Shown: positions 1-64,000 of the stretch, one piece after another
How the letters are laid out: the number at the start of each line of letters is the position of its first letter
Numbering within the stretch: the first letter of the stretch is position 1
Origin: Salinicola socius
Lineage (GTDB): Bacteria > Pseudomonadota > Gammaproteobacteria > Pseudomonadales > Halomonadaceae
Direction of reading: 5' to 3'
Length of the DNA stretch: 64,000 nt
Assembly: GCF_001937195.1 (NCBI RefSeq)
Contig: NZ_MSDO01000005.1
Span: 124,001 to 188,000 of the forward strand
The notes under the pieces: model-generated
Told to the model about the DNA's origin: nothing
What the model saw: only the letters and a program-made list of their open reading frames with translations
The model's database searches: none
Position numbers and translations under genes: made by a program

Positions 1-924
1 CTCGATTTCCGCGGCCTGATCCTGATCGCGCTGTTCCTCGGCAGCCTCGAGTTCGTGCTCGAGGAGGGCCCCGGCGACGACTGGTTCGCGAGCGGGTTGA
101 TCGTGGGGATGACACTGCTGTGTGCCGTCTCCTGCATCGGATTCTTCTGGCGCGTGTTCACCTACCACTCGCCGATCGTCGACCTGCACGCTTTCCGCAA
201 TCTCAACTTTTCGATCGGCACCGGGCTGGTGTTCGTGGTCGGGATCGCGATGTACGGTCTGGTCTATCTGATGCCGCTGTTTCTGGGCGGGGTGAGAGGC
301 TACTCGAGTCTGCAGATCGGCGAGGTGATGTTCGTCACCGGGGTGGCGATGTTCTTCACCGCGCCGATCGTGGGGCGGCTGACCAACTCGGTCGATCTGC
401 GCGTGCTGCTGTTCTTCGGCCTGATGCTGATCGGCATCGGCACGCTGATGAACAACAATCTGACCAGCGAATCCGGCTTCTGGCAGTTCTTCTGGCCGCA
501 GATCGTGCGCGGTATCGGCATGATCATGTGTATCATCCCGGCATCGCGAATTGCGCTGGGCACGCTGCCGCCCCAGGAGCTGGGCAACGCCGCCGGACTT
601 TTCAGCGTGATGAGAAATCTGGGCGGCGCGGTCGGCCTGGCGATGCTCGACACCGTGCGCGACTGGCGGGTGGATTATCACTGGAATCAGCTGATCCCGG
701 CGCTCGATCAAGGGCGTGTCGTGGTGCAGCAGCAGATCGCCAACTATCAGTCGATGCTGATCGGGCACGTCGCCGACCCCTACCACAGCGCGGTGGCCCT
801 GCTCGGGCAGCGCTTCGGCGTTCAGGCCCAGGTGCTGGCCTATAACGATATCTTCCTGTGGCTTGGCTACATCTATCTGCTGAGCGTGCCGCTGGTGTTC
901 CTGCTCAAGAAGATCGAACACTAG
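1..924 (+). CDS. DHA2-family MFS multidrug transporter, C-terminal part (5' end outside window)
   Basis: The frame is open from base 1, so this is the last 307 or so residues of a larger protein. The visible part begins with an LDFRGL stretch and an LEEGPGDDWF stretch, which in the EmrB/QacA (DHA2, 14-helix) family lie just before the middle helices. It continues with about seven hydrophobic segments and a short positive tail (LLKKIEH). Family members are inner-membrane proton antiporters, often paired with a periplasmic adaptor (EmrA type); any adaptor gene would be upstream, out of sight. The gene ends in a TAG within CTAG. Substrate cannot be inferred. Confidence 0.85.
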   Translation, partial: LDFRGLILIALFLGSLEFVLEEGPGDDWFASGLIVGMTLLCAVSCIGFFWRVFTYHSPIVDLHAFRNLNFSIGTGLVFVVGIAMYGLVYLMPLFLGGVRGYSSLQIGEVMFVTGVAMFFTAPIVGRLTNSVDLRVLLFFGLMLIGIGTLMNNNLTSESGFWQFFWPQIVRGIGMIMCIIPASRIALGTLPPQELGNAAGLFSVMRNLGGAVGLAMLDTVRDWRVDYHWNQLIPALDQGRVVVQQQIANYQSMLIGHVADPYHSAVALLGQRFGVQAQVLAYNDIFLWLGYIYLLSVPLVFLLKKIEH

Positions 925-1097
925 GCAAACACGTGATGAATGTCCGCGCTGCAAGGCGCGGCGTCGTTCGCCTTGAGCATCGCCTCGCTCGCCGATCCCT
1001 TCTGTGCTTACCCTCGAGATCCCTCGGCTGGCAAGGCCCGGGCGCCAATGATTCAATAGCGCCAATCTCTCGACCGACGACTGGCAGGATTCTCACC

Positions 1098-1511
1098 ATG
1101 ACTTCACCGCAACGACCCAAACCCGGCGCCGACGAACCGACTCGCACCGTGCTGCGTCTGATCGGCAGCTTTGCCGCGCCGGTGGTGGTCTATCTGGTCG
1201 GGTGGGAACTGGTGGCGCAGCTGATTCTACCGGGTGTGGCGGCCGGCGGGCGCGAATTCGTGATCAATCTGTTCAGCGTGCTGATCCCTTTCGTCGGCGT
1301 GCTGTTGAGCGTCTATCTGGCAGGGATCAAGGCCGGGCGCCTGATGGGCGGCGGCGTGATGGCGATATTCTTTCTCTATCTGTATACGTCGTCCGGTGTC
1401 GTTTTCAGCTGGCTGCCGGTGGCGTTGACGCTGGGCGGCATTGCGCTGGCGGTTCTCGCCGCGCGCTACTGTCCGACCCTGAAACCCGATCTCGGCGGTG
1501 CGTTCGGCTAG
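1098..1511 (+). CDS. small four-helix membrane protein, unknown function
   Basis: A 137-residue protein from the ATG at 1098. The longer open frame upstream reads low-complexity Arg/Ala sequence and looks non-coding; GCAGGA lies just 5' of the chosen ATG. After a hydrophilic, proline-rich N-terminus there are four likely membrane segments at about residues 20-42, 53-75, 80-97 and 103-122. No domain is recognised. Only 9 nt separate its stop from the tmcA start, so the two are probably co-transcribed and tmcA may be translationally coupled to it. Function unknown. Confidence 0.7.
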   Translation: MTSPQRPKPGADEPTRTVLRLIGSFAAPVVVYLVGWELVAQLILPGVAAGGREFVINLFSVLIPFVGVLLSVYLAGIKAGRLMGGGVMAIFFLYLYTSSGVVFSWLPVALTLGGIALAVLAARYCPTLKPDLGGAFG

Positions 1512-1520
1512 GGCCTGCCC

Positions 1521-3926
1521 ATGACCACGCCCGACACGGATCCTTCACTTTCCGCCTGGCTGACCGAGCAAGGCGATGTCCTCCGGCGGCGGCGCTGGCG
1601 TGGTGTGCTGTGGATTGCCGACGACGCCTCGAACGCGATCCGGAAAGCGCGAACCTGGATCGCCGCGGGGCACTGGCAGTCGCCGCTGTGGATCGGCCCC
1701 GAGCTGTCGTCCCCCGACGGTGCTGTGACCTGGCCGTCCGGGGTGAAACGCCTGAGCGCATCCCGCGTCCGCAGTCGGTTAGGTAGCGAGCACGATCTGG
1801 TAGTGTTCGACGCGGTCTCCGCCGGGGCCGGCTTCGATCCGGATGCCTTCGGTGCCATCAGCGGTACGGTGCTGGCCGGTGGCTGGCTCGTGCTGCTGAC
1901 GCCGGAGCACTGGCGAGAGCCGGCCAGCCCGGACTGGCGTGCGGATGCCGATTATCGGCGCCTCGCGCATTGGCCCCACGCGGTGGAAACCCTGTCGACG
2001 CGCTACCTGCGCCGCCTCGCCACCCAACTGCGCCGCGGCAACGAACTGGCCGCGTGGCCGGCAGACGCTGCGCTGCCGATCGCGCCCGCCTGGGCGGATG
2101 CCGGCGCGCCCACGCCATCCGATGCAAACCGCACCGAGTCCGAAGCCGCTGGTGAGACAGAAGCCGAAGCCGCCGGTGATTGTCTCACTTCGGATCAGGC
2201 CGTGGCGGTATCGCGACTGACCCGGATGCGGCGCCGACGCCCCGTGGTGCTGGTGGCCGATCGCGGGCGTGGCAAGAGTGCCGCGATGGGCATTGCCGCG
2301 GCGCGGCGTCTGCGGCAGGGTGAGCAGCGGCTCTGGATCACGGCGTCGAGTCTGGTCGCGGTCGACGCCGTGTTCGATCGCCTCGAGCAGCTGCTGCCCG
2401 GCGGTCGGCGCGAGGCCAATCGCTTCGAGGTCGTCGTGGACGGCCGCGATTGCCGGTGCGAGTGGTTGACCCCGGAGCAGGTGGTGCCGGCGCTGGCGGC
2501 GACCGGCATCGACGCTCGATCGCCGCCGACGCTGTTCGTTGACGAGGCGGCATCGATTCCCGCGGCGCGGTTGATGAGCTGGCTACGGCACTTTCCGCGC
2601 ATTGCCTTCGCCACCACCGTGCACGGCTACGAAGGCACCGGGCGCGGGTTCGAAGTGCGCCTGCGTGACGCGTTGGACCGATTGACGCCGGACTGGCGGC
2701 GGCTGCAGCTCGAAACACCGATTCGCTGGGGCACCGAAGACCCGCTGGAGTCGCTGACACGAGATCTCCTGTGTCTGGATGCCGATATCGCCGCTCCCGA
2801 GTTGATTGCCGAATCGGTCTTCGGAGCAGCCTGCGAAGTGCCGGTCAGGTATGTCTGGCTGGATCGGGAGGCACTCGCCCGGGACGATGCCCTGCTGAGA
2901 TCGATTTTCGGTCTGCTGGTACAGGCCCACTATCGCACCTCGCCGAGCGATCTGCGCCAGCTGCTGGATGGCCCCGATCTTCACCTGCTGGCGGCTTTCG
3001 TCGGCGACGCCGTGGGCAAGCCGCAAGCGATCGGCATCTGCGTGGTGCAGCAGGAGGGCGGCTTCGACGCCACGCTGGCCAACGCCATCTACCGCGGGCA
3101 GCGGCGCCCGCGTGGCCATCTGCTGGCACAGTCTCTGGCGACCCACGGCGGCTTTGAGGCGGCCGCGCTGGCTCGCTGGTGGCGGGTCACGCGGATTGCC
3201 GTTCATCCGGCGGCCCGGTGTCGGGGCGTGGGCGCGTCGATGATCGAACGGGTCGCGGCGGCGGCGCTGGCTCGCGGCCTGGACCGCCTGGGGGTGAGCT
3301 TCGGTGCCGAACCGTCGTTGATTCGATTCTGGCGGCGGCTGGGGTTCTGCTCGCTGCGTGTCGGGCTGACGCGGGAGGCCTCCAGCGGCGAGCCGGCGCA
3401 GATGATGGGGCGCGGGTTGACGCCGGAGGCCGGGCAGGCGCTGGCTCGCATGAACGACGATTTCGTCCGTTATCTGCCGGACCTGCTGGCAAGCGAGCTC
3501 AAGGACATCGAGCCGTGCGTCGTGGTGGGCTGGCTGCAAGAGGGTGCGCCGCCGCAGATTCCCGCCGATCTATGCGAGCGGCTTGGCTGGTTTGCCGCGG
3601 GCGGCGGGGAACTGGCGCTGATTCGGCCCTGGCTGCGCACGGCCTGGCTCGCCTGGTGGCGACGACAACCATCGGCCACCGTTGTGCCGGCACTCGATTC
3701 CGGTTGGGCAGAAGACGCGCCGGAGGCGGGGATGTCGGAAGCGGCTAGGGAGAACCTCGACCTGACGGCGGCGTCTCATGTCGCCGCTGTCGTGGCGGCG
3801 CTGTTCCAGTATCGGGATGAGGCGCTCTCGACACTGGGGCGGCGAGAAGGGCTGGCGGTGGCGCGAAGACTGGCATCGGCGTTGCTGGCCTGGCACCAAA
3901 ACCATCGCGACCCGCGCACTCCTTGA
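1521..3926 (+). CDS. tmcA: tRNA(Met) cytidine acetyltransferase TmcA
   Basis: TmcA makes N4-acetylcytidine at the wobble base of elongator tRNA-Met using acetyl-CoA and ATP. This 801-residue protein has the family order. First comes an N-terminal DUF1726-like region (about 1-190). Then comes an RNA-helicase-like ATPase with a Walker A motif GRGKSA near residue 250 and a Walker B-like DEAAS near 340. Next is a GNAT acetyltransferase domain (about 455-620, CoA-binding RCRGVG near 565), followed by a C-terminal tRNA-binding region. It is longer than the E. coli enzyme (671 residues), with an Ala/Glu-rich linker around residues 195-225. The start has no clear Shine-Dalgarno and follows the upstream stop by 9 nt, suggesting coupling. 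Confidence 0.93.
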   Translation: MTTPDTDPSLSAWLTEQGDVLRRRRWRGVLWIADDASNAIRKARTWIAAGHWQSPLWIGPELSSPDGAVTWPSGVKRLSASRVRSRLGSEHDLVVFDAVSAGAGFDPDAFGAISGTVLAGGWLVLLTPEHWREPASPDWRADADYRRLAHWPHAVETLSTRYLRRLATQLRRGNELAAWPADAALPIAPAWADAGAPTPSDANRTESEAAGETEAEAAGDCLTSDQAVAVSRLTRMRRRRPVVLVADRGRGKSAAMGIAAARRLRQGEQRLWITASSLVAVDAVFDRLEQLLPGGRREANRFEVVVDGRDCRCEWLTPEQVVPALAATGIDARSPPTLFVDEAASIPAARLMSWLRHFPRIAFATTVHGYEGTGRGFEVRLRDALDRLTPDWRRLQLETPIRWGTEDPLESLTRDLLCLDADIAAPELIAESVFGAACEVPVRYVWLDREALARDDALLRSIFGLLVQAHYRTSPSDLRQLLDGPDLHLLAAFVGDAVGKPQAIGICVVQQEGGFDATLANAIYRGQRRPRGHLLAQSLATHGGFEAAALARWWRVTRIAVHPAARCRGVGASMIERVAAAALARGLDRLGVSFGAEPSLIRFWRRLGFCSLRVGLTREASSGEPAQMMGRGLTPEAGQALARMNDDFVRYLPDLLASELKDIEPCVVVGWLQEGAPPQIPADLCERLGWFAAGGGELALIRPWLRTAWLAWWRRQPSATVVPALDSGWAEDAPEAGMSEAARENLDLTAASHVAAVVAALFQYRDEALSTLGRREGLAVARRLASALLAWHQNHRDPRTP

Positions 3927-4256
3927 GCTCCCGCCGCGCCTCATCGCATATGGTCAAGCTGGGATCAGGCGAGTAAGGTATTGGCACCTCAGGGGAAACG
4001 CTGCATACATGTCTGCGCAGGCGAATCGCTTCGTGGCGCGGGGCTGGAGCGCCAGCCCGGTCGGAATCCTCACCTATGACCCATGGGTTCCGGTTCCTGC
4101 GCTCCGGGCGCCTTGCCCTTCATCCTGCTCGCCGATTTATGCAGCGTTTTCCGAAACGGGCCGCGGCGCGCTGCCGGCCCAGACTGCATTCATCACTCTT
4201 TCTTTCGACACCCGTGGCGGTGGCACGCTCGCCGCACGACGAGGCTGGAATCGACC
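3927..4256. other. 330-bp intergenic region tmcA-pepD
   Basis: No convincing gene, RNA or terminator was found here. Several frames are open by virtue of high GC, but they translate to Arg/Pro/Ser-rich sequence with no recognisable fold and no good ribosome-binding site. It presumably carries the pepD promoter, which I could not pinpoint. Confidence 0.4.
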
Positions 4257-5732
4257 ATGAACGATCATCTGCTGCAACTCTCCCCCGAGCCCGTGTGGCG
4301 TCATTTTCGTACGCTCTGCAATACGCCGCGCTCCTCTGGCCACGAAGCGAAGCTGATCGACATTCTCGAGCGCTGGGCCGACGACAACGGTCTGGCCCAC
4401 GATCGTGACAGCTACGGCAACCTGCGGATCCGCCGGGCGGCGAGCCCGGGCTGCGAGACCGTGCCCGGCGTGATCCTGCAGGGGCATCTCGACATGGTCA
4501 CCCAGGCCAACAGCGATCATCCCCACGATTTCCTTACCGATCCGCTCGATACCTACGTCGAGAATGGCTGGCTCCACGCCCGCGGCACCACCCTCGGTGC
4601 CGACAATGGCCTCGGCGTCGCGGCGGCGCTGGCGATTCTGGAAGCGGACGATATCGATCACGGCCCGATCGAGGCGCTGTTCACGCTGGAGGAGGAGACA
4701 TCGCTGCAGGGCGCGCTGTCGCTTGACGAAGGCTGGCTGGAAGGCCGTTATCTGCTCAATCTCGACTCCGAGGACCGGGGCGAGGTCTATATCGGCTGCG
4801 CCGGCGGTGCCGACGTCGTCGTCGACGCCGACCTGCCGATGCGCGGTTGTGACGAAGAGGAGGTGATGCGGCGAGTCTCCCTGACCGGTCTGGTCGGTGG
4901 GCACTCGGGTGCCGATATTCACAAGGAGCTCGGCAACGCCAACCAGTTGTTGGTCAGGGCGCTGCGTAGGCTGGGCGAGTTCGAGATTCGGCTGGTGGAC
5001 TATCAGGGCGGTACGCTGCGCAATGCGCTGCCGCGCGAAGCGTTCGCGACGATCGTGGTCGATGAACATCATCTGCCTGCGGTGGAAGACGCGCTTGCCG
5101 GCTTGCAGAGGCTCTATCGCGAAGAGCTGGCGGGTGTCGACGACGACGTGACGTTGACGCTGTCACCGGCGGCGGTCTCCTGCGAGGACGTGGAAGCGCT
5201 GACCGATACCGCCACCGAGCTGCTGGTATCCGCGCTCCACGCCGCCCCCTACGGCGTCGAGCGCATGAGCGTCGAAGTCCCGGGCGTGGTCGAGACTTCC
5301 AACAACCTCGGCGTGGTCTCGCTGGAGAACGGGCGTTTTCATCTCTGCGCGCTGGTGCGTTCGCTGCGCGATAGCGCGACACGCAATCTGGCGGACCGCT
5401 TCACTGCGCTGTTCGGCCTGATCGGCGCCCAGACGCGGGTCGAGAACGTCTACCCGGGCTGGACTCCGAGCGCGGACAGCACGCTGCTGACCCGTTTTCG
5501 CCGCCTTCACCGAGAACAGCTGGGCGAAGATCCAGCGGTCAAGGTGATCCACGCCGGGCTTGAGTGCGGCATCATCGGCGGCAAGTACCCGCAGCTGGAA
5601 ATGATCTCGTTCGGCCCGGTGATTCGCGGTGCGCATTCACCGACCGAGCGCACCGAGCTTTCATCCGTCGAAGAGTTCTGGCGCGTGCTCAAGGCGCTGG
5701 TCGCCGATATCGCCTCCGGCAGGGCCGCCTGA
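4257..5732 (+). CDS. pepD: aminoacyl-histidine dipeptidase (peptidase D, carnosinase type)
   Basis: A cytosolic M20-family metallodipeptidase that hydrolyses Xaa-His dipeptides. The ATG at 4257 gives 491 residues, matching the usual size (about 485), and starts the family's N-terminal helix. Metal-site motifs are present in order: QGHLDMV near residue 77, GADNGLG near 118, FTLEEETS near 143 and a C-terminal GAHSPTER near 463. The second half holds the lid/dimerisation insertion typical of PepD. It stands alone, followed by a hairpin at 5750. Confidence 0.93.
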   Translation: MNDHLLQLSPEPVWRHFRTLCNTPRSSGHEAKLIDILERWADDNGLAHDRDSYGNLRIRRAASPGCETVPGVILQGHLDMVTQANSDHPHDFLTDPLDTYVENGWLHARGTTLGADNGLGVAAALAILEADDIDHGPIEALFTLEEETSLQGALSLDEGWLEGRYLLNLDSEDRGEVYIGCAGGADVVVDADLPMRGCDEEEVMRRVSLTGLVGGHSGADIHKELGNANQLLVRALRRLGEFEIRLVDYQGGTLRNALPREAFATIVVDEHHLPAVEDALAGLQRLYREELAGVDDDVTLTLSPAAVSCEDVEALTDTATELLVSALHAAPYGVERMSVEVPGVVETSNNLGVVSLENGRFHLCALVRSLRDSATRNLADRFTALFGLIGAQTRVENVYPGWTPSADSTLLTRFRRLHREQLGEDPAVKVIHAGLECGIIGGKYPQLEMISFGPVIRGAHSPTERTELSSVEEFWRVLKALVADIASGRAA

Positions 5733-5749
5733 AACCGACCTGAAGCTGA

Positions 5750-5788
5750 ACATGGCGAGCGGTTCTCTCGAATCGATGCTCGCCATGT
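5750..5788 (+). terminator. stem-loop after pepD
   Basis: A perfect 11-bp inverted repeat (ACATGGCGAGC / GCTCGCCATGT) with a 17-nt loop begins 18 nt after the pepD stop. There is no U-run, so it may be a 3'-end stabiliser or a Rho-assisted terminator rather than a canonical intrinsic one. Confidence 0.5.
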
Positions 5789-6106
5789 AACGACCAGTTG
5801 GGTTTCGATACTTGTTATCTACAGAATTGTCGGGTCCGACAAAAACCGTCAGCACTCGAATCCTGCATGACGCGCCGAATCACTCTGAGTCTGACCTGAA
5901 ATCAATGGGTTAAGTGAGAAATGGCGCGCTGGATAAGTTATTGAACGTGCGTGCTCGTTCAAGTGGGAAAACGAGCGCGCTATCTAATACTTGTCATGCA
6001 GGTCGTGTAGTGACCCTTGCGCGCCTTCAATTTCGCTGAGCTAATCGGAGTTAGATAGCGGCTACTGGACCCCTCCAGCGAAGGATGCGATGGTGATATG
6101 ACTGAC
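5789..6106. other. AT-richer intergenic boundary of the SDR/TetR cassette
   Basis: About 320 bp with no convincing ORF. Base composition falls from the GC-rich pepD side into the lower-GC cassette that follows. A weak inverted motif GTCGGGTCCGAC lies near 5828-5839. I see no integrase, attachment site or IS remnant. Confidence 0.4.
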
Positions 6107-6142
6107 GGTAACAGGGGCAAAGAATGGTTTGCCCCTGTTACC
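6107..6142 (-). terminator. strong hairpin downstream of the SDR gene
   Basis: A perfect 15-bp inverted repeat (GGTAACAGGGGCAAA / TTTGCCCCTGTTACC, loop of 6 nt) starts 6 nt beyond the stop codon of the minus-strand SDR. It has no U-tract, but stem strength and position make a terminator or mRNA-stabilising role likely. Confidence 0.6.
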
Positions 6143-6147
6143 TGGCA

Positions 6148-7029
6148 TTACGCGTCAGCGCCGCCTAGTACCTTGTCTAGTTGCATTTCTTTCAACACAC
6201 GGTCCTGGATGGGTTGTTTGGCAGCGTTGATTTCATCGACCCCCCAAACCATGCCGACAGCTGTACGTGTAGGGCGTTTGCCAGCAGGCATATCGGCTAA
6301 CGCCAAGTAGGCATCTACAACCATCTGTGGATCAGGCGCTTGATCACTCTGCATGAATTTTCCGAATTCCTCGAACATGGCGGCGGGAATCCTTGCCAGT
6401 TCACCGTAGCTGACCAGTATGTCTGTGCGTCTAGGTTGTTGCCCTGCTGCAGTAAGGCCTGTCGGGAACGGGCCTGGCTGCACGATGGCAATATCAATAC
6501 CGAAGGGTGCCACTTCGTAGCGTAAGCCTTGAAGGTAGCCTTCCAAAGCATGTTTGGTGGCGGCGTAGGTAGAGAAATACGGTGCTGAAATCTGACCAAC
6601 CATGGATGAGGTATTGATGATCAGTCCGGACTCGGCCTCACGCATAGCCGGTAAAACAGCCTGTATAGTGCGCATGGCACCATAGTAGTTGGTTTCCATC
6701 TGTTCTCTGGCTTGGGCAATGCTAAAAGCTTCCGTAATGCCGAGATACATCACGCCTGCATTGTTAAGCAAAATATCAATCTTATCCACTTTAGCCAGCA
6801 CACCTGCAATGGCCGTCTCGACGGATTCGTCACTCGTGACATCCATATCAACGACATGGATGGAATCGCTATACGCTTCCAGCTCGGCCTTCACTGCAGC
6901 ATTCTTGCCTTCTGGGCCACGCATGGTAGCGAACACCCGATAGCCTTTATCTGCAAAGTCTTTTACTGACTTCTGGCCGAACCCACTACTGCTTCCCGTG
7001 ATAACTATGTTTGCTTTTGTGTCGCTCAT
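6148..7029 (-). CDS. short-chain dehydrogenase/reductase (classical SDR), possibly acquired
   Basis: A 293-residue NAD(P)-dependent oxidoreductase with a Rossmann fold. It has the cofactor motif TGSSSGFG near residue 11, NNAG near 90, the catalytic Ser in NTSSMVG near 139, and the YAATK pair near 154-158. The substrate is unknown; the length and the ANIVITG-type N-terminus resemble SDRs annotated as oxidoreductases next to TetR regulators. Codon usage and GC are visibly lower than in the flanking genes. It is divergent from a TetR regulator 93 bp away, and the shared gap carries overlapping promoters and two matching operators, so it is very likely the regulator's target. Confidence 0.88.
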   Translation of the reverse strand: MSDTKANIVITGSSSGFGQKSVKDFADKGYRVFATMRGPEGKNAAVKAELEAYSDSIHVVDMDVTSDESVETAIAGVLAKVDKIDILLNNAGVMYLGITEAFSIAQAREQMETNYYGAMRTIQAVLPAMREAESGLIINTSSMVGQISAPYFSTYAATKHALEGYLQGLRYEVAPFGIDIAIVQPGPFPTGLTAAGQQPRRTDILVSYGELARIPAAMFEEFGKFMQSDQAPDPQMVVDAYLALADMPAGKRPTRTAVGMVWGVDEINAAKQPIQDRVLKEMQLDKVLGGADA

Positions 7030-7046
7030 TTTTCATGCCTGCCAGG

Positions 7047-7074
7047 TTGCCAATTAAATACCAGGTGGTACAAT
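7047..7074 (+). promoter_or_regulatory. putative promoter of the tetR gene
   Basis: TTGCCA at 7047-7052, a 16-nt spacer and TACAAT at 7069-7074 form a good sigma-70-like promoter pointing at the TetR gene. Operator 1 (7058-7071) covers the spacer and the -10. Predicted by eye only. Confidence 0.5.
7058..7071. promoter_or_regulatory. TetR operator site 1
   Basis: ATACC-N4-GGTAC, a near-palindrome with the same half-sites as site 2. It overlaps the -10 regions of both divergent promoters, so occupancy should repress both genes. Inferred from sequence only. Confidence 0.5.
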
Positions 7075-7098
7075 AATGCCGCAGGCACCACATGTCAA
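7070..7098 (-). promoter_or_regulatory. putative promoter of the SDR gene
   Basis: On the minus strand, TTGACA (7098-7093), a 17-nt spacer and TATTGT (7075-7070) form a near-consensus sigma-70 promoter. Its -10 overlaps the tetR -10, so the two promoters are face to face and transcription in the two directions should compete. Confidence 0.55.
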
Positions 7099-7104
7099 AT
7101 TAAA

Positions 7105-7118
7105 ATACCGAGCGGTAT
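7105..7118. promoter_or_regulatory. TetR operator site 2
   Basis: ATACCG-AG-CGGTAT is a perfect palindrome ending 4 nt before the tetR ATG, where the ribosome-binding site should be. It shares its half-sites with site 1, 47 bp away. Binding here could block tetR transcript elongation or SDR promoter access. Confidence 0.55.
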
Positions 7119-7122
7119 AAAA

Positions 7123-7731
7123 ATGAGTTCAGACCCAACGAAGCTTTCAAGGGGGCGACCCAAGACCCTGGATCGAGACCACGTTTTGGATGTGGCAATG
7201 GAAGCCTATTGGAAAGGGGACATCGGCAGCTTATCCCTGAATGAGATTTGCAGGAGATCCGGTGTCTCGAAGCCAGGGCTTTATCGTGAATTTTCGAATG
7301 AAGATGGCTTGATGAAAGCCGTCATTGTCAGGTATCAGGAACAAGTACTAAACCCTGTGCAGCAGATGTTGCAAAGTGAAAATTCGTTTCGAGAGACCCT
7401 TGATAGCCTGGTATCATTTGCCACTTCAACGGGTTGTCAACATGATTCCCCAATGGGGTGCCTTTTTACTAAAATGCGTGAATCACGTACGCAGTTGGGT
7501 GAAGCAACGCGAGCACAAGTTTATCTCCTTGAAGAGCAAGCGTTGGCTGCTTTCAGGCAATGGGTGGAGCGTTCAAAGGCCAAAGGCGAGTTTGCTGCAG
7601 ACATGTCATCAGAGTTTGCAGCAACCTATATCGATGCACAGATCAGCTCTGCTTCGTCACAGCTTGCTCGTGGCGAGGACCCGAAAATTGTGAAGAAGAT
7701 ACTGTCAGTCGCTTTTTCTATGCTGGGATGA
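7123..7731 (+). CDS. TetR/AcrR-family transcriptional regulator
   Basis: A 202-residue regulator with an N-terminal helix-turn-helix (about residues 15-60; LSLNEICRRSGVSKPGLYREF is the recognition region, split here only for description) and an all-alpha ligand-binding C-terminal domain of the AefR/PaaR-like type with a QHDSPMGC stretch near 105. It is divergent from the SDR and shares its lower GC, so both probably arrived together. No Shine-Dalgarno is visible between operator 2 and the ATG, so the mRNA may be leaderless or poorly translated. It probably represses itself and the SDR. Confidence 0.88.
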   Translation: MSSDPTKLSRGRPKTLDRDHVLDVAMEAYWKGDIGSLSLNEICRRSGVSKPGLYREFSNEDGLMKAVIVRYQEQVLNPVQQMLQSENSFRETLDSLVSFATSTGCQHDSPMGCLFTKMRESRTQLGEATRAQVYLLEEQALAAFRQWVERSKAKGEFAADMSSEFAATYIDAQISSASSQLARGEDPKIVKKILSVAFSMLG

Positions 7732-7998
7732 AAATGCCGTTCAGTTCGGTATTTTTGCAACAAGCACGCCTTCGCTCATTTCAGGTGAAAGAAAGCTTTT
7801 TCAATTTTGTTTGATAGGCACAGCGCAATGCAAAGCAAACCACGACAAACTGAAATCCTACTCGCTTCGTTCGCACAATTCCGGTGAGTGGGGCGTGGCC
7901 CACGTCAAGCCATTTCCATTGATCTGAACGCCCAAGGTTGGTGCCTCTCTCATGCCAGCGGCGACAATGCACGAAGCAAAAGGGCGGTAAACAACGGC

Positions 7999-9174
7999 TT
8001 ACTGCCGCTGCTGCTCGTGCGTATCCTCGCGTACCGCTTGGCAACTTTCCTCGGAAATATACCCTTTCGACAGCGCGTGCTCCGCCATGCTGACGCTGTC
8101 GTGGGCGAGAATCAGTTCGCAGCCGGCAAGGCGAACCTCGTTGGCCAAGGCTTCGATCGCGACGTCTCGCTCCGGGTCGTTATCCACCTTGCGGATGTAG
8201 ATGGCGCGAACGCGATCCGGATGCGCCTTGACGATCTCGGTGTAGACCTCGGGGTCGCGCTGGCCGCTGTCGCCGATGAGAATGAACGGTAGCGAGTCGT
8301 AGAGCGACAGCATGTTGTTGATGACATCGGACTTGTGATCCTCGGCCTTGCGTGGCCAGGGGCGTTTTATGGTCATGCCCCATTCGCGCAGGAACAGGAT
8401 CGGCCCAACCGGAATATGGTTGAGGTTGAAGAACGCCTCGAGCACCTCGTAGATGCTCCAAGGGCCTCGCGAGACGTAAAGCATGGGGCGCTGACGATTG
8501 CCTTCCGCGCCGCCGTAGAGAGCGCGATACAGCGCGGCGACGCCCGGAAAGGCGGTGCGTCGATCGGCTTTCTCCATGAAAAGCCGGTAGAGCATCTTCA
8601 ACTTGTTGGCGACACCGGTGTACATCACCGTGTCGTCGATATCGCTGATCACGATCAGATCGGTACTCGCCGGCGGAATGTAAATTTCGGTTTCAGTGCT
8701 GATGGCGTCGTCTTCCGAGACGACCTGTAGCTTGACCGAATGCCAGATCGCCTCGGCGGGCAGGGTGTGGGTAATGTCGATATGTGCGTGGAAGTAGCCG
8801 TCGCGATCGGTGGTGACGGTCGCGTGGGTCGCGCCCAGCCGGATATCCACCCGGGCATCTCTGACCCCGTGCCTCACCACGCGGCGGGCGACATCGACCA
8901 GGTCACTGGCGACGCCACCTTGCTTCCAGCCCGCCAATCGGCCGGGCTGGCGAAACACGCGCCCCATGATGAAGGCTTCCGAATGCGAGCCGTAGCCGCG
9001 ATACGGATGAACGATGACCCCGCCTTCGCCCCGGTCTCCGCGCATCGGGCGGGTGAAGATCCGGACCAGTTTCTTGGTAAAATGAATGAGCTTGGTCACG
9101 AACAGCCGAGGTAGAGAACCCGAAGCGGAAGTGTCGGCATGGGTATCGCGAAAGTGGGGCACGGTGGCAGGCAA
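7999..9174 (-). CDS. App1-type phosphatidate phosphatase domain protein (DUF2183)
   Basis: A protein of up to 391 residues carrying the HAD-like DUF2183 catalytic domain of fungal phosphatidate phosphatase App1. The signature DIDDT (residues 178-182, within VISDIDDTVMYTG) supplies the nucleophile and acid/base aspartates, and a later LIGDSGQRDPE motif near 288 completes the metal site. The N-terminal half is a beta-rich domain with YRGYGSHSEAF near 58. There is no signal peptide or membrane helix. The widest start is the TTG at 9174. A GTG inside the LFVTKLIHF stretch (residue 26) or the ATG at residue 44 are alternatives. Bacterial members are largely uncharacterised. Confidence 0.8.
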   Translation of the reverse strand: MPATVPHFRDTHADTSASGSLPRLFVTKLIHFTKKLVRIFTRPMRGDRGEGGVIVHPYRGYGSHSEAFIMGRVFRQPGRLAGWKQGGVASDLVDVARRVVRHGVRDARVDIRLGATHATVTTDRDGYFHAHIDITHTLPAEAIWHSVKLQVVSEDDAISTETEIYIPPASTDLIVISDIDDTVMYTGVANKLKMLYRLFMEKADRRTAFPGVAALYRALYGGAEGNRQRPMLYVSRGPWSIYEVLEAFFNLNHIPVGPILFLREWGMTIKRPWPRKAEDHKSDVINNMLSLYDSLPFILIGDSGQRDPEVYTEIVKAHPDRVRAIYIRKVDNDPERDVAIEALANEVRLAGCELILAHDSVSMAEHALSKGYISEESCQAVREDTHEQQRQ

Positions 9175-9272
9175 TCCTAGGTTTGGTTAACAGTGAGTAT
9201 GGGAACTCGCGGACCATCGTGCAAAGTCTGGACGGATAAAGTCTGGACGGGCTTAGACCGGCCTGACACAAA

Positions 9273-9296
9273 AACGCCCACCGATCGGTGGGCGTT
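9273..9296 (-). terminator. intrinsic terminator of the pfpI-like gene (possibly bidirectional)
   Basis: A perfect 24-bp palindrome built on AACGCCCACCG. On the minus strand it is followed by a TTTTTGTG tract, so it should terminate the DJ-1/PfpI gene that ends 24 nt earlier. It also separates that gene from the downstream App1-like gene. Confidence 0.8.
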
Positions 9297-9319
9297 CGTT
9301 TCGACGTCGAGAACGACGA

Positions 9320-9883
9320 TCAGGCGTGCTGATGGCTATGACGGCCTTCCGCCACTTCTTCCAGCAGCTTGCTGTTGAAGTCGTCGAGATCCTTCGGCGT
9401 GCGGCTGGTGACCAGGCCGGCATCGACCACGACCGATTCGTCGAACCACTTGGCACCTGCGTTCTTCAGATCCTGGGCGACGGACGGGACGGATGTCATC
9501 TTGCGCCCTTCGACGACACCAGCGTTGATCAGGATCCAGGGGGCGTGGCAGATCGCAGCGACCGGCTTGCCCGCTTCGAAGAAGTGTCTGACGAACGTCA
9601 GTGCGTCCTCGTTGAGGCGCAGTGTGTCCGGGTTGAACAGACCGCCGGGCAGGAGCAGCGCGTGATAGTCGGCGGCGCTGGCGTCGCTGAGACTCTTGTC
9701 CGCTTCGTAGGTGTCGCCCCAATCCGTTTCGGCCCAGGCGCGAATGCCCTTGCCGTCCGGCGTGATGACATGCGTTTCGACGCCCTGGCCTTGCAGCGCA
9801 GCGCGGGGAGACGCCAGTTCGGACTCCTCGAAGCCATCGGCGGCGAGGATTGCGACACGTTTGCCGTTGAGTTGCTGAGCCAT
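9320..9883 (-). CDS. DJ-1/PfpI-family protease/deglycase-like protein
   Basis: A 187-residue protein of the PfpI/YhbO branch of the DJ-1 superfamily. Members act as stress-induced cytosolic deglycases, proteases or chaperones. The start ATG at 9883 has a clear GGGAGGT box. Visible hallmarks are VAILAADGFEESEL at the N-terminus (the conserved Glu of the active site) and the nucleophile-elbow Cys-His in AAICHAPW near residue 106. The catalytic triad partner would be the Asp/Glu in the later WFDESVV region. A 13-bp tandem duplication lies in its 5' leader (9898-9923). Confidence 0.88.
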   Translation of the reverse strand: MAQQLNGKRVAILAADGFEESELASPRAALQGQGVETHVITPDGKGIRAWAETDWGDTYEADKSLSDASAADYHALLLPGGLFNPDTLRLNEDALTFVRHFFEAGKPVAAICHAPWILINAGVVEGRKMTSVPSVAQDLKNAGAKWFDESVVVDAGLVTSRTPKDLDDFNSKLLEEVAEGRHSHQHA

Positions 9884-9897
9884 CTTGACCTCCCAGT

Positions 9898-9930
9898 CTT
9901 GATAAATCGGCTTGATAAATCGGCTTGATG
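9898..9930. repeat. 13-bp tandem duplication in the 5' leader of the pfpI-like gene
   Basis: CTTGATAAATCGG occurs perfectly twice (9898-9910 and 9911-9923), followed by a decayed third partial unit. It lies directly upstream of the ribosome-binding site of the gene starting at 9883. Confidence 0.8.
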
Positions 9931-10111
9931 TTTCGATGAATGGCAAGCCCATGGGCCTTCCCGGTCCATGTCTCGGCTTACCCAAGGAGTTTGGGATAGG
10001 CTGGGCAAAGTTCAAGGGAAACCGGTACTTTCGGTGCCTCGGCTTTGCGCTGAGTCAATAACCCATGGGTGGTAGCCTCTCGATGGCAGCGAGGTCACAA
10101 GGAAGCAGACG

Positions 10112-11632
10112 ATGGATGGGGTATCAGCGGGATGGCTGCAGTCGGGTACCGGCCTTGCCGCAGCCATGGCGATCGGATTGGTGGCGGTGGTGCTGTGTCT
10201 GGCGCTGCTGTGGCAGCGCCGGCACGACTCGCGCCAGCGGGAAGTCCTTGAGTCACGACTGCAGGCCAGCGAGACACGCTGCCTGCGGCTGGAGCAGGAA
10301 CTGGCGCAGAGCGACGCTCAGCAGGACGACCTGCGCGAGCGTCAGGCACAACTGGAGCAGCAGCTCGGCACCCGCGAACAGCAGATTGAGGCGCTCAACG
10401 AGCGCCTGGCGACACTACGCGAGCAGTATGGCCGGTTGGAGACCCGCCACGAGCAGCAGCAGAATCAGCATGCGGAACAGCTCCAGCTGCTGGAGCAGGC
10501 GAAGACGCGGATGGGACACGAATTCGAGTCCCTCGCCGGGCGCATTTTCGACGAGCGCCAGCGCGCCTACAGCGCACAGAGCCGGGACAGTCTGGAAGCG
10601 CTGCTGAAACCGTTTCGCGAACAGGTCAGCGGTTTTCGTCAGCGTCTCGAGGAGATCCACGGTCAGGAAGTGCGCGAGCGCACCACGCTCAAGGTGCAGA
10701 TCGATCAACTGGCCCTGCTCAATCGCCAGATCACCGAGGAGGCCGCCAGTCTCACCCGTGCGCTCAAGGGCGACAAGAAGATGCAGGGCAACTGGGGCGA
10801 GATGATGCTCGAGTCGGTGCTGGAGCGCTCCGGTCTGCGTCGGGATATCGAGTATCGCCGCGAAGTCTCGATCGACGGCGAGCACGGGCGTCAGCGTCCG
10901 GATGCGATCATCTATCTGCCCGACGACAAGCACCTGATCGTCGATGCCAAGGTCTCGCTCAACGCCTACGTGCGCTACGTCAACGCGGAGGAGGATAGCG
11001 AGCGCGAACAGGCGTTGCGCGCCCACGTGCAGGCGGTGAGAAGCCATATCGATGCGCTGTCCGGGCGCGACTATCCGCACTTGCCCGGGCTACGCTCGCC
11101 GGATTTCGTGTTCCTGTTCATGCCGGTGGAGCCGGCGTTCGCCGTTGCCTTCCAGCACGACGAGACGCTGTTTCAGGATGCCTTCTCGCGCGACATCATC
11201 GTGGTGACGCCAACCACGCTGCTGGCCAGCCTGCGCACGGTGGCGAGCCTGTGGAATCTGGAGCGTCAGAACGAGAACGCCAGGCACATCGCCGAGCGCG
11301 CCGGCAAGCTGCTCGACAAGTTCCAGGGTTTCGTCTCCAGTCTAGAGGACGTGGGTCGGCATCTGGGGCGGGCCCAGGTCAGCTACGAGCAGGCCATGGG
11401 GCGACTGTCGACCGGGCAGGGCAGCCTGGTCGGCCAGGCGCTGGCGCTCAACAAGCTGGGCGTGCGGATGAAGCGCGATCTGCCTTCGCACCTGACTCGG
11501 GATGTGGATGCCGATGTTGAAAACGAACAGGGCGAAAACGAACAGGGCGAAAACGAGCCGGGCGAACCGCAAGGCGACGAAGAATCGCAAAAGAGCAGTG
11601 ACGCCGCCCGCGATGACGATTCTGCCCCGTGA
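10112..11632 (+). CDS. rmuC: DNA recombination protein RmuC
   Basis: RmuC limits inversions between short inverted repeats. It is a membrane-anchored coiled-coil protein with a restriction-endonuclease-like core. The 506-residue product has one N-terminal membrane helix (about 13-30), a long Gln/Glu/Arg-rich coiled coil (about 40-165), and the RmuC domain (about 190-440) including GNWGEMML, the YLPDDKHLIVDAK stretch with the nuclease-like Asp/Lys, and FLFMPVEPAF. The acidic C-terminal tail (about 465-506) contains three tandem ENEQG units from a 15-bp DNA repeat and is likely disordered. The ATG at 10112 follows a weak AAGCAGACG leader. Confidence 0.92.
   Translation: MDGVSAGWLQSGTGLAAAMAIGLVAVVLCLALLWQRRHDSRQREVLESRLQASETRCLRLEQELAQSDAQQDDLRERQAQLEQQLGTREQQIEALNERLATLREQYGRLETRHEQQQNQHAEQLQLLEQAKTRMGHEFESLAGRIFDERQRAYSAQSRDSLEALLKPFREQVSGFRQRLEEIHGQEVRERTTLKVQIDQLALLNRQITEEAASLTRALKGDKKMQGNWGEMMLESVLERSGLRRDIEYRREVSIDGEHGRQRPDAIIYLPDDKHLIVDAKVSLNAYVRYVNAEEDSEREQALRAHVQAVRSHIDALSGRDYPHLPGLRSPDFVFLFMPVEPAFAVAFQHDETLFQDAFSRDIIVVTPTTLLASLRTVASLWNLERQNENARHIAERAGKLLDKFQGFVSSLEDVGRHLGRAQVSYEQAMGRLSTGQGSLVGQALALNKLGVRMKRDLPSHLTRDVDADVENEQGENEQGENEPGEPQGDEESQKSSDAARDDDSAP
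11519..11563 (+). repeat. 3 x 15-bp in-frame tandem repeat in the rmuC tail
   Basis: Two perfect copies of GAAAACGAACAGGGC and one diverged copy encode repeated ENEQG-type pentapeptides. The unit is a multiple of three, so copy-number change keeps the frame. Confidence 0.9.
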
Positions 11633-11638
11633 ACGCAA

Positions 11639-11662
11639 ACCGCCGCCCGGTTGGGCGGCGGT
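11639..11662. terminator. bidirectional terminator between rmuC and dps
   Basis: A perfect 10-bp stem (ACCGCCGCCC / GGGCGGCGGT) with a GGTT loop sits between the convergent rmuC and dps genes. On the minus strand it is followed by TTTGCG. It probably serves both genes. Confidence 0.7.
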
Positions 11663-11694
11663 CATCAACAGCGATCGGTTCGCGCGGAAGACGA

Positions 11695-12207
11695 TCAACC
11701 CAGATAGGCGTTGAGCATCCACACGGTCTTTTCCTGCTCGCGGATGTAGTCGCTGGCCAGTGACGCGGTGCCTTCGTCGTCGGCATCGCTGGCCTGGGAC
11801 AGCAGTTCGCGCTGGAGCTCGACCAGGACCTGAAAACCTTTCACCAGACCCTGCACGCACTGCTTGCCGTCGGAGACTTTCTTGTGTTCCTGGATCTGGG
11901 AAATCTTGGCGTAATCGCTGTAGGCGTGCAGCGGCTGATAGCCCAGCGTCAGAATGCGCTCGGCGACCTCGTCGACCTTGGTCAGCAGGTCGGTGTAGAT
12001 CTCCTCGAACTTGGCATGGAGCTCGAAGAACTGCTCGCCCTTGACGTTCCAGTGGTAGCCGCGCGTGTTCATGTAGAACACCTGGTAGTTGGCCAGCAAC
12101 CCGTTGAGTTTTTCCGCGAGTTGTTCCGCACTGGATGGATGCAGGCCGATAGCGTTGGTGTCACCGCTGTCGGCAGCACCGGTATTGGAAACGGAGGCGT
12201 TGGACAT
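11695..12207 (-). CDS. dps: Dps-family DNA starvation/ferritin-like protein
   Basis: A 170-residue ferritin-like protein. Dps forms 12-mers that oxidise and store iron and protect DNA during starvation or peroxide stress. The ATG at 12207 has a GGGAGAG box; the longer open frame upstream is not conserved-looking. Diagnostic parts are YHWNVKG near residue 56 (the dimer-interface ferroxidase His), FFELHAKFEEIY near 64, and DEVAERI near 83 (ferroxidase acidic residues). The N-terminal 20 residues are a Ser/Ala/Thr-rich tail without the Lys cluster that in E. coli binds DNA, so DNA binding is uncertain. Confidence 0.9.
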   Translation of the reverse strand: MSNASVSNTGAADSGDTNAIGLHPSSAEQLAEKLNGLLANYQVFYMNTRGYHWNVKGEQFFELHAKFEEIYTDLLTKVDEVAERILTLGYQPLHAYSDYAKISQIQEHKKVSDGKQCVQGLVKGFQVLVELQRELLSQASDADDEGTASLASDYIREQEKTVWMLNAYLG

Positions 12208-12389
12208 GAAATCTCTCCCTGAATGTGCTGATGGGTAGTCTAACCGGGCGCCGCATCGAGACCCATCCAAGTGTCGGTATGGGGTGGATAGTATCGTTCT
12301 ATCATGTCGCGAGATGCCGCCCTGTCACTGGGATATCAGGGCGGCGAGCGGGAAAAGCAAGAGAAGCGGGCAAACGGGATGCCGCGCGG

Positions 12390-13526
12390 CTAGCGGGTGC
12401 CCACCTCCCACAGCCTGGCCAGCGTCCGCGCGCGATCGCTCAGCAATTCGGCGCAGCGCGCCAGAGCATCGTCCAGCGTGATCGGACCGTCCGCCAGCGC
12501 GAAGGCCGCGGTGACGCCGTGCTCGAACGCGGCCTGCCATTGCTCCCCCAGGCGTCCCGCCAGCACGACGGTGGGAACGCCGAAACGCTCGGCGCGGCGG
12601 GCGATGCCGATCGGCGTCTTGCCCGACAGGCTTTGACCATCGAGCTGTCCCTCACCGGTAATCACCCAGTCGGCCTCGGCGAGCAGATCGTCGAAGCCGA
12701 CCTGGTCCATTACCAGCTCGATGCCGGGACGCAGCGTGGCGCCGAGAAAGGCCCGGGCCGCAAAACCCATGCCGCCCGCGGCACCGGCGCCGGGCAGTTC
12801 GCGAAAATCCTCGCCCAGAGCGTCGGCCGCGTGATCGGCGAAATGCGACAGCGCCCGGTCGAGGCGTTCGACATCGGCCGCGGTGGCGCCTTTCTGCGGG
12901 CCGAAGACGGCGCTGGCGCCGTGTGATCCCAGCAGCGGATTGTCGACGTCGACGGCGGTCCGCACTTCCAGCGAGGCCAGGCGAGGATCCAGGCCCTCGA
13001 GATCGAGGGTTGCCAGATCGCAAAGCGCGGCGCCACCCGGCGGGAGCGGCTGGCCTCGACTGTCGAGCAGTCGGGCCCCGAGCGCCGCCAGCATGCCGGC
13101 ACCGGCATCGTTGGTGGCACTGCCGCCCAGCGTCAGTACCAGCGAGCGAGCGCCGGCATCCAGCGCCGCCGTGATCAACTGACCGACACCGAAGGTGGTG
13201 CTGTAGAGCGCAGTACGCTCGTCACGCTTGAGCTGTTGCAAGCCACTCGCCTCGGCCAGCTCGACGAACGCGGTGTGCGATGCCTCGTGCCAACCCCACG
13301 CCGCCGTGGCTTCGCGCCCCAACGCATCCTGGACACTTGCCGTGCGGCGTTCGGCCCCGGTCGCTGCCAGCAGTGCATCGAGCGTGCCCTCGCCGCCATC
13401 GCCCATCGGACATTGATGCAGAATCGCGTCGGGCAGCTCCCGCTTCAGGCCGGCGGCGATGGCAGCGGCGGCGTCGCGGGCGGAGAGCGCATCCTTGAAG
13501 CTATCGGGGGCGATGACGATATTCAT
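12390..13526 (-). CDS. glycerate kinase (GarK/GlxK type)
   Basis: A 378-residue glycerate 2-kinase-family enzyme converting D-glycerate to phosphoglycerate. Signature stretches are IAPDSFKDALS at the N-terminus, CPMGDGGEGT near 42, LTLGGSATNDAG near 132 and GEGQLDGQSLSGKTP near 291. It is monocistronic here, convergent with nothing obvious, and divergent from the lipoprotein operon at 13748. It could feed glycerate made by 2-hydroxy-3-oxopropionate reductase-type enzymes, one candidate for which lies far away at 60871. Its TAG stop is inside a CTAG. Confidence 0.92.
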   Translation of the reverse strand: MNIVIAPDSFKDALSARDAAAAIAAGLKRELPDAILHQCPMGDGGEGTLDALLAATGAERRTASVQDALGREATAAWGWHEASHTAFVELAEASGLQQLKRDERTALYSTTFGVGQLITAALDAGARSLVLTLGGSATNDAGAGMLAALGARLLDSRGQPLPPGGAALCDLATLDLEGLDPRLASLEVRTAVDVDNPLLGSHGASAVFGPQKGATAADVERLDRALSHFADHAADALGEDFRELPGAGAAGGMGFAARAFLGATLRPGIELVMDQVGFDDLLAEADWVITGEGQLDGQSLSGKTPIGIARRAERFGVPTVVLAGRLGEQWQAAFEHGVTAAFALADGPITLDDALARCAELLSDRARTLARLWEVGTR

Positions 13527-13747
13527 GGCATTCTCGGCTGGGAGTGAATCGGAGCTCAGGGGTGACAGCGGTCAGCATAACGTCGTTCGCGGTTGGCGGC
13601 GACGGCTGGTCACGGCGCGGCGGTCGCGCGCTGACCGCCAGAGTATCGCTAACGTCGCCCGCCGGAAGTCGTGGCGATGAGCGTGGATCGAAGGGCGGGA
13701 AAATGCCATGCTGAACACTGTTCGCAATCCCCCGCGAGGATGCAGTC

Positions 13748-14332
13748 ATGAACGATCGACGATGCCGGTTTGGACGCTGGATAACGGTGTGTCTCGGGCT
13801 CGGTGTTCTGAGCGGTTGCCAGTCGATGGGGGCACCGGCTCCCACTTCGATGGCCGGTGGCAATGCCCTGCCGGCCGCCTGCCGCTGGCCTGCCAGCGGC
13901 GACTCGCTCGAGCGCCTGCGGGCGACACGGGACGCCCTCGAAAGCCAGGGTTACGCCATTCTCGATACCGACGCCACGCTGGGCCTGGTCAGCGCCGAGC
14001 GCAAGACGGCGCAGCCGGGTCTGGGGGCCGTGAACAGCCCGTTCGGGCGCACCGGCTTCTGGGGCGGTTTCGGTCTGGGTGGCCGCAATGGCTATTCACT
14101 GGGCGTGTTTCAGAATTTCGGCGGTGGCTACAACACCGATCCGGTACAGATCGAGCGCGTATCGGTGGTGACGCCGGATACGACCACCTTGGTCGATCGT
14201 GATTCGGTGGTGGTCGATTACAATGGTTATCTGATCGACGCGCGCAGCTATAACCAGCCTTCGTTCTGCCAGCAGCTGCACGACGATATCCAGTCTCGCC
14301 TGCAACGGCCTGCCCAGGGAGTCACGCCATGA
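13748..14332 (+). CDS. putative lipoprotein, unknown function (first gene of metal-export-like operon)
   Basis: A 194-residue protein with a lipoprotein signal: an Arg-rich n-region, a hydrophobic core and the lipobox LSGC near residue 24, so probably anchored to a membrane from the periplasmic side. The mature part has a DTDATLGLVSAERKT stretch, a Gly/Asn/Phe-rich low-complexity loop (about 95-130) and a C-terminal alpha/beta part. It contains no His-rich metal site. It shares the general shape (gene start, lipobox, a segment of the type 'tail ... ILDTD.TLG') with the next gene, suggesting the two are distant paralogues. Its stop overlaps the next start by 4 nt (ATGA). Confidence 0.7.
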   Translation: MNDRRCRFGRWITVCLGLGVLSGCQSMGAPAPTSMAGGNALPAACRWPASGDSLERLRATRDALESQGYAILDTDATLGLVSAERKTAQPGLGAVNSPFGRTGFWGGFGLGGRNGYSLGVFQNFGGGYNTDPVQIERVSVVTPDTTTLVDRDSVVVDYNGYLIDARSYNQPSFCQQLHDDIQSRLQRPAQGVTP

Positions 14333-14775
14333 CGCCTCGTGAACCGGCAACGCATCGCGACGCCACCTCCCGGCGATCCGGACTCCGGCAGGTCGCCGGG
14401 CTGAGCGTGCTGATCGGGTGTCTGCTGTTGAGCGCCTGCGCGGTATCGCCTCAGGCGCAACCCAGGAGCATCTCGGTGCAGGCCACGGCGCAAGAGACCC
14501 TCAAGGCGACGCTTTCGATGCTGGCCGAACGCGGGTTCGTGATTCGCCACGGTGACGGGAACCTGGGGCAGATCGATGCGGTGCTGGCGTCGCGCTCCGG
14601 CTACGAAGTTCATGCGCAGGTCACCAGTGGCGGCGAACGCCCTGCAGGCTTGGTGATGCAGAACGGTGATACCTATCTCACCTTGAGCGGTCGACGCGGC
14701 GGCCAACCGCTGGAGGCCGTGGAGCTCGATCCATTGTTCATCGATGTCCAGAATCGGTTGGGATTGTTGCCTTGA
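14329..14775 (+). CDS. putative lipoprotein, unknown function
   Basis: A 148-residue protein with a long basic N-terminus, a hydrophobic segment and the lipobox LSAC near residue 37. The mature domain (about 45-148) includes QATAQETLKATLSMLAERGF and DGNLGQIDAVLASRSGYEV, an arrangement seen in small periplasmic alpha/beta domains. No named family is recognised. Overlaps of 4 nt on both sides (ATGA upstream, TTGA downstream) show tight coupling with the first lipoprotein and with the DUF1007 gene. Confidence 0.68.
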   Translation: MTPREPATHRDATSRRSGLRQVAGLSVLIGCLLLSACAVSPQAQPRSISVQATAQETLKATLSMLAERGFVIRHGDGNLGQIDAVLASRSGYEVHAQVTSGGERPAGLVMQNGDTYLTLSGRRGGQPLEAVELDPLFIDVQNRLGLLP

Positions 14776-15458
14776 AAAAACGTTTGATGTTGCGTTGCTA
14801 CGGCTTGTTGGGATTGGGAATCGGCTTGTGTCTGGGAATGTCTTCGGCGGCGCAGGCGCATCCGCATGGCTGGGTCGACATGAGCGTCGAGGGGATCTTC
14901 GACGATCAGGGAAGCCTGACCGGGTTACGCCAGCGCTGGCGCATGGATCCGTTCTATAGCCAGGTAGTGATGGAGGAGATGGCGAACGTCGACGACGGTA
15001 CCAGCATGGCGCAACGCCTCGATGCGCTGGGCGTCGAGATTCGCAACAATCTCGCCACCCAGGACAATCTGACCCACATTGCGCTCGACGGACAGCCCGT
15101 GGCGCAGGGTGATGTCACCGATACCAATACCGACTATCGCGATGACCGGCTGATCTTCGAGTTCGTGCTGCCGCTGGCGGCACCGCAGGCGTTGGCCGGC
15201 CACACCCTGAGTTACCGGATCTTCGATCCCACCTATTACATCGAGATGGTTCACGAGGCCACTGAAGATGGTTCCCAGCCGCGGCCGGAGGCGTTGACGC
15301 TCGATCATCCGCCCGCCGGCTGCACCACCCATATCGCCAAGCCGAAACCGGATCCCCAGAAGGTGATGGAAGCGTCGATGCTGGACAAGAGCGAGTCGGG
15401 CGAACCGAACCTGGGTCGCTTCTTCGCCGAAACCGGAGAGATCACGTGCCCGGCCTGA
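14772..15458 (+). CDS. DUF1007 periplasmic protein, partner of NicO-type exporter
   Basis: A 228-residue secreted protein. It has a KKR n-region and hydrophobic core, with likely cleavage after AQA near residue 29, which leaves a mature N-terminus beginning HPHGWVDM. That His-x-His start is typical of DUF1007 proteins, which are encoded next to NicO/RcnA-type nickel/cobalt transporters and are presumed metal-handling factors. The start is a TTG at 14772 overlapping the upstream TGA. Its 3' end overlaps the GTG start of the transporter by 13 nt, so the four genes form one coupled operon. Confidence 0.82.
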   Translation: MKKRLMLRCYGLLGLGIGLCLGMSSAAQAHPHGWVDMSVEGIFDDQGSLTGLRQRWRMDPFYSQVVMEEMANVDDGTSMAQRLDALGVEIRNNLATQDNLTHIALDGQPVAQGDVTDTNTDYRDDRLIFEFVLPLAAPQALAGHTLSYRIFDPTYYIEMVHEATEDGSQPRPEALTLDHPPAGCTTHIAKPKPDPQKVMEASMLDKSESGEPNLGRFFAETGEITCPA

Positions 15459-16606
15459 ACGCGACGCTGAGATTTCTGATCCCGCTGGCACTGCTGGGCG
15501 CGATCGCCGCCGCGGGATATTCGCTGGGCTGGTGGCAACACGTTGCGGTGCAGATCGTCTACTGGCAGGGCAAGTTCTACCACGCCCTGATCGAAGCGGT
15601 CACCGCGCTGAATCGCGCACCGAGCGCCACGACCTGGAGCGTTCTGCTCGGGGTGAGCTTCGGCTACGGCGTCTTTCACGCGGCGGGGCCGGGGCATGGC
15701 AAGGTGGTGTTGAGTACCTATCTGGCGTCTCAGGGCGGAGCCTGGCGGCGTGCGCTGGGCCTCTCCGTGCTGGCGGCCTTGCTGCAGGGCGTGATGGCGA
15801 TCGCGATCATCGGCGTGCTGGTGTTCGGTCTGGGGTGGCTGACCCGACAGGCGATGGGCAGTATCGATCAGGCGGAGTTGGCGAGTTTCGTGATCGTCGC
15901 GCTGGTGGGGTTGTGGCTCTGCGTGCGCTCGCTACGGCGACTGTGGCGCGCCCGTCATGCTGTCGCAGCTCACGCGCCGACAGCCACCGAACCCCGCGTG
16001 ACGCCGAACTTCTCGTCGGTGTCGGCGTGGTCCGCAGCGCCGACACCGAGCCAGGGCGCGCTGGATGGAGCGTCGCCCGCGCAGCGACACTCTCCCGGCG
16101 CCTCTCCCGGTGCACACTGCGGCTGCGGCCATGATCATCATATCGACCCGCGTGAGGTCGGTGACTGGCGGGTCGCGCTGTTGACGGTGCTGTCGATCGG
16201 TATTCGCCCCTGTAGTGGCGCGGTGCTGCTGCTGGGGGCGGCGGCGCTGCTCGATCAGTTCGGCAAAGGCGTCGTCGCGGTGCTGGCGATGTCGCTGGGA
16301 ACGGCGCTGACCGTCTCCTCGCTGGCACTGCTCAGCGTGCTGGCGCGGGACTGGGTCCAGCGCCATCTCAAGCCCGCCACGGGCGGCGGACAGTGGCAGG
16401 CGTGGGTCGGGCTCGCGGGTGGGGCGCTGATACTGATGTTGGGGCTATCGTTGACGCTGGCCCAGTGGCAGCGTGGCCCGGCCGCCGCGCCACCCATGCT
16501 CGGTGCACCTGCCGCGCAGCAGGCGCAATCCCCGCGTGGACCGTTCGGATCCGTGCCCATCCAATCGGCCACGTCCAAACCGACGCGAGGCCGAGAGATT
16601 CCCTAG
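15446..16606 (+). CDS. NicO/RcnA-family nickel/cobalt exporter
   Basis: A 386-residue inner-membrane protein of the NicO family, with about six or more membrane helices. Key sites are HAAGPGHGK near residue 77, a cytosolic or periplasmic loop (about 170-235) that is Ala/Ser/Pro-rich and ends in a Cys/His cluster CGCGHDHH near 228, and GIRPCSG near 251. These are the metal-path motifs of RcnA-like exporters. The C-terminal tail after residue 355 is Pro/Gln-rich. GTG start overlapping the DUF1007 gene. The TAG stop lies in the CTAG that bounds the repeat element at 16603. Metal specificity cannot be read from sequence. Confidence 0.87.
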   Translation: MPGLNATLRFLIPLALLGAIAAAGYSLGWWQHVAVQIVYWQGKFYHALIEAVTALNRAPSATTWSVLLGVSFGYGVFHAAGPGHGKVVLSTYLASQGGAWRRALGLSVLAALLQGVMAIAIIGVLVFGLGWLTRQAMGSIDQAELASFVIVALVGLWLCVRSLRRLWRARHAVAAHAPTATEPRVTPNFSSVSAWSAAPTPSQGALDGASPAQRHSPGASPGAHCGCGHDHHIDPREVGDWRVALLTVLSIGIRPCSGAVLLLGAAALLDQFGKGVVAVLAMSLGTALTVSSLALLSVLARDWVQRHLKPATGGGQWQAWVGLAGGALILMLGLSLTLAQWQRGPAAAPPMLGAPAAQQAQSPRGPFGSVPIQSATSKPTRGREIP

Positions 16607-16749
16607 GTTCCGTCTGAAAAATCGACGAGCGACGGCCAGACCGGGGCCCGTAGCCAAGGCAAAAATCGATGAAGGCGGACCGGGCTGGCGTACCAGCCGA
16701 TTTTCAACACCGTATGGGCGAGCGCAGGCAGTTTTCAGCCGGTGCCTAG
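16603..16749. mobile_element. MITE-like element, family A, copy 1 (CTAG-bounded)
   Basis: A 139-bp non-coding element (16607-16745) flanked on both sides by CTAG. Just inside are imperfect terminal inverted repeats: GTTCCGTCTGAAAA on the left and the complement of GCACCGGCTGAAAA on the right. The interior matches copy 2 at 39576-39766 nearly base for base. The left CTAG contains the rcnA-like stop and the right CTAG contains the stop of the opposing HIT gene. The 4-bp duplication fits the YTAR target preference of the IS5 subgroup, but no transposase is present here. Confidence 0.8.
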
Positions 16750-17171
16750 CGTACGACGCCGGCGTCGCTCGCCAATCGAGCGATCTCCTCGCGGCGCTGC
16801 TCGAGCGCTTCAGCGTCATAGGTCTCCGCGCTGCCCTGGCCCCAGACCGGCCCGGGCCAGGCGGCATCATCCTGGAAGCGCACGATCAGGTGAACATGGA
16901 GCTGCGGCACCTGATTGCCGAGCGTGGCGATGTTCAGCTTGTCGCCGCCGTAGTGGCGCATCATCGCCTGCCCCAGTTGGCTCGCTTCCTGCCATAGCGT
17001 CGCCTGTTCGTCGGTGCCAAGTTCATAGACTTCGACGACCCGCTCGCGCTGCGGAATCAGAATCACCCAGGGGTAGCGGGCATCCCGACTCAGGCGGACC
17101 TGGCACAACGCTAGATCGATGATGTGGACGCTGTCCTGCTGCAGGCGCGAGTCGAGGGTGAAGTTGGGCAT
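16746..17171 (-). CDS. HIT-domain protein (Gln-x-His-x-His variant)
   Basis: A 141-residue HIT-family nucleotide hydrolase/transferase-like protein. The ATG at 17171 has a GGAGG box. The C-terminal HIT motif reads QLHVHLIVR, so against the canonical H-x-H-x-H-x-x the first His is Gln while the nucleophilic middle His and the last His remain. An upstream RYPWVILIPQR block forms the base-binding strand. Substrate unknown; relatives with this variant are common in gammaproteobacteria. The stop codon is provided by the right CTAG of the adjacent MITE-like element. Confidence 0.85.
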   Translation of the reverse strand: MPNFTLDSRLQQDSVHIIDLALCQVRLSRDARYPWVILIPQRERVVEVYELGTDEQATLWQEASQLGQAMMRHYGGDKLNIATLGNQVPQLHVHLIVRFQDDAAWPGPVWGQGSAETYDAEALEQRREEIARLASDAGVVR

Positions 17172-17310
17172 GCGGCCTCCGGGTGAGAACGATGAATGAC
17201 GGGAAAATGTCAGGTCCAGAATCGCTGACGGCGAGTCGGCGAACGGTAGCAGTTTAGACGCCAAATCCGGCAGTTAGACAAGTTGTCGTACGCCTTTTCG
17301 CGACTCTCTG

Positions 17311-17317
17311 CTACCTT
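17311..17317 (+). promoter_or_regulatory. possible sigma-S-type -10 for the entericidin-like gene
   Basis: CTACCTT preceded by TCTG resembles the extended CTAYACTT -10 favoured by RpoS, 76 nt before the start codon. E. coli ecnB is RpoS-dependent, which makes this plausible. No experimental support. Confidence 0.3.
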
Positions 17318-17392
17318 GATGACAGGCCGATAACAAAACGGCCCGGATGAGCCACGCATTCATCCGCCCAAACCGTTAAGGAGGACGACACC

Positions 17393-17524
17393 ATGAAACG
17401 CCTGATTGCTTTCTCTCTGTTCGCACTGTTCAGTGCCGGTATCCTGGCGGGCTGCAACACCGTCGATGGCGCTGGCAAGGACATCGAGAGCGGTGGCGAA
17501 GCCGTACAAGACGCCGCTAGCTGA
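17393..17524 (+). CDS. entericidin EcnA/B-family small lipoprotein
   Basis: A 43-residue lipoprotein starting at an ATG behind a strong AAGGAGG box. It has an MKRLIAFS n-region, a hydrophobic core, the lipobox LAGC at residue 18-21, and a short mature chain NTVDGAGKDIESGGEAVQ. The GAGKDIE..G motif is the entericidin signature. In enterobacteria EcnA/EcnB form an antidote/bacteriolytic lipoprotein pair; here only one gene is present, so a toxin-antidote role is not supported. A good intrinsic terminator follows, making it monocistronic. Confidence 0.85.
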   Translation: MKRLIAFSLFALFSAGILAGCNTVDGAGKDIESGGEAVQDAAS

Positions 17525-17531
17525 GTTCGCG

Positions 17532-17558
17532 ACGCCCGATCCCCAGGATCGGGCGTTT
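17532..17558 (+). terminator. intrinsic terminator of the entericidin-like gene
   Basis: A perfect 11-bp stem (ACGCCCGATCC / GGATCGGGCGT) with a 3-nt loop followed by TT, starting 7 nt after the stop codon. Confidence 0.8.
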
Positions 17559-17562
17559 CGGC

Positions 17563-17590
17563 CGTTTCGTCAGACTGATCGTTTCGTCAG
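17563..17590. repeat. 17-bp tandem duplication after the terminator
   Basis: CGTTTCGTCAGACTGAT is followed immediately by a second copy whose first 11 bases are identical. It lies between the ecnB-like terminator and fdhD. Confidence 0.65.
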
Positions 17591-17683
17591 CACGACCCTC
17601 TCGCCAGAAACCCCGCGTCGTCAACCTCACACGTGATATGGTTTCACTGCTTCCCGACGCCCGTCGACGGAATGGAGTGACCC

Positions 17684-18493
17684 ATGACAGCGCCGCTATC
17701 CTCTCGCACCGAAAGTCCCTCGCAGGATCCCCGGCGCGAACTCGAGCCGTTGGCGGCTTTCGAGGATGCCTGCGGCCTGGCGCTCGATACGCTGCCCGGT
17801 CCGCAGGAATCGCCCGTTTCCATCGTTTTCAACGATACGGCTTACGCCACGGTGCTGGCGACGCCGGATCAACTCGCGGCGCTGGCCGTGGGTTTCGCGT
17901 TCAGCGAAGGGGTGATCGATCGCTATGCCGATGTCGAAGCGCTCGATATCGAAACCAGTCGGCATGGCTTCCGGGTCCGCCTGCGGGTCGCCGAGCGGAT
18001 TGCCAGGCGTGCCGGGAGTCAGGCGAGGGCGACGCTATCGACCAGCGGCTGCGGGGCCTGCGGCGTGCAGGAAGAGTCCCAGCTGCTGTTCGGTTTGACC
18101 CGCCTGCCGGCCACGGTTTTGCCGGAAACGGCGACGCTCGCCACCGGGCTGGAGGCACTGCGAAACGAGTCCGCCCCCGGCATGCATCTGGCGTTGGGGA
18201 TTTCCAGAGCCGGCGAGGTCGTCACCCTCGGCCGCGATATCGGTCGCCACAACGCGCTGGACAAGGTGATCGGCGCCAGCCTGATGGCCGGCAGCATGCC
18301 TGCGCTGGTGATGACCTCCAGCCGCTGCAGTCTGGAGCTGGTGCAGAAGAGCGTCCGTGCGCGAATTGCTGCGCTGGCGACGCTCTCCTATCCTTCTCGG
18401 CTGGCGGTCGAGGTGGCACGCAGCTGCCATCTGACGCTGATCAACTGCCACCGTGGCAGACGGCTCGAACTGTTGAGCCGCGGCGACGACTGA
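17684..18493 (+). CDS. fdhD: formate dehydrogenase accessory sulfurtransferase FdhD
   Basis: FdhD carries sulfur from a cysteine desulfurase to the molybdenum cofactor of formate dehydrogenase-type enzymes. The 269-residue protein contains the sulfur-relay motif CGAC (within TSGCGACGV, about residues 120-126), the mid-domain GRDIGRHNALDK block near 184, and TSSRCSLELVQK near 208. It precedes, in the same direction, a YdeP-type molybdopterin oxidoreductase, its probable client, with a 324-bp gap that probably contains a separate promoter. Confidence 0.93.
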   Translation: MTAPLSSRTESPSQDPRRELEPLAAFEDACGLALDTLPGPQESPVSIVFNDTAYATVLATPDQLAALAVGFAFSEGVIDRYADVEALDIETSRHGFRVRLRVAERIARRAGSQARATLSTSGCGACGVQEESQLLFGLTRLPATVLPETATLATGLEALRNESAPGMHLALGISRAGEVVTLGRDIGRHNALDKVIGASLMAGSMPALVMTSSRCSLELVQKSVRARIAALATLSYPSRLAVEVARSCHLTLINCHRGRRLELLSRGDD

Positions 18494-18817
18494 ACGTCTT
18501 CTATCGTCCCAGCCGTCCCATCGTCCTCAAGCGTCGCGCGTATCGGCCGATACGCTATTCCGTTTGGTGCGCAGGCACTCGCCACCCCGCATATCGACAG
18601 CAAAAACGTTAGCGGCGTAATATACTTTGGTATTACGACCAACGTTGACAGCCAGTTCGTTGCCCGCCAATCGGCGAATGTCTTTCGCCGCGATAGCGAC
18701 TACCGGTTGCCGAGGCAGCCGTGCCGATCGTCGCGGTTGGCCGAGCAAGCGTGCCAGTCGTTTCCTGTCATCATTTTCGCTCGTCCTGGTCGCCCTCTCG
18801 AGCGTGTAAGGAGAAGC
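18494..18817. other. 324-bp gap fdhD to ydeP-like gene with inverted repeat
   Basis: No gene is supported. The most notable sequence is CGTAATA-N8-TATTACG at 18616-18637, described separately. The stretch is more AT-rich around 18600-18650 than its surroundings, as expected for a promoter. Confidence 0.45.
18616..18637. promoter_or_regulatory. palindromic candidate operator upstream of the ydeP-like gene
   Basis: CGTAATA, an 8-nt spacer (TACTTTGG) and TATTACG form a 7-bp dyad about 180 nt before the start codon. The size and AT-rich half-sites suit a dimeric regulator. The regulator is unknown. Confidence 0.4.
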
Positions 18818-21205
18818 ATGTCCCAGTCCTATCGTGAGTCCCAGCGAGAGTCTGCAGGAGGGTCCGGCCCGGAGGCTCCGAGCGCCGTTGCGGCCAAAAC
18901 CCCCAAGATATTCGACTATCACAACCCGGCCGGCGGCTGGGGCGCGCTGAAGTCGGTGGGCAAGCATCTGCTGCACAGTCGCTCGCCGGCGCTCAATGCG
19001 CGCTCGCTGTTCAAACTCAACCAGCCTGACGGGTTCGATTGCCCGGGCTGTGCCTGGGGCGATCCGGAGCACGCCTCCTCGTTCGAGTTCTGCGAGAACG
19101 GCGTCAAGGCGGTGACCTGGGAAGCGACAGCCAAGCGCGTTACGCGACAGTTCTTCGCCAGGCACAGTGTCAGCGAGTTGAAGACATGGGACGACTACCG
19201 TCTCGAGGATCAGGGGCGGCTGGTCGAGCCGATGCGCTATAACGCCGAGACCGATCACTACGAGCCGATCGAGTGGGAAGCGGCGCTGGATCTGATCGCC
19301 GCGGAACTCAAGGCACTGCCCACGCCGGACGATGCGCTTTTCTACACCTCCGGCAAGGCGTGCAACGAGTCCGCCTACGTGTTTCAGCTGCTGGCGCGCC
19401 TTTACGGCACCAACAACTTGCCGGACTGCTCCAACATGTGCCACGAAGCCAGCGGCGTGGCGCTCAACGCTGCGCTCGGCACCGGCAAGGGCAGTGCGCG
19501 TCTGGAAGATTTCGAGAAGGCCGAGGCGATCTTCGTCTTCGGCCAGAATCCCGGTACCAATCATCCCCGCATGCTGGGCGTGCTGCGCGAAGCTGCCGAG
19601 CGTGGTGCGACCATCGTCACTTTCAACACGCTGAAGGAGCGGGGACTCGAGAAATTCGCCGATCCCCAGAAGCCGCTGGAAATGCTGCACAACGGCAGCC
19701 ACCGCATCAGCTCGCACTACTTCCGACCCAAGCTGGGCGGCGACATGGCCGTGGTCCGAGGGATGGCCAAGGCGCTGCTGGCCCGCGATGCCGCCGGTGA
19801 AACGGTGCTCGATCACGACTTTCTGGCGGCCCATACCGTCCATTTCGAGGCCTACCGCTCGCGGGTCGAAGCGACCGGATGGGCAACCCTGGAAGCGCAG
19901 TCCGGCCTGACGCAGCTGGAGATGGAAGAGGCTGCCGAGCTTTACGCGCGCTCCAAGGCCACCATCGCCTGCTGGGCCATGGGTATCACCCAGCACGTGC
20001 ATTCCGTCGCGACCGTGCGGGAGATCGTCAATCTGCTGATGTTGCGCGGCAACCTGGGCAAGCCCGGCGCAGGCACCTCACCGGTGCGCGGCCACTCCAA
20101 TGTTCAGGGCGACCGCACCATGGGCATTTTCGAGAAGCCCTCCAGGGCGCTGCTCGATGCGTTGGAAGCGCAGTATGGCCGGCCGATGCCGCGTGAAAAT
20201 GGTGTCGATTCCGTCGCTGCCGTCGAGGCGATGCGCGATCAGCCGGGCAAGGTGTTCATCGGTCTGGCCGGGAACTTCACCCGCGCGATTTCCGATAGCG
20301 TCGTCACCGAGAAGGCGATGGCCAACTGCCGCCTGACCGCCTTCATCAGCACCAAGCTCAATCGCAGCCACCTGATCACCGGCGACCAGGCCCTGATTCT
20401 GCCGTGTATCGGTCGCAGCGAGATCGATCGCAACACGGCCGGTAAGTCGCAGCTGATCACGGTGGAAGACTCGATGAGCATGGTGCACGGCTCCGCCGGC
20501 ATCAATAAGCCGGCGGACAACGCGCTGCGCTCCGAGATCGCCATCTTGACCGGCATCGCCGAGCGGCTGTTCGCCAATGACGGGATCGACGATGAAGAGT
20601 CCGTCAGCGAGATCGTCGACTGGGCCGCGATGCGCGACGATTACGACGTCATCCGCGAGCATATCGCCGCAGTGATTCCGGGCTTCCACGATTTCAATAC
20701 CCGCGTGCGCGTGCCGCGCGGATTCTGGCTCGCCAACCCGGTGGCCCGGCTCGAATTCGGCACCGCAACCGGCAAGGCCGAGTTTTCCGATGACGCGTTG
20801 CCAAGTGCGGTGATGCACCAGCAGCTGGCGACGCGCGAGGGCTGGCTGACGCTGCAGACGATGCGCTCCCACGATCAGTACAACACCACCGTCTACGGCT
20901 ACGACGACCGCTATCGCGGCATCGAGGGCGGCCGCCAGGTGATCTTCCTCAACCGTGACGACATCGCGCGGCTCGGTTTCGAAGCCGGCCAGTGGGTCGA
21001 TCTGATCGGCGAGTCCGATGACGGCGTGACGCGACGCGTCGACGGTTTCAAGATCGTCGCCTACGACACGCCGCAGGGCTGTGCCGCTGCCTACTACCCG
21101 GAGACCAACCCGTTGATTCCGCTCTCCCACAAGGGCGATTTCAGCCATACCCCGGCCTCCAAGTCGATTGCCGTCAAGCTCGAGGCGAGCACGCGACTTG
21201 CCTGA
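18818..21205 (+). CDS. YdeP/FdhF-type molybdopterin oxidoreductase alpha subunit
   Basis: A 795-residue member of the DMSO-reductase superfamily, closest in layout to E. coli YdeP (TIGR01701-type 'oxidoreductase alpha subunit'). These are putative formate-dehydrogenase-like cytosolic enzymes lacking the selenocysteine FdhF arrangement. The ATG at 18818 has a TAAGGAGA box. Features are an N-terminal CPGC near residue 75, the PTPDDALFYTSGKACNE block near 168 (cofactor binding), SNMCHEASG near 206, GQNPGTNHPRM near 246, SPVRGHSNVQG near 424, and a C-terminal molydopterin-dinucleotide-binding domain with MRSHDQYNTTVYG near 683. No Tat signal is present. Sulfuration by the adjacent FdhD is likely. 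Confidence 0.9.
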   Translation: MSQSYRESQRESAGGSGPEAPSAVAAKTPKIFDYHNPAGGWGALKSVGKHLLHSRSPALNARSLFKLNQPDGFDCPGCAWGDPEHASSFEFCENGVKAVTWEATAKRVTRQFFARHSVSELKTWDDYRLEDQGRLVEPMRYNAETDHYEPIEWEAALDLIAAELKALPTPDDALFYTSGKACNESAYVFQLLARLYGTNNLPDCSNMCHEASGVALNAALGTGKGSARLEDFEKAEAIFVFGQNPGTNHPRMLGVLREAAERGATIVTFNTLKERGLEKFADPQKPLEMLHNGSHRISSHYFRPKLGGDMAVVRGMAKALLARDAAGETVLDHDFLAAHTVHFEAYRSRVEATGWATLEAQSGLTQLEMEEAAELYARSKATIACWAMGITQHVHSVATVREIVNLLMLRGNLGKPGAGTSPVRGHSNVQGDRTMGIFEKPSRALLDALEAQYGRPMPRENGVDSVAAVEAMRDQPGKVFIGLAGNFTRAISDSVVTEKAMANCRLTAFISTKLNRSHLITGDQALILPCIGRSEIDRNTAGKSQLITVEDSMSMVHGSAGINKPADNALRSEIAILTGIAERLFANDGIDDEESVSEIVDWAAMRDDYDVIREHIAAVIPGFHDFNTRVRVPRGFWLANPVARLEFGTATGKAEFSDDALPSAVMHQQLATREGWLTLQTMRSHDQYNTTVYGYDDRYRGIEGGRQVIFLNRDDIARLGFEAGQWVDLIGESDDGVTRRVDGFKIVAYDTPQGCAAAYYPETNPLIPLSHKGDFSHTPASKSIAVKLEASTRLA

Positions 21206-21485
21206 TCGACCCGCCTTGACCGATCTGCAGCGTCATTGGGAAGCGCTGCAGATCGAGCATCCCCAGCTCGATCCGGTCGCTGCACTGGTATTGCTGGCGC
21301 TTCGCCAGTCCGACGCGCCGGGTGACGGCAGCGTCTCCACGGCACTGATGTCGCGCCGCCTGGGCCTCGAACACGCGCTGATTCGTCGTGCGGCTGCCGA
21401 ACTCGAAACCGGCGGCTGGGTTTCGGCGCAGCCGGTCGGCGGTGCCAGCCCTGCCTTGCGGTTGATTTTGACGCCCACTTGCTGA
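21198..21485 (+). CDS. small winged-helix-like protein downstream of the ydeP-like gene
   Basis: A 95-residue product from the TTG at 21198, which overlaps the oxidoreductase stop by 8 nt; a TTG at 21168 would add 10 residues. The sequence LQRHWEALQIEHPQLDPVAALVLLALRQ then SVSTALMSRRLGLEHALIRRAAAELETGGWVSAQ (about residues 10-75) reads as helix-turn-helix plus a wing. It may be a regulator or an accessory of the oxidoreductase. Translation is probably coupled to the upstream gene. No family name is assigned. Confidence 0.6.
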   Translation: MPDRPALTDLQRHWEALQIEHPQLDPVAALVLLALRQSDAPGDGSVSTALMSRRLGLEHALIRRAAAELETGGWVSAQPVGGASPALRLILTPTC

Positions 21486-21537
21486 CTCAATGCCGGTATC
21501 GATGAATGTTTCGATCACCGGGGAGAGGAAGCAAGAC

Positions 21538-22302
21538 ATGCCAGACGAGCCATTGAAGGGACGAGTCGCCGTGGTCACCGGCGGCGGTGTAGGCATCGGC
21601 TACGCTATCGCCAGGGCGCTGGCGGCCGCCGGCGCACGGGTGGTGATTACCTATCGCTCTCATCAACCCGATTCACACACGCTGGCAGCGTTGACCGCCA
21701 GCGGCGGTGAAACGGCGTTGGCCCGATCGCTGGACGTTACCGACGAAGCTGCGGTCGAGAGCTTCGCGCGCTGGCTGAAAGAAGAGGTCGGCGGTATCGA
21801 TATCCTGATCAACAATGCCGGTGGCCTGATTCAGCGTTCGACCATCGAGGAGATGCCGTTCTCGCTGTGGCGCCAGGTTCAGGCGCTCAACGTCGACTCG
21901 GTCTTTCTTGTCACCCATCATCTGCTGCCGCTATTCCGCGAAAACAGCGGGCGCATCGTCACGGTCTCCTCGCTGGCCGGGCGCAATGGCGGCCATCCCG
22001 GTGCCACGGCCTACGCCACCGCCAAGGCGGCGCTGTTCGGCTTCACCCGCGGGTTGGCGAAGGAAGTGGCGGGGCGGGGGATTACGGTCAACGCGCTGGC
22101 GCCGGGTTTCATCGAAGCGACACCGTTCCATGCGACCTTTACCACCGATGAATCGAAACGCGCCACCATCGACACGATCCCCGCCGGACGCGCCGGCCTG
22201 CCCGAAGACGTTGCCTCGGCAGCGCTGTGGCTCGCCAGCGACGGCGCCGCTTTCGTCTCCGGTACCATCGTCGATATCAACGGCGGCCAGTACTTTGGTT
22301 AA
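21538..22302 (+). CDS. short-chain dehydrogenase/reductase (FabG-like)
   Basis: A 254-residue classical SDR from the ATG at 21538, which has a GGGAGAGGAAG box; the upstream ATG at 21490 lacks one. Motifs are VTGGGVGIGYAIA near residue 11, NNAGG near 90, the catalytic SSLAG near 141 and YATAK near 154-158. Length and C-terminal SGTIVDINGGQYFG resemble the FabG/3-oxoacyl reductase group, but many dehydrogenases share this. The substrate is unknown. The TAA stop falls within the first unit of a 3 x 21-bp tandem repeat. Confidence 0.87.
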   Translation: MPDEPLKGRVAVVTGGGVGIGYAIARALAAAGARVVITYRSHQPDSHTLAALTASGGETALARSLDVTDEAAVESFARWLKEEVGGIDILINNAGGLIQRSTIEEMPFSLWRQVQALNVDSVFLVTHHLLPLFRENSGRIVTVSSLAGRNGGHPGATAYATAKAALFGFTRGLAKEVAGRGITVNALAPGFIEATPFHATFTTDESKRATIDTIPAGRAGLPEDVASAALWLASDGAAFVSGTIVDINGGQYFG

Positions 22303-22357
22303 GGGCTCTGGCCGATCGGTTAAGGGCTCTGGCTGATCGGTTAAGGGCTCTGGCTGA
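22297..22357. repeat. 3 x 21-bp tandem repeat spanning the SDR stop codon
   Basis: GGTTAAGGGCTCTGGCCGATC (22297-22317), a copy with one change (22318-22338), and a third truncated copy to 22357. Each unit carries an in-frame-looking GGTTAA, so the stop codon is itself duplicated. It separates the SDR from the convergent ABC operon. Confidence 0.9.
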
Positions 22358-22359
22358 GA

Positions 22360-23127
22360 TCAACCCCCGAACGAATATCGCCGCTCCAGTCGCTCGAACA
22401 GCAGGTCGGTGACGATCGCCAGCAAACCGACCAGCAGCGCGCCCTGGATCACGTAGGCCAGGTTGTTGCCGACCAGGCCGGCGATCAGCGGCGTGCCCAG
22501 GCTCTTGGCGCCGACGGTGGAGCCGATGGTGGCGGTGCCGATGTTGATGATCACCGAGACCCGGATCCCGGCGATGATCACCCGCATTGCCAGGGGCAGT
22601 TCGACTCGACGCAGAATCTGCCAGCGGCTCATGCCGTTGCCGCGGGCGGCTTCGAGGGTGGTTTGCGGCACCGTACCCAGGCCGGCGATGGTGTTCTGGA
22701 TGACCGGCAGCAGGCCGTAGAGCGACAGCGCGATGATGGTCGGGGCGAAGCCGAAGCCGGCCAGCGGCACGGCGATGGCGAGTACCGCGGCGGGCGGAAA
22801 GGTCTGGCCGATCGCGGCCAGCGACGACACCATCGGTTCGAACTCGCGCCCGACCGGACGGGTCACGAACAGCCCGGCGGCGATGCCGATCGTGACCGAG
22901 ATCAGCGACGACACCAGCACCAGGCCGATGTGGGCGAGCATCAGGTTGAGGAAGCTGTCGCGCGAGTAGAGCGGGGTACCGAGATCGGGAAACAGCGCCC
23001 GGAACAGCGGCTCAAGCTGGCCCATGCCCAGCGTCAGCCCGATCAGCAGTAGCACCAGCACGCCCAGAACGCCGTTGCCGGCCGAGGCAGCGCGAAGCCG
23101 CCCGACGCCGAGAGTCGACCCCTTCAT
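22360..23127 (-). CDS. yehW: osmoprotectant ABC transporter permease (YehW type)
   Basis: A 255-residue inner-membrane permease with about six helices and the EAA-like loop [16 protein letters not shown] near residue 155, followed by [13 protein letters not shown]. It is the last gene of a four-gene operon in the exact order of E. coli osmF(yehZ)-yehY-yehX-yehW. Its start overlaps the yehX stop by 4 nt. The complex imports betaine-like osmoprotectants with low affinity in E. coli; exact substrate here is unknown. Confidence 0.9.
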
Positions 23128-24188
23128 GAGGCGTGCACCCGCTGTTCGGCCTGGATGCCCATGACGCCCTGCATGCCGATTTCGCCGATCAGCTTGCCCG
23201 CCTCATCGATCACCGGCAGCACCATCACGCGATACCACACCATGCGCGAAAGCGCCTCCTTCAGGCTCATGTCGGGCGTGGCCGTCCACTCAGACTTGAC
23301 CGGAGTCACGCCACCGTCGTCCAGCCTGGCGCCTTCGAGGGCGACGGGCCGGCCGGCGTCGTCGAGCTGCCAGCAATGATCGAGGCCGGGCAGCGTGGCA
23401 TGGTGCGCGAGACTCGGGGGCCGCTGATACTGATGCACCCAGCGGCGCGAGAGCAGCTTGAGACCGAGATCCGCCTGGCCGATGAACTCGCGCACGAAAT
23501 CATCCGCCGGCGTCACCATCATTTCGATCGGTCGGTCGTACTGTACCAGCCGGCCGCCATTGAGTAGCGCGATGCGGGTCGCCAGCTGCAGCGCCTCGTC
23601 CATGTCGTGGGTGACGAACACGATGGTCTTGCCGGTCTGTTGATGAACGCGCTTCATCTCGGCCTGCAGCACTTCGCGGGTGATCGGATCGACCGCGCCG
23701 AAGGGCTCGTCCATCAGCAGCACTTCGGGATCGGCGGCCAGCGCGCGGGCCACGCCGACGCGCTGGGCCTGGCCGCCGGAGAGCTGGTGCGGGTACTTGT
23801 GGCGAAATTCGCTCGGGTCGAGATGGAACATGGCCATCAGCTCGTCGACCCGATCGTCGATCCGCGACTTCGGCCATTTCAACAGTTGCGGCACGGTGGC
23901 GATGTTCTGGGCCACGCTCCAGTGGGGGAACAGTCCGGTCGACTGGATGGCATAGCCGATCCGTCTTCTGAGCTGCTCGGTCGGTAGCGTATTGACGTCG
24001 TCGCCGTTGAGAATGATACGGCCACCGCTCAGTGGTATCAGGCGATTGATCATTTTCAGGGTGGTCGACTTGCCACAGCCGGAGGGCCCGATCAATACGC
24101 CGAACTCGCCGGTCTCCAGTGTCAGCGACACATCGTCGACGACGTGCTTGCCCGCGTAGGTCTTGGTCAACCCTTGCAATTCAATCAT
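23124..24188 (-). CDS. yehX: osmoprotectant ABC transporter ATP-binding protein (YehX/OpuCA type)
   Basis: A 354-residue ATPase with Walker [10 protein letters not shown] near residue 34, Q-loop YAIQSTG near 78, ABC signature LSGGQAQR near 133, Walker B LLMDEPFG near 156 and a switch His in [10 protein letters not shown] near 188. After residue 280 there is a CBS-like module ([17 protein letters not shown]), which in OpuA/OpuC-type ATPases senses ionic strength, so activity may be gated by osmolarity. Longer than YehX of E. coli (308) because of this extension. Confidence 0.92.
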
Positions 24189-24222
24189 GAGGATCGTTCC
24201 TGATCGGATCCTGAAACGGGGG

Positions 24223-25410
24223 TCAGCGAGTGCCGGCCGGGCGACTCAAACTGACCAGAATCTGCAGCGCGAAGTCGGCGATTACCGCCAGCACGATGGT
24301 CGGAATGGCGCCCAGCAGGACCAGATCGATGGCGTACTGGCCCAGCCCCTGAAAAATGAAGGCGCCGAAGCCACCGGCACCGATCAGCGCCGCGACCACG
24401 ACCAGGCCGATCGCCTGAACGGTGACGATGCGCAGTCCCGAGAGAATCACCGGCAGCGCCAGCGGGATTTCCACCTGCCACAGAATCTGGCGTGGGGTCA
24501 TGCCCATCCCGCGGGCCGCCTCCAGTGCGCCGCTGGAGACGCCGGCAAGGCCCGAGTAGGTGTTGCGCACGATCGGCAGCAGCGAATAGAGCACCAGCGC
24601 GATGATCGCCGGTGCCACCCCGATACCGCTGACGCCGAGATCACCCAGCCAGGGAACGGCGCGGCCAAGCGCGGAAAGCGGCGCGATGAGCAGGCCGAAC
24701 ACGGCGATCGAGGGTAGCGTCTGGAAAACGTTGAGAACGCTGAACAGGCCGTTGCGCAGCCGGGCGCGGCGATTCGCCATCAGTCCCAACGGCAGGCCGA
24801 CCAGCAGCGCCGGCACCAGAGCGCCCCCCACCAGCAGTAGATGACGGATGAGCTGATCGACGAAGTTATCCCGCTGGTTGGCGAATTCGCGCATGATCGA
24901 CAGCGGTGCCAGCAGGTCGCCGCAAAAGCACGCAGCGATCACGGCCAGCGCCGCCATGCCGTACAGGGCGCGTCCGGCCATGCCGAGACGCAGTCGCTGT
25001 AACGCATCGATGGCGATCAGCACGCAGACGAACAGCAGGATCCAGAAGGTCGCGCCTTGCGACACCCGGGCGGCCGGCGAGGCATCGACCAGCGCGCGGT
25101 GGGCGTAGCCCCCCAGTGCCTGGAAATCGAGCGCCAGCAGCGGCAGGGTGGCGATCAGCGAAAGCCAAAGGGCAGTGCGCACGCTCAAAGGCCTGGCCAG
25201 CGCCGCGAGCAGCAGGGCCAGCCCGATCAGGGCGAAAGCGGCGAGCTGCCAGCTCGCCGACGCCTCCCACAGCATCACCGACTGACCCGAGGCCAGCCGG
25301 TTGGGAGAGAGACTCGCGAAGGGCAGCAGCCCGACACTGGCGACGGCGGCAACCAGCAGCGTCATCAGTACCCGGTTGCCGACCCATTGCCGGCTTCGTG
25401 TCGACGCCAT
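24223..25410 (-). CDS. yehY: osmoprotectant ABC transporter permease (YehY type, long)
   Basis: A 395-residue permease. The first 180 or so residues hold several extra membrane helices, as in E. coli YehY (385). The second half is the transport core with the EAA-type loop ALEAARGMGMTPRQIL near residue 292. It lies 8 nt after osmF and 34 nt before yehX. With YehW it forms the heteromeric membrane channel. Confidence 0.9.
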   Translation of the reverse strand: MASTRSRQWVGNRVLMTLLVAAVASVGLLPFASLSPNRLASGQSVMLWEASASWQLAAFALIGLALLLAALARPLSVRTALWLSLIATLPLLALDFQALGGYAHRALVDASPAARVSQGATFWILLFVCVLIAIDALQRLRLGMAGRALYGMAALAVIAACFCGDLLAPLSIMREFANQRDNFVDQLIRHLLLVGGALVPALLVGLPLGLMANRRARLRNGLFSVLNVFQTLPSIAVFGLLIAPLSALGRAVPWLGDLGVSGIGVAPAIIALVLYSLLPIVRNTYSGLAGVSSGALEAARGMGMTPRQILWQVEIPLALPVILSGLRIVTVQAIGLVVVAALIGAGGFGAFIFQGLGQYAIDLVLLGAIPTIVLAVIADFALQILVSLSRPAGTR

Positions 25411-25418
25411 CAGCGAAA

Positions 25419-26363
25419 TCAGTCCAGCAGACCCTGTTCGACGAGATAGTCATGCGCGACCTGGTCCGCCGGTAGCCCGTCGACCTGAATCTTGCCGTTC
25501 AATCGCTGCAACGTTTCCCGGTCTAGCGATTCGAACACCGGCTTCAGCAGTTCCTCGATTTGAGGATAAGCGTCGAGCACCGACTGACGCACCACCGGGG
25601 CGGGCTCGTAGACCATCTGCACGCCCTGGGGATCGTCCATCACCTTGAGACTGGCGGCGGCAATCGCGCCATCGGTGCCGTAGACCATCGCCGCGTTGGT
25701 ACCGCTGGTGCCTTCGGCGGCAGCGCGAATGGTGGCAGCCGTGTTGCCGCCGGAGAGAACCAGTAGCTGGTCTTCGCTGAGCGTGAAGTCATAGGCGCGC
25801 TGGAAGCTCGGCAGAGCGGCGTCGCTCTCGACGAATTCCGCCGAGGCGGCCAGCTTGATCTCGCCACCGTCGCCGACCCACTGACCGAAGTCGGCCATGG
25901 TGGAAAGGTCGTTGTCATCGGCCACGTCCTGGCGCAGGGCGATGGCCCAGGTGTTGTTGGCGGGCGCCGGCGTCAGCCATGCCAACTGGTGTGCTTTGCT
26001 GTCGGCGGCCTTGATCTTGTCGTATCCCGCCTGCTCGTCTTTCCACGCCGGATCGTCGGTGGTATCGGTGAAGAATGCGCCGTTGCCGGTGTATTCGGGG
26101 TAGAGATCGATGTCGCCGGCCACCAGCGCCTGGCGCACGATATTGGTCGGGCCTAGCTGCAGACGGCTGTCGACCGGCAGATCGGCGTTCTCCAGCACGT
26201 CGACGATCATGTTGCCGAGCAGGGAGCCTTCGGTATCGATCTTGGATGCAACGCGAATCGGTTGCTGATCGTCCTGCGCCAGGGCTTGGCTCAAGCCGAC
26301 GCTGGCGATGATCGCGGCGGCGGCGACGGAGGTGATGAGACGAGTGGAGAGCGACGGGCGCAT
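25419..26363 (-). CDS. osmF: periplasmic osmoprotectant-binding protein (OsmF/YehZ type)
   Basis: A 314-residue secreted solute-binding protein of the OpuAC/QAT family. It has an N-terminal signal peptide (basic MRPSLSTR, hydrophobic core, AxA-type site LSQALAQ near residue 29). The mature domain starts with PIRVASKIDTEGSLLGNM and contains the family's YPEYTGNG near 119 and a Trp/Tyr-rich pocket. First gene of the operon, with an AAAGGAA box, so the operon promoter must lie in 26364-26600; none was clearly identified. Confidence 0.92.
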   Translation of the reverse strand: MRPSLSTRLITSVAAAAIIASVGLSQALAQDDQQPIRVASKIDTEGSLLGNMIVDVLENADLPVDSRLQLGPTNIVRQALVAGDIDLYPEYTGNGAFFTDTTDDPAWKDEQAGYDKIKAADSKAHQLAWLTPAPANNTWAIALRQDVADDNDLSTMADFGQWVGDGGEIKLAASAEFVESDAALPSFQRAYDFTLSEDQLLVLSGGNTAATIRAAAEGTSGTNAAMVYGTDGAIAAASLKVMDDPQGVQMVYEPAPVVRQSVLDAYPQIEELLKPVFESLDRETLQRLNGKIQVDGLPADQVAHDYLVEQGLLD

Positions 26364-26616
26364 GGCGGCGTTCCTTTGCGATCGGTGAGCGTGAAGGCTC
26401 GTGTGAGGAGCCTGAAGACTCGATGATTATCGGTCGTCCGTCCGGGACGGCTGTTGTCGACGGCCGGGGGACGAACCTGTCCAGGCCAAGGCTTGAGTCT
26501 AGCGGTAGTGCGCCCGGTCGACCAGCCGATGCCGAGCCGCCCGCTAGCTGCTAGGATTGAGCGATCCGAAGTCCATTCGATCAGGAATAGGACACCAAGA
26601 CAGAAAGGAGTAGGAC

Positions 26617-26934
26617 ATGAAGATTACCGGCGCGGCGTTGATCGTGAGCGGCTTTCTACTGGCCGGTTGCAGTACCGCCCCCAAGCCCGACGAGGCGCCC
26701 CGGCCCCCTGACGTCAAGCCGGTTCCCGCGGACGCCTGCGGCGCGCAGACCGTAGGCAGTCTGGTCGGCACGATGCTGGACGACGATGTGCGGGCACGAA
26801 TCGCGGATCGTTCGCGCGCCGCCGACATTCGAGTGATCGAACCCGGCCAAGCCTACACGATGGATTATCGCTCGGAGCGGCTCAACATCAAGGTCGATGA
26901 TCAGCGCAAGATCACGGACATTTCCTGCGGCTGA
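26617..26934 (+). CDS. I78-family peptidase-inhibitor lipoprotein
   Basis: A 105-residue lipoprotein with the lipobox LAGC near residue 15-18 and a short Pro-rich linker. The Inhibitor I78 domain (about 40-105) begins DACGAQTVGSLVG, includes RIADRSRAADIRVIEPGQAYTMDY, and ends in the paired Cys CG. I78 domains resemble potato-inhibitor-I-like folds and inhibit serine proteases; bacterial roles are little studied. A strong AAAGGAG box precedes the ATG and a terminator follows. Confidence 0.88.
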   Translation: MKITGAALIVSGFLLAGCSTAPKPDEAPRPPDVKPVPADACGAQTVGSLVGTMLDDDVRARIADRSRAADIRVIEPGQAYTMDYRSERLNIKVDDQRKITDISCG

Positions 26935-26960
26935 ACGAGGGGAGGCAGGCTGGGACATGC

Positions 26961-26990
26961 GAAGAGGGCCGGCTGACCACCGGCTCTTTC
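26961..26990 (+). terminator. terminator of the I78 lipoprotein gene
   Basis: GAAGAGGGCCGG pairs with CCGGCTCTTTC (one bulge) around a 7-nt loop, followed by TGTTTG. It starts 26 nt after the stop codon and runs straight into the 15-bp repeat array. Confidence 0.7.
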
Positions 26991-27109
26991 TGTTTGAGTT
27001 TCATCTGTTCGAGTTTCATCTGTCTCAGGTCTATCTGTCTCAGGTCTATCCGTTTGAGCCTCATCTGTTTCAATAGCGTCTGTTTCAATACCGTCTGTTT
27101 CAATGCCAC
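26990..27109. repeat. 8 x 15-bp degenerate tandem array
   Basis: Eight perfectly phased 15-bp units built on CTGTTTSARNNTCAT / CTGTTTCAATNCCGT. Units 3 and 4 are identical, units 1-2 differ by one base, and units 6-8 by one to four. The array is intergenic, between the I78 terminator and the next gene. Read on the minus strand it gives xLKQT/xLRQI pentapeptides that mimic pentapeptide repeats, but no gene is supported there. Confidence 0.92.
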
Positions 27110-27178
27110 GCCATCGCGGCAGCCGGCAGGCCCCATCGGCCTGCAGAGCGCCCGCAAGAGTCGATCAGGAGTTTCCCC

Positions 27179-28234
27179 ATGCTACGCACCGAGGTCATCA
27201 CCGAGGGCACGCTTAACTGCTTCCCGCCCGGGCTGAAGTACGACAATGGTTCGCTGGTCAACGTCGAGGTGTCGGCAGTGGTCTTCGACGGATCGCGTCT
27301 GATCCTGGCCAGCGACAAGCCGATCCCTGGCGAGCAGCGTTCCGCGGCGTTCGCCTTCGATCTGGTCGATGGCCTGCCCGATCCGGAGAGCCTCGAGTAC
27401 CTGACGGCTGAGACCATCCGGCGGGCGGTCAAATACGAGGACTTCGCCCTGACCGTGGACGGTCGCTACATCCTGGCGACCACCGGCTTCGACCGTATCG
27501 ACGACGAGAGTCATGCGCTCAACGCCTACAATCACCTGCTGATCTGGCCGGTGGGCGAGCCGGACCGCGTGCAGGTCGTGGATCCCGACCCCCGCGACGG
27601 CGTGGAGGGGTCACTGGAGCTGCGTCGCAAGCTCGATGACGCCATTGGGTTGCCCTATTACAAGATCGAAGGACTGGCGGCGGTTCCGGCGCGTCCCGAT
27701 CTGGACCGCGAGAGCGACGGCCTGCTGCTGTTCGGGGTACGCGAGCAGGGTCGGAGCTATGATGATTTCGACTATGTGGCGCGAGTGGTGGGCGTTCACT
27801 ATCGCATGACGGCCGACGGTAACCTCGAGTTCGTCGATGAACTCTGCGAGCGCTATCGCTTCGAGCCCTCCGAATATGCCGGTGTCCGTCACATCTGCGG
27901 CCTGTCGAGTCTCGAATACGACCCCCACAACGATCGTCTCTATCTGATGGCCAGTTTCGAGGTCGAGGATGCGCATGGCGAGCAGACCGGTGGCTATCTG
28001 TGGTCGATGCCGCTGGCCGAACTGATCGAGGGCGGCAGTCCGTCGATCGTCGAAGACGTCCACGGCGAGGTGCTGGAGTTCGAGCACAAGGCCGAGGGCC
28101 TGGCCGTGCTCGATAACGCGCGGTTGTTCGTGGCTTACGACAATGACCGTGACATGACCTTGGGTCGGATCGACGAGCGCGACGAACGGGAAGCCTGCGA
28201 AGCGCCCTACACCGTGCTGCGGATCCTCGGCTGA
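27179..28234 (+). CDS. unrecognised soluble protein, possibly beta-propeller-like
   Basis: A 351-residue protein with no signal peptide and no membrane helix. The ATG at 27179 lies about 10 nt after CAGGAG. It is rich in acidic residues and alternating beta-type stretches such as VSAVVFDGSRLILASD, LTVDGRYILATTGFD, ICGLSSLEYDPHNDRLYLMA and KAEGLAVLDNARLFVAYDN. These recur at fairly regular spacing and read like blades of a propeller or an esterase-like-phytase fold. The low pI fits a halophile cytosolic protein. I do not recognise the family and do not assign a function. Confidence 0.75.
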   Translation: MLRTEVITEGTLNCFPPGLKYDNGSLVNVEVSAVVFDGSRLILASDKPIPGEQRSAAFAFDLVDGLPDPESLEYLTAETIRRAVKYEDFALTVDGRYILATTGFDRIDDESHALNAYNHLLIWPVGEPDRVQVVDPDPRDGVEGSLELRRKLDDAIGLPYYKIEGLAAVPARPDLDRESDGLLLFGVREQGRSYDDFDYVARVVGVHYRMTADGNLEFVDELCERYRFEPSEYAGVRHICGLSSLEYDPHNDRLYLMASFEVEDAHGEQTGGYLWSMPLAELIEGGSPSIVEDVHGEVLEFEHKAEGLAVLDNARLFVAYDNDRDMTLGRIDERDEREACEAPYTVLRILG

Positions 28235-28267
28235 CGCCGTCGCGTCCACGCCGTTCAGAGAGAGAAA

Positions 28268-28825
28268 ATGATGCTGAAGGATTCCCCGCGACGTTATGGG
28301 TCGGTCACGCGAGCGCTGCACTGGCTGATCGCCTTGCTGGTCATCGCACAGCTGGCCAGCGTGTTTCTCGGTTTTATCTGGAAGAACAACGTCTTCAGCC
28401 AGTTGATTCTGCCCTGGCACACGACGATCGGGGTCAGTGTCCTGACCGTGATGGCGATACGCACGCTGTGGGCACTGTCGCAGCTGTCGCGGCGGCCCGC
28501 CCATGAAGGGAAGCTGCAGCGCCTGGCCATTGCCGGGCACGTCGCCATGTATGCCCTGCTGATATTGATGCCGCTGTCAGGTGCGCTGATGACCTGGGGA
28601 ATGGGTTACGGCGTCCACGTATTCGGCACCGCCTGGTTCGAGGGCGCGGATGCGCCCTGGGCCGCTGGCTTCGGCAAGCTTCACGGCACCTTTGCCTGGC
28701 TACTGACGTTCATGATCGTCGGTCACGTCTGCATGGCGATGTTCCACCACTTCCGACTGAGGGATGGCACGTTGCACCGGATGCTCGGTCGCAGAGGCGA
28801 CGACCGAGACACCCGGTCGGGCTGA
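28268..28825 (+). CDS. cytochrome b561 (CybB family)
   Basis: A 185-residue, four-helix, di-haem b cytochrome of the inner membrane that oxidises quinol or superoxide in E. coli CybB. Axial His candidates lie in ALHWLIALLV near residue 17, ILPWHTTIGV near 56, AIAGHVAMYAL near 93 and IVGHVCMAMFHHF near 158. The start is ATGATG at 28268/28271. The 3' end is followed by a 3 x 19-bp tandem repeat shared with the convergent gene's tail. Confidence 0.88.
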   Translation: MMLKDSPRRYGSVTRALHWLIALLVIAQLASVFLGFIWKNNVFSQLILPWHTTIGVSVLTVMAIRTLWALSQLSRRPAHEGKLQRLAIAGHVAMYALLILMPLSGALMTWGMGYGVHVFGTAWFEGADAPWAAGFGKLHGTFAWLLTFMIVGHVCMAMFHHFRLRDGTLHRMLGRRGDDRDTRSG

Positions 28826-28826
28826 T

Positions 28827-28883
28827 CTGTCTCGAGCGGACCGTTCTGTATCGGTCACACCGTTCTGTCTCGATCAGACCGAT
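28827..28883. repeat. 3 x 19-bp tandem repeat between convergent genes
   Basis: CTGTCTCGAGCGGACCGTT (28827-28845) and two diverged units at 28846-28864 and 28865-28883, in perfect 19-bp register. It begins one base after the cytochrome gene and overlaps the last three codons of the minus-strand voltage-sensor-like gene. Confidence 0.85.
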
Positions 28884-29941
28884 GCATCGCGGCCGGGGCG
28901 ATGATCATTGACGGTCTGCGGTGCGCTGAATTCGCTCTTCCAGCGCTTGACCGCGACCTGCTCCTTGAGCAGTTCCAGCATGTCGATCAGCACCTGCTGG
29001 GTGACTCGATCCGCCTTGTCGTCGACGTGCAGCCAGGCGTCGATGCCGCTGCCCACGAGGTCGGTCAACATCGAATGGAAATGCGGTGAGCGCAGGCCGT
29101 CGATCGCCTCGTGGACGACACGACTGGCGATATCGCTGAGACTGCGCTCGATACTCTCGGCTACGGCATCGCCCATGGGCAGCCGGCGCAGACGGCGTAG
29201 CTCGTCGTTCTCCTCCACCGTTCTGGCGACCAGGGCGGCGACGTAACGATGAACCTGCTGATGATTTTCGGCATAGCCCTTGTTGATCGTGCGCTCCAGG
29301 CGGGCTGCGATCTCCTCGACCAGCGCCGCCTTGCGCGGCTGGATCACCTCGGTCGAAATACGCTGGGCCAGATGCTCGCTGTCGCGGATTTCGTTTTGCA
29401 TGTCGCCAAGCAGATTGAGCGCGACGCGATCGGAAATCTCTTCCATCAGCACGCCGTAGTAAGTGCGATAGAAGCGGTAGAGACGCCAGCCGGTGACATC
29501 GATCACGCCCAGGCGCTGTAGACGTATCAGCAGCGAGACGACGCGCAGGATACGTAGCAGGCGGAACCCGGCCAGCGGAATGCAGCCGAGCACGTCATAC
29601 CAGTGCACGAACGGATAGAAAAACCAGCGGGCGTAGCGTCGTTGGGCGATGGCGATTATCCATCCCAGCAGCACGTCGAGAATGAAGATGGCGACGAAAC
29701 AGAGATCGATCTCGAAGAAATTGGCCCGGATGTTCTCGGCGTAGGCATCGTGAAGACCCGGCGCTACGGCATCGAAAGCAGCGTTGAGCGGCGGGATCAG
29801 ATACAGGCTGTCGAACAGCAGCAGCATCAGGTTGATCGCCACCAATACGACGACGGCGAGATCCCAGATCAGCAGCAGCCGCTCGCCGAACGGGCTGAGC
29901 CGTCTTGTGGCACGAGGTTGACGAGGGTCGGTTTCAGACAT
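28874..29941 (-). CDS. voltage-sensor-like membrane protein with long cytosolic coiled-coil domain
   Basis: A 355-residue protein from the ATG at 29941 (AAGGACG box); the longer open frame adds 21 unlikely residues. About residues 28-150 form four membrane segments in the arrangement of an ion-channel S1-S4 module, ending in an S4-like RLLRILRVVSLLIRLQRL stretch with Arg at three- to four-residue spacing. No S5-pore-S6 or selectivity filter follows. Instead about 190 residues of charged, helical cytosolic sequence (RISTEVIQPRKAALVEEIAARLERTI etc.) reach the C-terminus. Possible roles are a voltage-sensing or scaffold protein; function unknown. Confidence 0.72.
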   Translation of the reverse strand: MSETDPRQPRATRRLSPFGERLLLIWDLAVVVLVAINLMLLLFDSLYLIPPLNAAFDAVAPGLHDAYAENIRANFFEIDLCFVAIFILDVLLGWIIAIAQRRYARWFFYPFVHWYDVLGCIPLAGFRLLRILRVVSLLIRLQRLGVIDVTGWRLYRFYRTYYGVLMEEISDRVALNLLGDMQNEIRDSEHLAQRISTEVIQPRKAALVEEIAARLERTINKGYAENHQQVHRYVAALVARTVEENDELRRLRRLPMGDAVAESIERSLSDIASRVVHEAIDGLRSPHFHSMLTDLVGSGIDAWLHVDDKADRVTQQVLIDMLELLKEQVAVKRWKSEFSAPQTVNDHRPGRDASV

Positions 29942-30000
29942 CGAACGTCCTTGTCCGTATAAGCGGCTTGATTGGCGAGTACCTTGCGAGGGGGACGGTT

Positions 30001-30519
30001 TCAATGACCGGCCGGATAGGCCTTGAGATGAGCGGCCACGGCGCTGCGCTCCTCCTCGGCTTCCTGCTTGCGCAACTTCTTGCGCAACGCCGCCTTTTCG
30101 AAGCGCAGCTTCTGCAGCGGGGTCTTCAGATCCAGCGCCGGTACGGGAACCGGATTGCCTTCACTGTCGACGGCGACCATGGTCAGGTAGCAACTGTTGG
30201 TGTGGCGTATTACCCGCTCCTGGATCGATTCGGCCAGCACCTTGATGCCGACCTCCATCGACGAGCGACCGACGTGATTGATCATCGCCAGGAAAGTGAC
30301 CAGCTCGCCGACATGGATCGGCTGCTTGAACAGCACCTGATCGACGGACAGCGTTACCACGTAGCTCCCGGCGTAGCGGCTGGCACAGGCGTAGGCGACT
30401 TCGTCGAGCTTCTTGAGAATGGCCCCGCCATGCACCTTGCCGCTGAAGTTGGCCATGTCGGGGGTCATGAGTACGGTCATCGACAGCTCGTGCTGTCGAG
30501 GCAGGTCATCTGGCGTCAC
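30001..30519 (-). CDS. acyl-CoA thioesterase, YciA/hotdog family
   Basis: A 172-residue hotdog-fold thioesterase. The GTG at 30519 has a GAGGA box 5 nt upstream and matches the family N-terminus; the upstream ATG would add sequence of random appearance. Hotdog hallmarks are MTPDMANFSGKVHGGAILKKLDE (about residues 18-40, with the catalytic-loop Asn and HGG) and DQVLFKQPIHVGELV near 65. The C-terminal 40 residues are a Lys/Glu/Arg-rich helix. These cytosolic enzymes hydrolyse acyl-CoAs to free acids. Confidence 0.88.
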   Translation of the reverse strand: MTPDDLPRQHELSMTVLMTPDMANFSGKVHGGAILKKLDEVAYACASRYAGSYVVTLSVDQVLFKQPIHVGELVTFLAMINHVGRSSMEVGIKVLAESIQERVIRHTNSCYLTMVAVDSEGNPVPVPALDLKTPLQKLRFEKAALRKKLRKQEAEEERSAVAAHLKAYPAGH

Positions 30520-30656
30520 GGTGTCCTCGGAATGGATGCAAGACGTTATTGTGCGCCAGATGTAACACGTTTCACCACGACTGCCCATCGATCGGCTCAT
30601 CGATCAGCCCCCGGGCGGCGTCCGCCAGGCCACGGGAGGACGTTATCGTACCGAAG

Positions 30657-30822
30657 CTAGTGTGGCGTCTCGCAAGTAACGCGAAGAAATATCGGGTGCA
30701 TGGCGTTGCCAGGCAAGGCGCGAGGAGGCGTCATAGTGGGGTCTATGGCAACGACGAGCAACGCCGCATGGCGGCGCCAGGGACCGATATTATTGGATGG
30801 TATTTGTGAGACACCACACTAG
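30657..30822. mobile_element. MITE-like element, family B (CTAG-bounded)
   Basis: A 158-bp non-coding element (30661-30818) flanked by CTAG on both sides. Terminal inverted repeats just inside are TGTGGCGTCTCGCAAG and the complement of TGTGGTGTCTCACAAA (13 of 16 match). The interior holds further inverted segments (ATATCGG / CCGATAT; GGCGTTGCC / GGCAACG), so the whole can fold into a long hairpin. The right CTAG supplies the atoE stop codon. It differs in sequence from family A but has the same target and size class. Confidence 0.75.
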
Positions 30823-32132
30823 AACAGGGTCAGCCCCAGCCCGATCACCACGCCCGTCACCACCAGCTGGATCAGACAGAAGCCCATGATGTCCTTGGCG
30901 TTGAGGCCGGCGATGGCGAGCACCGGCAGCGCCCAGAACGGTTGCAGCAGATTGGTCCAGGCATCGCCCCAGGCAACGCCCATGGCGACGCGCGCGACAT
31001 CGGCACCGAGCGCTTCGGCGGCCGGCAGCATGACCGGGGCCTGCACCGCCCACTGGCCGCCGCCGGAAGGGATGAACAGATTGACCACGCCGGCACTGAT
31101 GAATGACCAGAACGGCAGGGTATCGGCGTTGGCGATGGCGACGAACACCTCGGAGAGCGACTGCGCCAGACCGGACTGCATCATGATGCCCATGATCCCG
31201 GCGTAGAACGGGAACTGGATGACGATGCCGGCCCCGCCCCGGATCGCCTCGTTGAGGCTCGCGAGCAGACTGCGCGGCGTGCGGTGGAGGACGATGGCGA
31301 GCGACAGGAACAGGAAATTGACGCTGTTGAGGTTGAGCCCACCGCCGGCGAACACGAAGTAGTGCACCAGATAGAGCAGCCCCGGGATACCCACCAGCAT
31401 CGACAGCAGCGTACTGTTCTCGAGCCGGTCCGCCGGACGCGTGACGGCGTTCGGATCCAGGCTCGCGGGCTCGGCGAGCTGCTCGCGACTGACGAAGACG
31501 CTCTCGTCTTCCGGCGGCAGCATCCAGCGGTTGACCAGCGGCATGATGATGAACAGCGCAACGAGGATGATCAGGTTGTAGCCGGCGAAGATCGTCTGAG
31601 AGGTGGGAATGATTCCGATCTGATCCTCGCTGAAATGGCCCGGCGTGGCGATGGTCAACGGAATCGAACCGGCCAGACCGCCGTGCCAGACTACGAAGCC
31701 GGAATAGGCACTGGCGATCAGCAGGCGATAGTCCACCCGCACCTGGCGGGCCAGCGCCTTGGCGAACAGTGCTCCGACGACCAGACCGAAGCCCCAGTTG
31801 ATCCAGCTGGCGGCGAGCGAAACCAGCGTCACCAGAATGATCGCGCGAGCAGGCGTTCTGGCGGTGGCGGCGAGCCTGTCCAGCATCCGCTTGATCGGCG
31901 GCGAGCTGGCGAGCATGAAGCCGGTGACCAGTACCAGCAGCATCTGCATCGAGAACGACAGCAGACCCCAGAAGCCGTCGCCCCAGTACTGCATCACCGC
32001 CAGCGGGGAGCGCTGTTCGAACAGCATCGCGGCCAACGCGGCGATGAGTGTCAGCAACAGCACGAAGATATAGGGGTCGGGCAGATAGCGCTCGACCAGC
32101 TTGACCGCCGGACGGGAGACGCGCTGCAGCAT
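30819..32132 (-). CDS. short-chain fatty acid transporter AtoE family
   Basis: A 437-residue inner-membrane carrier with about 12 hydrophobic segments, of the AtoE family that takes up short-chain fatty acids such as acetoacetate and butyrate. Recognisable blocks are ERYLPDPYIFVLLLTLIAAL at the N-terminus, WINWGFGLVVGALFAK near 110, FSGFVVWHGGLAGSIPL-like sequence near 148 (here YSGFVVWHGGLAGS), and IPSGGGQWAVQAPVM near 358. The atoDAB CoA-transferase genes are not nearby. Its TAG stop is the right CTAG of the family B element. Confidence 0.88.
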   Translation of the reverse strand: MLQRVSRPAVKLVERYLPDPYIFVLLLTLIAALAAMLFEQRSPLAVMQYWGDGFWGLLSFSMQMLLVLVTGFMLASSPPIKRMLDRLAATARTPARAIILVTLVSLAASWINWGFGLVVGALFAKALARQVRVDYRLLIASAYSGFVVWHGGLAGSIPLTIATPGHFSEDQIGIIPTSQTIFAGYNLIILVALFIIMPLVNRWMLPPEDESVFVSREQLAEPASLDPNAVTRPADRLENSTLLSMLVGIPGLLYLVHYFVFAGGGLNLNSVNFLFLSLAIVLHRTPRSLLASLNEAIRGGAGIVIQFPFYAGIMGIMMQSGLAQSLSEVFVAIANADTLPFWSFISAGVVNLFIPSGGGQWAVQAPVMLPAAEALGADVARVAMGVAWGDAWTNLLQPFWALPVLAIAGLNAKDIMGFCLIQLVVTGVVIGLGLTLF

Positions 32133-32236
32133 GGTGGAGACTCGTGTCAGGGAGAGATTAGCGGCAGGCTACCCCATCCATCGCGACCCCATCAGTCAAC
32201 CTTGGTCGAGTATCGCCATCCGATTGACGCGCCGAA

Positions 32237-33601
32237 TCAACGAGCCGCGGCCGAAGACCACTTGCTGCGGCGATACCGGAGGTAGTACGCGCCCAACGAG
32301 GCCGAGCGCACCAGCGTGAAAAACAGGAACGAGAACCACAAGCCATGGTTATCGTAGCTCTGGGTCAGCCACCACATCGGCAGATAGCAGGCGATTGCCA
32401 GCCAGATGGTGTCGCGCATGGCGCGGCTTTCGGTCGCGCCGATGAAGACGCCGTCGAGCAGGTAGCTCCAGACCGCCAATGCCGGCATCGCGATCATCCA
32501 CGGCAGATAGTCGGCGGCGGTGGCGCGGACTTCCGGCAGATCGGTGAGCAGCGAGATCAGACCGTCGCCGGCGACCGCGAACAGCAGCATCGAAACGCCG
32601 GCCACCAGCAGCGACAGCTTGCCGGCGGCACGCACGGCGTCGCCGAAGTCGTCCCAGTCGCGTCGGCCGACGGAACGTCCGGTGAGGGCCTCGGCGGCGT
32701 TGGCGAAGCCGTCCAGGGCAAAGGAGGTGAGCATGATGAACTGCAGCAACACCGCATTGGCGGCGAGCACGGTATCGCCAAAGTTGGCACCCTGGGCGAT
32801 GAAGAACGCCTGGGCGAACAGCAGCCCCAACGTCCGCACGAACAGGTGCTGATTGACACGGATCAGCGCCGAATAGCGCTCCCACACCCACAGCGCCTCG
32901 CGTGACAGCGACCCGCCCAGCTCGCGGCAGTGGACGGCGACCCGCCACAGGCCGAAGGCCAGCGCGCTGTAGTCGGCAATCAGCGATGCCCAGGCCACGC
33001 CATCGCTGGACAGGCCGAAGCCAACCACGAACAGCAGGTCGAGCACGATATTGACGCCGTTGGTGAGCAGCAAAATCGCCAGTGTGATCCGAGTCTTCTG
33101 CTGCCCGATGAACCAGCCCAGAATGGCGTAGTTGGCGAGGACGGCCGGCGCCGAGAAGATCCGGATATGCGCGTAGCTGGCGGCGAGCGACATCGCCGCT
33201 TCGCTGCCATCGAGCAGCCACAGGCCGATATCGATCAGCGGTTTTGACAACACGATCAGCGCCAGTCCGATCACTGCCGCCATGACCAGCGACTGGGCCA
33301 GCAGCAGTCTCACGCCGCTGTCGTCCTCACGTCCAACGGCCTGGGAGGTCAGCCCGGTGGTACCCATGCGCAGGAAGCCGAAGCCCCAGTAGAGAAAGCT
33401 GAACAGCGTCGCGCCCAGCGTCACCGCGGCCAGGTAGCGCGAATCCGGCAGGTGGCCGACGACGGCCGTATCCACCAGGCCGAGCAGTGGCACGGTGATA
33501 TTGGAGAGAATGATCGGCCAGGCCAGCTTCCAGATATGCCCGGTGGTGTAGCGCCTGGTGTGGTTTCCGGGTTCAGGCGAAAACGTGTCGGTGCGGCCCA
33601 C
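32237..33601 (-). CDS. MATE-family efflux transporter (DinF-like)
   Basis: A 454-residue Na+/H+-coupled multidrug antiporter with about 12 helices in two homologous halves. The first half starts IWKLAWPIILSNITVPLLGLVDTAVVGHL (about 23-50, split here) with the conserved Pro and Asp of the first helix. The second begins around residue 235 (HLFVRTLGLLFAQAFF). Its closest remembered type is DinF/NorM. The ATG at 33601 lies within a long Arg-rich open frame; no strong box was seen, so the start could be a few codons off. Confidence 0.88.
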   Translation of the reverse strand: MGRTDTFSPEPGNHTRRYTTGHIWKLAWPIILSNITVPLLGLVDTAVVGHLPDSRYLAAVTLGATLFSFLYWGFGFLRMGTTGLTSQAVGREDDSGVRLLLAQSLVMAAVIGLALIVLSKPLIDIGLWLLDGSEAAMSLAASYAHIRIFSAPAVLANYAILGWFIGQQKTRITLAILLLTNGVNIVLDLLFVVGFGLSSDGVAWASLIADYSALAFGLWRVAVHCRELGGSLSREALWVWERYSALIRVNQHLFVRTLGLLFAQAFFIAQGANFGDTVLAANAVLLQFIMLTSFALDGFANAAEALTGRSVGRRDWDDFGDAVRAAGKLSLLVAGVSMLLFAVAGDGLISLLTDLPEVRATAADYLPWMIAMPALAVWSYLLDGVFIGATESRAMRDTIWLAIACYLPMWWLTQSYDNHGLWFSFLFFTLVRSASLGAYYLRYRRSKWSSAAAR

Positions 33602-33779
33602 GGCGCTATTTGCCTCTCATCATTCTGTTTGGCGCATTCATCTGTTCAGGCGCTAGACCGTCAGATATCAGATAGATGAATGGGCGGTTATCGCCACTGC
33701 GCGAGGAAGCTGTACGGCATAAGGACGAGCGCCGCCGGAGAAGGTGGGGATCCAATGTCTTGACATCCCAGGTGAAATA

Positions 33780-34539
<760 letters not shown>

Positions 34540-34561
34540 TCAAAGCACTCCGTGCTCGAAT

Positions 34562-36466
34562 TCAGTCCAGTGTACCGAAAGGATTGTCGACCTTCAGTGA
34601 CACCGGGTTGGCGTAACCGGGGATGCGGATCGAATCGCGGCCGACTTCCAGCTCCGGCCCTTCCAGAACGCCCTCGCCGAAGCGATAGATGACCTCGAAC
34701 CGGCCGGCATCGGCGGCAGCTTCATAGCGTGCCGCCGCGGCGAGCGTCTGTTCGCGACGATGGCGCCAGTCGTCGAGCGCACGCTGGCCGTGGCGCTTGG
34801 CCAGCAGACGCTCGGTCACCTGCGGCGACAGCAGCAGTCCGGTGGCGTTGTTGCCGCCAAAGCCCTTGGCATTGATGAAGCTGCAGTCGGTCTCGAGCGC
34901 AAGCGGTTGCTGGAAGAAGCGCAGCCGCTCGGCATGTACATCGTCGGCGACCGCATCGAGTGTCGGAATGCCCGGCACCCAGCCGTGAGCAAAGGTGCCC
35001 AGGGCGCTGGCGATCTGATCGCCGGCGGCGCTGCCTTGGGAGTGGCCGATGAACGCCTTGATCGCGGCGACCGGCCAGTTCTCGATGCCGTTGGCCCGAG
35101 CGACCTGATCGAAGATATGCGACTCGGTCGTGCGGTTCTTCGGCGTGCTGGTGCCATGGGCATGAAGATAGCTGCGATGACGTACGCTCTGCTCGCCGAG
35201 AATCGAGGTGGCCAGCGCGACGGACTTGCCCAGCGTCAGGTAGTTGCCGATGCCGGGGGCGGAGATCGAGCGCTTCCAGCCATCGGCGTTGACGTTGACC
35301 TCCGGCACGGCGCCGAGAATCTGCGCGCCGGTCTCGAGCACCAGCGAGTCATCCATCAGCAGGATGAACTGCGAGGCTTCGGCGATGGTGAAACCGCAGT
35401 TGCGCGCGAACGGGCGGCAGGCGCGCTGATAGTCCTCATCGGTCAGCAGCTCGAGGGCATCCAGCGCCATCAGGCTCTGATCGTCGGCCAGTGCGCTCAT
35501 GGCGCGGAAGCCTTCGATGATCTCCGGCGTCACCGGCGCGTCGCTGGTACCGACCATGACCACGCGCCGGCGACCCTGGCGGATGTCGTCGATGCCCAGA
35601 CGCAGGTTGTAGAGGAAGGTGGCACAGGCGCCCTGGATCGCCCCCGTTCCTCCGACGCTTCCCAGCACATAGGCGTTGAGGAAGTCCGCCGGCATCTGGC
35701 CATAGCCCAGCGGCATCTGCTTGGAGGTCGTGCGCTGGCCGGTGACGAAGCTCTTGAGCATGCCGCCCCAGCCTGCGTCGTCGAGCTGGCCGATGGAGTT
35801 GCCGGCATAGACGGCGATAGCGTCGGGATCCACTCGATCGCGCAGTGACTCCCAGTCGAGTCCGCTCTGACCGAGACAGTCGCTGACCCCGAAGATCGCC
35901 ATCGACAGGCCGCGGGGGTGATGAACGCTCCGATAGAAGGTATCGGGCGCGAAACCTTGCGGCAGTCGACCGGCAGCACGCACCAGGGCCTGGCGCCGTT
36001 CGGGCAGCAGCGCATCGAGCGTGCCGGCGGGAACGTTGACCTCGACCGTCTGCTTGTCGAGCTCGCGAACTTCCCAGCCCCCGGGCAGGGGCTGTGGCAG
36101 CTGGCGTCGAGAGGTGGTGAAGCGCAGCGGTTCGCCGAGCGTCATCCGAACTTCGCGGTTGCCGGGAATACCGGCTTCCTGGAAGGCGTCGTCCTCGATG
36201 CGCCGGATCAGCGTGTGCTTGAGAATATGCTCGCGGTAGCGGCTGGCGACCGCCTGCTCGCTCAGTGTTTCGCCATCGGCGCTTTGCCACTGGCCGCTCT
36301 CGTCCGAGGTGACCAGTTGCATCATGGCTGCCAGTGCGACGAGTGTCTGAGTCTGTTCGGCCGATGGCAGAGCGTCGAAAATCGTACGGCGGTAGGCTTG
36401 GTGCCCGGAGGTTCTACCCGCGGCGTTGACGCCGCCCATGCCGACGATGACCGGTAAATGTGACAA
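34562..36466 (-). CDS. fabY: beta-ketoacyl-ACP synthase FabY (fatty-acid initiation)
   Basis: FabY condenses acetyl-CoA with malonyl-ACP to start fatty acid synthesis in Pseudomonas and relatives, where FabH is absent or secondary. A TTG at 36466 behind GAGGGA gives 634 residues, the size of P. aeruginosa FabY, and the matching N-terminus SHLPVIVGMGG. The thiolase-fold active site is visible: Cys in QGACATFLYN (near residue 280), His in HAHGTSTPKNRTT near 437, and His in GHSQGSAAGD near 475. The upstream open frame of another 120 residues is not conserved-looking. coaD and yfhL follow. Confidence 0.9.
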   Translation of the reverse strand: MSHLPVIVGMGGVNAAGRTSGHQAYRRTIFDALPSAEQTQTLVALAAMMQLVTSDESGQWQSADGETLSEQAVASRYREHILKHTLIRRIEDDAFQEAGIPGNREVRMTLGEPLRFTTSRRQLPQPLPGGWEVRELDKQTVEVNVPAGTLDALLPERRQALVRAAGRLPQGFAPDTFYRSVHHPRGLSMAIFGVSDCLGQSGLDWESLRDRVDPDAIAVYAGNSIGQLDDAGWGGMLKSFVTGQRTTSKQMPLGYGQMPADFLNAYVLGSVGGTGAIQGACATFLYNLRLGIDDIRQGRRRVVMVGTSDAPVTPEIIEGFRAMSALADDQSLMALDALELLTDEDYQRACRPFARNCGFTIAEASQFILLMDDSLVLETGAQILGAVPEVNVNADGWKRSISAPGIGNYLTLGKSVALATSILGEQSVRHRSYLHAHGTSTPKNRTTESHIFDQVARANGIENWPVAAIKAFIGHSQGSAAGDQIASALGTFAHGWVPGIPTLDAVADDVHAERLRFFQQPLALETDCSFINAKGFGGNNATGLLLSPQVTERLLAKRHGQRALDDWRHRREQTLAAAARYEAAADAGRFEVIYRFGEGVLEGPELEVGRDSIRIPGYANPVSLKVDNPFGTLD

Positions 36467-36843
36467 GCCACGTCCCTCGTGAATATTGGGGGCAATCGGT
36501 AAACGATTGGCATGGGGATGACGAAACGGCGATGAAAGGGCATTCCCGGCCGAGGCTGGCGCTATCGGCGGCGGAGCCATTGGAAAACAGCCCTGAACCA
36601 GTGAAAAACCGTCATCGTGCAAGCCATCGAAGGCCGTATTGCCAGGATTGGCTGAATGTGGGCAGGGATGATACACCTGCGCGCGTGCGCCGTCATGCCG
36701 CGCCAATGGATAGGTTGGTGCCCGATTCCTTTGCGCTCCTTCTGCGTCTACCGCTGCAATGGCTGCGACGAGGCCGGCCGGGTCGCTGCGGGAATATCGT
36801 GGCAGTGGCCGCGAGAACGACGGCACCGTCGCTGTTAGAATGG

Positions 36844-36886
36844 GCGACTGTCTAGAATGCGCGACTGTCTAGAGTGCGCGACTGTC
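36844..36886. repeat. 17-bp direct repeats (2.5 copies, plus a decayed leader copy)
   Basis: GCGACTGTCTAGAATGC (36844-36860), the same with one change (36861-36877) and a partial third unit GCGACTGTC (36878-36886). A degenerate copy precedes at 36831-36843. Each full unit contains a CTAG. Confidence 0.85.
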
Positions 36887-36900
36887 ATCAGCCCGTAAAC

Positions 36901-36934
36901 GGTATTCATCATTTAGTGGTATTCATCATTCAAC
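36901..36934. repeat. 17-bp direct repeat pair before the TrmB-like gene
   Basis: GGTATTCATCATTTAGT and GGTATTCATCATTCAAC (13 of 17 identical, the first 13 perfectly) abut head to tail and end 11 nt before the start codon. They could be paired binding sites for a regulator or another slipped-strand duplication. Confidence 0.75.
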
Positions 36935-36944
36935 GGGACTTGTC

Positions 36945-37664
36945 ATGCAAGCGTCTTCGCGCGCCATCATCTCCAGTCAGCAGGGGCCGCATCAGGATCT
37001 GGTCCGCCGCGTTCAGCGTGCCCGCGACAGCGAGTGGCAGCGCCCACCCGCCGAGCACACGCGTGATGCCTTCGACGGGGCGGCCCGCTGGCTGGCGGCT
37101 CAGGATCGGCCGCTGATTCTGGATGCCGGCTGTGGAGTCGGCCTTTCCACGCGTCGACTGGCCGAGCACCATCCGGACCATGCCGTGATCGGGGTGGATC
37201 GTAGCGAGCAGCGGCTGTCCCGTGATCACGGCGCGCTGCCGGACAACGCGCTGCTGGTACGCGCCGATCTGGTCGACTTCTGGCGTCTGGCGAGAGACGC
37301 CGACTGGCGACCGGCGCGGCATTATCTGCTCTATCCCAATCCTTACCCCAAGAGCACGCAGCTCAAGAAGCGCTGGCAGGGTCATCCGGTCTTCCCGGCG
37401 ATACTCGCCCTCGGTGGTACGCTCGAATTGCGCTCCAACTGGGAGATCTACGTGCAGGAGTTCGCGCTGGGGGTGAAAACGCTCTGTGGCGTCGATGGCG
37501 AGATCGCGCCCTTCGTACCGGGGGGGGCATCCACGACGCCGCGCGAGCAGACTTTTCTGACGCCGTTCGAACAGAAGTACTTCGAGAGTGGCCAGGCGCT
37601 GTGGTGCTATCGTGTCGAGCTCCCAGCCATCGTTACCAGCCGATTCAGGATGCCGATCTCATGA
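36945..37664 (+). CDS. TrmB-family SAM-dependent methyltransferase
   Basis: A 239-residue Rossmann methyltransferase. The SAM motif is LDAGCGVGLSTRRLA near residue 54, then IGVDRSEQRL near 80. The motif YPNPYPKSTQLKKRW near 126 corresponds to the FPDPWPKxRHxKRR of TrmB, the tRNA m7G46 enzyme. The Asp to Asn and Trp to Tyr changes and the divergent C-terminus suggest a paralogue of TrmB rather than TrmB itself. The ATG at 36945 follows tandem repeats and has only a weak GGGAC box. The SMR gene start overlaps its stop (ATGA). Confidence 0.8.
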   Translation: MQASSRAIISSQQGPHQDLVRRVQRARDSEWQRPPAEHTRDAFDGAARWLAAQDRPLILDAGCGVGLSTRRLAEHHPDHAVIGVDRSEQRLSRDHGALPDNALLVRADLVDFWRLARDADWRPARHYLLYPNPYPKSTQLKKRWQGHPVFPAILALGGTLELRSNWEIYVQEFALGVKTLCGVDGEIAPFVPGGASTTPREQTFLTPFEQKYFESGQALWCYRVELPAIVTSRFRMPIS

Positions 37665-37990
37665 GCTATCTTCTGCTCGCCCTGGCGATCATCGCCGAAG
37701 TGGTGGCGACCAGTTCGCTGAAGGCCTCCGCCGGCTTTTCACGGCTGTTGCCGAGCATCATCGTGGTGGCGGGATACGGTTTCTCGTTCTATGCGCTGTC
37801 GCTGGTGCTCAAATCGCTGCCCATCGGCATCACCTACGCGATCTGGGCGGGTCTCGGTATCGTGCTGGTGACGCTGATCGGGATCGTGGTCTATGGCGAG
37901 AGACCGGATCTGCCCGCCTATCTGGGAATGGCGCTGATCATCGCCGGCGTCGCCGTCATCCAGATCTTCTCTCGACTCTCGTCGCACTGA
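37661..37990 (+). CDS. small multidrug resistance (SMR/EmrE-type) efflux protein
   Basis: A 109-residue four-helix membrane protein that works as an antiparallel dimer exchanging cations for protons. The essential Glu is in ALAIIAEVVATSSLK (residue 13), matching EmrE Glu14, followed by the conserved AxxS..K. Helix 3 has the GITYAIWAGLGIV signature near 57. Four-nt overlap with the upstream methyltransferase gene shows coupling, which is unusual company for an SMR. Typical substrates are quaternary ammonium compounds; betaine-type compatible solutes are possible in a halophile but unproven. Confidence 0.92.
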   Translation: MSYLLLALAIIAEVVATSSLKASAGFSRLLPSIIVVAGYGFSFYALSLVLKSLPIGITYAIWAGLGIVLVTLIGIVVYGERPDLPAYLGMALIIAGVAVIQIFSRLSSH

Positions 37991-38130
37991 CGTCCGGTAG
38001 CGCTGTCATCTTTTCGCGCTTTTGTCTTCTGGTACTTTAACATGGCACCAGCCATCGCTTCCGGGGGCCGTTAGTTGGTACGCTCTGGATCAGATAGGCC
38101 CCCATTTTTCTTTGGAGCGAGCACCCCATT

Positions 38131-39579
38131 ATGCGGCGATGGCTAGGTCGGAGTTCTCTGTTTGTCGGTGCGTTATCCCTTTCCGTTGTCTCCATCGCTG
38201 TGCAAGCGGCCGGGTTCGACCATGTCGGCCGGCTGGCCGACAAAGGTTTCGTGGTCAGCGCCCAGGCGCAACTGCTCGATAGCGGCGAAGTGCTGGGTGC
38301 CATCAATCCGGCCCAGGCATTGTCGCCAGCTTCGGTCACCAAGCTTTACACCGCTGCCGCCTCGCTGGATCGATGGGGCCCGCAGCATCGCTTTACCACG
38401 CGTTTCGTGTCCACCGGTTCGCTCGATGCCAACGGCGTGCTGCACGGCGATCTGGTGCTCGAAGGCGGCGGAGATCCCGCGCTGACTTCGGAAGAACTCT
38501 GGCGCCTGATCCAGAAGCTGCGGGAGCTCGGCGTTTCCAGCGTCGACGGCCAACTGGTTGTCAGCCAGTGGCGCTTCGGGCCGGTGGCCTGTGCCACCAC
38601 CGATCGCTGCCAGACGCAGACGGAAGGCACCAACGCCTACGCCTCGCTACTCTCTTCCGCCGCGATCAACTACGGCAGCTGGTGCGCTACGGTGATGCCG
38701 GGCGTGGTCGGTCAGCCGGCACGCATTACCAGTTGCGACACGGTGGCGCCGACCATTCGCATCGAGAACGACGTGACCACGGTGGCGGCAGGGGGTTCGG
38801 CCAGTCTCGATGCCAAGCGGATCACCGATAGTCAGGGCGATACGCTGCGCGTCAGCGGTCAGATCCCCGCCGGCAGCTATCCGCGTCCGGTCTACAAGGC
38901 GAGCTCGGACCCTGCCGATCAGACTGGCCAGACGCTGCTGTCGTTGCTGCGTCAGGCTGGCATTCCGATCAGCGGTGGCTACGCGATCAGTCGTCAGGCG
39001 CCGCCGCCTTCTGCGCAGTCGCTGGCGGCGGTGGAGGGCAAGCCGCTGCAGGAGCTGCTGCTGCGCACGCTCAACTACTCCAACAATTTCATGGCCGATA
39101 CGCTGGCGCTGGATCTGACCGCCGGCACCCAGCAGAATCTGCCGGATGCCGGCCGGGCGCTGGAGCGCTTCGCCGCCGGTCTGCCAGGGCATGGCGCGGT
39201 CACGCTGCGCAGCGGCAGTGGCCTGACCCCGGAAAACCGCGTTTCCGCGCAAAGCGTCAATGCGCTGCTCGGTGCCATGTATGGACGCGCATCGCTGTTT
39301 CCCACTTTCGTGGCGGGCATGCAGGTTCCCACCAACGGGCCGATGCACTTCATCCGGCGCGGTAGCCAGACGTTCCAGGATCACGTGATGCTCAAGACGG
39401 GTACGCTCAACGAGCCGGTGACCGTGCGGGCCATTGCTGGTTATTTTCGAACCGAGAGTGGTCGCTGGGGCAGTTTTGCGGTACTCGTCAACGGCACCGG
39501 GTCGACGCCGTACCTCTCCTGGCGGGAGACGCTGCCGATGATTTCGGACGATCTGACCGCGATGATCGAACGCCACTAG
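38131..39579 (+). CDS. dacB: D-alanyl-D-alanine carboxypeptidase/endopeptidase PBP4
   Basis: A 482-residue periplasmic class C penicillin-binding protein that trims or cleaves peptidoglycan peptides. It has a signal peptide (basic MRRWLGRSSL, hydrophobic core, cleavage near VQA-AG, residue 28). Active-site motifs are SVTK (Ser-x-x-Lys, near residue 68, in SPASVTKLYTA), YSNN (Ser-x-Asn, near 313) and KTG (near 423, in MLKTGTL). The inserted domain between the first two motifs is the PBP4 type. Start ATG at 38131 behind TTGGAGCG. Its TAG stop is inside the left CTAG of the second family A element. Confidence 0.93.
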   Translation: MRRWLGRSSLFVGALSLSVVSIAVQAAGFDHVGRLADKGFVVSAQAQLLDSGEVLGAINPAQALSPASVTKLYTAAASLDRWGPQHRFTTRFVSTGSLDANGVLHGDLVLEGGGDPALTSEELWRLIQKLRELGVSSVDGQLVVSQWRFGPVACATTDRCQTQTEGTNAYASLLSSAAINYGSWCATVMPGVVGQPARITSCDTVAPTIRIENDVTTVAAGGSASLDAKRITDSQGDTLRVSGQIPAGSYPRPVYKASSDPADQTGQTLLSLLRQAGIPISGGYAISRQAPPPSAQSLAAVEGKPLQELLLRTLNYSNNFMADTLALDLTAGTQQNLPDAGRALERFAAGLPGHGAVTLRSGSGLTPENRVSAQSVNALLGAMYGRASLFPTFVAGMQVPTNGPMHFIRRGSQTFQDHVMLKTGTLNEPVTVRAIAGYFRTESGRWGSFAVLVNGTGSTPYLSWRETLPMISDDLTAMIERH

Positions 39580-39766
39580 GCGCTGTCTGAAAAGTCGACG
39601 AGCGACGGCAAGACCGGGGCGCGTAGCCAAGGCAAGAATCGATGAAGACGGACCGGGCTGGCGTACCCGTTTACGCGGTGTCAATGAGCATCTTGACCGG
39701 GCTGGCGCACCAGCCGATTTTTAACGCCGTATGGGCGAGCGCAGGCAGTTTTCAGACAGTGCCTAG
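39576..39766. mobile_element. MITE-like element, family A, copy 2 (CTAG-bounded, internal duplication)
   Basis: A 183-bp element (39580-39762) between two CTAG sites. The terminal inverted repeats GCGCTGTCTGAAAA and complement of GCACTGTCTGAAAA differ by one base. It aligns with copy 1 throughout, except for a 44-bp internal insertion flanked by two copies of GACCGGGCTGGCG (39651 and 39695), exactly accounting for the length difference. Left CTAG holds the dacB stop. Non-coding. Confidence 0.8.
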
Positions 39767-39859
39767 CGCATCCATCGACGCCCGTCGGGCAATCCGCATT
39801 GCCGGCGTGATTGCCCGCCGAGAGGCGCTTTTCATCCGCTTACACAAGAGGACGCCACC

Positions 39860-40354
39860 GTGCTGACACGTTTTTCTCTGCTGACCGTCGCTGCCGCTCT
39901 GGCCGCCGGCGTGGCCGTTTCCGGCTGTACCACGAATCCTGGCGCCAGCGATGCCAATACCGTTCCCGACACTCGGGCCGACAGCGACACTCGGGCCGCC
40001 AGCGAGGCGCTGGTCGGTACCTACTGGAAGTTGATGACGCTCGACGGCAAACCGGTAACCGTCGCGGACAATATGCGTGAAGCGCATCTGGTTCTCGACG
40101 CCCAGGGGCGTGTGACTGGTTCGACCGGCTGCAATCGACTGATGGGCAGTTATACCCTGCAGGACGATACGCTGACCTTCTCCCAGCTTGCCTCGACTCG
40201 CATGGCGTGCCCGGGTGAGGTGGCGGCGCTCGAACAGGCTTGGCTGGCGACGCTGTCGGAGACGGCGCACTATTCGATCGAGGGTCAGTCTCTGGTTCTC
40301 GAAGATGCCGGCGATCACGCGCTGGCCGAACTCAAGGCCAATGCGCTCTATTGA
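39860..40354 (+). CDS. hslJ: META-domain lipoprotein (HslJ type)
   Basis: A 164-residue lipoprotein starting at GTG 39860. It has a hydrophobic signal and lipobox VSGC near residue 21, then a linker containing two copies of DTRA(D/A)S from an 18-bp DNA duplication (39968-40003). The META/HslJ domain (about 52-160) starts LVGTYWKLMTLDGKPV, and has STGCNRLMGSY near 91 and MACPGEVAALE near 113. HslJ is a heat-inducible outer-membrane-associated protein linked to novobiocin tolerance in E. coli; its biochemical role is unclear. Confidence 0.87.
   Translation: MLTRFSLLTVAAALAAGVAVSGCTTNPGASDANTVPDTRADSDTRAASEALVGTYWKLMTLDGKPVTVADNMREAHLVLDAQGRVTGSTGCNRLMGSYTLQDDTLTFSQLASTRMACPGEVAALEQAWLATLSETAHYSIEGQSLVLEDAGDHALAELKANALY
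39968..40003 (+). repeat. 2 x 18-bp in-frame duplication in the hslJ linker
   Basis: GACACTCGGGCCGACAGC is followed directly by a copy with one change, encoding DTRADS-DTRAAS between the lipobox and the META domain. Confidence 0.85.
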
Positions 40355-40395
40355 ACTGCACGGCGAACACCGACCCGACGACGAGAATCGAACCC

Positions 40396-40920
40396 TTGAC
40401 CCTGATCGAATGCGAGTTCGACCGCCACGGTGATGCCGTGCTGGCGATCTTCAACGATGCCATTCTCAACACGACAGCGCTCTACGAATATCAGCCGCGG
40501 ACCGCGGCGTTCGTCGAGGGCTGGTTTCAGGCCAAACGCGATGGCGATTTGCCGGTCATCGGCATGCTCGACGACGCCAGCGGCCGATTGATGGGCTTCG
40601 CCAGCTACGGCCCGTTCCGTCCCCACGCCGCCTATCGCTACAGCGTCGAGCACTCGGTCTACGTGGATCGGGATTTCCGCCAGCGCGGCGTCGCCCGCCG
40701 GCTGATGAAGGCGCTGATCGAGCGCGCCGAGGCCCAGCAGTATCACACCCTGATCGGCGGCATCGACGCCTCCAATGCAGCGAGTATCGCGCTGCATCAA
40801 CAGCTGGGCTTCCGCCATGCGGGAACCGTTAGTCAGGCCGCCTACAAGTTCGATCGTTGGCTCGATCTGGCGTTCTATCAGCGGGTGTTGTCGACGCCGG
40901 CAGAGCCTCTCGGGGGCTGA
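40396..40920 (+). CDS. GNAT N-acetyltransferase, phosphinothricin-acetyltransferase-like
   Basis: A 174-residue acetyltransferase. The TTG at 40396 gives the family N-terminus TLIECEFDRHGDAVLAIFNDAILNTTALYE (split here for description). An alternative TTG at 40351 overlaps the hslJ stop by 4 nt. The acetyl-CoA motif is VYVDRDFRQRGVARRLM near residue 92, followed by GGIDASNAASIALHQQLGF near 120. The NTTA and YxxFRP elements are as in PAT/MnaT enzymes, which acetylate amino-acid analogues such as methionine sulfoximine. Likely translationally linked to hslJ. Confidence 0.85.
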   Translation: MTLIECEFDRHGDAVLAIFNDAILNTTALYEYQPRTAAFVEGWFQAKRDGDLPVIGMLDDASGRLMGFASYGPFRPHAAYRYSVEHSVYVDRDFRQRGVARRLMKALIERAEAQQYHTLIGGIDASNAASIALHQQLGFRHAGTVSQAAYKFDRWLDLAFYQRVLSTPAEPLGG

Positions 40921-41352
40921 TCAGGGCGTATCGCCACTCGGCGCCGAGGGGGGCTGGTCGCTCTCTTTGGACTCGGCATCGTCACTGATGGCGTCTGTCG
41001 GGGTACTGGGTAGGGCATCGGAGCCGATTGCCAGCTTGTCGGCGTCGGCAATGAAGACCTCCTGACTGCTGCGCAGGAACAGGCAGAGTTCCTGCCCGGC
41101 CTGACCGTTCATCTGTTTCTGTGGATAGTGACCCTGGATCAGCAGTGCCGTCATCCCCGCCTCATCGTCGAACAGCACGGGGTCGCCCGCCGGCGCGGCG
41201 TCCGGAAACTGGCTGGCCTGCTGGCACTGTTCGATGACCGCACGGTCGTGCTCTTGCCATGCGGCATCGCTGGAGGCACTGGCGGAACCGGCCAGCGTCA
41301 GTAGCGCCGCGGCCAGGAAAAGAGGATTGGGCTTCAATTCAGAACGACGCAT
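40921..41352 (-). CDS. secreted protein of unknown function
   Basis: A 143-residue product from the ATG at 41352. A signal peptide is clear (MRRSELKPN, hydrophobic LFLAAALLTLAG, cleavage near ASA-SS, residue 27). The mature part has two Cys, HDRAVIEQCQQASQFPD and a later QELCLFLRSSQEVF, perhaps forming a disulfide, then an acidic Ser/Asp-rich tail. The open frame extends 117 residues further upstream, but that part overlaps the divergent TauE gene's start region and looks random. Function unknown. It ends immediately beside the GNAT stop (convergent). Confidence 0.65.
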   Translation of the reverse strand: MRRSELKPNPLFLAAALLTLAGSASASSDAAWQEHDRAVIEQCQQASQFPDAAPAGDPVLFDDEAGMTALLIQGHYPQKQMNGQAGQELCLFLRSSQEVFIADADKLAIGSDALPSTPTDAISDDAESKESDQPPSAPSGDTP

Positions 41353-41482
41353 CGGGAGCGTTCCCTGTTCCGGTGTGTGAAGTGCCGATGAGCATGGCAC
41401 GCCTGTCAGCCTGGCGGATTCATCATCGGACGTGAATCTTTTCATGGGCCGCCGAGGCCCGTCATTGGAGTATAGAACCCGT

Positions 41483-42223
41483 ATGGCGTTCCCCGTTGCG
41501 TTGCTGTTTCTGGCCGTGGTGTTCTCGACGTCGGTGCTGTCCGGCGTGTTCGGCATGGCCGGCGGATTGGTGCTGCTGGGCTTTCTGCTGGCCTGGCTGC
41601 CGGCGGCCACGGCGATCGCGGTACACGGGGTGATCCAGCTCACCGCCAACGCCTCGCGGGCCTGGTTATCGCGACGATTCATCGAGTGGCGAATCGTCGG
41701 CATGATCGCCTGCGGGGTATTGATCGCGGCGGCGCTGCTGACACTGGTGCGCTATTCGCCCAGCGAGACGGTGGTGCTGATCGTGCTGGGGTTGATGCCA
41801 GTGATGGTGTGGATTCCCAAGCGCTGGTTCCACTTCGATGTCTCGCGGCCCGGACATGCCGTCATGTGTGGCCTCGTCTCCGGCGGCCTGACCATCGCCG
41901 TCGGGGTTTCCGGTCCGACCATCGACATCGGATTCATCCGCACCCAGCTCGACCGGCGCACCGTGGTCGCCACCAAGGCCACCATTCAGGTGATCGCGCA
42001 CAGCCTCAAGATCCTCTTCTACTGGCAGGCAGCCATGGCCATGGACAGCGGCGAGTGGGGTTGGGTGGCGCTGGCGATTCCCTTCGCCTTCCTGGGCACG
42101 CGTACCGGCAATCTGGTGCTGTCGCGACTGACGGATGACGGGTTCCGCTACTGGACGCGCTGGATCGTCACGGTCGTCGGTGCCTATTACCTGATACGTG
42201 GGCTGATGGGGCTTTTCGGCTAG
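41483..42223 (+). CDS. TauE/SafE-family membrane exporter
   Basis: A 246-residue inner-membrane protein with about seven to eight helices, of the TauE/SafE family that exports sulfite, sulfoacetate or other organic anions. Family features are the first repeat FGMAGGLVLLGFLLAWLP near residue 19 and the related second-half segment GLVSGGLTIAVGVSGPTIDIGFI near 130. ATG 41483 fits the first helix; the upstream ATGs at 41432 and 41444 add a positive leader and cannot be excluded. The stop is TAG in CTAG. Confidence 0.85.
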   Translation: MAFPVALLFLAVVFSTSVLSGVFGMAGGLVLLGFLLAWLPAATAIAVHGVIQLTANASRAWLSRRFIEWRIVGMIACGVLIAAALLTLVRYSPSETVVLIVLGLMPVMVWIPKRWFHFDVSRPGHAVMCGLVSGGLTIAVGVSGPTIDIGFIRTQLDRRTVVATKATIQVIAHSLKILFYWQAAMAMDSGEWGWVALAIPFAFLGTRTGNLVLSRLTDDGFRYWTRWIVTVVGAYYLIRGLMGLFG

Positions 42224-42243
42224 TGCCGGAATTCGCCTTGTGC

Positions 42244-43179
42244 CTAGCCCCGCGACGGGCTGACGCCGAAATAGCGCTTGTACTCGCGACTGAACTGCGA
42301 GGTGCTGCGATAGCCGACGTCGGCGGCGGCACGCGCGACGTTGACGCGCTGCTGACCCAGCAGAACCCGGGCCCGGAGCAGCCGCAGGCGTTTGAGGTAC
42401 TGCACCGGTGAAAGCTGGGTCACTCGCTTGAAATGATGATGAAAGTGCGAGGCGCTCATGTTGGCGCGTTCGGCGAGCGTTTCCACCGTCAAGGGCAGGG
42501 CGAAATGGCGGTGAAGGTAGTTCAGCGATTCGGCGATGCGGGCGTAGTGTCCGTGCTGCTGGACGAGCTGGCGTAGCGAGTGACCCTGCGGCCCGTTGAG
42601 TGCGGCAAACAGCACCTCGCGCACCCGCCCCTCGCCCAGCGCGCGACTGGAATACTCGTCCTGCAGGCAGTCGGCCAGGCGCTGCACCGCTTCTGCCATG
42701 GGCGCATCGAGTGCCACTGCCGCCATGGGTTCCGGACTGCCGCGCTCGGCTCTGGCGGGCGCAGGTAGATGGTGCACCAGCTCGCTCAGGGTCAATGGAT
42801 CCACGCCGATGGATAGACCCAGCAGCGGGGTATCGGGATCGGCGAGCGTCTCGCACTCGAACGGCAGCGGCATCGCCTGCACGAGGTAGTTGCCGGGGCC
42901 ATAGTGAATCACTCGATCCCCCAGATAGCCGATCTTGTCTCCCTGCGCGATCACGAACAGCCCCGGCTCGTAGATCAGTGGCGTCCGCGGATGGCTGCAT
43001 CCCGAGGCGATCAGCTTGACGCCGTCGATGGCCGTATCGGAAAAGCCGTCGGTCGTGGCCAGCGGAGCCAGCGTGCGCGCCAGCCGCGACGCCCGGGCGT
43101 CGCACATGGGCGATGGTCCGATTGCGGCGTCCCGGGGCGCGCGATCCAGACGAGAGGGTTCGGGAAGACGATCCAGCAT
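42244..43179 (-). CDS. AraC-family regulator with AraC_N domain
   Basis: A 311-residue regulator. The ATG at 43179 has a GAGGT box; the longer frame upstream runs through the adh promoter region and is unlikely. Residues about 28-180 are the AraC_N (PF06719-type) cupin-like domain with SGCSHPRTPLIYEPGLFVIAQG near 62. The C-terminal two-HTH AraC domain (about 205-305) includes LAERANMSASHFHHHFKR and VNVARAAADVGYRSTSQFSREYKRYFG. Regulators of this class often sit next to and control aldehyde/alcohol reductases. Here the next gene, divergent, is a Zn alcohol dehydrogenase 196 bp away. Confidence 0.9.
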   Translation of the reverse strand: MLDRLPEPSRLDRAPRDAAIGPSPMCDARASRLARTLAPLATTDGFSDTAIDGVKLIASGCSHPRTPLIYEPGLFVIAQGDKIGYLGDRVIHYGPGNYLVQAMPLPFECETLADPDTPLLGLSIGVDPLTLSELVHHLPAPARAERGSPEPMAAVALDAPMAEAVQRLADCLQDEYSSRALGEGRVREVLFAALNGPQGHSLRQLVQQHGHYARIAESLNYLHRHFALPLTVETLAERANMSASHFHHHFKRVTQLSPVQYLKRLRLLRARVLLGQQRVNVARAAADVGYRSTSQFSREYKRYFGVSPSRG

Positions 43180-43375
43180 GGCGACCTCGCACTGACGATG
43201 ATAATCAAGGTCAGCGTATTGTGCATGAGTCCGGCCCGCCAGGGGTAGCAGTCTGCCGGGTTCAGGAGGATCGAGCAGATGTTGCAGAGGAAACGGCATG
43301 GCTACCAGGCCAGTTGTCGACCACACTGTGCGCACGATCCCGTTCATTCACCCATCGTTATGGGGAGCCAGAATC

Positions 43376-44446
43376 ATGGCACAAGCTACCAAAACACCCG
43401 CCAAGGGTTACGCCGCACATTCCGCCACTTCGCCGCTGGAAGCCTGGGAATTCGAGCGCCGCGCCCCGCGCCCGGACGACGTCTCCATCGACATTCTCTA
43501 CTGCGGCGTCTGCCATAGCGATCTGCACTTCGCCCGAGATGATTGGGGCATGGCCTCTTATCCGGTCGTACCGGGCCACGAAATTGTCGGTCGCGTGACG
43601 TCCGTCGGCGACCAGGTGTCCCAGTACCAGGTCGGGGATCTGGTCGGCGTCGGCTGCATGGTCGACTCGTGCCGCCAGTGCAAGGCCTGCAACGATGGCC
43701 TCGAGAACTACTGTGCCGAAGGCTTCGTGATGACCTACGGTAGCCCCGACAAGCATGACGGCACGCTGACCCAGGGCGGCTATTCCGACAAGGTCGTGGT
43801 CAGCGAGCGCTTCGTCGTGCGCATGCCCGACGGTATCGATCTCAAATCCGCCGCGCCGATCCTGTGCGCCGGTATCACCACCTATTCGCCGCTGAAGCAC
43901 TACGGCGTCAAGCCTGGCGACAAGGTCGGCATCATCGGCATGGGCGGTCTGGGTCATATGGGCGTCAAGCTGGCCAAGGCACTGGGTGCCGAGGTCACGC
44001 TGTTCACCCGTTCCGAATCCAAGAAGGCCGAGGCCAAGCAGCAGGGCGCCGATCACGTGGTGATCTCGACCAGCGAAGACGAGATGGGCGCAATCACCGA
44101 GACGTTCGACTTCATGCTCGATACGGTACCGGTGCAGCACGACATCAACCCGTATCTCAATGCCCTGAAGCCGGATGGCACCCATATTCTGGTCGGCCTG
44201 CTCGAGCCGCTCGACCCGGCGGTTTCCGGCGCCAACCTGGTATTCCGTCGCCGCGTGCTGGCGGGTTCGCTGATCGGCGGCATGCCGGAAACCCAGGAAG
44301 TGCTCGATTTCTGTGCCGAGAATGGCATTACCTGCGACGTCGAGATGATCAGCATCGATCAGATCAACGAAGCCTGGGAGCGCATGCAGAAGGGTGACGT
44401 GAAGTATCGCTTCGTGATCGACATGGCGTCGATCAAGGAGAGCTAA
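43376..44446 (+). CDS. NAD(P)-dependent zinc alcohol dehydrogenase (YahK/CAD type)
   Basis: A 356-residue cytosolic medium-chain dehydrogenase of the cinnamyl-alcohol/YahK group, which reduces a wide range of aldehydes using NADPH. Catalytic zinc ligands are in YCGVCHSD near residue 42 and GHEIVGR near 65. The structural zinc Cys set is CRQCKACNDGLENYC near 99. The cofactor loop is GMGGLGHMGVKLAKALG near 188. ATG 43376 follows GGGGAG. Probably controlled by the divergent AraC regulator in response to reactive aldehydes. An intrinsic terminator follows. Confidence 0.93.
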   Translation: MAQATKTPAKGYAAHSATSPLEAWEFERRAPRPDDVSIDILYCGVCHSDLHFARDDWGMASYPVVPGHEIVGRVTSVGDQVSQYQVGDLVGVGCMVDSCRQCKACNDGLENYCAEGFVMTYGSPDKHDGTLTQGGYSDKVVVSERFVVRMPDGIDLKSAAPILCAGITTYSPLKHYGVKPGDKVGIIGMGGLGHMGVKLAKALGAEVTLFTRSESKKAEAKQQGADHVVISTSEDEMGAITETFDFMLDTVPVQHDINPYLNALKPDGTHILVGLLEPLDPAVSGANLVFRRRVLAGSLIGGMPETQEVLDFCAENGITCDVEMISIDQINEAWERMQKGDVKYRFVIDMASIKES

Positions 44447-44458
44447 GCGCTTTGAATG

Positions 44459-44491
44459 AAAACCGCCAGCAACGATGTCGCTGGCGGTTTT
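44459..44491 (+). terminator. intrinsic terminator of the alcohol dehydrogenase gene
   Basis: A perfect 12-bp stem (AAAACCGCCAGC / GCTGGCGGTTTT) with a 9-nt loop, starting 13 nt after the stop and ending in a T-run. Confidence 0.88.
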
Positions 44492-45059
44492 CGCTCGACA
44501 GATTACTGAAGATCTCGCCGGCTTCGGTGGGTCGTTGTCTTCAGGATGACACACCTTTATATATCTTCGGCACAACCCGCCTTCACGATATCAGACGAGC
44601 GGCATCGCTCTGGCGTAGGAGAGGGTTCGCAGGTACGGCGCCCCAAGCGTGACCATCTCGAGTCCATGCTGGCAAGAATGCTAGCCATGCCAGCTCACTA
44701 AAAACGAGCTGCCAATCGAACCCTATCGGTCTTGCCTGGGCGTCGTCATCAGTCGACGCGCTACAACAATAGTTTTGCACTGAGCAAGTGCAGCGGATCG
44801 CGCGCGAGCACAAAAATGAAGAGATATCTGGCACGCATTTTTGTGCGCGCCGCTCAAGGCAATGAAAATCAAGAGAATAAGTTATTTTGGCATGAAATTC
44901 GTAGGTAAAAAGGCAGTGAGAAAATCTGGGTGCAAGAGCCTGTTTTCCTGTTGAAATAATTGGTGGTTCTGCAGCTACCAAAGACCTTGTTCTTTGGATG
45001 GACAGTCTACGAATACCTAGTTATGGCTTAAATGACACCGCTCGCCAATGGGTGATGGC
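44492..45059. other. low-GC non-coding leader of the MFS island with two hairpins
   Basis: About 570 bp without a supported gene, where composition shifts from the GC-rich core to a much AT-richer island. Two dyads stand out: TGCACT-N5-AGTGCA (44776-44792) and the perfect 10-bp GCACAAAAAT / ATTTTTGTGC (44808-44817 and 44837-44846, 19-nt loop). The second ends in no T-run on the + strand after the stem but has one within it. They could belong to a regulated leader or to a lost gene's terminator. No tRNA or integrase boundary was seen. Confidence 0.45.
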
Positions 45060-45107
45060 ATGTCGGTAACAACTATTTTTCGTGCTTTGAAAACTCTAGC
45101 AATTTGA
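45060..45107 (+). CDS. 15-codon leader ORF or frameshifted N-terminus of the MFS protein
   Basis: ATG at 45060 opens a 15-residue frame (SVTTIFRALKTLAI after Met) that ends in TGA, overlapping the downstream ATG as TGATG. A GGGTGATGG stretch precedes it. The peptide reads like the cytosolic N-terminus that normally precedes helix 1 of an MFS transporter (IFRALK then hydrophobic). So either it is a coupled leader peptide, or the transporter has lost its reading frame here through a 1-nt change, or ribosomes shift frame. Confidence 0.4.
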   Translation: MSVTTIFRALKTLAI

Positions 45108-46318
45108 TGTTGCTGGGGTTTCTTTCATCTTTTTTTGGAACGATGCTTGTTGAAGGTAGTCTGCCTTCCATGATTGCATTGGGTTTTTTGCCGCTAGCCT
45201 GGGTGCCAGTATATTCTACTCTTACACGCCTGCTAGACTCATCGAGTGTTTTTGTTGCCAAGTACCTGGCAAGATTTGGAGCAGGTAATATATTGCTACT
45301 CTGTGAAGTTGTCGACATTGTTTTTTCGGTAGTGGCAATTTTGATGATTTGGTTGGTCCCTGTTAACCCTGTGCTGGTTTTGCCGGTATACATATTGTCC
45401 GTATCGTTTCTTCCAACGCTAGTCGATTTGGCGGAAGAGATGTATGCCGAAAGTATATCCAGAGTGTCGGAAACTGCTGCGCTCAATTTCAACGCCACTG
45501 TGCTTATGTTGGTTCCTGCTGTTTCGTCAATAGTGGCAAAGCCTCTAGGAAGCTTGATTGTAGAGTCTTCTATCTTGCTTTTGATTTTAGCAAATGCTGT
45601 TTTCTCTGCGGTAGGTCTTTTCTTCAGACTGGCATCGTTGAGATGTTCTGGTTTCGTTGAGCTCCAGGTGGATAGTGAGTCTTTAGATAAGGGCAGTTCT
45701 CGAACACCCTTCCGCACGGAGCTGCTTAGCTATGCTCCTGGTGCCGCATTGTTGGTTCCTACGATGTCGTTAACGTCCGGTTTGACGAGTATGTATCTGG
45801 TGATATGGATATCTCAACACTTTGAGAACACAGGTGAGGCGATTGCCTTTTTTATTATGGTTGGTGGGGTTGGGACGGTGTTCGGGCCGTGGCTGGGCAG
45901 AAGGTCTATCAGAGATTATAAGTTTTCGACTAATGTTGCTGTTTGTCTTTTTGTTTTGTTGGTGCTCAATCTCATGGCCTTTGTCCTGGCGTTGTCAGGT
46001 TATTTTTCCTTCTGCGAAAAATTGGTATTTATCATGCTGTCATCAGCTTATTTTTTTGTGAGCTCGGTTTTTGCTAGCTGGATATACGTTGTGAATGTGA
46101 CTGCGCGGCAAAAAAGGTACTCTGGTGAGCAGTTTGCCAGCGCACTTGGCTTATCCCACACACTTTCTTCGGTTTGTTTTATGCTGGGTTCATGGTTGGG
46201 ACTGGCTCTGGATGTCGCTGGAGACCCGACCCCTGCGTTTATGGTCATTGCTATCGTGCTTGTCATTCCGCTATGGGCGATGGACTTTAAAGACGAGCTG
46301 CGCTTCGAGAAAGGATAG
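45107..46318 (+). CDS. MFS-like multi-spanning membrane protein in a low-GC island
   Basis: About 403 residues from the ATG at 45107 (a TTG at 45104 is also in frame; neither has a good Shine-Dalgarno). Roughly ten to twelve hydrophobic segments in two bundles fit a major facilitator permease. The first helix seems short at its N-terminus, and the missing part can be read in the preceding 15-codon frame. The central loop (about 180-205) is hydrophilic (ELQVDSESLDKGSSRTPFR). Codon usage and GC are very different from neighbours, a sign of transfer. Substrate unknown; no partner gene. Confidence 0.65.
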   Translation: MLLGFLSSFFGTMLVEGSLPSMIALGFLPLAWVPVYSTLTRLLDSSSVFVAKYLARFGAGNILLLCEVVDIVFSVVAILMIWLVPVNPVLVLPVYILSVSFLPTLVDLAEEMYAESISRVSETAALNFNATVLMLVPAVSSIVAKPLGSLIVESSILLLILANAVFSAVGLFFRLASLRCSGFVELQVDSESLDKGSSRTPFRTELLSYAPGAALLVPTMSLTSGLTSMYLVIWISQHFENTGEAIAFFIMVGGVGTVFGPWLGRRSIRDYKFSTNVAVCLFVLLVLNLMAFVLALSGYFSFCEKLVFIMLSSAYFFVSSVFASWIYVVNVTARQKRYSGEQFASALGLSHTLSSVCFMLGSWLGLALDVAGDPTPAFMVIAIVLVIPLWAMDFKDELRFEKG

Positions 46319-46676
46319 GGCATTGTGCATGAACTGTGGCCTGGATGAACGAATAAATGGGGCTTGGATGTTGTCCCCCTCTATATTCGACGTCTCCTTA
46401 TGGGTCCGGGACTATTGGACGGCGGCAATTTGGGTACGGCTTACACGAACTCATTGATCTTGCCCCGTAGTGATAAATAGGGCCTGCTGCCCGTGACTTT
46501 TTACCGGGCTCGCGTGGCAACGGCTCGTGAAAGCCAGGCAGACGGTACAGTTACTCCTCAAAACGAAGCATCGCTGGCGACAGTCAGTGATCTGCGCCAG
46601 GGTGTGTCTCCAGTCCAAGCCAGTGGTGTATTTGCGTTATATTCCGTTTCGGGTAGAGAGCCGATGATTTCGAGGC
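46319..46676. other. 358-bp 3' flank of the low-GC island
   Basis: No supported gene. Composition rises back to the genome average towards tesB. Short open frames (for example one translating to NCGLDERINGAWML) lack start signals and similarity I can recognise; they may be debris of an integrated segment. Confidence 0.4.
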
Positions 46677-47504
46677 TCAGGGCTGAACCCTCACCAAGCC
46701 TTCCTGCGCCGTCGATGCGATCAGGCGGCCTTCGCGATCATAGAAGCTGCCGCGGGCGAAACCGCGTGCGCCGCCCGCCCAAGGGCTCTCCATCACGTAC
46801 AGCAGCCACTCGTCGATCTTCGGGTCCTGATGGATCCACAACGCGTGATCCAGGCTGGCGATGCGCAGACGCGGATCGCCGAACTCCACGTCGTGGGCCA
46901 GGAGCGAGGTCAGCAGCAAGTTGAAGTCGGAGCTGTAGGCGAGCAGGTAGCGGTGCAGGGCCGGGTCCGCCGGCATGCCCTTGTTCTGTATAGTCCCGCC
47001 GCCCATGCGAAACCAGATCATTCGCGAGGGCGGACAGTCATGGCGCTCCTCGACCGTGATGAATTCGACGGGGTGGCCGCGAAACCGTTGGTGGACCGCC
47101 TTGCCCTCCGCCAGCAGTGCTTCCGGCGACGGCACCTCGGGCGCCATGGGTTGGTGGCTCAGACCGTGTTCAGGCCCCTGGAAAGAGGCGCTGCAGAAGA
47201 AGATCGGCTTGCCTTTCTGGATCGCCGTGACCCGCCGCGTGGTGAAGCTGCCGCCATCGCGAACGCGATCGACGGAGTAGATCACCGGTAGTCGTGCATC
47301 GCCGGGGCGCAAAAAGTAGCCGTGCAGCGAGTGCAGATAGCGATCCTCGGGCACCGTGCGGGTCGCGGCGGCGGCGGACTGCCCCAGGGCCTGGCCTCCG
47401 AACAGCTGCGGCAGTCCCAGATCCTGGCTCTGGCCGCGGAATAGGTTCTCTTCCAGCGCTTCCAGGCCAAGAAGCTGGATGAGGTCGTTCAGCGCTTGTG
47501 TCAT
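46677..47504 (-). CDS. tesB: acyl-CoA thioesterase II
   Basis: A 275-residue double-hotdog thioesterase that hydrolyses medium- and long-chain acyl-CoAs in the cytosol. Family features are LFRGQSQDLGLPQLFGGQALGQS at the N-terminus (split for description), HSLHGYFLRPGD near residue 58, GGSFTTRRVTAIQKGKPIFFCSASFQ near 85, and the catalytic Asp/Gln-Thr region SLDHALWIHQ near 222. E. coli TesB is 286 residues. Divergent from tadA, 140 bp away; that gap contains a 3 x 14-bp repeat. Confidence 0.93.
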   Translation of the reverse strand: MTQALNDLIQLLGLEALEENLFRGQSQDLGLPQLFGGQALGQSAAAATRTVPEDRYLHSLHGYFLRPGDARLPVIYSVDRVRDGGSFTTRRVTAIQKGKPIFFCSASFQGPEHGLSHQPMAPEVPSPEALLAEGKAVHQRFRGHPVEFITVEERHDCPPSRMIWFRMGGGTIQNKGMPADPALHRYLLAYSSDFNLLLTSLLAHDVEFGDPRLRIASLDHALWIHQDPKIDEWLLYVMESPWAGGARGFARGSFYDREGRLIASTAQEGLVRVQP

Positions 47505-47534
47505 TCGGGTATCCTTGATGCGCGTCAGTGAAGG

Positions 47535-47576
47535 CTTTTCGAATCAGACTTTTCGAATCAGGCTTTTCGAATCAGA
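47535..47576. repeat. 3 x 14-bp tandem repeat in the tesB-tadA gap
   Basis: CTTTTCGAATCAGA / CTTTTCGAATCAGG / CTTTTCGAATCAGA, three nearly perfect head-to-tail copies between the divergent starts of tesB and tadA. They could act as regulator sites or be a slippage product. Confidence 0.9.
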
Positions 47577-47644
47577 CTTGCCGCGAGTATATCCTGCCCG
47601 ACGGCGACTCGGCGCGACGCCGGATGCCGCAATACGGGACGATC

Positions 47645-48130
47645 ATGATACGTAGCGACGAATTCTACATGCACCGCGCGCTCGAGCAGGCGCAACGGGC
47701 GTTCGAGAGTGGTGAGGTGCCGGTCGGCGCGGTCGTGGTCGACGCCGCCGGTGCAGTGATCGGTGCCGGTTACAATTGCCCGGTCAGCGGCCAGGATCCT
47801 ACCGCCCACGCCGAAGTGCAGGCGTTGCGCAGCGCGGCGCAGACGCTGGGCAACTATCGGCTGGATGACTGTTCGCTATTCGTCACGCTCGAACCGTGCC
47901 TGATGTGCACGGGGGCGATCATTCACGCTCGCGTTCGGCGGGTCGTCTATGCCACCGCCGAACCCAAGGGCGGAATGGTCGAATCCCGCGCCAACCTTTT
48001 TGCTCAGCCGTGGTTCAATCACCGCGTCGAGATCGAGGGTGGCGTGCTCGCCGCGCCCGCCAGGCGGCTTCTCCAGCAGTTCTTCCGGGAACGTCGTCAG
48101 GGCGATTCGTCAGCGGAATCCCGGGGATAA
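47645..48130 (+). CDS. tadA: tRNA-specific adenosine deaminase
   Basis: TadA converts A34 to inosine in tRNA-Arg(ACG). The ATG at 47645 gives 161 residues, normal for the family, though its ribosome-binding site is weak. Zinc and catalytic motifs are HAEVQAL near residue 56 (His and the proton-shuttling Glu) and PCLMCTGAI near 86 (the two Cys). The tRNA-binding ANLFAQPWFNHRVEIEGG segment near 118 is also present. Confidence 0.93.
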   Translation: MIRSDEFYMHRALEQAQRAFESGEVPVGAVVVDAAGAVIGAGYNCPVSGQDPTAHAEVQALRSAAQTLGNYRLDDCSLFVTLEPCLMCTGAIIHARVRRVVYATAEPKGGMVESRANLFAQPWFNHRVEIEGGVLAAPARRLLQQFFRERRQGDSSAESRG

Positions 48131-48180
48131 GTGGGAAAAATCTTCGAGCGAAACGGTCGTGCCGTTCAGATGGGGCAGGT

Positions 48181-50139
48181 TCAGATTGCCTCGGCGAGAA
48201 CCACCCGGTTGCGCCCGCCCTGTTTTGCGCGGTACAGCGAATCGTCGGCAGCCTGGAAGATCCGGTCGCGGTGCAGCGGAAGCGTGTCGGCGATGCTGAC
48301 TCCGATGCTCAGCGTGACCGGTTCGTCATCGGGCCGGATCAGTCCACTTTCGGCAACGGCTCGACGCAGCGTCTCGGCGATCTCTCCGGCCGTCTGCCGA
48401 TCGCAATGGGGCAGGCATGCCACGAACTCTTCGCCACCGTAGCGAGCGAACATGCCGCCCGCTCGCTCGACCGGCAGGCGACAGGACTTTGCGATCGTCC
48501 GGAGATAGCGGTCGCCTTCCAGGTGACCGAAGTGGTCGTTGACGCTCTTGAAATGATCGAGATCGCAGATCAATAACGCCATTGGCAACGGATCGCGATA
48601 GGCGTCCATCCAGCGCAGCAGCTCACGACGATTCGGCAGTTGGGTCAGTTCGTCGTGTCTGGCGATCCACTCGATTTCCTGCTGGAGCCGTTCGCGCTCC
48701 TTGATTTCCTCGCGCAGCGAAGCATTCGCCTGATTGGCGAGATGGTGCTGATTCGAAAGGCGCCGGTAGATGTAGAGCACCATGTGCAGCAGATAGGCCA
48801 GGAAAATGCCGAAGACCAGCGTGATTTCCGGCAGTCTGGCCCGCATTGCCTGCAGCCAGTGGAAAGAGGGCTTCACGCTCAGGGTCATTCGGTCGGTGCC
48901 CAGGGCGACCGTCTGCTGATAGCGCCAGTCGGCAAGATCGCCCACCGGACCATAGTGGAAGTAGAGCTGACCGGCGCCGCTGAGGGTGACGGCTCGATCC
49001 TGATTGTCCGTCTGCGCAAGCAGCGAATTGAGCAGGTTGTCCACGCTGACCACCATCCCCACGGCGCCCAGGAGCGTGCCGTCGACGACGTCACGCACCG
49101 GCAGATAGCTGATGACACCCCTTCCGCCCTGGATGAAATCGACGATACCGGTCTGACCTTCGATGCCGTAGACCAGCGGCCGATCCAGCGCGTCGCGGCT
49201 CTGGGGGTCACTGTCATAGAGGTTGACGCCAAGCACTGACTGGTTGCCACGCAGCGGATAGACACGGATCACGGTGCCATCGAGATCGATGAAGGCGATG
49301 TTGCGAAAGTAGCCGAAGTCGTCGTGATAGGTCTTGGCCTGCTGTTCCCACTCCGAACGGGTGGGGACGTGCCCCAGCATGTTCCAGAAGCTGGTAAACC
49401 TGCGCATCGCCTCGAGGTGAGACGAGGTTTCCGTGGCCATCAGCGTGGCGATATTGCTGCCTTCGCTGGCAGCGATCTCGTAGAGACGCCGATTGTCGGT
49501 CTGGCGCTGCTCCTGCCAGCTGATCATGGCCAGCAGCGCAATCAACCCGCCGACCATGAGGGGCGGCAGGATTCGCCGCCAGTAGCAGCGTAGCGTCGGG
49601 TAGAGTGCCACGCAGTGCGCGACCCAGAAGAGCCACAATGCGGCCAGGATCGGTAGCGGGACGCCGTTCATGCTGGAGGCATACTGGGGGGGCGGGGTCA
49701 GCGAGCGGTAGCTGAGCCAGGCACCGCCCATGGCGACCAGCAGCAGCAGGATCGGCGAGCCAAGGCCCAGGCGCGACAGCAGCAGGACATTGAGGATCAG
49801 CCCGAAGACCATGCACAGGGCGAGGATGGGAGGGCGGCTGCGGAACAGTTCCCAGTTGCCGGGGAGCATATCGAGCCAGCGCTGCCAGGCATCGACGCTC
49901 AGCCAATCCTCGCCGATCAAGAAGCTGGCGATGATCGTCAGGGTCAGTATCCCGGTGGGGATCAACAGCCAGCGGCTGACCTTGAGGCAGTGGTGAAGGG
50001 CCGCAAGCTGACCCAGCCACAGCACGCCCAGCAGCAGCATCAATACCCAACGCTGATCCGGCTCGTCGCTCGGCCAGATGGCGAACGCCAGAATCGGCAG
50101 CGCCAGATACAGCGACAGGCGTGAAACCACCATGGGCAT
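48181..50139 (-). CDS. membrane diguanylate cyclase with CHASE-like sensor and GGDEF domain
   Basis: About 652 residues from the ATG at 50139; the ATG at 50133 and a TTG at 50187 are alternatives. The N-terminus has about seven hydrophobic segments (residues 1-200). Then comes an extracytoplasmic sensor of CHASE type (about 215-425, with FIDLDGTVIRVYPLRGNQS and a GRGVISYLPVRD stretch), a further membrane helix, a short coiled coil (about 460-490) and the GGDEF domain (about 495-650). The active site is GGEEF, so c-di-GMP synthesis is plausible. The usual RxxD inhibitory site is RAGG, so product feedback may be lost. No EAL domain. Confidence 0.85.
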   Translation of the reverse strand: MPMVVSRLSLYLALPILAFAIWPSDEPDQRWVLMLLLGVLWLGQLAALHHCLKVSRWLLIPTGILTLTIIASFLIGEDWLSVDAWQRWLDMLPGNWELFRSRPPILALCMVFGLILNVLLLSRLGLGSPILLLLVAMGGAWLSYRSLTPPPQYASSMNGVPLPILAALWLFWVAHCVALYPTLRCYWRRILPPLMVGGLIALLAMISWQEQRQTDNRRLYEIAASEGSNIATLMATETSSHLEAMRRFTSFWNMLGHVPTRSEWEQQAKTYHDDFGYFRNIAFIDLDGTVIRVYPLRGNQSVLGVNLYDSDPQSRDALDRPLVYGIEGQTGIVDFIQGGRGVISYLPVRDVVDGTLLGAVGMVVSVDNLLNSLLAQTDNQDRAVTLSGAGQLYFHYGPVGDLADWRYQQTVALGTDRMTLSVKPSFHWLQAMRARLPEITLVFGIFLAYLLHMVLYIYRRLSNQHHLANQANASLREEIKERERLQQEIEWIARHDELTQLPNRRELLRWMDAYRDPLPMALLICDLDHFKSVNDHFGHLEGDRYLRTIAKSCRLPVERAGGMFARYGGEEFVACLPHCDRQTAGEIAETLRRAVAESGLIRPDDEPVTLSIGVSIADTLPLHRDRIFQAADDSLYRAKQGGRNRVVLAEAI

Positions 50140-50192
50140 AGGCGTTGTGGTTCTCCACCGCAACCGCCAACGGCAGCCCAACGACAACCCGA

Positions 50193-51641
50193 TTACAGCA
50201 GAGGAGCGACGGTCTCGAGGGGAGCGGTGCTCCCGTCCAGTGCGCGCTCACCCAACTGATTGAACTGCTGCTGACTGCGATTGACGTACTTGAGGATCTC
50301 GTAGTATCGACGCACGTTACGCACGTAGATTACCGGTTCCCCGCCGCGAGCGTAACCGTGGTGTACCCGCGAGTACCATTCCCGTTCCTGCAGCAGCGGC
50401 AGCGCTTCGCGAACGTCTGCCCAGCGGTCGGGATCGCCGCCGCGCAGCTGTGCGATCTCCTGGGCATCGAACAGGTGTCCGAGTCCGACGTTGTAGGCGG
50501 CAAGTGCCATCCAGGTCCGATCCGGCTCGGGAATGTCCTCGGAGAGGCGCTGTTTGACCTGAAGTAGATACCGCGCGCCGCCGTCGACGCTCTGGCGCGG
50601 ATCCAGGCGATTATCGATACCGATCTCCCTGGCGGTCGGACGTGTCAGCATCATCAGTCCACGAACGCCGGTCGGTGATTCGGCATCGGGTTTCCAGTGC
50701 GATTCCTGGAAGCCCAGCGCTGCCAGCAGTCGCCAGTCGAAACCGGTTTCGCGCGCGGCTTCCTTGAAGTAAGGCAAGAAACGCGGCAGACGCGTGCCGA
50801 CATGGCGGATGAACAACCGGGCACCGACGTACTCGAGGTAATCGTCGTGGCCGAAGTATCGACCGATGAGCTCGTCCAGTCTGCCGTGGCGGCGTTGCGA
50901 CTGGAGAAACTCGTTGGCGGCGTCGAGCAGATCGATCGGCTGATTGGCAGCGAAGGCCCAAGCCAGACTCATCGGCTCGCCGAGCGCGAAGCCCCGCTCG
51001 ACGTTGGGGAAAAACAGGCGATTGAGCTTGAACTGGTGGGTGTAGACGACGGCGGCGTCGAGATCGTCGCGCTCGACCATTTCCAGCAGATCGGCGATGG
51101 TCAATCCGTCCGCTTCGCGCCAGCCCAGCCCCGGCAGGTTCTGCTGCTGCGTGCGCAGCGCCTCGGCATTGCCGGAGTCGGCGATGACACCGATTCGAAG
51201 CCCCACCAGGTCATCCAGAGTGCGCACCGGTGGCAGCCCGCGGCGATAGACCACCAGCGGTTGCAACGTCAGGATCGGTTGGCTGTAGCGAATGCCCGGT
51301 TGAGCCGGGTCGAGCGACAGCGCGGCGGCGCCCATGTCCGCCTTGCCGCTGCGGACGTCGTCGAGGACGCCACCGATACGGGTATCACTGTCGACTGCCA
51401 GGCTGACACCGAGCGAGTGTGCGAAACGCCGCATCAGCTCGTATTCGAAGCCGGTCGGCCCATGCCCGCCTGCATAGAAGGTGATGGGGCCATTGCGAGT
51501 CGCGACCTGCAGGAAATCGCGCTTGCGAATCGGGTCGAGCCCGTCGCTGTAACGCAGCGCCAGCTGAGCGGGACAAAGGAGGGTCGCCAGCGTCAGCAGC
51601 ACCGTCAGCGCGAGTCGCAGACGTGTCAGGAGCTTGGACAT
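50193..51641 (-). CDS. mltF: membrane-bound lytic murein transglycosylase F
   Basis: A 482-residue periplasmic enzyme that cleaves peptidoglycan glycan strands, forming anhydromuramic ends. The ATG at 51641 starts a signal/anchor ([21 protein letters not shown]). Residues about 40-270 are a solute-binding-protein-like (family 3) regulatory domain with a [16 protein letters not shown] block. About 290-440 is the SLT domain with the catalytic Glu in [13 protein letters not shown] (near residue 319) and [13 protein letters not shown] near 333. MltF of E. coli is activated by peptides binding the first domain. Confidence 0.92.
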
Positions 51642-51926
51642 GCAATGGGATCGGTGACAGCGTGACGGCACACCATAGCCGGCCGCCGTCTCGCTGTCAT
51701 CTATTGGCTAGTCTGCTACGGGCCGCTGTTCGCGGGACTTCGACGGCATCGGCGCCGGCGGGCTGGTGCCATGGATTCGCGGCTCCGTCACGTCTGTTGC
51801 CGATCGATGCGTTGCCTTAGCGAGCGCCGCCGCTTTCCAGTATCATGTCGCCCTGATCCCGGCATCGCTGCCCCGTCTCGCAACAGACAGATGCGATCCT
51901 CGACCGTCCTGGAGGCTTTTCACGCC

Positions 51927-54900
51927 ATGCTCGAATTGCAAGGCGCTCCCGCGCTATCTGCATTCCGTCACGCCAAACTGCTCGCCGATCTTCGCGCTGT
52001 CGTTCCCGAAGTCGAGTCTCTCAAGGCGCACTATGTTCACTTCGTCGACCATCATGACGAACTCGATGACCAGGCACGCCAGGTGCTGGATCGGCTGCTG
52101 GACTATGGTTTTCAAAGCGATGGTTTTCAAAACCGTGGTTCTCAAAGCCATGGTTTCCAAAACCATGAAGGCCATGGCGTCGACGCCGACCAGGGTGCAC
52201 CCGCCGACGGCCATCTGTTTCTGGTCGTGCCGCGTGTCGGCACGATCTCGCCGTGGTCCTCCAAGGCCACCGACATCGCCCATAACTGCGGGCTCGAGCA
52301 GGTCGCGCGTCTCGAGCGAGGCATCGCCTACCGCGTGACGTTGAAAAGTGCGCCGGCCGCCGAGGCCTACGATGCTCTGGTGGCGCGCCTGCACGATCGG
52401 ATGACGGAAACGGTGCTATTCGATTCGAGCGATGCGGCCAAGCTGTTCTCGCACCACCAGCCGACACCGCTGGCGACGGTGGATGTGCTGGGCGGCGGGC
52501 GCCCGGCGCTGGCGGACGCCAATGATCAGCTGGGGCTGGCGCTGGCCGACGACGAGATCGACTATCTGGTCGACGCCTTCCGGGAACTGGGCCGCAATCC
52601 GACCGACGTCGAGCTGATGATGTTCGCCCAGGCCAACTCCGAGCACTGCCGTCACAAGATCTTCAATGCCGACTGGGTGATCGACGGCGAGCCGCAGACC
52701 CATTCGCTGTTCAAGATGATCAAGAACACCTTCGAGCAGTCCGGCGACAAGGTGCTCTCGGCCTACAGCGACAATGCCGCGATCATCGAAGGGCCGACGG
52801 CGGGGCGGTTCTTCCCCGCGCCACAGACCCAGGTCTATGGCGCGACTCAGGAACCGATCCATATCCTGATGAAGGTGGAGACCCACAATCATCCGACGGC
52901 GATCGCGCCGCATCCGGGCGCAGCGACCGGTGCCGGCGGCGAGATCCGTGACGAGGGCGCGACGGGGCGTGGCGGCAAGCCCAAGGCGGGCCTGACCGGT
53001 TTCGCCGTCTCCAATCTGCGGATTCCCGAGTTCGTGCAGCCGTGGGAAGCGTTCGACTACGGCAAGCCCGAGCGGATTCAGTCGGCACTCGACATCATGC
53101 TCGAGGGTCCGATCGGCGGCGCGGCGTTCAACAACGAGTTCGGCCGGCCCAATCTCAACGGCTTCTTCCGCACCTTCGAGCTTGATGCGGTGGGCGCCGA
53201 CGGGATCGAGCGTCGCGGCTATCACAAGCCGGTGATGCTGGCCGGCGGTTACGGCAATGTCCGTGACGGTCATGTGCTCAAGGGCGAGATTCCGGTTGGC
53301 GCCAAGCTGATCGTGATGGGTGGCCCGGCGATGCTGATCGGCCTGGGCGGCGGCGCCGCCTCGTCGATGGCGTCCGGTGCCTCCAGCGAGGATCTCGACT
53401 TCGCTTCTGTGCAGCGCGACAACCCCGAGATCGAGCGCCGCGCCCAGGAAGTGATCGATCGCTGCTGGGCGCTGGGTGACGACAACCCCATCGCCTTCAT
53501 CCATGACGTCGGTGCAGGCGGCCTCTCCAACGCGTTGCCGGAACTGGTCAAGGACGGCGGCCGCGGCGGCCTGTTCGATCTGCGCGCGGTGCCCAACGTC
53601 GAACCGGGCATGAGCCCGCTGGAAATCTGGTGCAACGAGGCCCAGGAGCGCTACGTGCTGGCGGTGACACCGCAACAGCTCGATGTCTTCGATGCACTGT
53701 GTACCCGCGAGCGCTGCCCCTACGCCGTTGTCGGCGAGGCCACCGAGGCACACCATCTGGCCGTGCGCGATGGTCATTTCGAGGCCGATCCGGTCGATCT
53801 GCCGATGAGCGTGCTGTTCGGCAAGCCGCCCAAGATGCAGCGCGGTTTCGAGCGCCACACGCTTAACCTGCCGGGGCTGGGACTCGACAACCTCGATCTG
53901 CGCGAAGCGCTGGATCGGGTGCTGCGTCTGCCCACGGTGGCGTCCAAGAGTTTCCTGATCACCATCGGCGATCGTTCGATCACCGGGATGGTCGCGCGCG
54001 ACCAGATGGTCGGCCCGTGGCAGGTGCCTGTCGCCGACTGCGCGGTGACCACGTCGAGCTACGACACCCACGCGGGTGAAGCGATGGCGATGGGCGAGCG
54101 TCCGCCGGTGGCACTGATCGATCCTGCCGCCAGCGCGAGGCTGGCCGTGGCCGAGGCGATCACCAACCTGGCCGCGGCACCGATCGCGGCGCTTTCCGAC
54201 ATCAAGCTCTCTGCCAACTGGATGAGCGCTGCCGATCATGCCGGCGAGAATCAGGCGCTGTATGACGCCGTCCACGCGGTGGGCATGGAGCTGTGCCCGG
54301 CGCTGGGTATCGCCGTGCCGGTGGGCAAGGACTCGATGTCCATGCGCACGGCCTGGCAGGTCGAAGAGGGCGATCGCCGCGACGAGAAGAGCATTACCGC
54401 GCCGCTGACGCTGAACATCACCGGTTTCGCGCCGGTCACCGATGCGCTGAGAACGCTGACGCCGCAGCTACGGCTCGATCAGGACGAAAGCGATTTGATC
54501 CTGATCGATCTCGGTCGTGGCCAGAACCGTCTCGGCGGCTCGGCCCTGGCCCAGGTCTATGGCCAGGTCGGCAACGTCTGCCCGGATCTCGACGAGGCCG
54601 AAGACCTGGCGGCGTTCTTCAGCGTCATTCAGGGGCTCAACGCCGACGGCAAGCTGCTCGCCTACCATGACCGCAGCGACGGCGGCCTGATCGTGACGCT
54701 GCTGGAGATGGCCTTTGCCGGCCGCGGCGGGCTCGAGATCAAGCTCGACTGGCTCACCGACGATGCCGTCGGCGCGGTCGACGCCCTGTTCGCCGAAGAG
54801 CTTGGCGCGGTGATTCAGGTCAACCGTCAGGAGACCGAGTTCGTGCTGGCGCAGTTTGCCGCCGCCGGCATCGAGACCTGCGGCGTGATCGCCCGGCCGC

Positions 54901-55913
54901 GCTACGACGACCAGATCCGCGTGACGCTGTTCGAAGAGCCGCTGCTGGAAACCACCCGCGCCATGACGCAGCGCATCTGGTCGGAAACCAGCTATCGAAT
55001 GCAGGCGCTGCGTGATAATCCCGAGGCTGCCAAGAGCGAGTTCGACGGCCTGCTCAACCTGCGTGACCCGGGCCTTTCGGCCAATCCGACCTTCGATGTC
55101 GACGAGGATGTCGCGGCGCCGTACATTCAACGTGGCGTACGCCCGCGGGTGGCGATCCTGCGCGAGCAGGGCGTCAACGGTCACATGGAGATGGCCGCGG
55201 CCTTCGATCACGCCGGCTTCGAGGCGGTCGACGTCCACATGAGCGACATTCTTGCCGGTCGCGTCGGTCTGGAGGAGATGAAAGGGCTGGTCGGCTGCGG
55301 CGGCTTCTCCTACGGCGATGTGCTCGGCGCCGGCGGCGGCTGGGCCAAGTCGGCGCTCTACAACCCCCGCGCTCGCGATCAGTTCGCGGCCTTCTTCGCT
55401 CGCGAGGACACCTTCGGCCTTGGCGTCTGCAACGGCTGTCAGATGTTCTCGCAGCTGAAAGAGTTGATCCCCGGCGCCGAGCGCTGGCCGCGCTTCGTGC
55501 GCAACGGCTCGGAGCAGTTCGAGGCGCGTGTGTCGATGGTCCAGGTCGAGGAGAGCCCGTCGATCCTGCTGGCCGGCATGGCCGGTTCGACCCTGCCGAT
55601 CGCCGTCGCCCACGGCGAGGGCCAGGCGCTGTTCGAGGACAGCGGCCATCTGCGCAGCATGCAGAACAGCGGCCAGATCGCGATGCGCTACATCGACAAC
55701 GAAGGCCAGGTCACTAGCCGTTATCCGGCCAATCCCAACGGCTCGCCGGCCGGTATCACCGGCCTGACCACGCCGAACGGGCGCGTCACCATCATGATGC
55801 CGCACCCCGAACGCGTCGCCCGCGCGGTGACCAATTCCTGGCGCCCGTCGGCGTGGACGCAGGATGGCGCGTGGATGCGGATGTTCCGCAATGCCCGCGT
55901 GTGGGTTGATTGA
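51927..55913 (+). CDS. purL: phosphoribosylformylglycinamidine synthase (single-chain PurL) with repeat insertion
   Basis: PurL makes FGAM from FGAR, glutamine and ATP in purine synthesis. The ATG at 51927 (GGAGG upstream) matches the conserved start [13 protein letters not shown] and gives 1328 residues, some 30 more than in E. coli. Order: N-terminal PurS-like domain, FGAM synthetase core with [20 protein letters not shown] near residue 312, and a C-terminal glutaminase with the nucleophile Cys in [12 protein letters not shown] near 1169 and the His/Glu pair in MPHPERV near 1291. Part of the excess length is a 4 x 15-bp in-frame tandem repeat at 52107-52166 (residues 61-80) in a surface loop of the first domain. 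A strong terminator follows. Confidence 0.96.
52107..52166 (+). repeat. 4 x 15-bp in-frame tandem repeat inside purL
   Basis: GGTTTTCAAAGCGAT, GGTTTTCAAAACCGT, GGTTCTCAAAGCCAT and GGTTTCCAAAACCAT in exact register with the reading frame, encoding G(F/S)Q(S/N)x pentapeptides. E. coli PurL has a short unrelated loop at this place. Confidence 0.93.
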
Positions 55914-55951
55914 TGTGAGGGTCGACTGACACTGGAACCGGCGTCATGACG

Positions 55952-56001
55952 AAAACCGGCTTGTCCTGGGGTTTATAACCTTGGGGCAAGCCGGTTTTTT
56001 T
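55952..56001 (+). terminator. intrinsic terminator of purL
   Basis: A perfect 12-bp stem (AAAACCGGCTTG / CAAGCCGGTTTT) with a 23-nt loop followed by a run of T's, 38 nt after the stop codon. Confidence 0.9.
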
Positions 56002-56294
56002 ATGAGGATGTCGCTATGGATCGTTATATCCGCCAGCGCCTTCGAGAGCGCGCTGGCGGATCGACGGTTAGCCGGGTCTTTCGACATGGATGTCGAAAGA
56101 GGCGCGTCAGGACAGGATGTCCGTACGCGCCGACCCGAAGCGTAGCCGACGATCTGCCAGGGTTTCGCGATTTCGGGCGCGAGAAAGAGGGAGAGCGAAG
56201 AGAGGGCGAGCGTTAAGTCCTCTCTTCAGACCGTGCGATAGGGTGGTAGGACCGTAGGCAGTAGTGTCCTTGCTGAACTTGTCGTGACCACCTT
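56002..56294. other. hairpin-rich 290-bp intergenic stretch
   Basis: Between the purL terminator and the convergent ammonia-lyase gene. Contains three consecutive dyads (56029-56060, 56077-56100, 56101-56131), then a purine-rich tract (56180-56215). No ORF is credible. The stacked hairpins suggest a structured RNA or a REP/BIME-like repeat unit, but only one copy is in the window. Confidence 0.5.
56029..56131. repeat. cluster of three palindromes (REP-like or structured RNA)
   Basis: Dyad 1: TCCGCCAGCGC / GCGCTGGCGGA (11 bp, 10-nt loop). Dyad 2: TCTTTCGACAT-GG-ATGTCGAAAGA (11 bp, 2-nt spacer). Dyad 3: outer GGCGCGT / ACGCGCC with inner GGACA-GGA-TGTCC. All are perfect and almost contiguous. 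Confidence 0.7.
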
Positions 56295-57839
56295 TCAGAT
56301 TTCCGAATAAAGCGCCCAATACCGCGCCCGTATTCGCTCAAGACAGAGCCTGAGCTCGCCATCCAGCGCGCGGTCCTCGGCCACCGGGGCGAAATCTTCG
56401 CGCAGCGTTTCGACCATGGCGGCAAGCGGGGTGGGCAGAGGATCGCCGCGCAGATGGACGCCCTGGAGCCCGGCGAGCAGGGCGGCGGCGGCGACCTGTT
56501 CGGTGAGTTCGAGCACGCGCAGGGCATCGCGGGCGGCGATGGTGCCCATGCTGACCTTGTCCTGGTTGTGGCACTCGGTGGAGCGGGAGAAGACGCTCGC
56601 CGGCATGGTGCCCTTGAGCGCTTCGGCGGCCCAGGCGGAGGCGCCGATCTGTACCGCCTTGAAGCCGTGATTGATCATCGCGCGCTCGGCCGGTGCGCCG
56701 GAGAGGTTGCTCGGCAGGCCGTGGTTGTAGCGGCTGTCGACCAGTAGCGCGAGCTGGCGGTCGAGCAGGTCGGCGACATTGGCGGTCAGTGTCTTGAGGC
56801 TATCCATGGCGAAGGCGATATGGCCGCCGTAGAAGTGACCGCCGTGCATGACATCTCCCGCATCCGGGTCGATCAACGGGTTGTCGTTGGCGCTGTTGAG
56901 CTCGGTTTCGATGAACCCCCGCAGCCAGCCGAGGCTGTCGGCCAGCACGCCCAGCACGTGCGGCGCGCAGCGCAACGAATAGCGATCCTGCAGGCGCTGC
57001 CGCGATGGCAGGTCATCGCTATCGGACTTCTCGCTTTCCAGGTCTTGGCGCAGCCACGCCGCGATGCGCGACTGACCCGGATGCGGTTTGGCCGCGAACA
57101 GCCGGGCTTCGAAATGGTTGGAATTGCCGCGCAGGGCGATCACGTTGAGCGCGGTGATACGGGTGGCGAGCTTCAGCAGGTATTCGGCCCGGCCGAAGGC
57201 CTGGCAGGCCAGCGCGGTCATCACCGCGGTGCCGTTCATCAGCGCCAGGGGCTCCTTGGGGCGCAGCCTTAGCGGTTCCCAGCCGAGCTCGGCATGCGCG
57301 TCGGCTGCCATCCGGACCTCGCCTCGCCAGATCACTTCGCGTTCGCCGCACAGCATCGCCGCCACGTAGGAGAGCGGCGTCAGGTCACCGCTGGCCCCGA
57401 CCGAGCCCTCTTCGGGAATGCGCGGCAGCAGGTCTTCCCGCAGGCAGGCGTGAAGACGCTCGAGCAGCGCGAAGCGCACGCCGGAAACTCCCTGGCACAG
57501 CGACTGCAGGCGAGCGACGAGCACCGCGCGTGCCGCCTCGGGTTCGAGAAAGCGACCCAGCCCGCAGCCATGGAACGTGTACAGCTGGCGCGGCAGCGCC
57601 TCGACCTGAGAGAGCGGAATCGCGGTGACGCAGGAGTCGCCGTAGCCGGTAGTGATACCGTAGATCTGCCCCTCGCGATCCAGCAGGCCGTCGACCACCG
57701 ACGCACCCCGGTCGATCCGCGCTCGCCATTGCGGATCCGCCTCGAGTGTCGATTCGGCACGGCGCTCGCTCAGCGCGATGACGGATTCGATGGAGAGCGG
57801 CGTGGGGCCGAAGGTAACCTGCGGGATGTTCGGGGGCAT
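56295..57839 (-). CDS. aromatic amino acid ammonia-lyase (HAL/PAL/TAL family), outside a hut operon
   Basis: A 514-residue MIO-dependent lyase that removes ammonia from His, Phe or Tyr. The Ala-Ser-Gly triad that forms the MIO electrophile is in VGASGDLTPLSY near residue 145; YGITTGYGDS near 59 carries the catalytic Tyr loop and TFHGCGLGRF near 88 the substrate-selectivity region. That region is not the NLxxSH form typical of true histidine lyases and resembles lyases found in aryl-polyene or flexirubin clusters, which use tyrosine. No hutU/I/G or polyene genes are adjacent. ATG 57839 has a weak ribosome-binding site. Confidence 0.85.
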   Translation of the reverse strand: MPPNIPQVTFGPTPLSIESVIALSERRAESTLEADPQWRARIDRGASVVDGLLDREGQIYGITTGYGDSCVTAIPLSQVEALPRQLYTFHGCGLGRFLEPEAARAVLVARLQSLCQGVSGVRFALLERLHACLREDLLPRIPEEGSVGASGDLTPLSYVAAMLCGEREVIWRGEVRMAADAHAELGWEPLRLRPKEPLALMNGTAVMTALACQAFGRAEYLLKLATRITALNVIALRGNSNHFEARLFAAKPHPGQSRIAAWLRQDLESEKSDSDDLPSRQRLQDRYSLRCAPHVLGVLADSLGWLRGFIETELNSANDNPLIDPDAGDVMHGGHFYGGHIAFAMDSLKTLTANVADLLDRQLALLVDSRYNHGLPSNLSGAPAERAMINHGFKAVQIGASAWAAEALKGTMPASVFSRSTECHNQDKVSMGTIAARDALRVLELTEQVAAAALLAGLQGVHLRGDPLPTPLAAMVETLREDFAPVAEDRALDGELRLCLERIRARYWALYSEI

Positions 57840-57934
57840 GCAGCGGCGTCCGATTGAACTGATGGAGCGCCGAGTTTAGCCGCGGGCGGCATCCCCCGGC
57901 TAGCGGATGCCGCGGGACGCAGTTCTCGGCGGGT

Positions 57935-58249
57935 CTATTCGGGACGCCTGGCAGTATGGAAGAAACGGACCGAGGGTTCGCCGTCGATCAGCGGCGCGGT
58001 GCCTGCCTTGAACGGCGGGTAGTGCGGCATCTGCATGTGGTGCTCGAAGGCAGCACGATCGCGATAGACCTCATGAAGCACGACGACATCCTCGTTGCCC
58101 TCCGGGGTCAGCACGTCGAATGCCAGGCAGCCTTCCTCGTTGGTCAGGGATTCACTGGCGTCGTTGTGCGCCAGCGCGAGAAAGGCCGGCATCTGGCCCG
58201 GCTTGATCTGAAATTCGGCAATGACCACGAAGTGGGTGGCATCGGCCAT
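57935..58249 (-). CDS. antibiotic-biosynthesis-monooxygenase (ABM/YgiN-like) domain protein
   Basis: A 104-residue dimeric alpha-beta barrel protein. The ATG at 58249 has a GGGAGA box. The ABM domain reads VVIAEFQIKPGQMPAFLALAHNDA then EGCLAFDVLTPEGNEDVVVLHEVYRDRAAFEHHMQMPHY (each split for description), with His/Tyr positions as in quinol or heme-degrading monooxygenases. The substrate is unknown. It lies between the ammonia-lyase and a hypothetical gene on the same strand, 95 bp before the lyase start, and could share its transcript. Confidence 0.85.
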   Translation of the reverse strand: MADATHFVVIAEFQIKPGQMPAFLALAHNDASESLTNEEGCLAFDVLTPEGNEDVVVLHEVYRDRAAFEHHMQMPHYPPFKAGTAPLIDGEPSVRFFHTARRPE

Positions 58250-58328
58250 GATGATCTCCCTTATCGATGTCGAAACGGTCGTGGGAACGGGCTGCGGAGC
58301 GGTTGCCGCCAGCGCGTCTTTACTGACC

Positions 58329-58760
58329 TCAGTGTACGCGTGGTGCCTCGCCCATGCCGAGACGTTCCTGGAATTCGGCAACGGCGCTCTTGAGCAGTTC
58401 CAGCAGTCCGGGAATCAGCGCCACGCCCTGATCCGGCCCCTCGACGAACTGCTCCACGCTGACGTGCACGGCTTCGTTGTGCACCACCAGCTTGGCGGCT
58501 TTCAGCGTGTTCATCACATCGTTGGCGGTTTCCAGCAGCAGCGTGCGATGGGTGGCAGGAGCAGCCTGCCACACGCCGGGCAGCATCAATTGGAAGAACG
58601 CGGGCTCGTCGGTGGCGACGACCAGCACGAATTCCAGCTGATCCTGACGGATGCGTGCGGCCTGCGCGTCCATCGCCTCGATGTCGATTTCCATGGCGCG
58701 CAGCTGCTCGATGTAACGTTCGAGTGGCGTGGGGGAGGGGTGGGAAGTATCAGCCTGCAT
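58329..58760 (-). CDS. conserved-looking hypothetical protein
   Basis: A 143-residue cytosolic protein from the ATG at 58760. The predicted structure is alpha-helical: a first helix LERYIEQLRAMEIDIEAMDAQ, a central hydrophobic LEFVLVVATDEPAFFQLML strand-helix part, and ETANDVMNTLKAAKLVV. No catalytic motif or family is recognised. The longer open frame upstream overlaps the DeoR gene end and is not used. Same strand as the ABM gene, 79 bp upstream. Confidence 0.6.
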   Translation of the reverse strand: MQADTSHPSPTPLERYIEQLRAMEIDIEAMDAQAARIRQDQLEFVLVVATDEPAFFQLMLPGVWQAAPATHRTLLLETANDVMNTLKAAKLVVHNEAVHVSVEQFVEGPDQGVALIPGLLELLKSAVAEFQERLGMGEAPRVH

Positions 58761-58837
58761 GAAAGCGCTCCGGGCAGAGTCATGTCGTGGGCGCGGTGGC
58801 GCCATGACCCCCATTGTAAGGCAGGGCGCCAAGGCGG

Positions 58838-59605
58838 TCAGGTTTCGGTCGCTGCCGGATGTCTGACCGTGGCGCCGAGGGCTCTGAACGACTCCAGGCG
58901 TTCGTCCGAGGCATCGGTGATCAGCGTCCATTGATGGGGGAACGGGGTCCAGTGCTGCTGGCTCGCGCGACCCAGCTTGGTGGCGTCGGCCATGACGTAG
59001 ACCTCCGCCGCCCGGGAGATCATCGCTTCCTTAAGCCACGCCTGTTCCGGGCTGGCTTCGCACAGCCCCAGCTCGGTGACACCGTCGGCACTGAGAAACA
59101 GTCGGTCGACCGTCAGGCGTGACAGGGCCGCGTGCGCCAGCGGACCGTACGCGGTCATGCTCGAGGCGCGCAGGTCGCCGCCGAGCACGGTGGTGTGTCC
59201 CTCCGGCAGCTGTGTCAGCCAGGGCAGGGCGGCCAGGTTGTTGGTGACCACGTGAAGGCCGCGTCGCTCGCCGAGCCTGGCGGCCAGCGCCGCTGTGGTG
59301 GTGCCGCCATCCAGCAGCACGGTGTCGTTGTCTTCGATGCAACCCAGCGCGCAGTCCGCCAGGCGCGCCTTGACGTCGCCCTGGCGCGTGCGTCGCTGCT
59401 CCAGCGTCAGCTCCGGTTCGCGATGGCCGATGTGGGCTGCCGCCCCACAATAGGTGCGCACCAGCAGGCCCTGGTCGGAAAGCGCGCCCAGATCGCGCCG
59501 GGCGGTCGCTTCGGAGATGCCGAAGTGGCGGCAGAGAGCCTCGATACTGGTGATGCCGGCATGGACGGCTTCCAGCATGTCATGGCGGCGTTTGGCGACT
59601 TTCAT
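58838..59605 (-). CDS. DeoR-family transcriptional regulator of the acid-sugar operon
   Basis: A 255-residue repressor from the ATG at 59605 (GGAG 7 nt upstream). N-terminal winged HTH (about 5-55: GITSIEALCRHFGISEATARRDL) and C-terminal DeoRC sugar-phosphate sensor (about 75-240) with DGGTTTAAL near 102, VVTNN near 121, and GVTELGLCEASPEQAWLK near 178. It is the last gene of the operon that contains the DUF1537 kinase, so its inducer is probably a phosphorylated tetronate or related sugar acid. Confidence 0.9.
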   Translation of the reverse strand: MKVAKRRHDMLEAVHAGITSIEALCRHFGISEATARRDLGALSDQGLLVRTYCGAAAHIGHREPELTLEQRRTRQGDVKARLADCALGCIEDNDTVLLDGGTTTAALAARLGERRGLHVVTNNLAALPWLTQLPEGHTTVLGGDLRASSMTAYGPLAHAALSRLTVDRLFLSADGVTELGLCEASPEQAWLKEAMISRAAEVYVMADATKLGRASQQHWTPFPHQWTLITDASDERLESFRALGATVRHPAATET

Positions 59606-59669
59606 AACAGACTCCTGAACATCAACGATAGTATGCCATAGCGCCCTCCCTGTGACCGGGATCCCGGTT

Positions 59670-60842
59670 TCAACCCTCGATCCAGTCCAGCGTGACTCGA
59701 CTGTACTGAATGCACTGCCGAAATCGCGTAAAGGCAATGTGCAAGGCGTTGTCGGCACTCTGGACGATCGATGGATAGGAATATTCCCGGTTTGCCCGCG
59801 TCGCCGAGTCATTGGTCATGCAGTAGCCGTCGCCGACTTCCAGGTCCCGGCGTCGTGTCCAGGTTTTGCCGCCATCCCGTGAAAGAGCCAGGCTCATTGG
59901 CGCGCGAGGTACGCCCCAGAACGCGCTCTTGCCATGGATCGCATCCTGGTCTCTTAGCTCACCGTGAGATTCGCTATCTTCGATATCGTCGTAGAGTGAC
60001 GTTCTCCTCTCCGTGACGCCGTCGGCATTGATATGGTTGTAAACCATGGCCAGCGTGCCGTTTGCCAATCGAATGCTCTGGATCGATGAGTTGTTGTTGG
60101 GAAGCGTCGTTTTTTCCGGAGCGCTCCAATGGCGACCGTCGTGGGAACGGCTGAGGTAGATATTGTCCGCCCAGCGGCTTCGGTAGAAGGCCACGAGTTC
60201 GCCGGCCTCGAGTTCGATCACGTTCATATGGACGCAACCGACGCTGTCGGGCACCTCATGCTCCTCCCAACGGCGACCACGGTCGCTGGAAACCAGCACG
60301 GCACTGATGTCATCGTTGCCGACCCAGCGTTCACCCGGCTGCGTACGACAATAGAAGACCGGGCATATCCAGTCACCGTTATCGAGGATCACCGGCGGAT
60401 GACGAACGAAAGTGCCGGGGCGATCGAACAGCGTCTCGACCGGCCCCCAGCTTTTTCCTTCATCGACAGAGATGCGTCGACGCACGATCGAAGTGTTCTG
60501 GTGCCCCGATAGCTGGGCGGTGTAGAGCAGCCAGAGCTCGCCATCGCCGGCGTCGAACAGAATCGGGTTCTGCTCGGACCGCGTGTCGTCATCGGACAGC
60601 TTGACCGGCTCGCTCCAGCGCTCGCCATCGGTCGGCAGACGCGAGAGATAGATCGAAATGTCCGGGATGCCTTCCTGAGTCCCGCCGAACCACACGCAGA
60701 GCAGCTCGCCCGAGGGGAGAACGTGAAGATTGGCAGCGTGATTCTGGACGCAGGGGGAGGGCAGCAGTGCATTCAGTCGTGCCGAATCCCCCAAGGCGGG
60801 GCGCAGCTCGCCATCAAAAGTGACTTCACTTACGGTCGTCAT
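59670..60842 (-). CDS. sialidase-fold (BNR/Asp-box) protein, cytoplasmic
   Basis: A 390-residue six-bladed propeller protein of the exo-alpha-sialidase/BNR_2 group. Start ATG 60842 with an AAGGAG box. Asp-box-like repeats (S-x-D-x-G-x-x-W) are SVDEGKSW near residue 127, SSDRGRRW near 193, SRSHDGRHW near 233 and SRDGGKTW near 322. There is no signal peptide, so it works inside the cell, unlike secreted sialidases. Its place between dehydrogenase and regulator genes points to a glycoside or sugar-acid conjugate hydrolase. The true substrate is unknown. Confidence 0.82.
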   Translation of the reverse strand: MTTVSEVTFDGELRPALGDSARLNALLPSPCVQNHAANLHVLPSGELLCVWFGGTQEGIPDISIYLSRLPTDGERWSEPVKLSDDDTRSEQNPILFDAGDGELWLLYTAQLSGHQNTSIVRRRISVDEGKSWGPVETLFDRPGTFVRHPPVILDNGDWICPVFYCRTQPGERWVGNDDISAVLVSSDRGRRWEEHEVPDSVGCVHMNVIELEAGELVAFYRSRWADNIYLSRSHDGRHWSAPEKTTLPNNNSSIQSIRLANGTLAMVYNHINADGVTERRTSLYDDIEDSESHGELRDQDAIHGKSAFWGVPRAPMSLALSRDGGKTWTRRRDLEVGDGYCMTNDSATRANREYSYPSIVQSADNALHIAFTRFRQCIQYSRVTLDWIEG

Positions 60843-60870
60843 GGTCGCTCCTTGGCATCGAGTGGAAAGA

Positions 60871-61773
60871 TCAAGCCAGTGACAGGTGATGGCGGGATGC
60901 GACGATATCCGACAGTTCGGGCACGAATTTTTCACCGTCGCCCTGGGATTCGGCGCTGGCATAGAGATCGCGGACCGCCTTGGCGACACCGGCCTCCACG
61001 TTCATCGCCTCGGCCAGCGAGGCCAGATAGCGCGTGTCCTTGTGGGCATTGCTCAAGGTGAAGCGGTGGGCGTCACGATCGCGCTCGAGGACGTACTGGA
61101 AAAAGGTGCGGTAGAAACCGCTGTCCATGCGCGATCCCCGGATAACGCTATCGAACGTCTGCGGCGTGATGCCAGCCTTGGCACCGATGGTGAGCGCTTC
61201 TGCAAAGATCGCGCCATAGCCCATGGCGAGGAAATTGTTGAGCAGTTTCATGGTATGACCGGCGCCGACCGGGCCGACGTGGATGATCTTCGACGTCCAG
61301 GTCTCGAGGACCGGCCTTACGCGTTCCAGCACGCCATCATCCGCGCCCACGATCGCCTGTAGTTCGCCGGCCGTGGCCTGGGTCGGCGTGCCGCCGAGCG
61401 GCGCGTCGATCAAGTCGAACCCCTCCGCTGCCAGCGATTCGGCGAGCCTGCGCGTGACCGTCGGCTCCGAAGTCGAACAGTCGATGATGACGAGCGCATC
61501 ACGACCCGCCCGTTTGGCGCCGGCGCGGATGCCCGCTTCCCCTTCGATCAGCGCCTCTACCTGGGGTGCGCCGGTCACGCAAAGGAAGACGATGTCACAA
61601 TCGGCGCCAAGCTGAGCGGCGTCTCTCGCCTCGGTGGCCCCTTTGGCGACCAGGTCGTCGATGGGTTGACGGTTACGGTGCGCCAGAACTTCGAGAGGAT
61701 AGCCACCTTTCAGGATATTGCCGGCGATGCCGGCTCCCATGAGTCCCAGTCCTGCAAAACCGATGGTCGGCAT
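60871..61773 (-). CDS. 3-hydroxyisobutyrate-dehydrogenase-family oxidoreductase (GarR/LtnD-like)
   Basis: A 300-residue NAD(P)-dependent beta-hydroxyacid dehydrogenase. Cofactor motif GFAGLGLMGAGIA at residue 5, substrate loop DAPLGGTPTQATAG near 118, and the catalytic Lys in GHTMKLLNNFL near 170. Family members include tartronate semialdehyde reductase (GarR) and L-threonate dehydrogenase (LtnD). Clear AGGAGA box. Next to a DUF1537 kinase, LtnD-like oxidation of a tetronate is an attractive role, with GarR activity the alternative. Confidence 0.88.
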   Translation of the reverse strand: MPTIGFAGLGLMGAGIAGNILKGGYPLEVLAHRNRQPIDDLVAKGATEARDAAQLGADCDIVFLCVTGAPQVEALIEGEAGIRAGAKRAGRDALVIIDCSTSEPTVTRRLAESLAAEGFDLIDAPLGGTPTQATAGELQAIVGADDGVLERVRPVLETWTSKIIHVGPVGAGHTMKLLNNFLAMGYGAIFAEALTIGAKAGITPQTFDSVIRGSRMDSGFYRTFFQYVLERDRDAHRFTLSNAHKDTRYLASLAEAMNVEAGVAKAVRDLYASAESQGDGEKFVPELSDIVASRHHLSLA

Positions 61774-61816
61774 GTCTGTCTCCTATGTGCTCGATAAGAT
61801 TTGTCGTGTTTACGGC

Positions 61817-62827
61817 TCACGCCGCCTTCGGCTTCCGGTGGCTCGCCAGTTCGACCGCCTGACGCAGCGCCTCGATCAGGCTGCGTTCGTCGGCGATACC
61901 CTTGCCGGCGATGTCAAAGGCGGTGCCGTGATCGACCGAGGTACGTACTACCGGCAGGCCGACGGTGACGTTGACGCCGGCTTCCAGGCCCATCACCTTG
62001 ACCGGGCCATGGCCCTGGTCGTGATACATCGCCACCACGCAGTCGAAGTCTCCGCGGCCGGCACGGAAGAACAGCGTGTCGGCGGGCAGAGGGCCTTCGA
62101 CGTTCCAGCCGCGCTCGCGCAACGCCTTGATCGCCGGGACGATCTTTTCCTCCTCTTCGCCATAACCGAACAGACCGTTCTCGCCGGCATGCGGATTGAT
62201 ACCGCAGACCGCGATGCGCGGATCGTGCTGTCCGGCACGCGCCAGCGTTTCGTGGGCACGTTCGATCGTGCGAGTCACCAGGCCGGGCTCGATGCGTGCG
62301 ATGGCGTCGATGATGCCGATATGGGTAGTGACATGTATCACCTTCATTTTCGGTGTCACCAGCATCATCGAGACCTCATCGGTGCCGGTGAGGTGGGCCA
62401 GGAGTTCGGTATGGCCGGGAAACAGATGGCCGCCGGCGTGCAGCGCTTCCTTGTTGAGCGGGGCGGTGCAGATCGCGTTCAGCTCGCCGGACTCGATCAG
62501 CTCCACGGTTCTGGCGATGTACTGGTAGGCGGCATCGCCGGCGACGCTGGAGACGGCACCCCAGGGGAGATCGTCCGGAATGAGGCCGAGATCGATACAC
62601 TCCAGCGTGCCGCGTTCGAAGCGCGCTTCACTGGGGGATTCGACGGTGTGTAGCTCGAGCTTCGAACCGACGATGGCCATTGCCTTGCGCAGGCGTCCGG
62701 CGTCACCGATGACCAGCGGGCAGCAGATATCGTGAACCGCGTCGTGGGCGAGCGCGCGGACGATGACTTCGGGGCCGATGCCGGCGGCATCGCCCATGGT
62801 GATACCAATGACGGGACGTTCGCTCAT
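61817..62827 (-). CDS. pdxA2: 4-phospho-D-threonate/erythronate dehydrogenase-type PdxA2
   Basis: A 336-residue metal- and NAD-dependent dehydrogenase of the PdxA family. ATG 62827 with AAGGACA box, overlapping the kinase stop by 4 nt (ATGA). Motifs are ITMGDAAGIGPEV near residue 9, TAPLNKEALHAGG near 125, the metal His in THIGIIDA near 166 and YHDQGHGPVK near 268, and NPHAGENGLFG near 211. True PdxA acts in vitamin B6 synthesis and is usually near ksgA/surA. Beside a DUF1537 kinase it is the PdxA2 that oxidatively decarboxylates 4-phospho-D-threonate to DHAP. Confidence 0.88.
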   Translation of the reverse strand: MSERPVIGITMGDAAGIGPEVIVRALAHDAVHDICCPLVIGDAGRLRKAMAIVGSKLELHTVESPSEARFERGTLECIDLGLIPDDLPWGAVSSVAGDAAYQYIARTVELIESGELNAICTAPLNKEALHAGGHLFPGHTELLAHLTGTDEVSMMLVTPKMKVIHVTTHIGIIDAIARIEPGLVTRTIERAHETLARAGQHDPRIAVCGINPHAGENGLFGYGEEEEKIVPAIKALRERGWNVEGPLPADTLFFRAGRGDFDCVVAMYHDQGHGPVKVMGLEAGVNVTVGLPVVRTSVDHGTAFDIAGKGIADERSLIEALRQAVELASHRKPKAA

Positions 62828-64000
62828 GACAGTGTCCTTGGGTTGGGCGAATGTGTGGGCGAATGTGTGGGCGAATGTGTGGGCGAAGGTGTGGACGAAG
62901 AAGCAGTAGCGATGGGCCTGTCGTTCCAGACCCGTTGAAAGGCGTGGGTATCGCCGAAACCGCCGGCCTTGGTCACGACCTCCAGTTGGCGCTGCCCAAG
63001 CTGGCAGCGCAGCCGTGCCATACCGGTATCGGGGGCGTCCAGCAGCACGAGTTCGGTGATGTCGGCGGCGATCAGCAGCGCCCTGGCGGTAGCGCCGCCC
63101 GTGGCAATCAGGCGATCGACAGTGCCCAGGTGGGGAGCCAACAGCCTGCCCAGCGCGAGGCTGAGCTGGGGCCCTTCGGCGGCATCGCGATCCTCGCTCT
63201 GACGCAGGCGTACCATCACGTCCCGCCCCTCGGCGAGCGACCCGGCGACACGCCGATTCAGTGCCGTCACGGCGCTCTGCGGGGCCGGCGGACGCAGCGT
63301 GGCGGCTTCGATCTCGATGACCTCCAGCCCATTGGCATGGCCGACAAGCGCATCGGCCTGGGCATGAGAGATACCGCTCATGCTGCCGATGACGATCAGC
63401 GTCGGACGCGTACGCGTACGCGTACGCGGCGCCGGTTGACCGGTCACGCTTCCGACGAGTTTCAGCGCCTCGGGAAGCCTCTCGCCAAGACCGGCGGAAC
63501 CGACCCAGAAGACATTTTCCAGCCTGGCGCTGAGCGCCGCGAGACGGCGGAGGTCGCTGTCCGTCTCGGCATCGCAGACCACGGCCTGGACGCCCAGCCG
63601 CTGCTGCTCGCGTAGTGTGGCGACGACATCCTCCTCGCGGCCGTTGAGCGCGACGAGATCGAGATGGCCGGTGCGCAGCGCCGTCCCCCGAAGCATCGCC
63701 ACCAGATCGGCCTGGCCGGTAATGCCTTCGTTGGTCCAGACCTCCGTCTCTTCCACCGGCCGGCCATGGAGCCATTTACGACCGTCACGCGTGGTGCGAC
63801 CGGTGGCCGGATAGGCGGGGGCGACGATCGCCATGCCGGCAACGTCCACCAGGCTCGCGATCTCGGCGGCGACGTTGCCGCGCAGGGTCGAATCCACTTT
63901 CTTGTAAAGATAGTGGTGGCGGCCACGCCAGGCCGCTAGTGCCTTGCGGTGACGGTCGGCGGCCTCGCCGGGCGTGCGGCCGCGAGAATCCATGTCGATG
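62824..64000 (-). CDS. DUF1537 four-carbon acid-sugar kinase, C-terminal part (N-terminus beyond window)
   Basis: About 392 residues of a kinase whose N-terminus lies past base 64000; the first in-window codons read IDMDSRG, matching the TDSR segment that follows the missing DDLTG substrate motif. Visible parts are KKVDSTLRGNVAAEI near the start, APAYPATGRTT, and the C-terminal nucleotide domain with LIATGGATARAL. DUF1537 enzymes (OtnK, DtnK, DenK) phosphorylate tetronates or 3-oxo-tetronates. Two sequence oddities: a (TR)4 stretch from a hexanucleotide repeat (63406-63429) and a C-terminal SPTH repeat tail from 4 x 12 bp (62845-62892). Overlaps pdxA2 by 4 nt. Confidence 0.88.
   Translation of the reverse strand, partial: IDMDSRGRTPGEAADRHRKALAAWRGRHHYLYKKVDSTLRGNVAAEIASLVDVAGMAIVAPAYPATGRTTRDGRKWLHGRPVEETEVWTNEGITGQADLVAMLRGTALRTGHLDLVALNGREEDVVATLREQQRLGVQAVVCDAETDSDLRRLAALSARLENVFWVGSAGLGERLPEALKLVGSVTGQPAPRTRTRTRPTLIVIGSMSGISHAQADALVGHANGLEVIEIEAATLRPPAPQSAVTALNRRVAGSLAEGRDVMVRLRQSEDRDAAEGPQLSLALGRLLAPHLGTVDRLIATGGATARALLIAADITELVLLDAPDTGMARLRCQLGQRQLEVVTKAGGFGDTHAFQRVWNDRPIATASSSTPSPTHSPTHSPTHSPNPRTLS
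62845..62892 (-). repeat. 4 x 12-bp in-frame repeat at the 3' end of the DUF1537 gene
   Basis: GGGCGAATGTGT three times perfectly plus GGGCGAAGGTGT (+ strand), encoding a (T/S)PTHSPTHSP tail just before the stop. It also forms the region upstream of the pdxA2 ribosome-binding site. Confidence 0.93.
63406..63429 (-). repeat. hexanucleotide (ACGCGT)n microsatellite in the DUF1537 gene
   Basis: Three perfect ACGCGT units and one ACGCGG, encoding alternating Thr-Arg in the linker between the two domains of the kinase. Length change by one unit would keep the frame. Confidence 0.85.

Follow-up and report, generated by a model that had tools for sequence, protein, structure and literature searches.

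Two convergent genes of Salinicola socius, encoding a NicO-family exporter and a HIT-family protein, end at the two borders of a single MITE, and the TAG stop codon of each is composed of the target TA and the outermost base of the element. Very probably this is a non-autonomous MITE of IS5/IS427 type which re-makes the stop codons that it enters by way of its TA duplication. The TA is duplicated, the stop codon is regenerated, the HIT stop is at its ancestral position, full-length IS with such ends exist in related genomes and the copies are enriched at stop codons relative to available non-coding sites. This enrichment would mainly reflect the choice of target, together with the loss through selection of insertions into coding or control sequences.

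The element and its flanking genes

The window, i.e. the whole stretch of 64,000 nt that was analysed, harbours the MITE at positions 16606 to 16746 (+ strand, 141 nt, with a G at each outer end when read inward). The left terminal repeat GGTTCCGTCTGAAAA (16606 to 16620, + strand), of the same type as the ends of a full-length IS at locus L417, and the right terminal repeat GGCACCGGCTGAAAA (16732 to 16746, − strand) are imperfect inverted repeats that match in 12 of 15 positions. Between them is a hairpin core (16621 to 16731, + strand) common to MITEs with different ends. The 2-bp target duplication, to which no strand is assigned, consists of a left TA at 16604 to 16605 and a right TA at 16747 to 16748. 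Being short, without coding capacity, bounded by terminal inverted repeats and present in multiple dispersed copies, the element is a MITE, as the first-pass annotation had suspected.

The NicO gene (15446 to 16606, + strand; Pfam NicO, E = 9.6e-31) ends in TAG at 16604 to 16606, that is in the target TA followed by the first base, G, of the element. The HIT gene (16746 to 17171, − strand; Pfam HIT, E = 1.6e-15), for which we chose the ATG at 17171 as the start, ends in a TAG that reads CTA at 16746 to 16748 on the forward strand and likewise combines the target TA with the terminal base of the element; the position of this stop is ancestral. The best eight named matches to the HIT protein were all from Salinicola and were 74–85% identical. 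CTAG flanks the MITE on both sides (16603 to 16606 and 16746 to 16749), and the open reading frame coordinates agree with the earlier description, in which the left TAG ended the NicO gene (+) and the right TAG the HIT gene (−). It also holds that the insertion took place in a CTAG containing a stop codon and that the two genes now each have a stop of their own.

Copies of the element and the duplicated target

The element had 21 matches in the S. socius genome. With E ≤ 0.001 and no more than 14 candidates scored in each genome, 28 of the 58 genomes searched, S. socius among them, contained a match. With up to two mismatches allowed, the end motif matched 86 times in S. socius versus 34 times for a reversed control pattern; this is a dispersed repeat and not an effect of chance. 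Paired copies in this genome numbered 41, one of which (C2:172669) is probably spurious and has its right end in common with C2:172772. Lengths of 48, 141 and 185 nt between the TAs were recurrent, and a second copy in the window (39577 to 39765, + strand), with 185 nt between the TAs, occupies the stop codon with which a gene for a D-Ala-D-Ala carboxypeptidase (S13) ends. The minimal copies of S. socius (47–48 nt; e.g. C80:166068 and C76:24865) consisted of little beyond the two ends and a GAGCG stretch. In longer copies the interior was bounded by GCGAGCG direct repeats, and interiors may have been lost or gained by recombination at these repeats.

Two types of ends were seen, one with G at both outer ends (G/G) and one with A at one end and C at the other (A/C). 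In the A/C subfamily of S. socius the A end faced the gene, giving TAA, in all four stop-site cases, and one gene ended 4 nt ahead of a C end. Within a stop, a C end would turn the codon into TAC and cause read-through, a case that the count of stops would hardly register.

TA was present at both ends in 49 of 67 pairs from two Salinicola genomes, S. socius and G005. The first-pass annotation had assumed a 4-bp duplication of CTAG. A 4-bp repeat was present in 23 of the 49 TA-flanked pairs, all of the G/G type, and absent from the remaining 26; thus, the duplicated target is TA and not CTAG, and this part of the earlier interpretation has to be given up. Copies in CTAA, TTAG and CTAC targets and those of the A/C-ended subfamily had only the TA in common. 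The base 5′ of the left TA was C or T in all 49 pairs, and the base 3′ of the right TA was G or A in 46. The duplication is TA, the target is mostly YTAR, and the left TAG owes its final G to the element, which starts with this base. For one copy the duplication was matched by an empty site in two relatives: at C89:104127 the S. socius sequence aac[TA]..[TA]gatcg corresponded to aacTAGatc in both of them.

The NicO-HIT junction in related species

When the flanks of the window element are joined at one TA, the resulting ATTCC-CTAG-CGTACG ends both frames, as reconstructed earlier, and the first-pass annotation had taken this to mean that NicO and HIT once overlapped in one CTAG and received a stop each through the insertion. 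The orthologous junctions lend this no support, with NicO and HIT sharing one stop in 0 of 17 same-genus relatives, the NicO ends of which were assigned by eye on the basis of the C-terminal sequences. In G003 and G017, the two nearest species, the HIT stop is a TAG at the same codon, and NicO ends in a TGA about 50 bp before the HIT stop. Since 18 residues follow the conserved GPFG of NicO in S. socius versus 4 in G003 and G017, the use of the CTAG by NicO is derived. As judged from these alignments, the HIT stop is at its ancestral codon and NicO has lost its own upstream stop; the element would have entered the HIT stop codon, and NicO would end at the CTAG because its own stop was lost. 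That loss may have preceded or followed the insertion, and a CTAG common to both genes would at most have been a transient stage.

The junction was occupied in other species as well. In G013 (L033) it contained a second-family MITE (see below) with the same core and other ends, the target duplication of which contains the NicO TGA, and in G005 (L031) a second-family MITE with one decayed end. The empty site CCTGAGTTCA was found in G004 and G015. A second case of a double stop, L273 in G012 (1500–1640), lends the former overlap of two genes some credit: here a second-family MITE has the TAA of an AbiEii-type gene on one side and the TAG of an ABC-transporter gene on the other, and the empty site predicted from the G012 sequence alone is CTAAG with overlapping convergent stops. 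For NicO and HIT, however, the ancestral NicO end was upstream, no relative shares a stop, and a stop-less frame is by reasoning expected to run into any particular CTAG in register in about a third of cases, and we regard a former overlap of the pair in one CTAG as rather doubtful. Another candidate double stop, at L378, was not confirmed and is not counted; there, a 105-aa minus-strand frame also ended in the CTAG, and the downstream sequence differed in relatives.

A second family and the distribution of the core

The second family of MITEs has the ends GAGGGTGTTTACAAA and a TNA duplication, mostly in CTNAG, and its interior is that of the first family. It was represented by 59 distinct pairs (22 in G005 and 37 in other genomes). 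At E ≤ 0.001 the core was detected in 43 of 61 genomes of the Halomonadaceae, representing 18 of the 24 genera covered. A sample of 274 genomes from the whole class Gammaproteobacteria gave matches in 73 (64 of 222 genera), the weaker of which possibly include chance ones; at E < 1e-10 it was present in 32 of the 274, S. socius included, by our own count. Outside the Halomonadaceae the core carried other ends, e.g. CTAGCAGGCTGTTGAAAA, which may be IS1182-like, or TCCTACTGTGTCACAAAG. At L372–L380, one core occurred with several sets of terminal repeats across the Gammaproteobacteria, as if ends had been exchanged around it. Copies with CTAG targets and GCAGGCTGTTGAAAA ends also occurred.

Three loci with an in-frame CTAG at the boundary, chosen by eye from nine class-wide core loci, were examined, and all three ended real genes (inositol monophosphatase, TsaD and cytochrome c). 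At the codon where the cytochrome c gene ends, one same-genus relative had an empty CTAG and the other TAA. It is quite conceivable, if slightly short of probable, that the core rides on several sets of ends with TA, TNA and CTAG targets, that these combinations arrived convergently at stop codons as safe places to reside, and that the target rule which provides the IS transposase with its own stop lets host and element swap stops with both proteins unchanged.

Occurrence at stop codons

Among the copies with matching duplications, 13 of 29 first-family copies in S. socius and 8 of 20 in G005 were located at a host stop. For the second family, the matching TNA coincided exactly with a host TGA or TAA stop, in G005 in 13 of 17 copies and elsewhere in 12 of 29. 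Not one of the 95 copies in these four sets was inside a called gene, the calls being those of our own codon-usage script, and in three of the four sets more than half of the copies were not at stops. Pairs without matching duplications had been left out (12/41 in S. socius, 6/26 in G005, 5/22 for the second family in G005 and 8/37 in other genomes); with all pairs counted, those at stops amounted to 18/41, 8/26, 13/22 and 13/37, respectively.

Stops were compared with free non-coding sites of the same sequence, the background being the unoccupied non-coding sites in 284 kb of S. socius and 293 kb of G005. The Mantel-Haenszel odds ratio was 5.4 (p = 5e-8, six strata), and 5.0 under stricter gene calling. 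Left out of this combined test were 8 of the 66 copies from S. socius and G005, 4 of them at stops, in which the empty site was not CTAG, CTAA, CTCAG or CTAAG, together with the second-family pairs of other genomes, for which there was no background. In the first-family strata, p was 0.04 for CTAG and 0.18 for CTAA in S. socius, and 0.001 for CTAG and 1.0 for CTAA (0/6 at stops) in G005; in the second-family strata it was 0.005 and 0.005. With the comparison confined to sites no more than 100 bp from gene ends, an excess at the exact stop stood out in S. socius alone, with 13:2 vs 29:50 (p = 4e-4). At the same distance p was 0.06 for the first and 0.06 for the second family in G005, and no excess was found in other genomes (12/22, with the background from another species).

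For 14 S. socius genes with a stop-site copy, a comparison with orthologues in G003 and G017 was also made. The stop was at the same codon in 27 of the 28 comparisons. In 16 of the 28 the final 1 to 13 nt were not covered by the alignment, and for C84:41317 in G017 the alignment was weaker and may be with a paralogue. In the exception, the G003 orthologue for C1:324934, the stop came 20 codons later. In 25 of the 28 no paired element was present within 260 nt of the orthologous stop, where a few weak single matches were seen. These 25 element-free orthologues had YTAR at the stop in 12 cases, another TAG or TAA context in 4 and TGA in 9, so in the last group the stop has changed in one lineage or the other. 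The hisH copy was present in both relatives and is therefore an older insertion. For the second window copy (39577 to 39765) a remnant of about 23 bp was found in G003, and G017 had TGA and no paired element. All 20 carrier proteins scanned, out of 40 carriers, matched Pfam families, and in Mfd, HisH and PurK the alignment extended almost to the final residue.

To some extent the pattern is passive, since 17 of 62 non-coding CTAG sites in S. socius are stops anyway; so are 51 of 124 non-coding CTCAG/CTGAG sites in G005. That copies accumulated at stops for no other reason than that stops are a common non-coding target in a GC-rich genome is nevertheless unlikely, the observed share of stops being higher in five of the six strata, with p < 0.05 in four. 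A transposase complex drawn to stops or gene ends beyond its preference for YTAR or TNA would account for the excess over non-coding sites of the same sequence, and for that at exact stops near gene ends in S. socius. Such active targeting seems improbable to us: surviving insertions have been filtered by selection, 3′ regions can hold terminators and the promoter of the next gene, and outside S. socius the excess at exact stops is slight or missing.

The hairpin itself might be kept because it benefits the genes which it ends, with a role in 3′ processing, stability or termination. An alignment of 40 out of 73 copies listed supports a hairpin, since 16 of the 30 predicted pairs had changes on both sides, 10 of them among the 19 of the core, but some of these changes merely mirror how the two families differ, and the counts ignore relatedness. 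In G005 the core was antisense to the carrier gene in 7 of 8 cases at first-family ends, with 1 unscored, and in 11 of 13 at second-family ends. Its orientation was mixed in S. socius, with 9 sense, 6 antisense and 4 unscored, as it was in other genomes, with 5 sense and 8 antisense. An intrinsic terminator was rejected, as the consensus scan of 16500–16850 revealed no terminator-like site. The folding energy of the window element alone was unremarkable (z = −1.1), and no Rfam match in the window exceeded the gathering score. With 25 of 28 orthologous sites lacking a paired element, it is improbable that usefulness of the hairpin keeps it at gene ends.

A likely source of the element

The re-making of stops by a MITE of IS5/IS427 type calls attention to the full-length IS with such ends. 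An IS with ends CGCTYTGTCTGAAAAA and TA borders was found in two Salinicola species, with lengths of 921 and 922 bp including the TAs. The ends of the A/C subfamily of MITEs match the IS ends at L152/L153, and G-type IS ends were found at L415–L418, with CTAGGTTCTGTCTGAAAAG at L417 close to the left end of the window copy. Compared with the IS5/IS427-type ends seen, those of the window copy are close and differ in a few bases. Several of the 30 IS loci fetched had G-type ends, and unrelated repeats were found at some others.

The IS is about 0.9 kb long, and its two ORFs, which are in different frames, match DUF4096 and a DDE transposase in Pfam. DUF4096 and DDE transposase in two frames and a duplication of mostly 2 bp are given for the IS427 group of the IS5 family in the available part of PMC3281130. 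The likeness consists of the Pfam hits, the two ORFs, the length, the TA duplication and the matching ends; the MITE differs in having no transposase, and S. socius in having no IS of this type. The transposase frame ran to the last IS base, with its stop made of the TA and the first host base, at 30 of 31 right ends (30 loci; the right-end search motif itself contained the TA). The stops were TAG in 21 cases and TAA in 9, and one was TTG.

Relatives of orfB were present in 87 of 250 Halomonadaceae genomes (E ≤ 1e-15). S. socius had none at this threshold and no match to DUF4096 at E ≤ 0.001, and its copies may be relics, or the source may have been lost. A resident transposase is not strictly required for descent from IS5/IS427. 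An IS5/IS427-type IS, found in other Halomonadaceae but not in S. socius, is the likely mover of the MITE, as far as sequence comparison goes. The IS630 family has a preference for CTAG. An IS630/Tc1-mariner origin was rejected, PF13358 (DDE_3) being present in 2 of 18 genomes of the genus, at three loci none of which had paired ends of this kind, and without a match in S. socius.

Proposed mechanism and comparison with known elements

The course of events may be depicted as follows. The transposase would act at YTAR and duplicate only the TA. With this TA within a TAG or TAA stop and an element starting with G or A, a stop would be formed again, on either strand. The window copy would have entered the HIT stop codon (C-TA-G), and the same TA and G on the opposite side would now also end the NicO frame, the own stop of which was lost. 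The transposase of the IS would be without a stop of its own and borrow TA+R from the host, which would be the reason why YTAR is the target.

This suggests how jumping DNA may land in crowded genomes with the genes unbroken, and it would explain how an IS transposase does without its own stop. It also provides a testable rule, by which a target that is itself a stop, combined with an element starting with the re-making base, would give near-costless spread in a gene-dense genome. With one core shared among MITEs that differ in their ends, it can also be asked whether the core is selected or merely carried.

In a literature search that mostly did not extend to subscription papers, no description of MITEs or IS in host stop codons that re-make them was found. 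The search by sequence motif had unrelated papers among the matches listed, and the accessible text of a paper on triplex repeats (PMC4666352) contained no matching terms. The part available of a review (PMC10969869) lists intergenic, 3′ untranslated, regulatory, pseudogene and some intragenic sites and does not name stop codons.

Related habits are known from other small elements. RUP and the enterobacterial RU/ERIC are small MITEs with terminal repeats and a TA target or duplication (PMC2229807, PMC2759123), but the portions of these papers that could be consulted describe no exact residence in stop codons; they do report one RU-1 insertion that removed a stop and extended a protein. In Coxiella, QMITE2 is found mainly in 3′ untranslated regions and has repeats of 7–11 nt, and QMITE1 overlaps with gene ends, in one case by 3 bp and in others by 26 to 50 bp (PMC5896051, in part). 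The 3-bp overlap would be a stop codon and may be a single case of the same kind, but that text, as far as available, describes no fixed stop-codon position for QMITE1 or QMITE2. Closest on the side of the transposase are ISLxc2 and ISLxx4 of Leifsonia, in which the transposase stop is inside the host CTAG insertion site (PMC2516522, in part). They belong to another family, IS481, duplicate NCTAGN, and are not described in the available part of that work as regenerating a host stop. A transposase stop in CTAG was thus already known; what the present analysis adds is the side of the host, in which a gene obtains its stop codon from the element.
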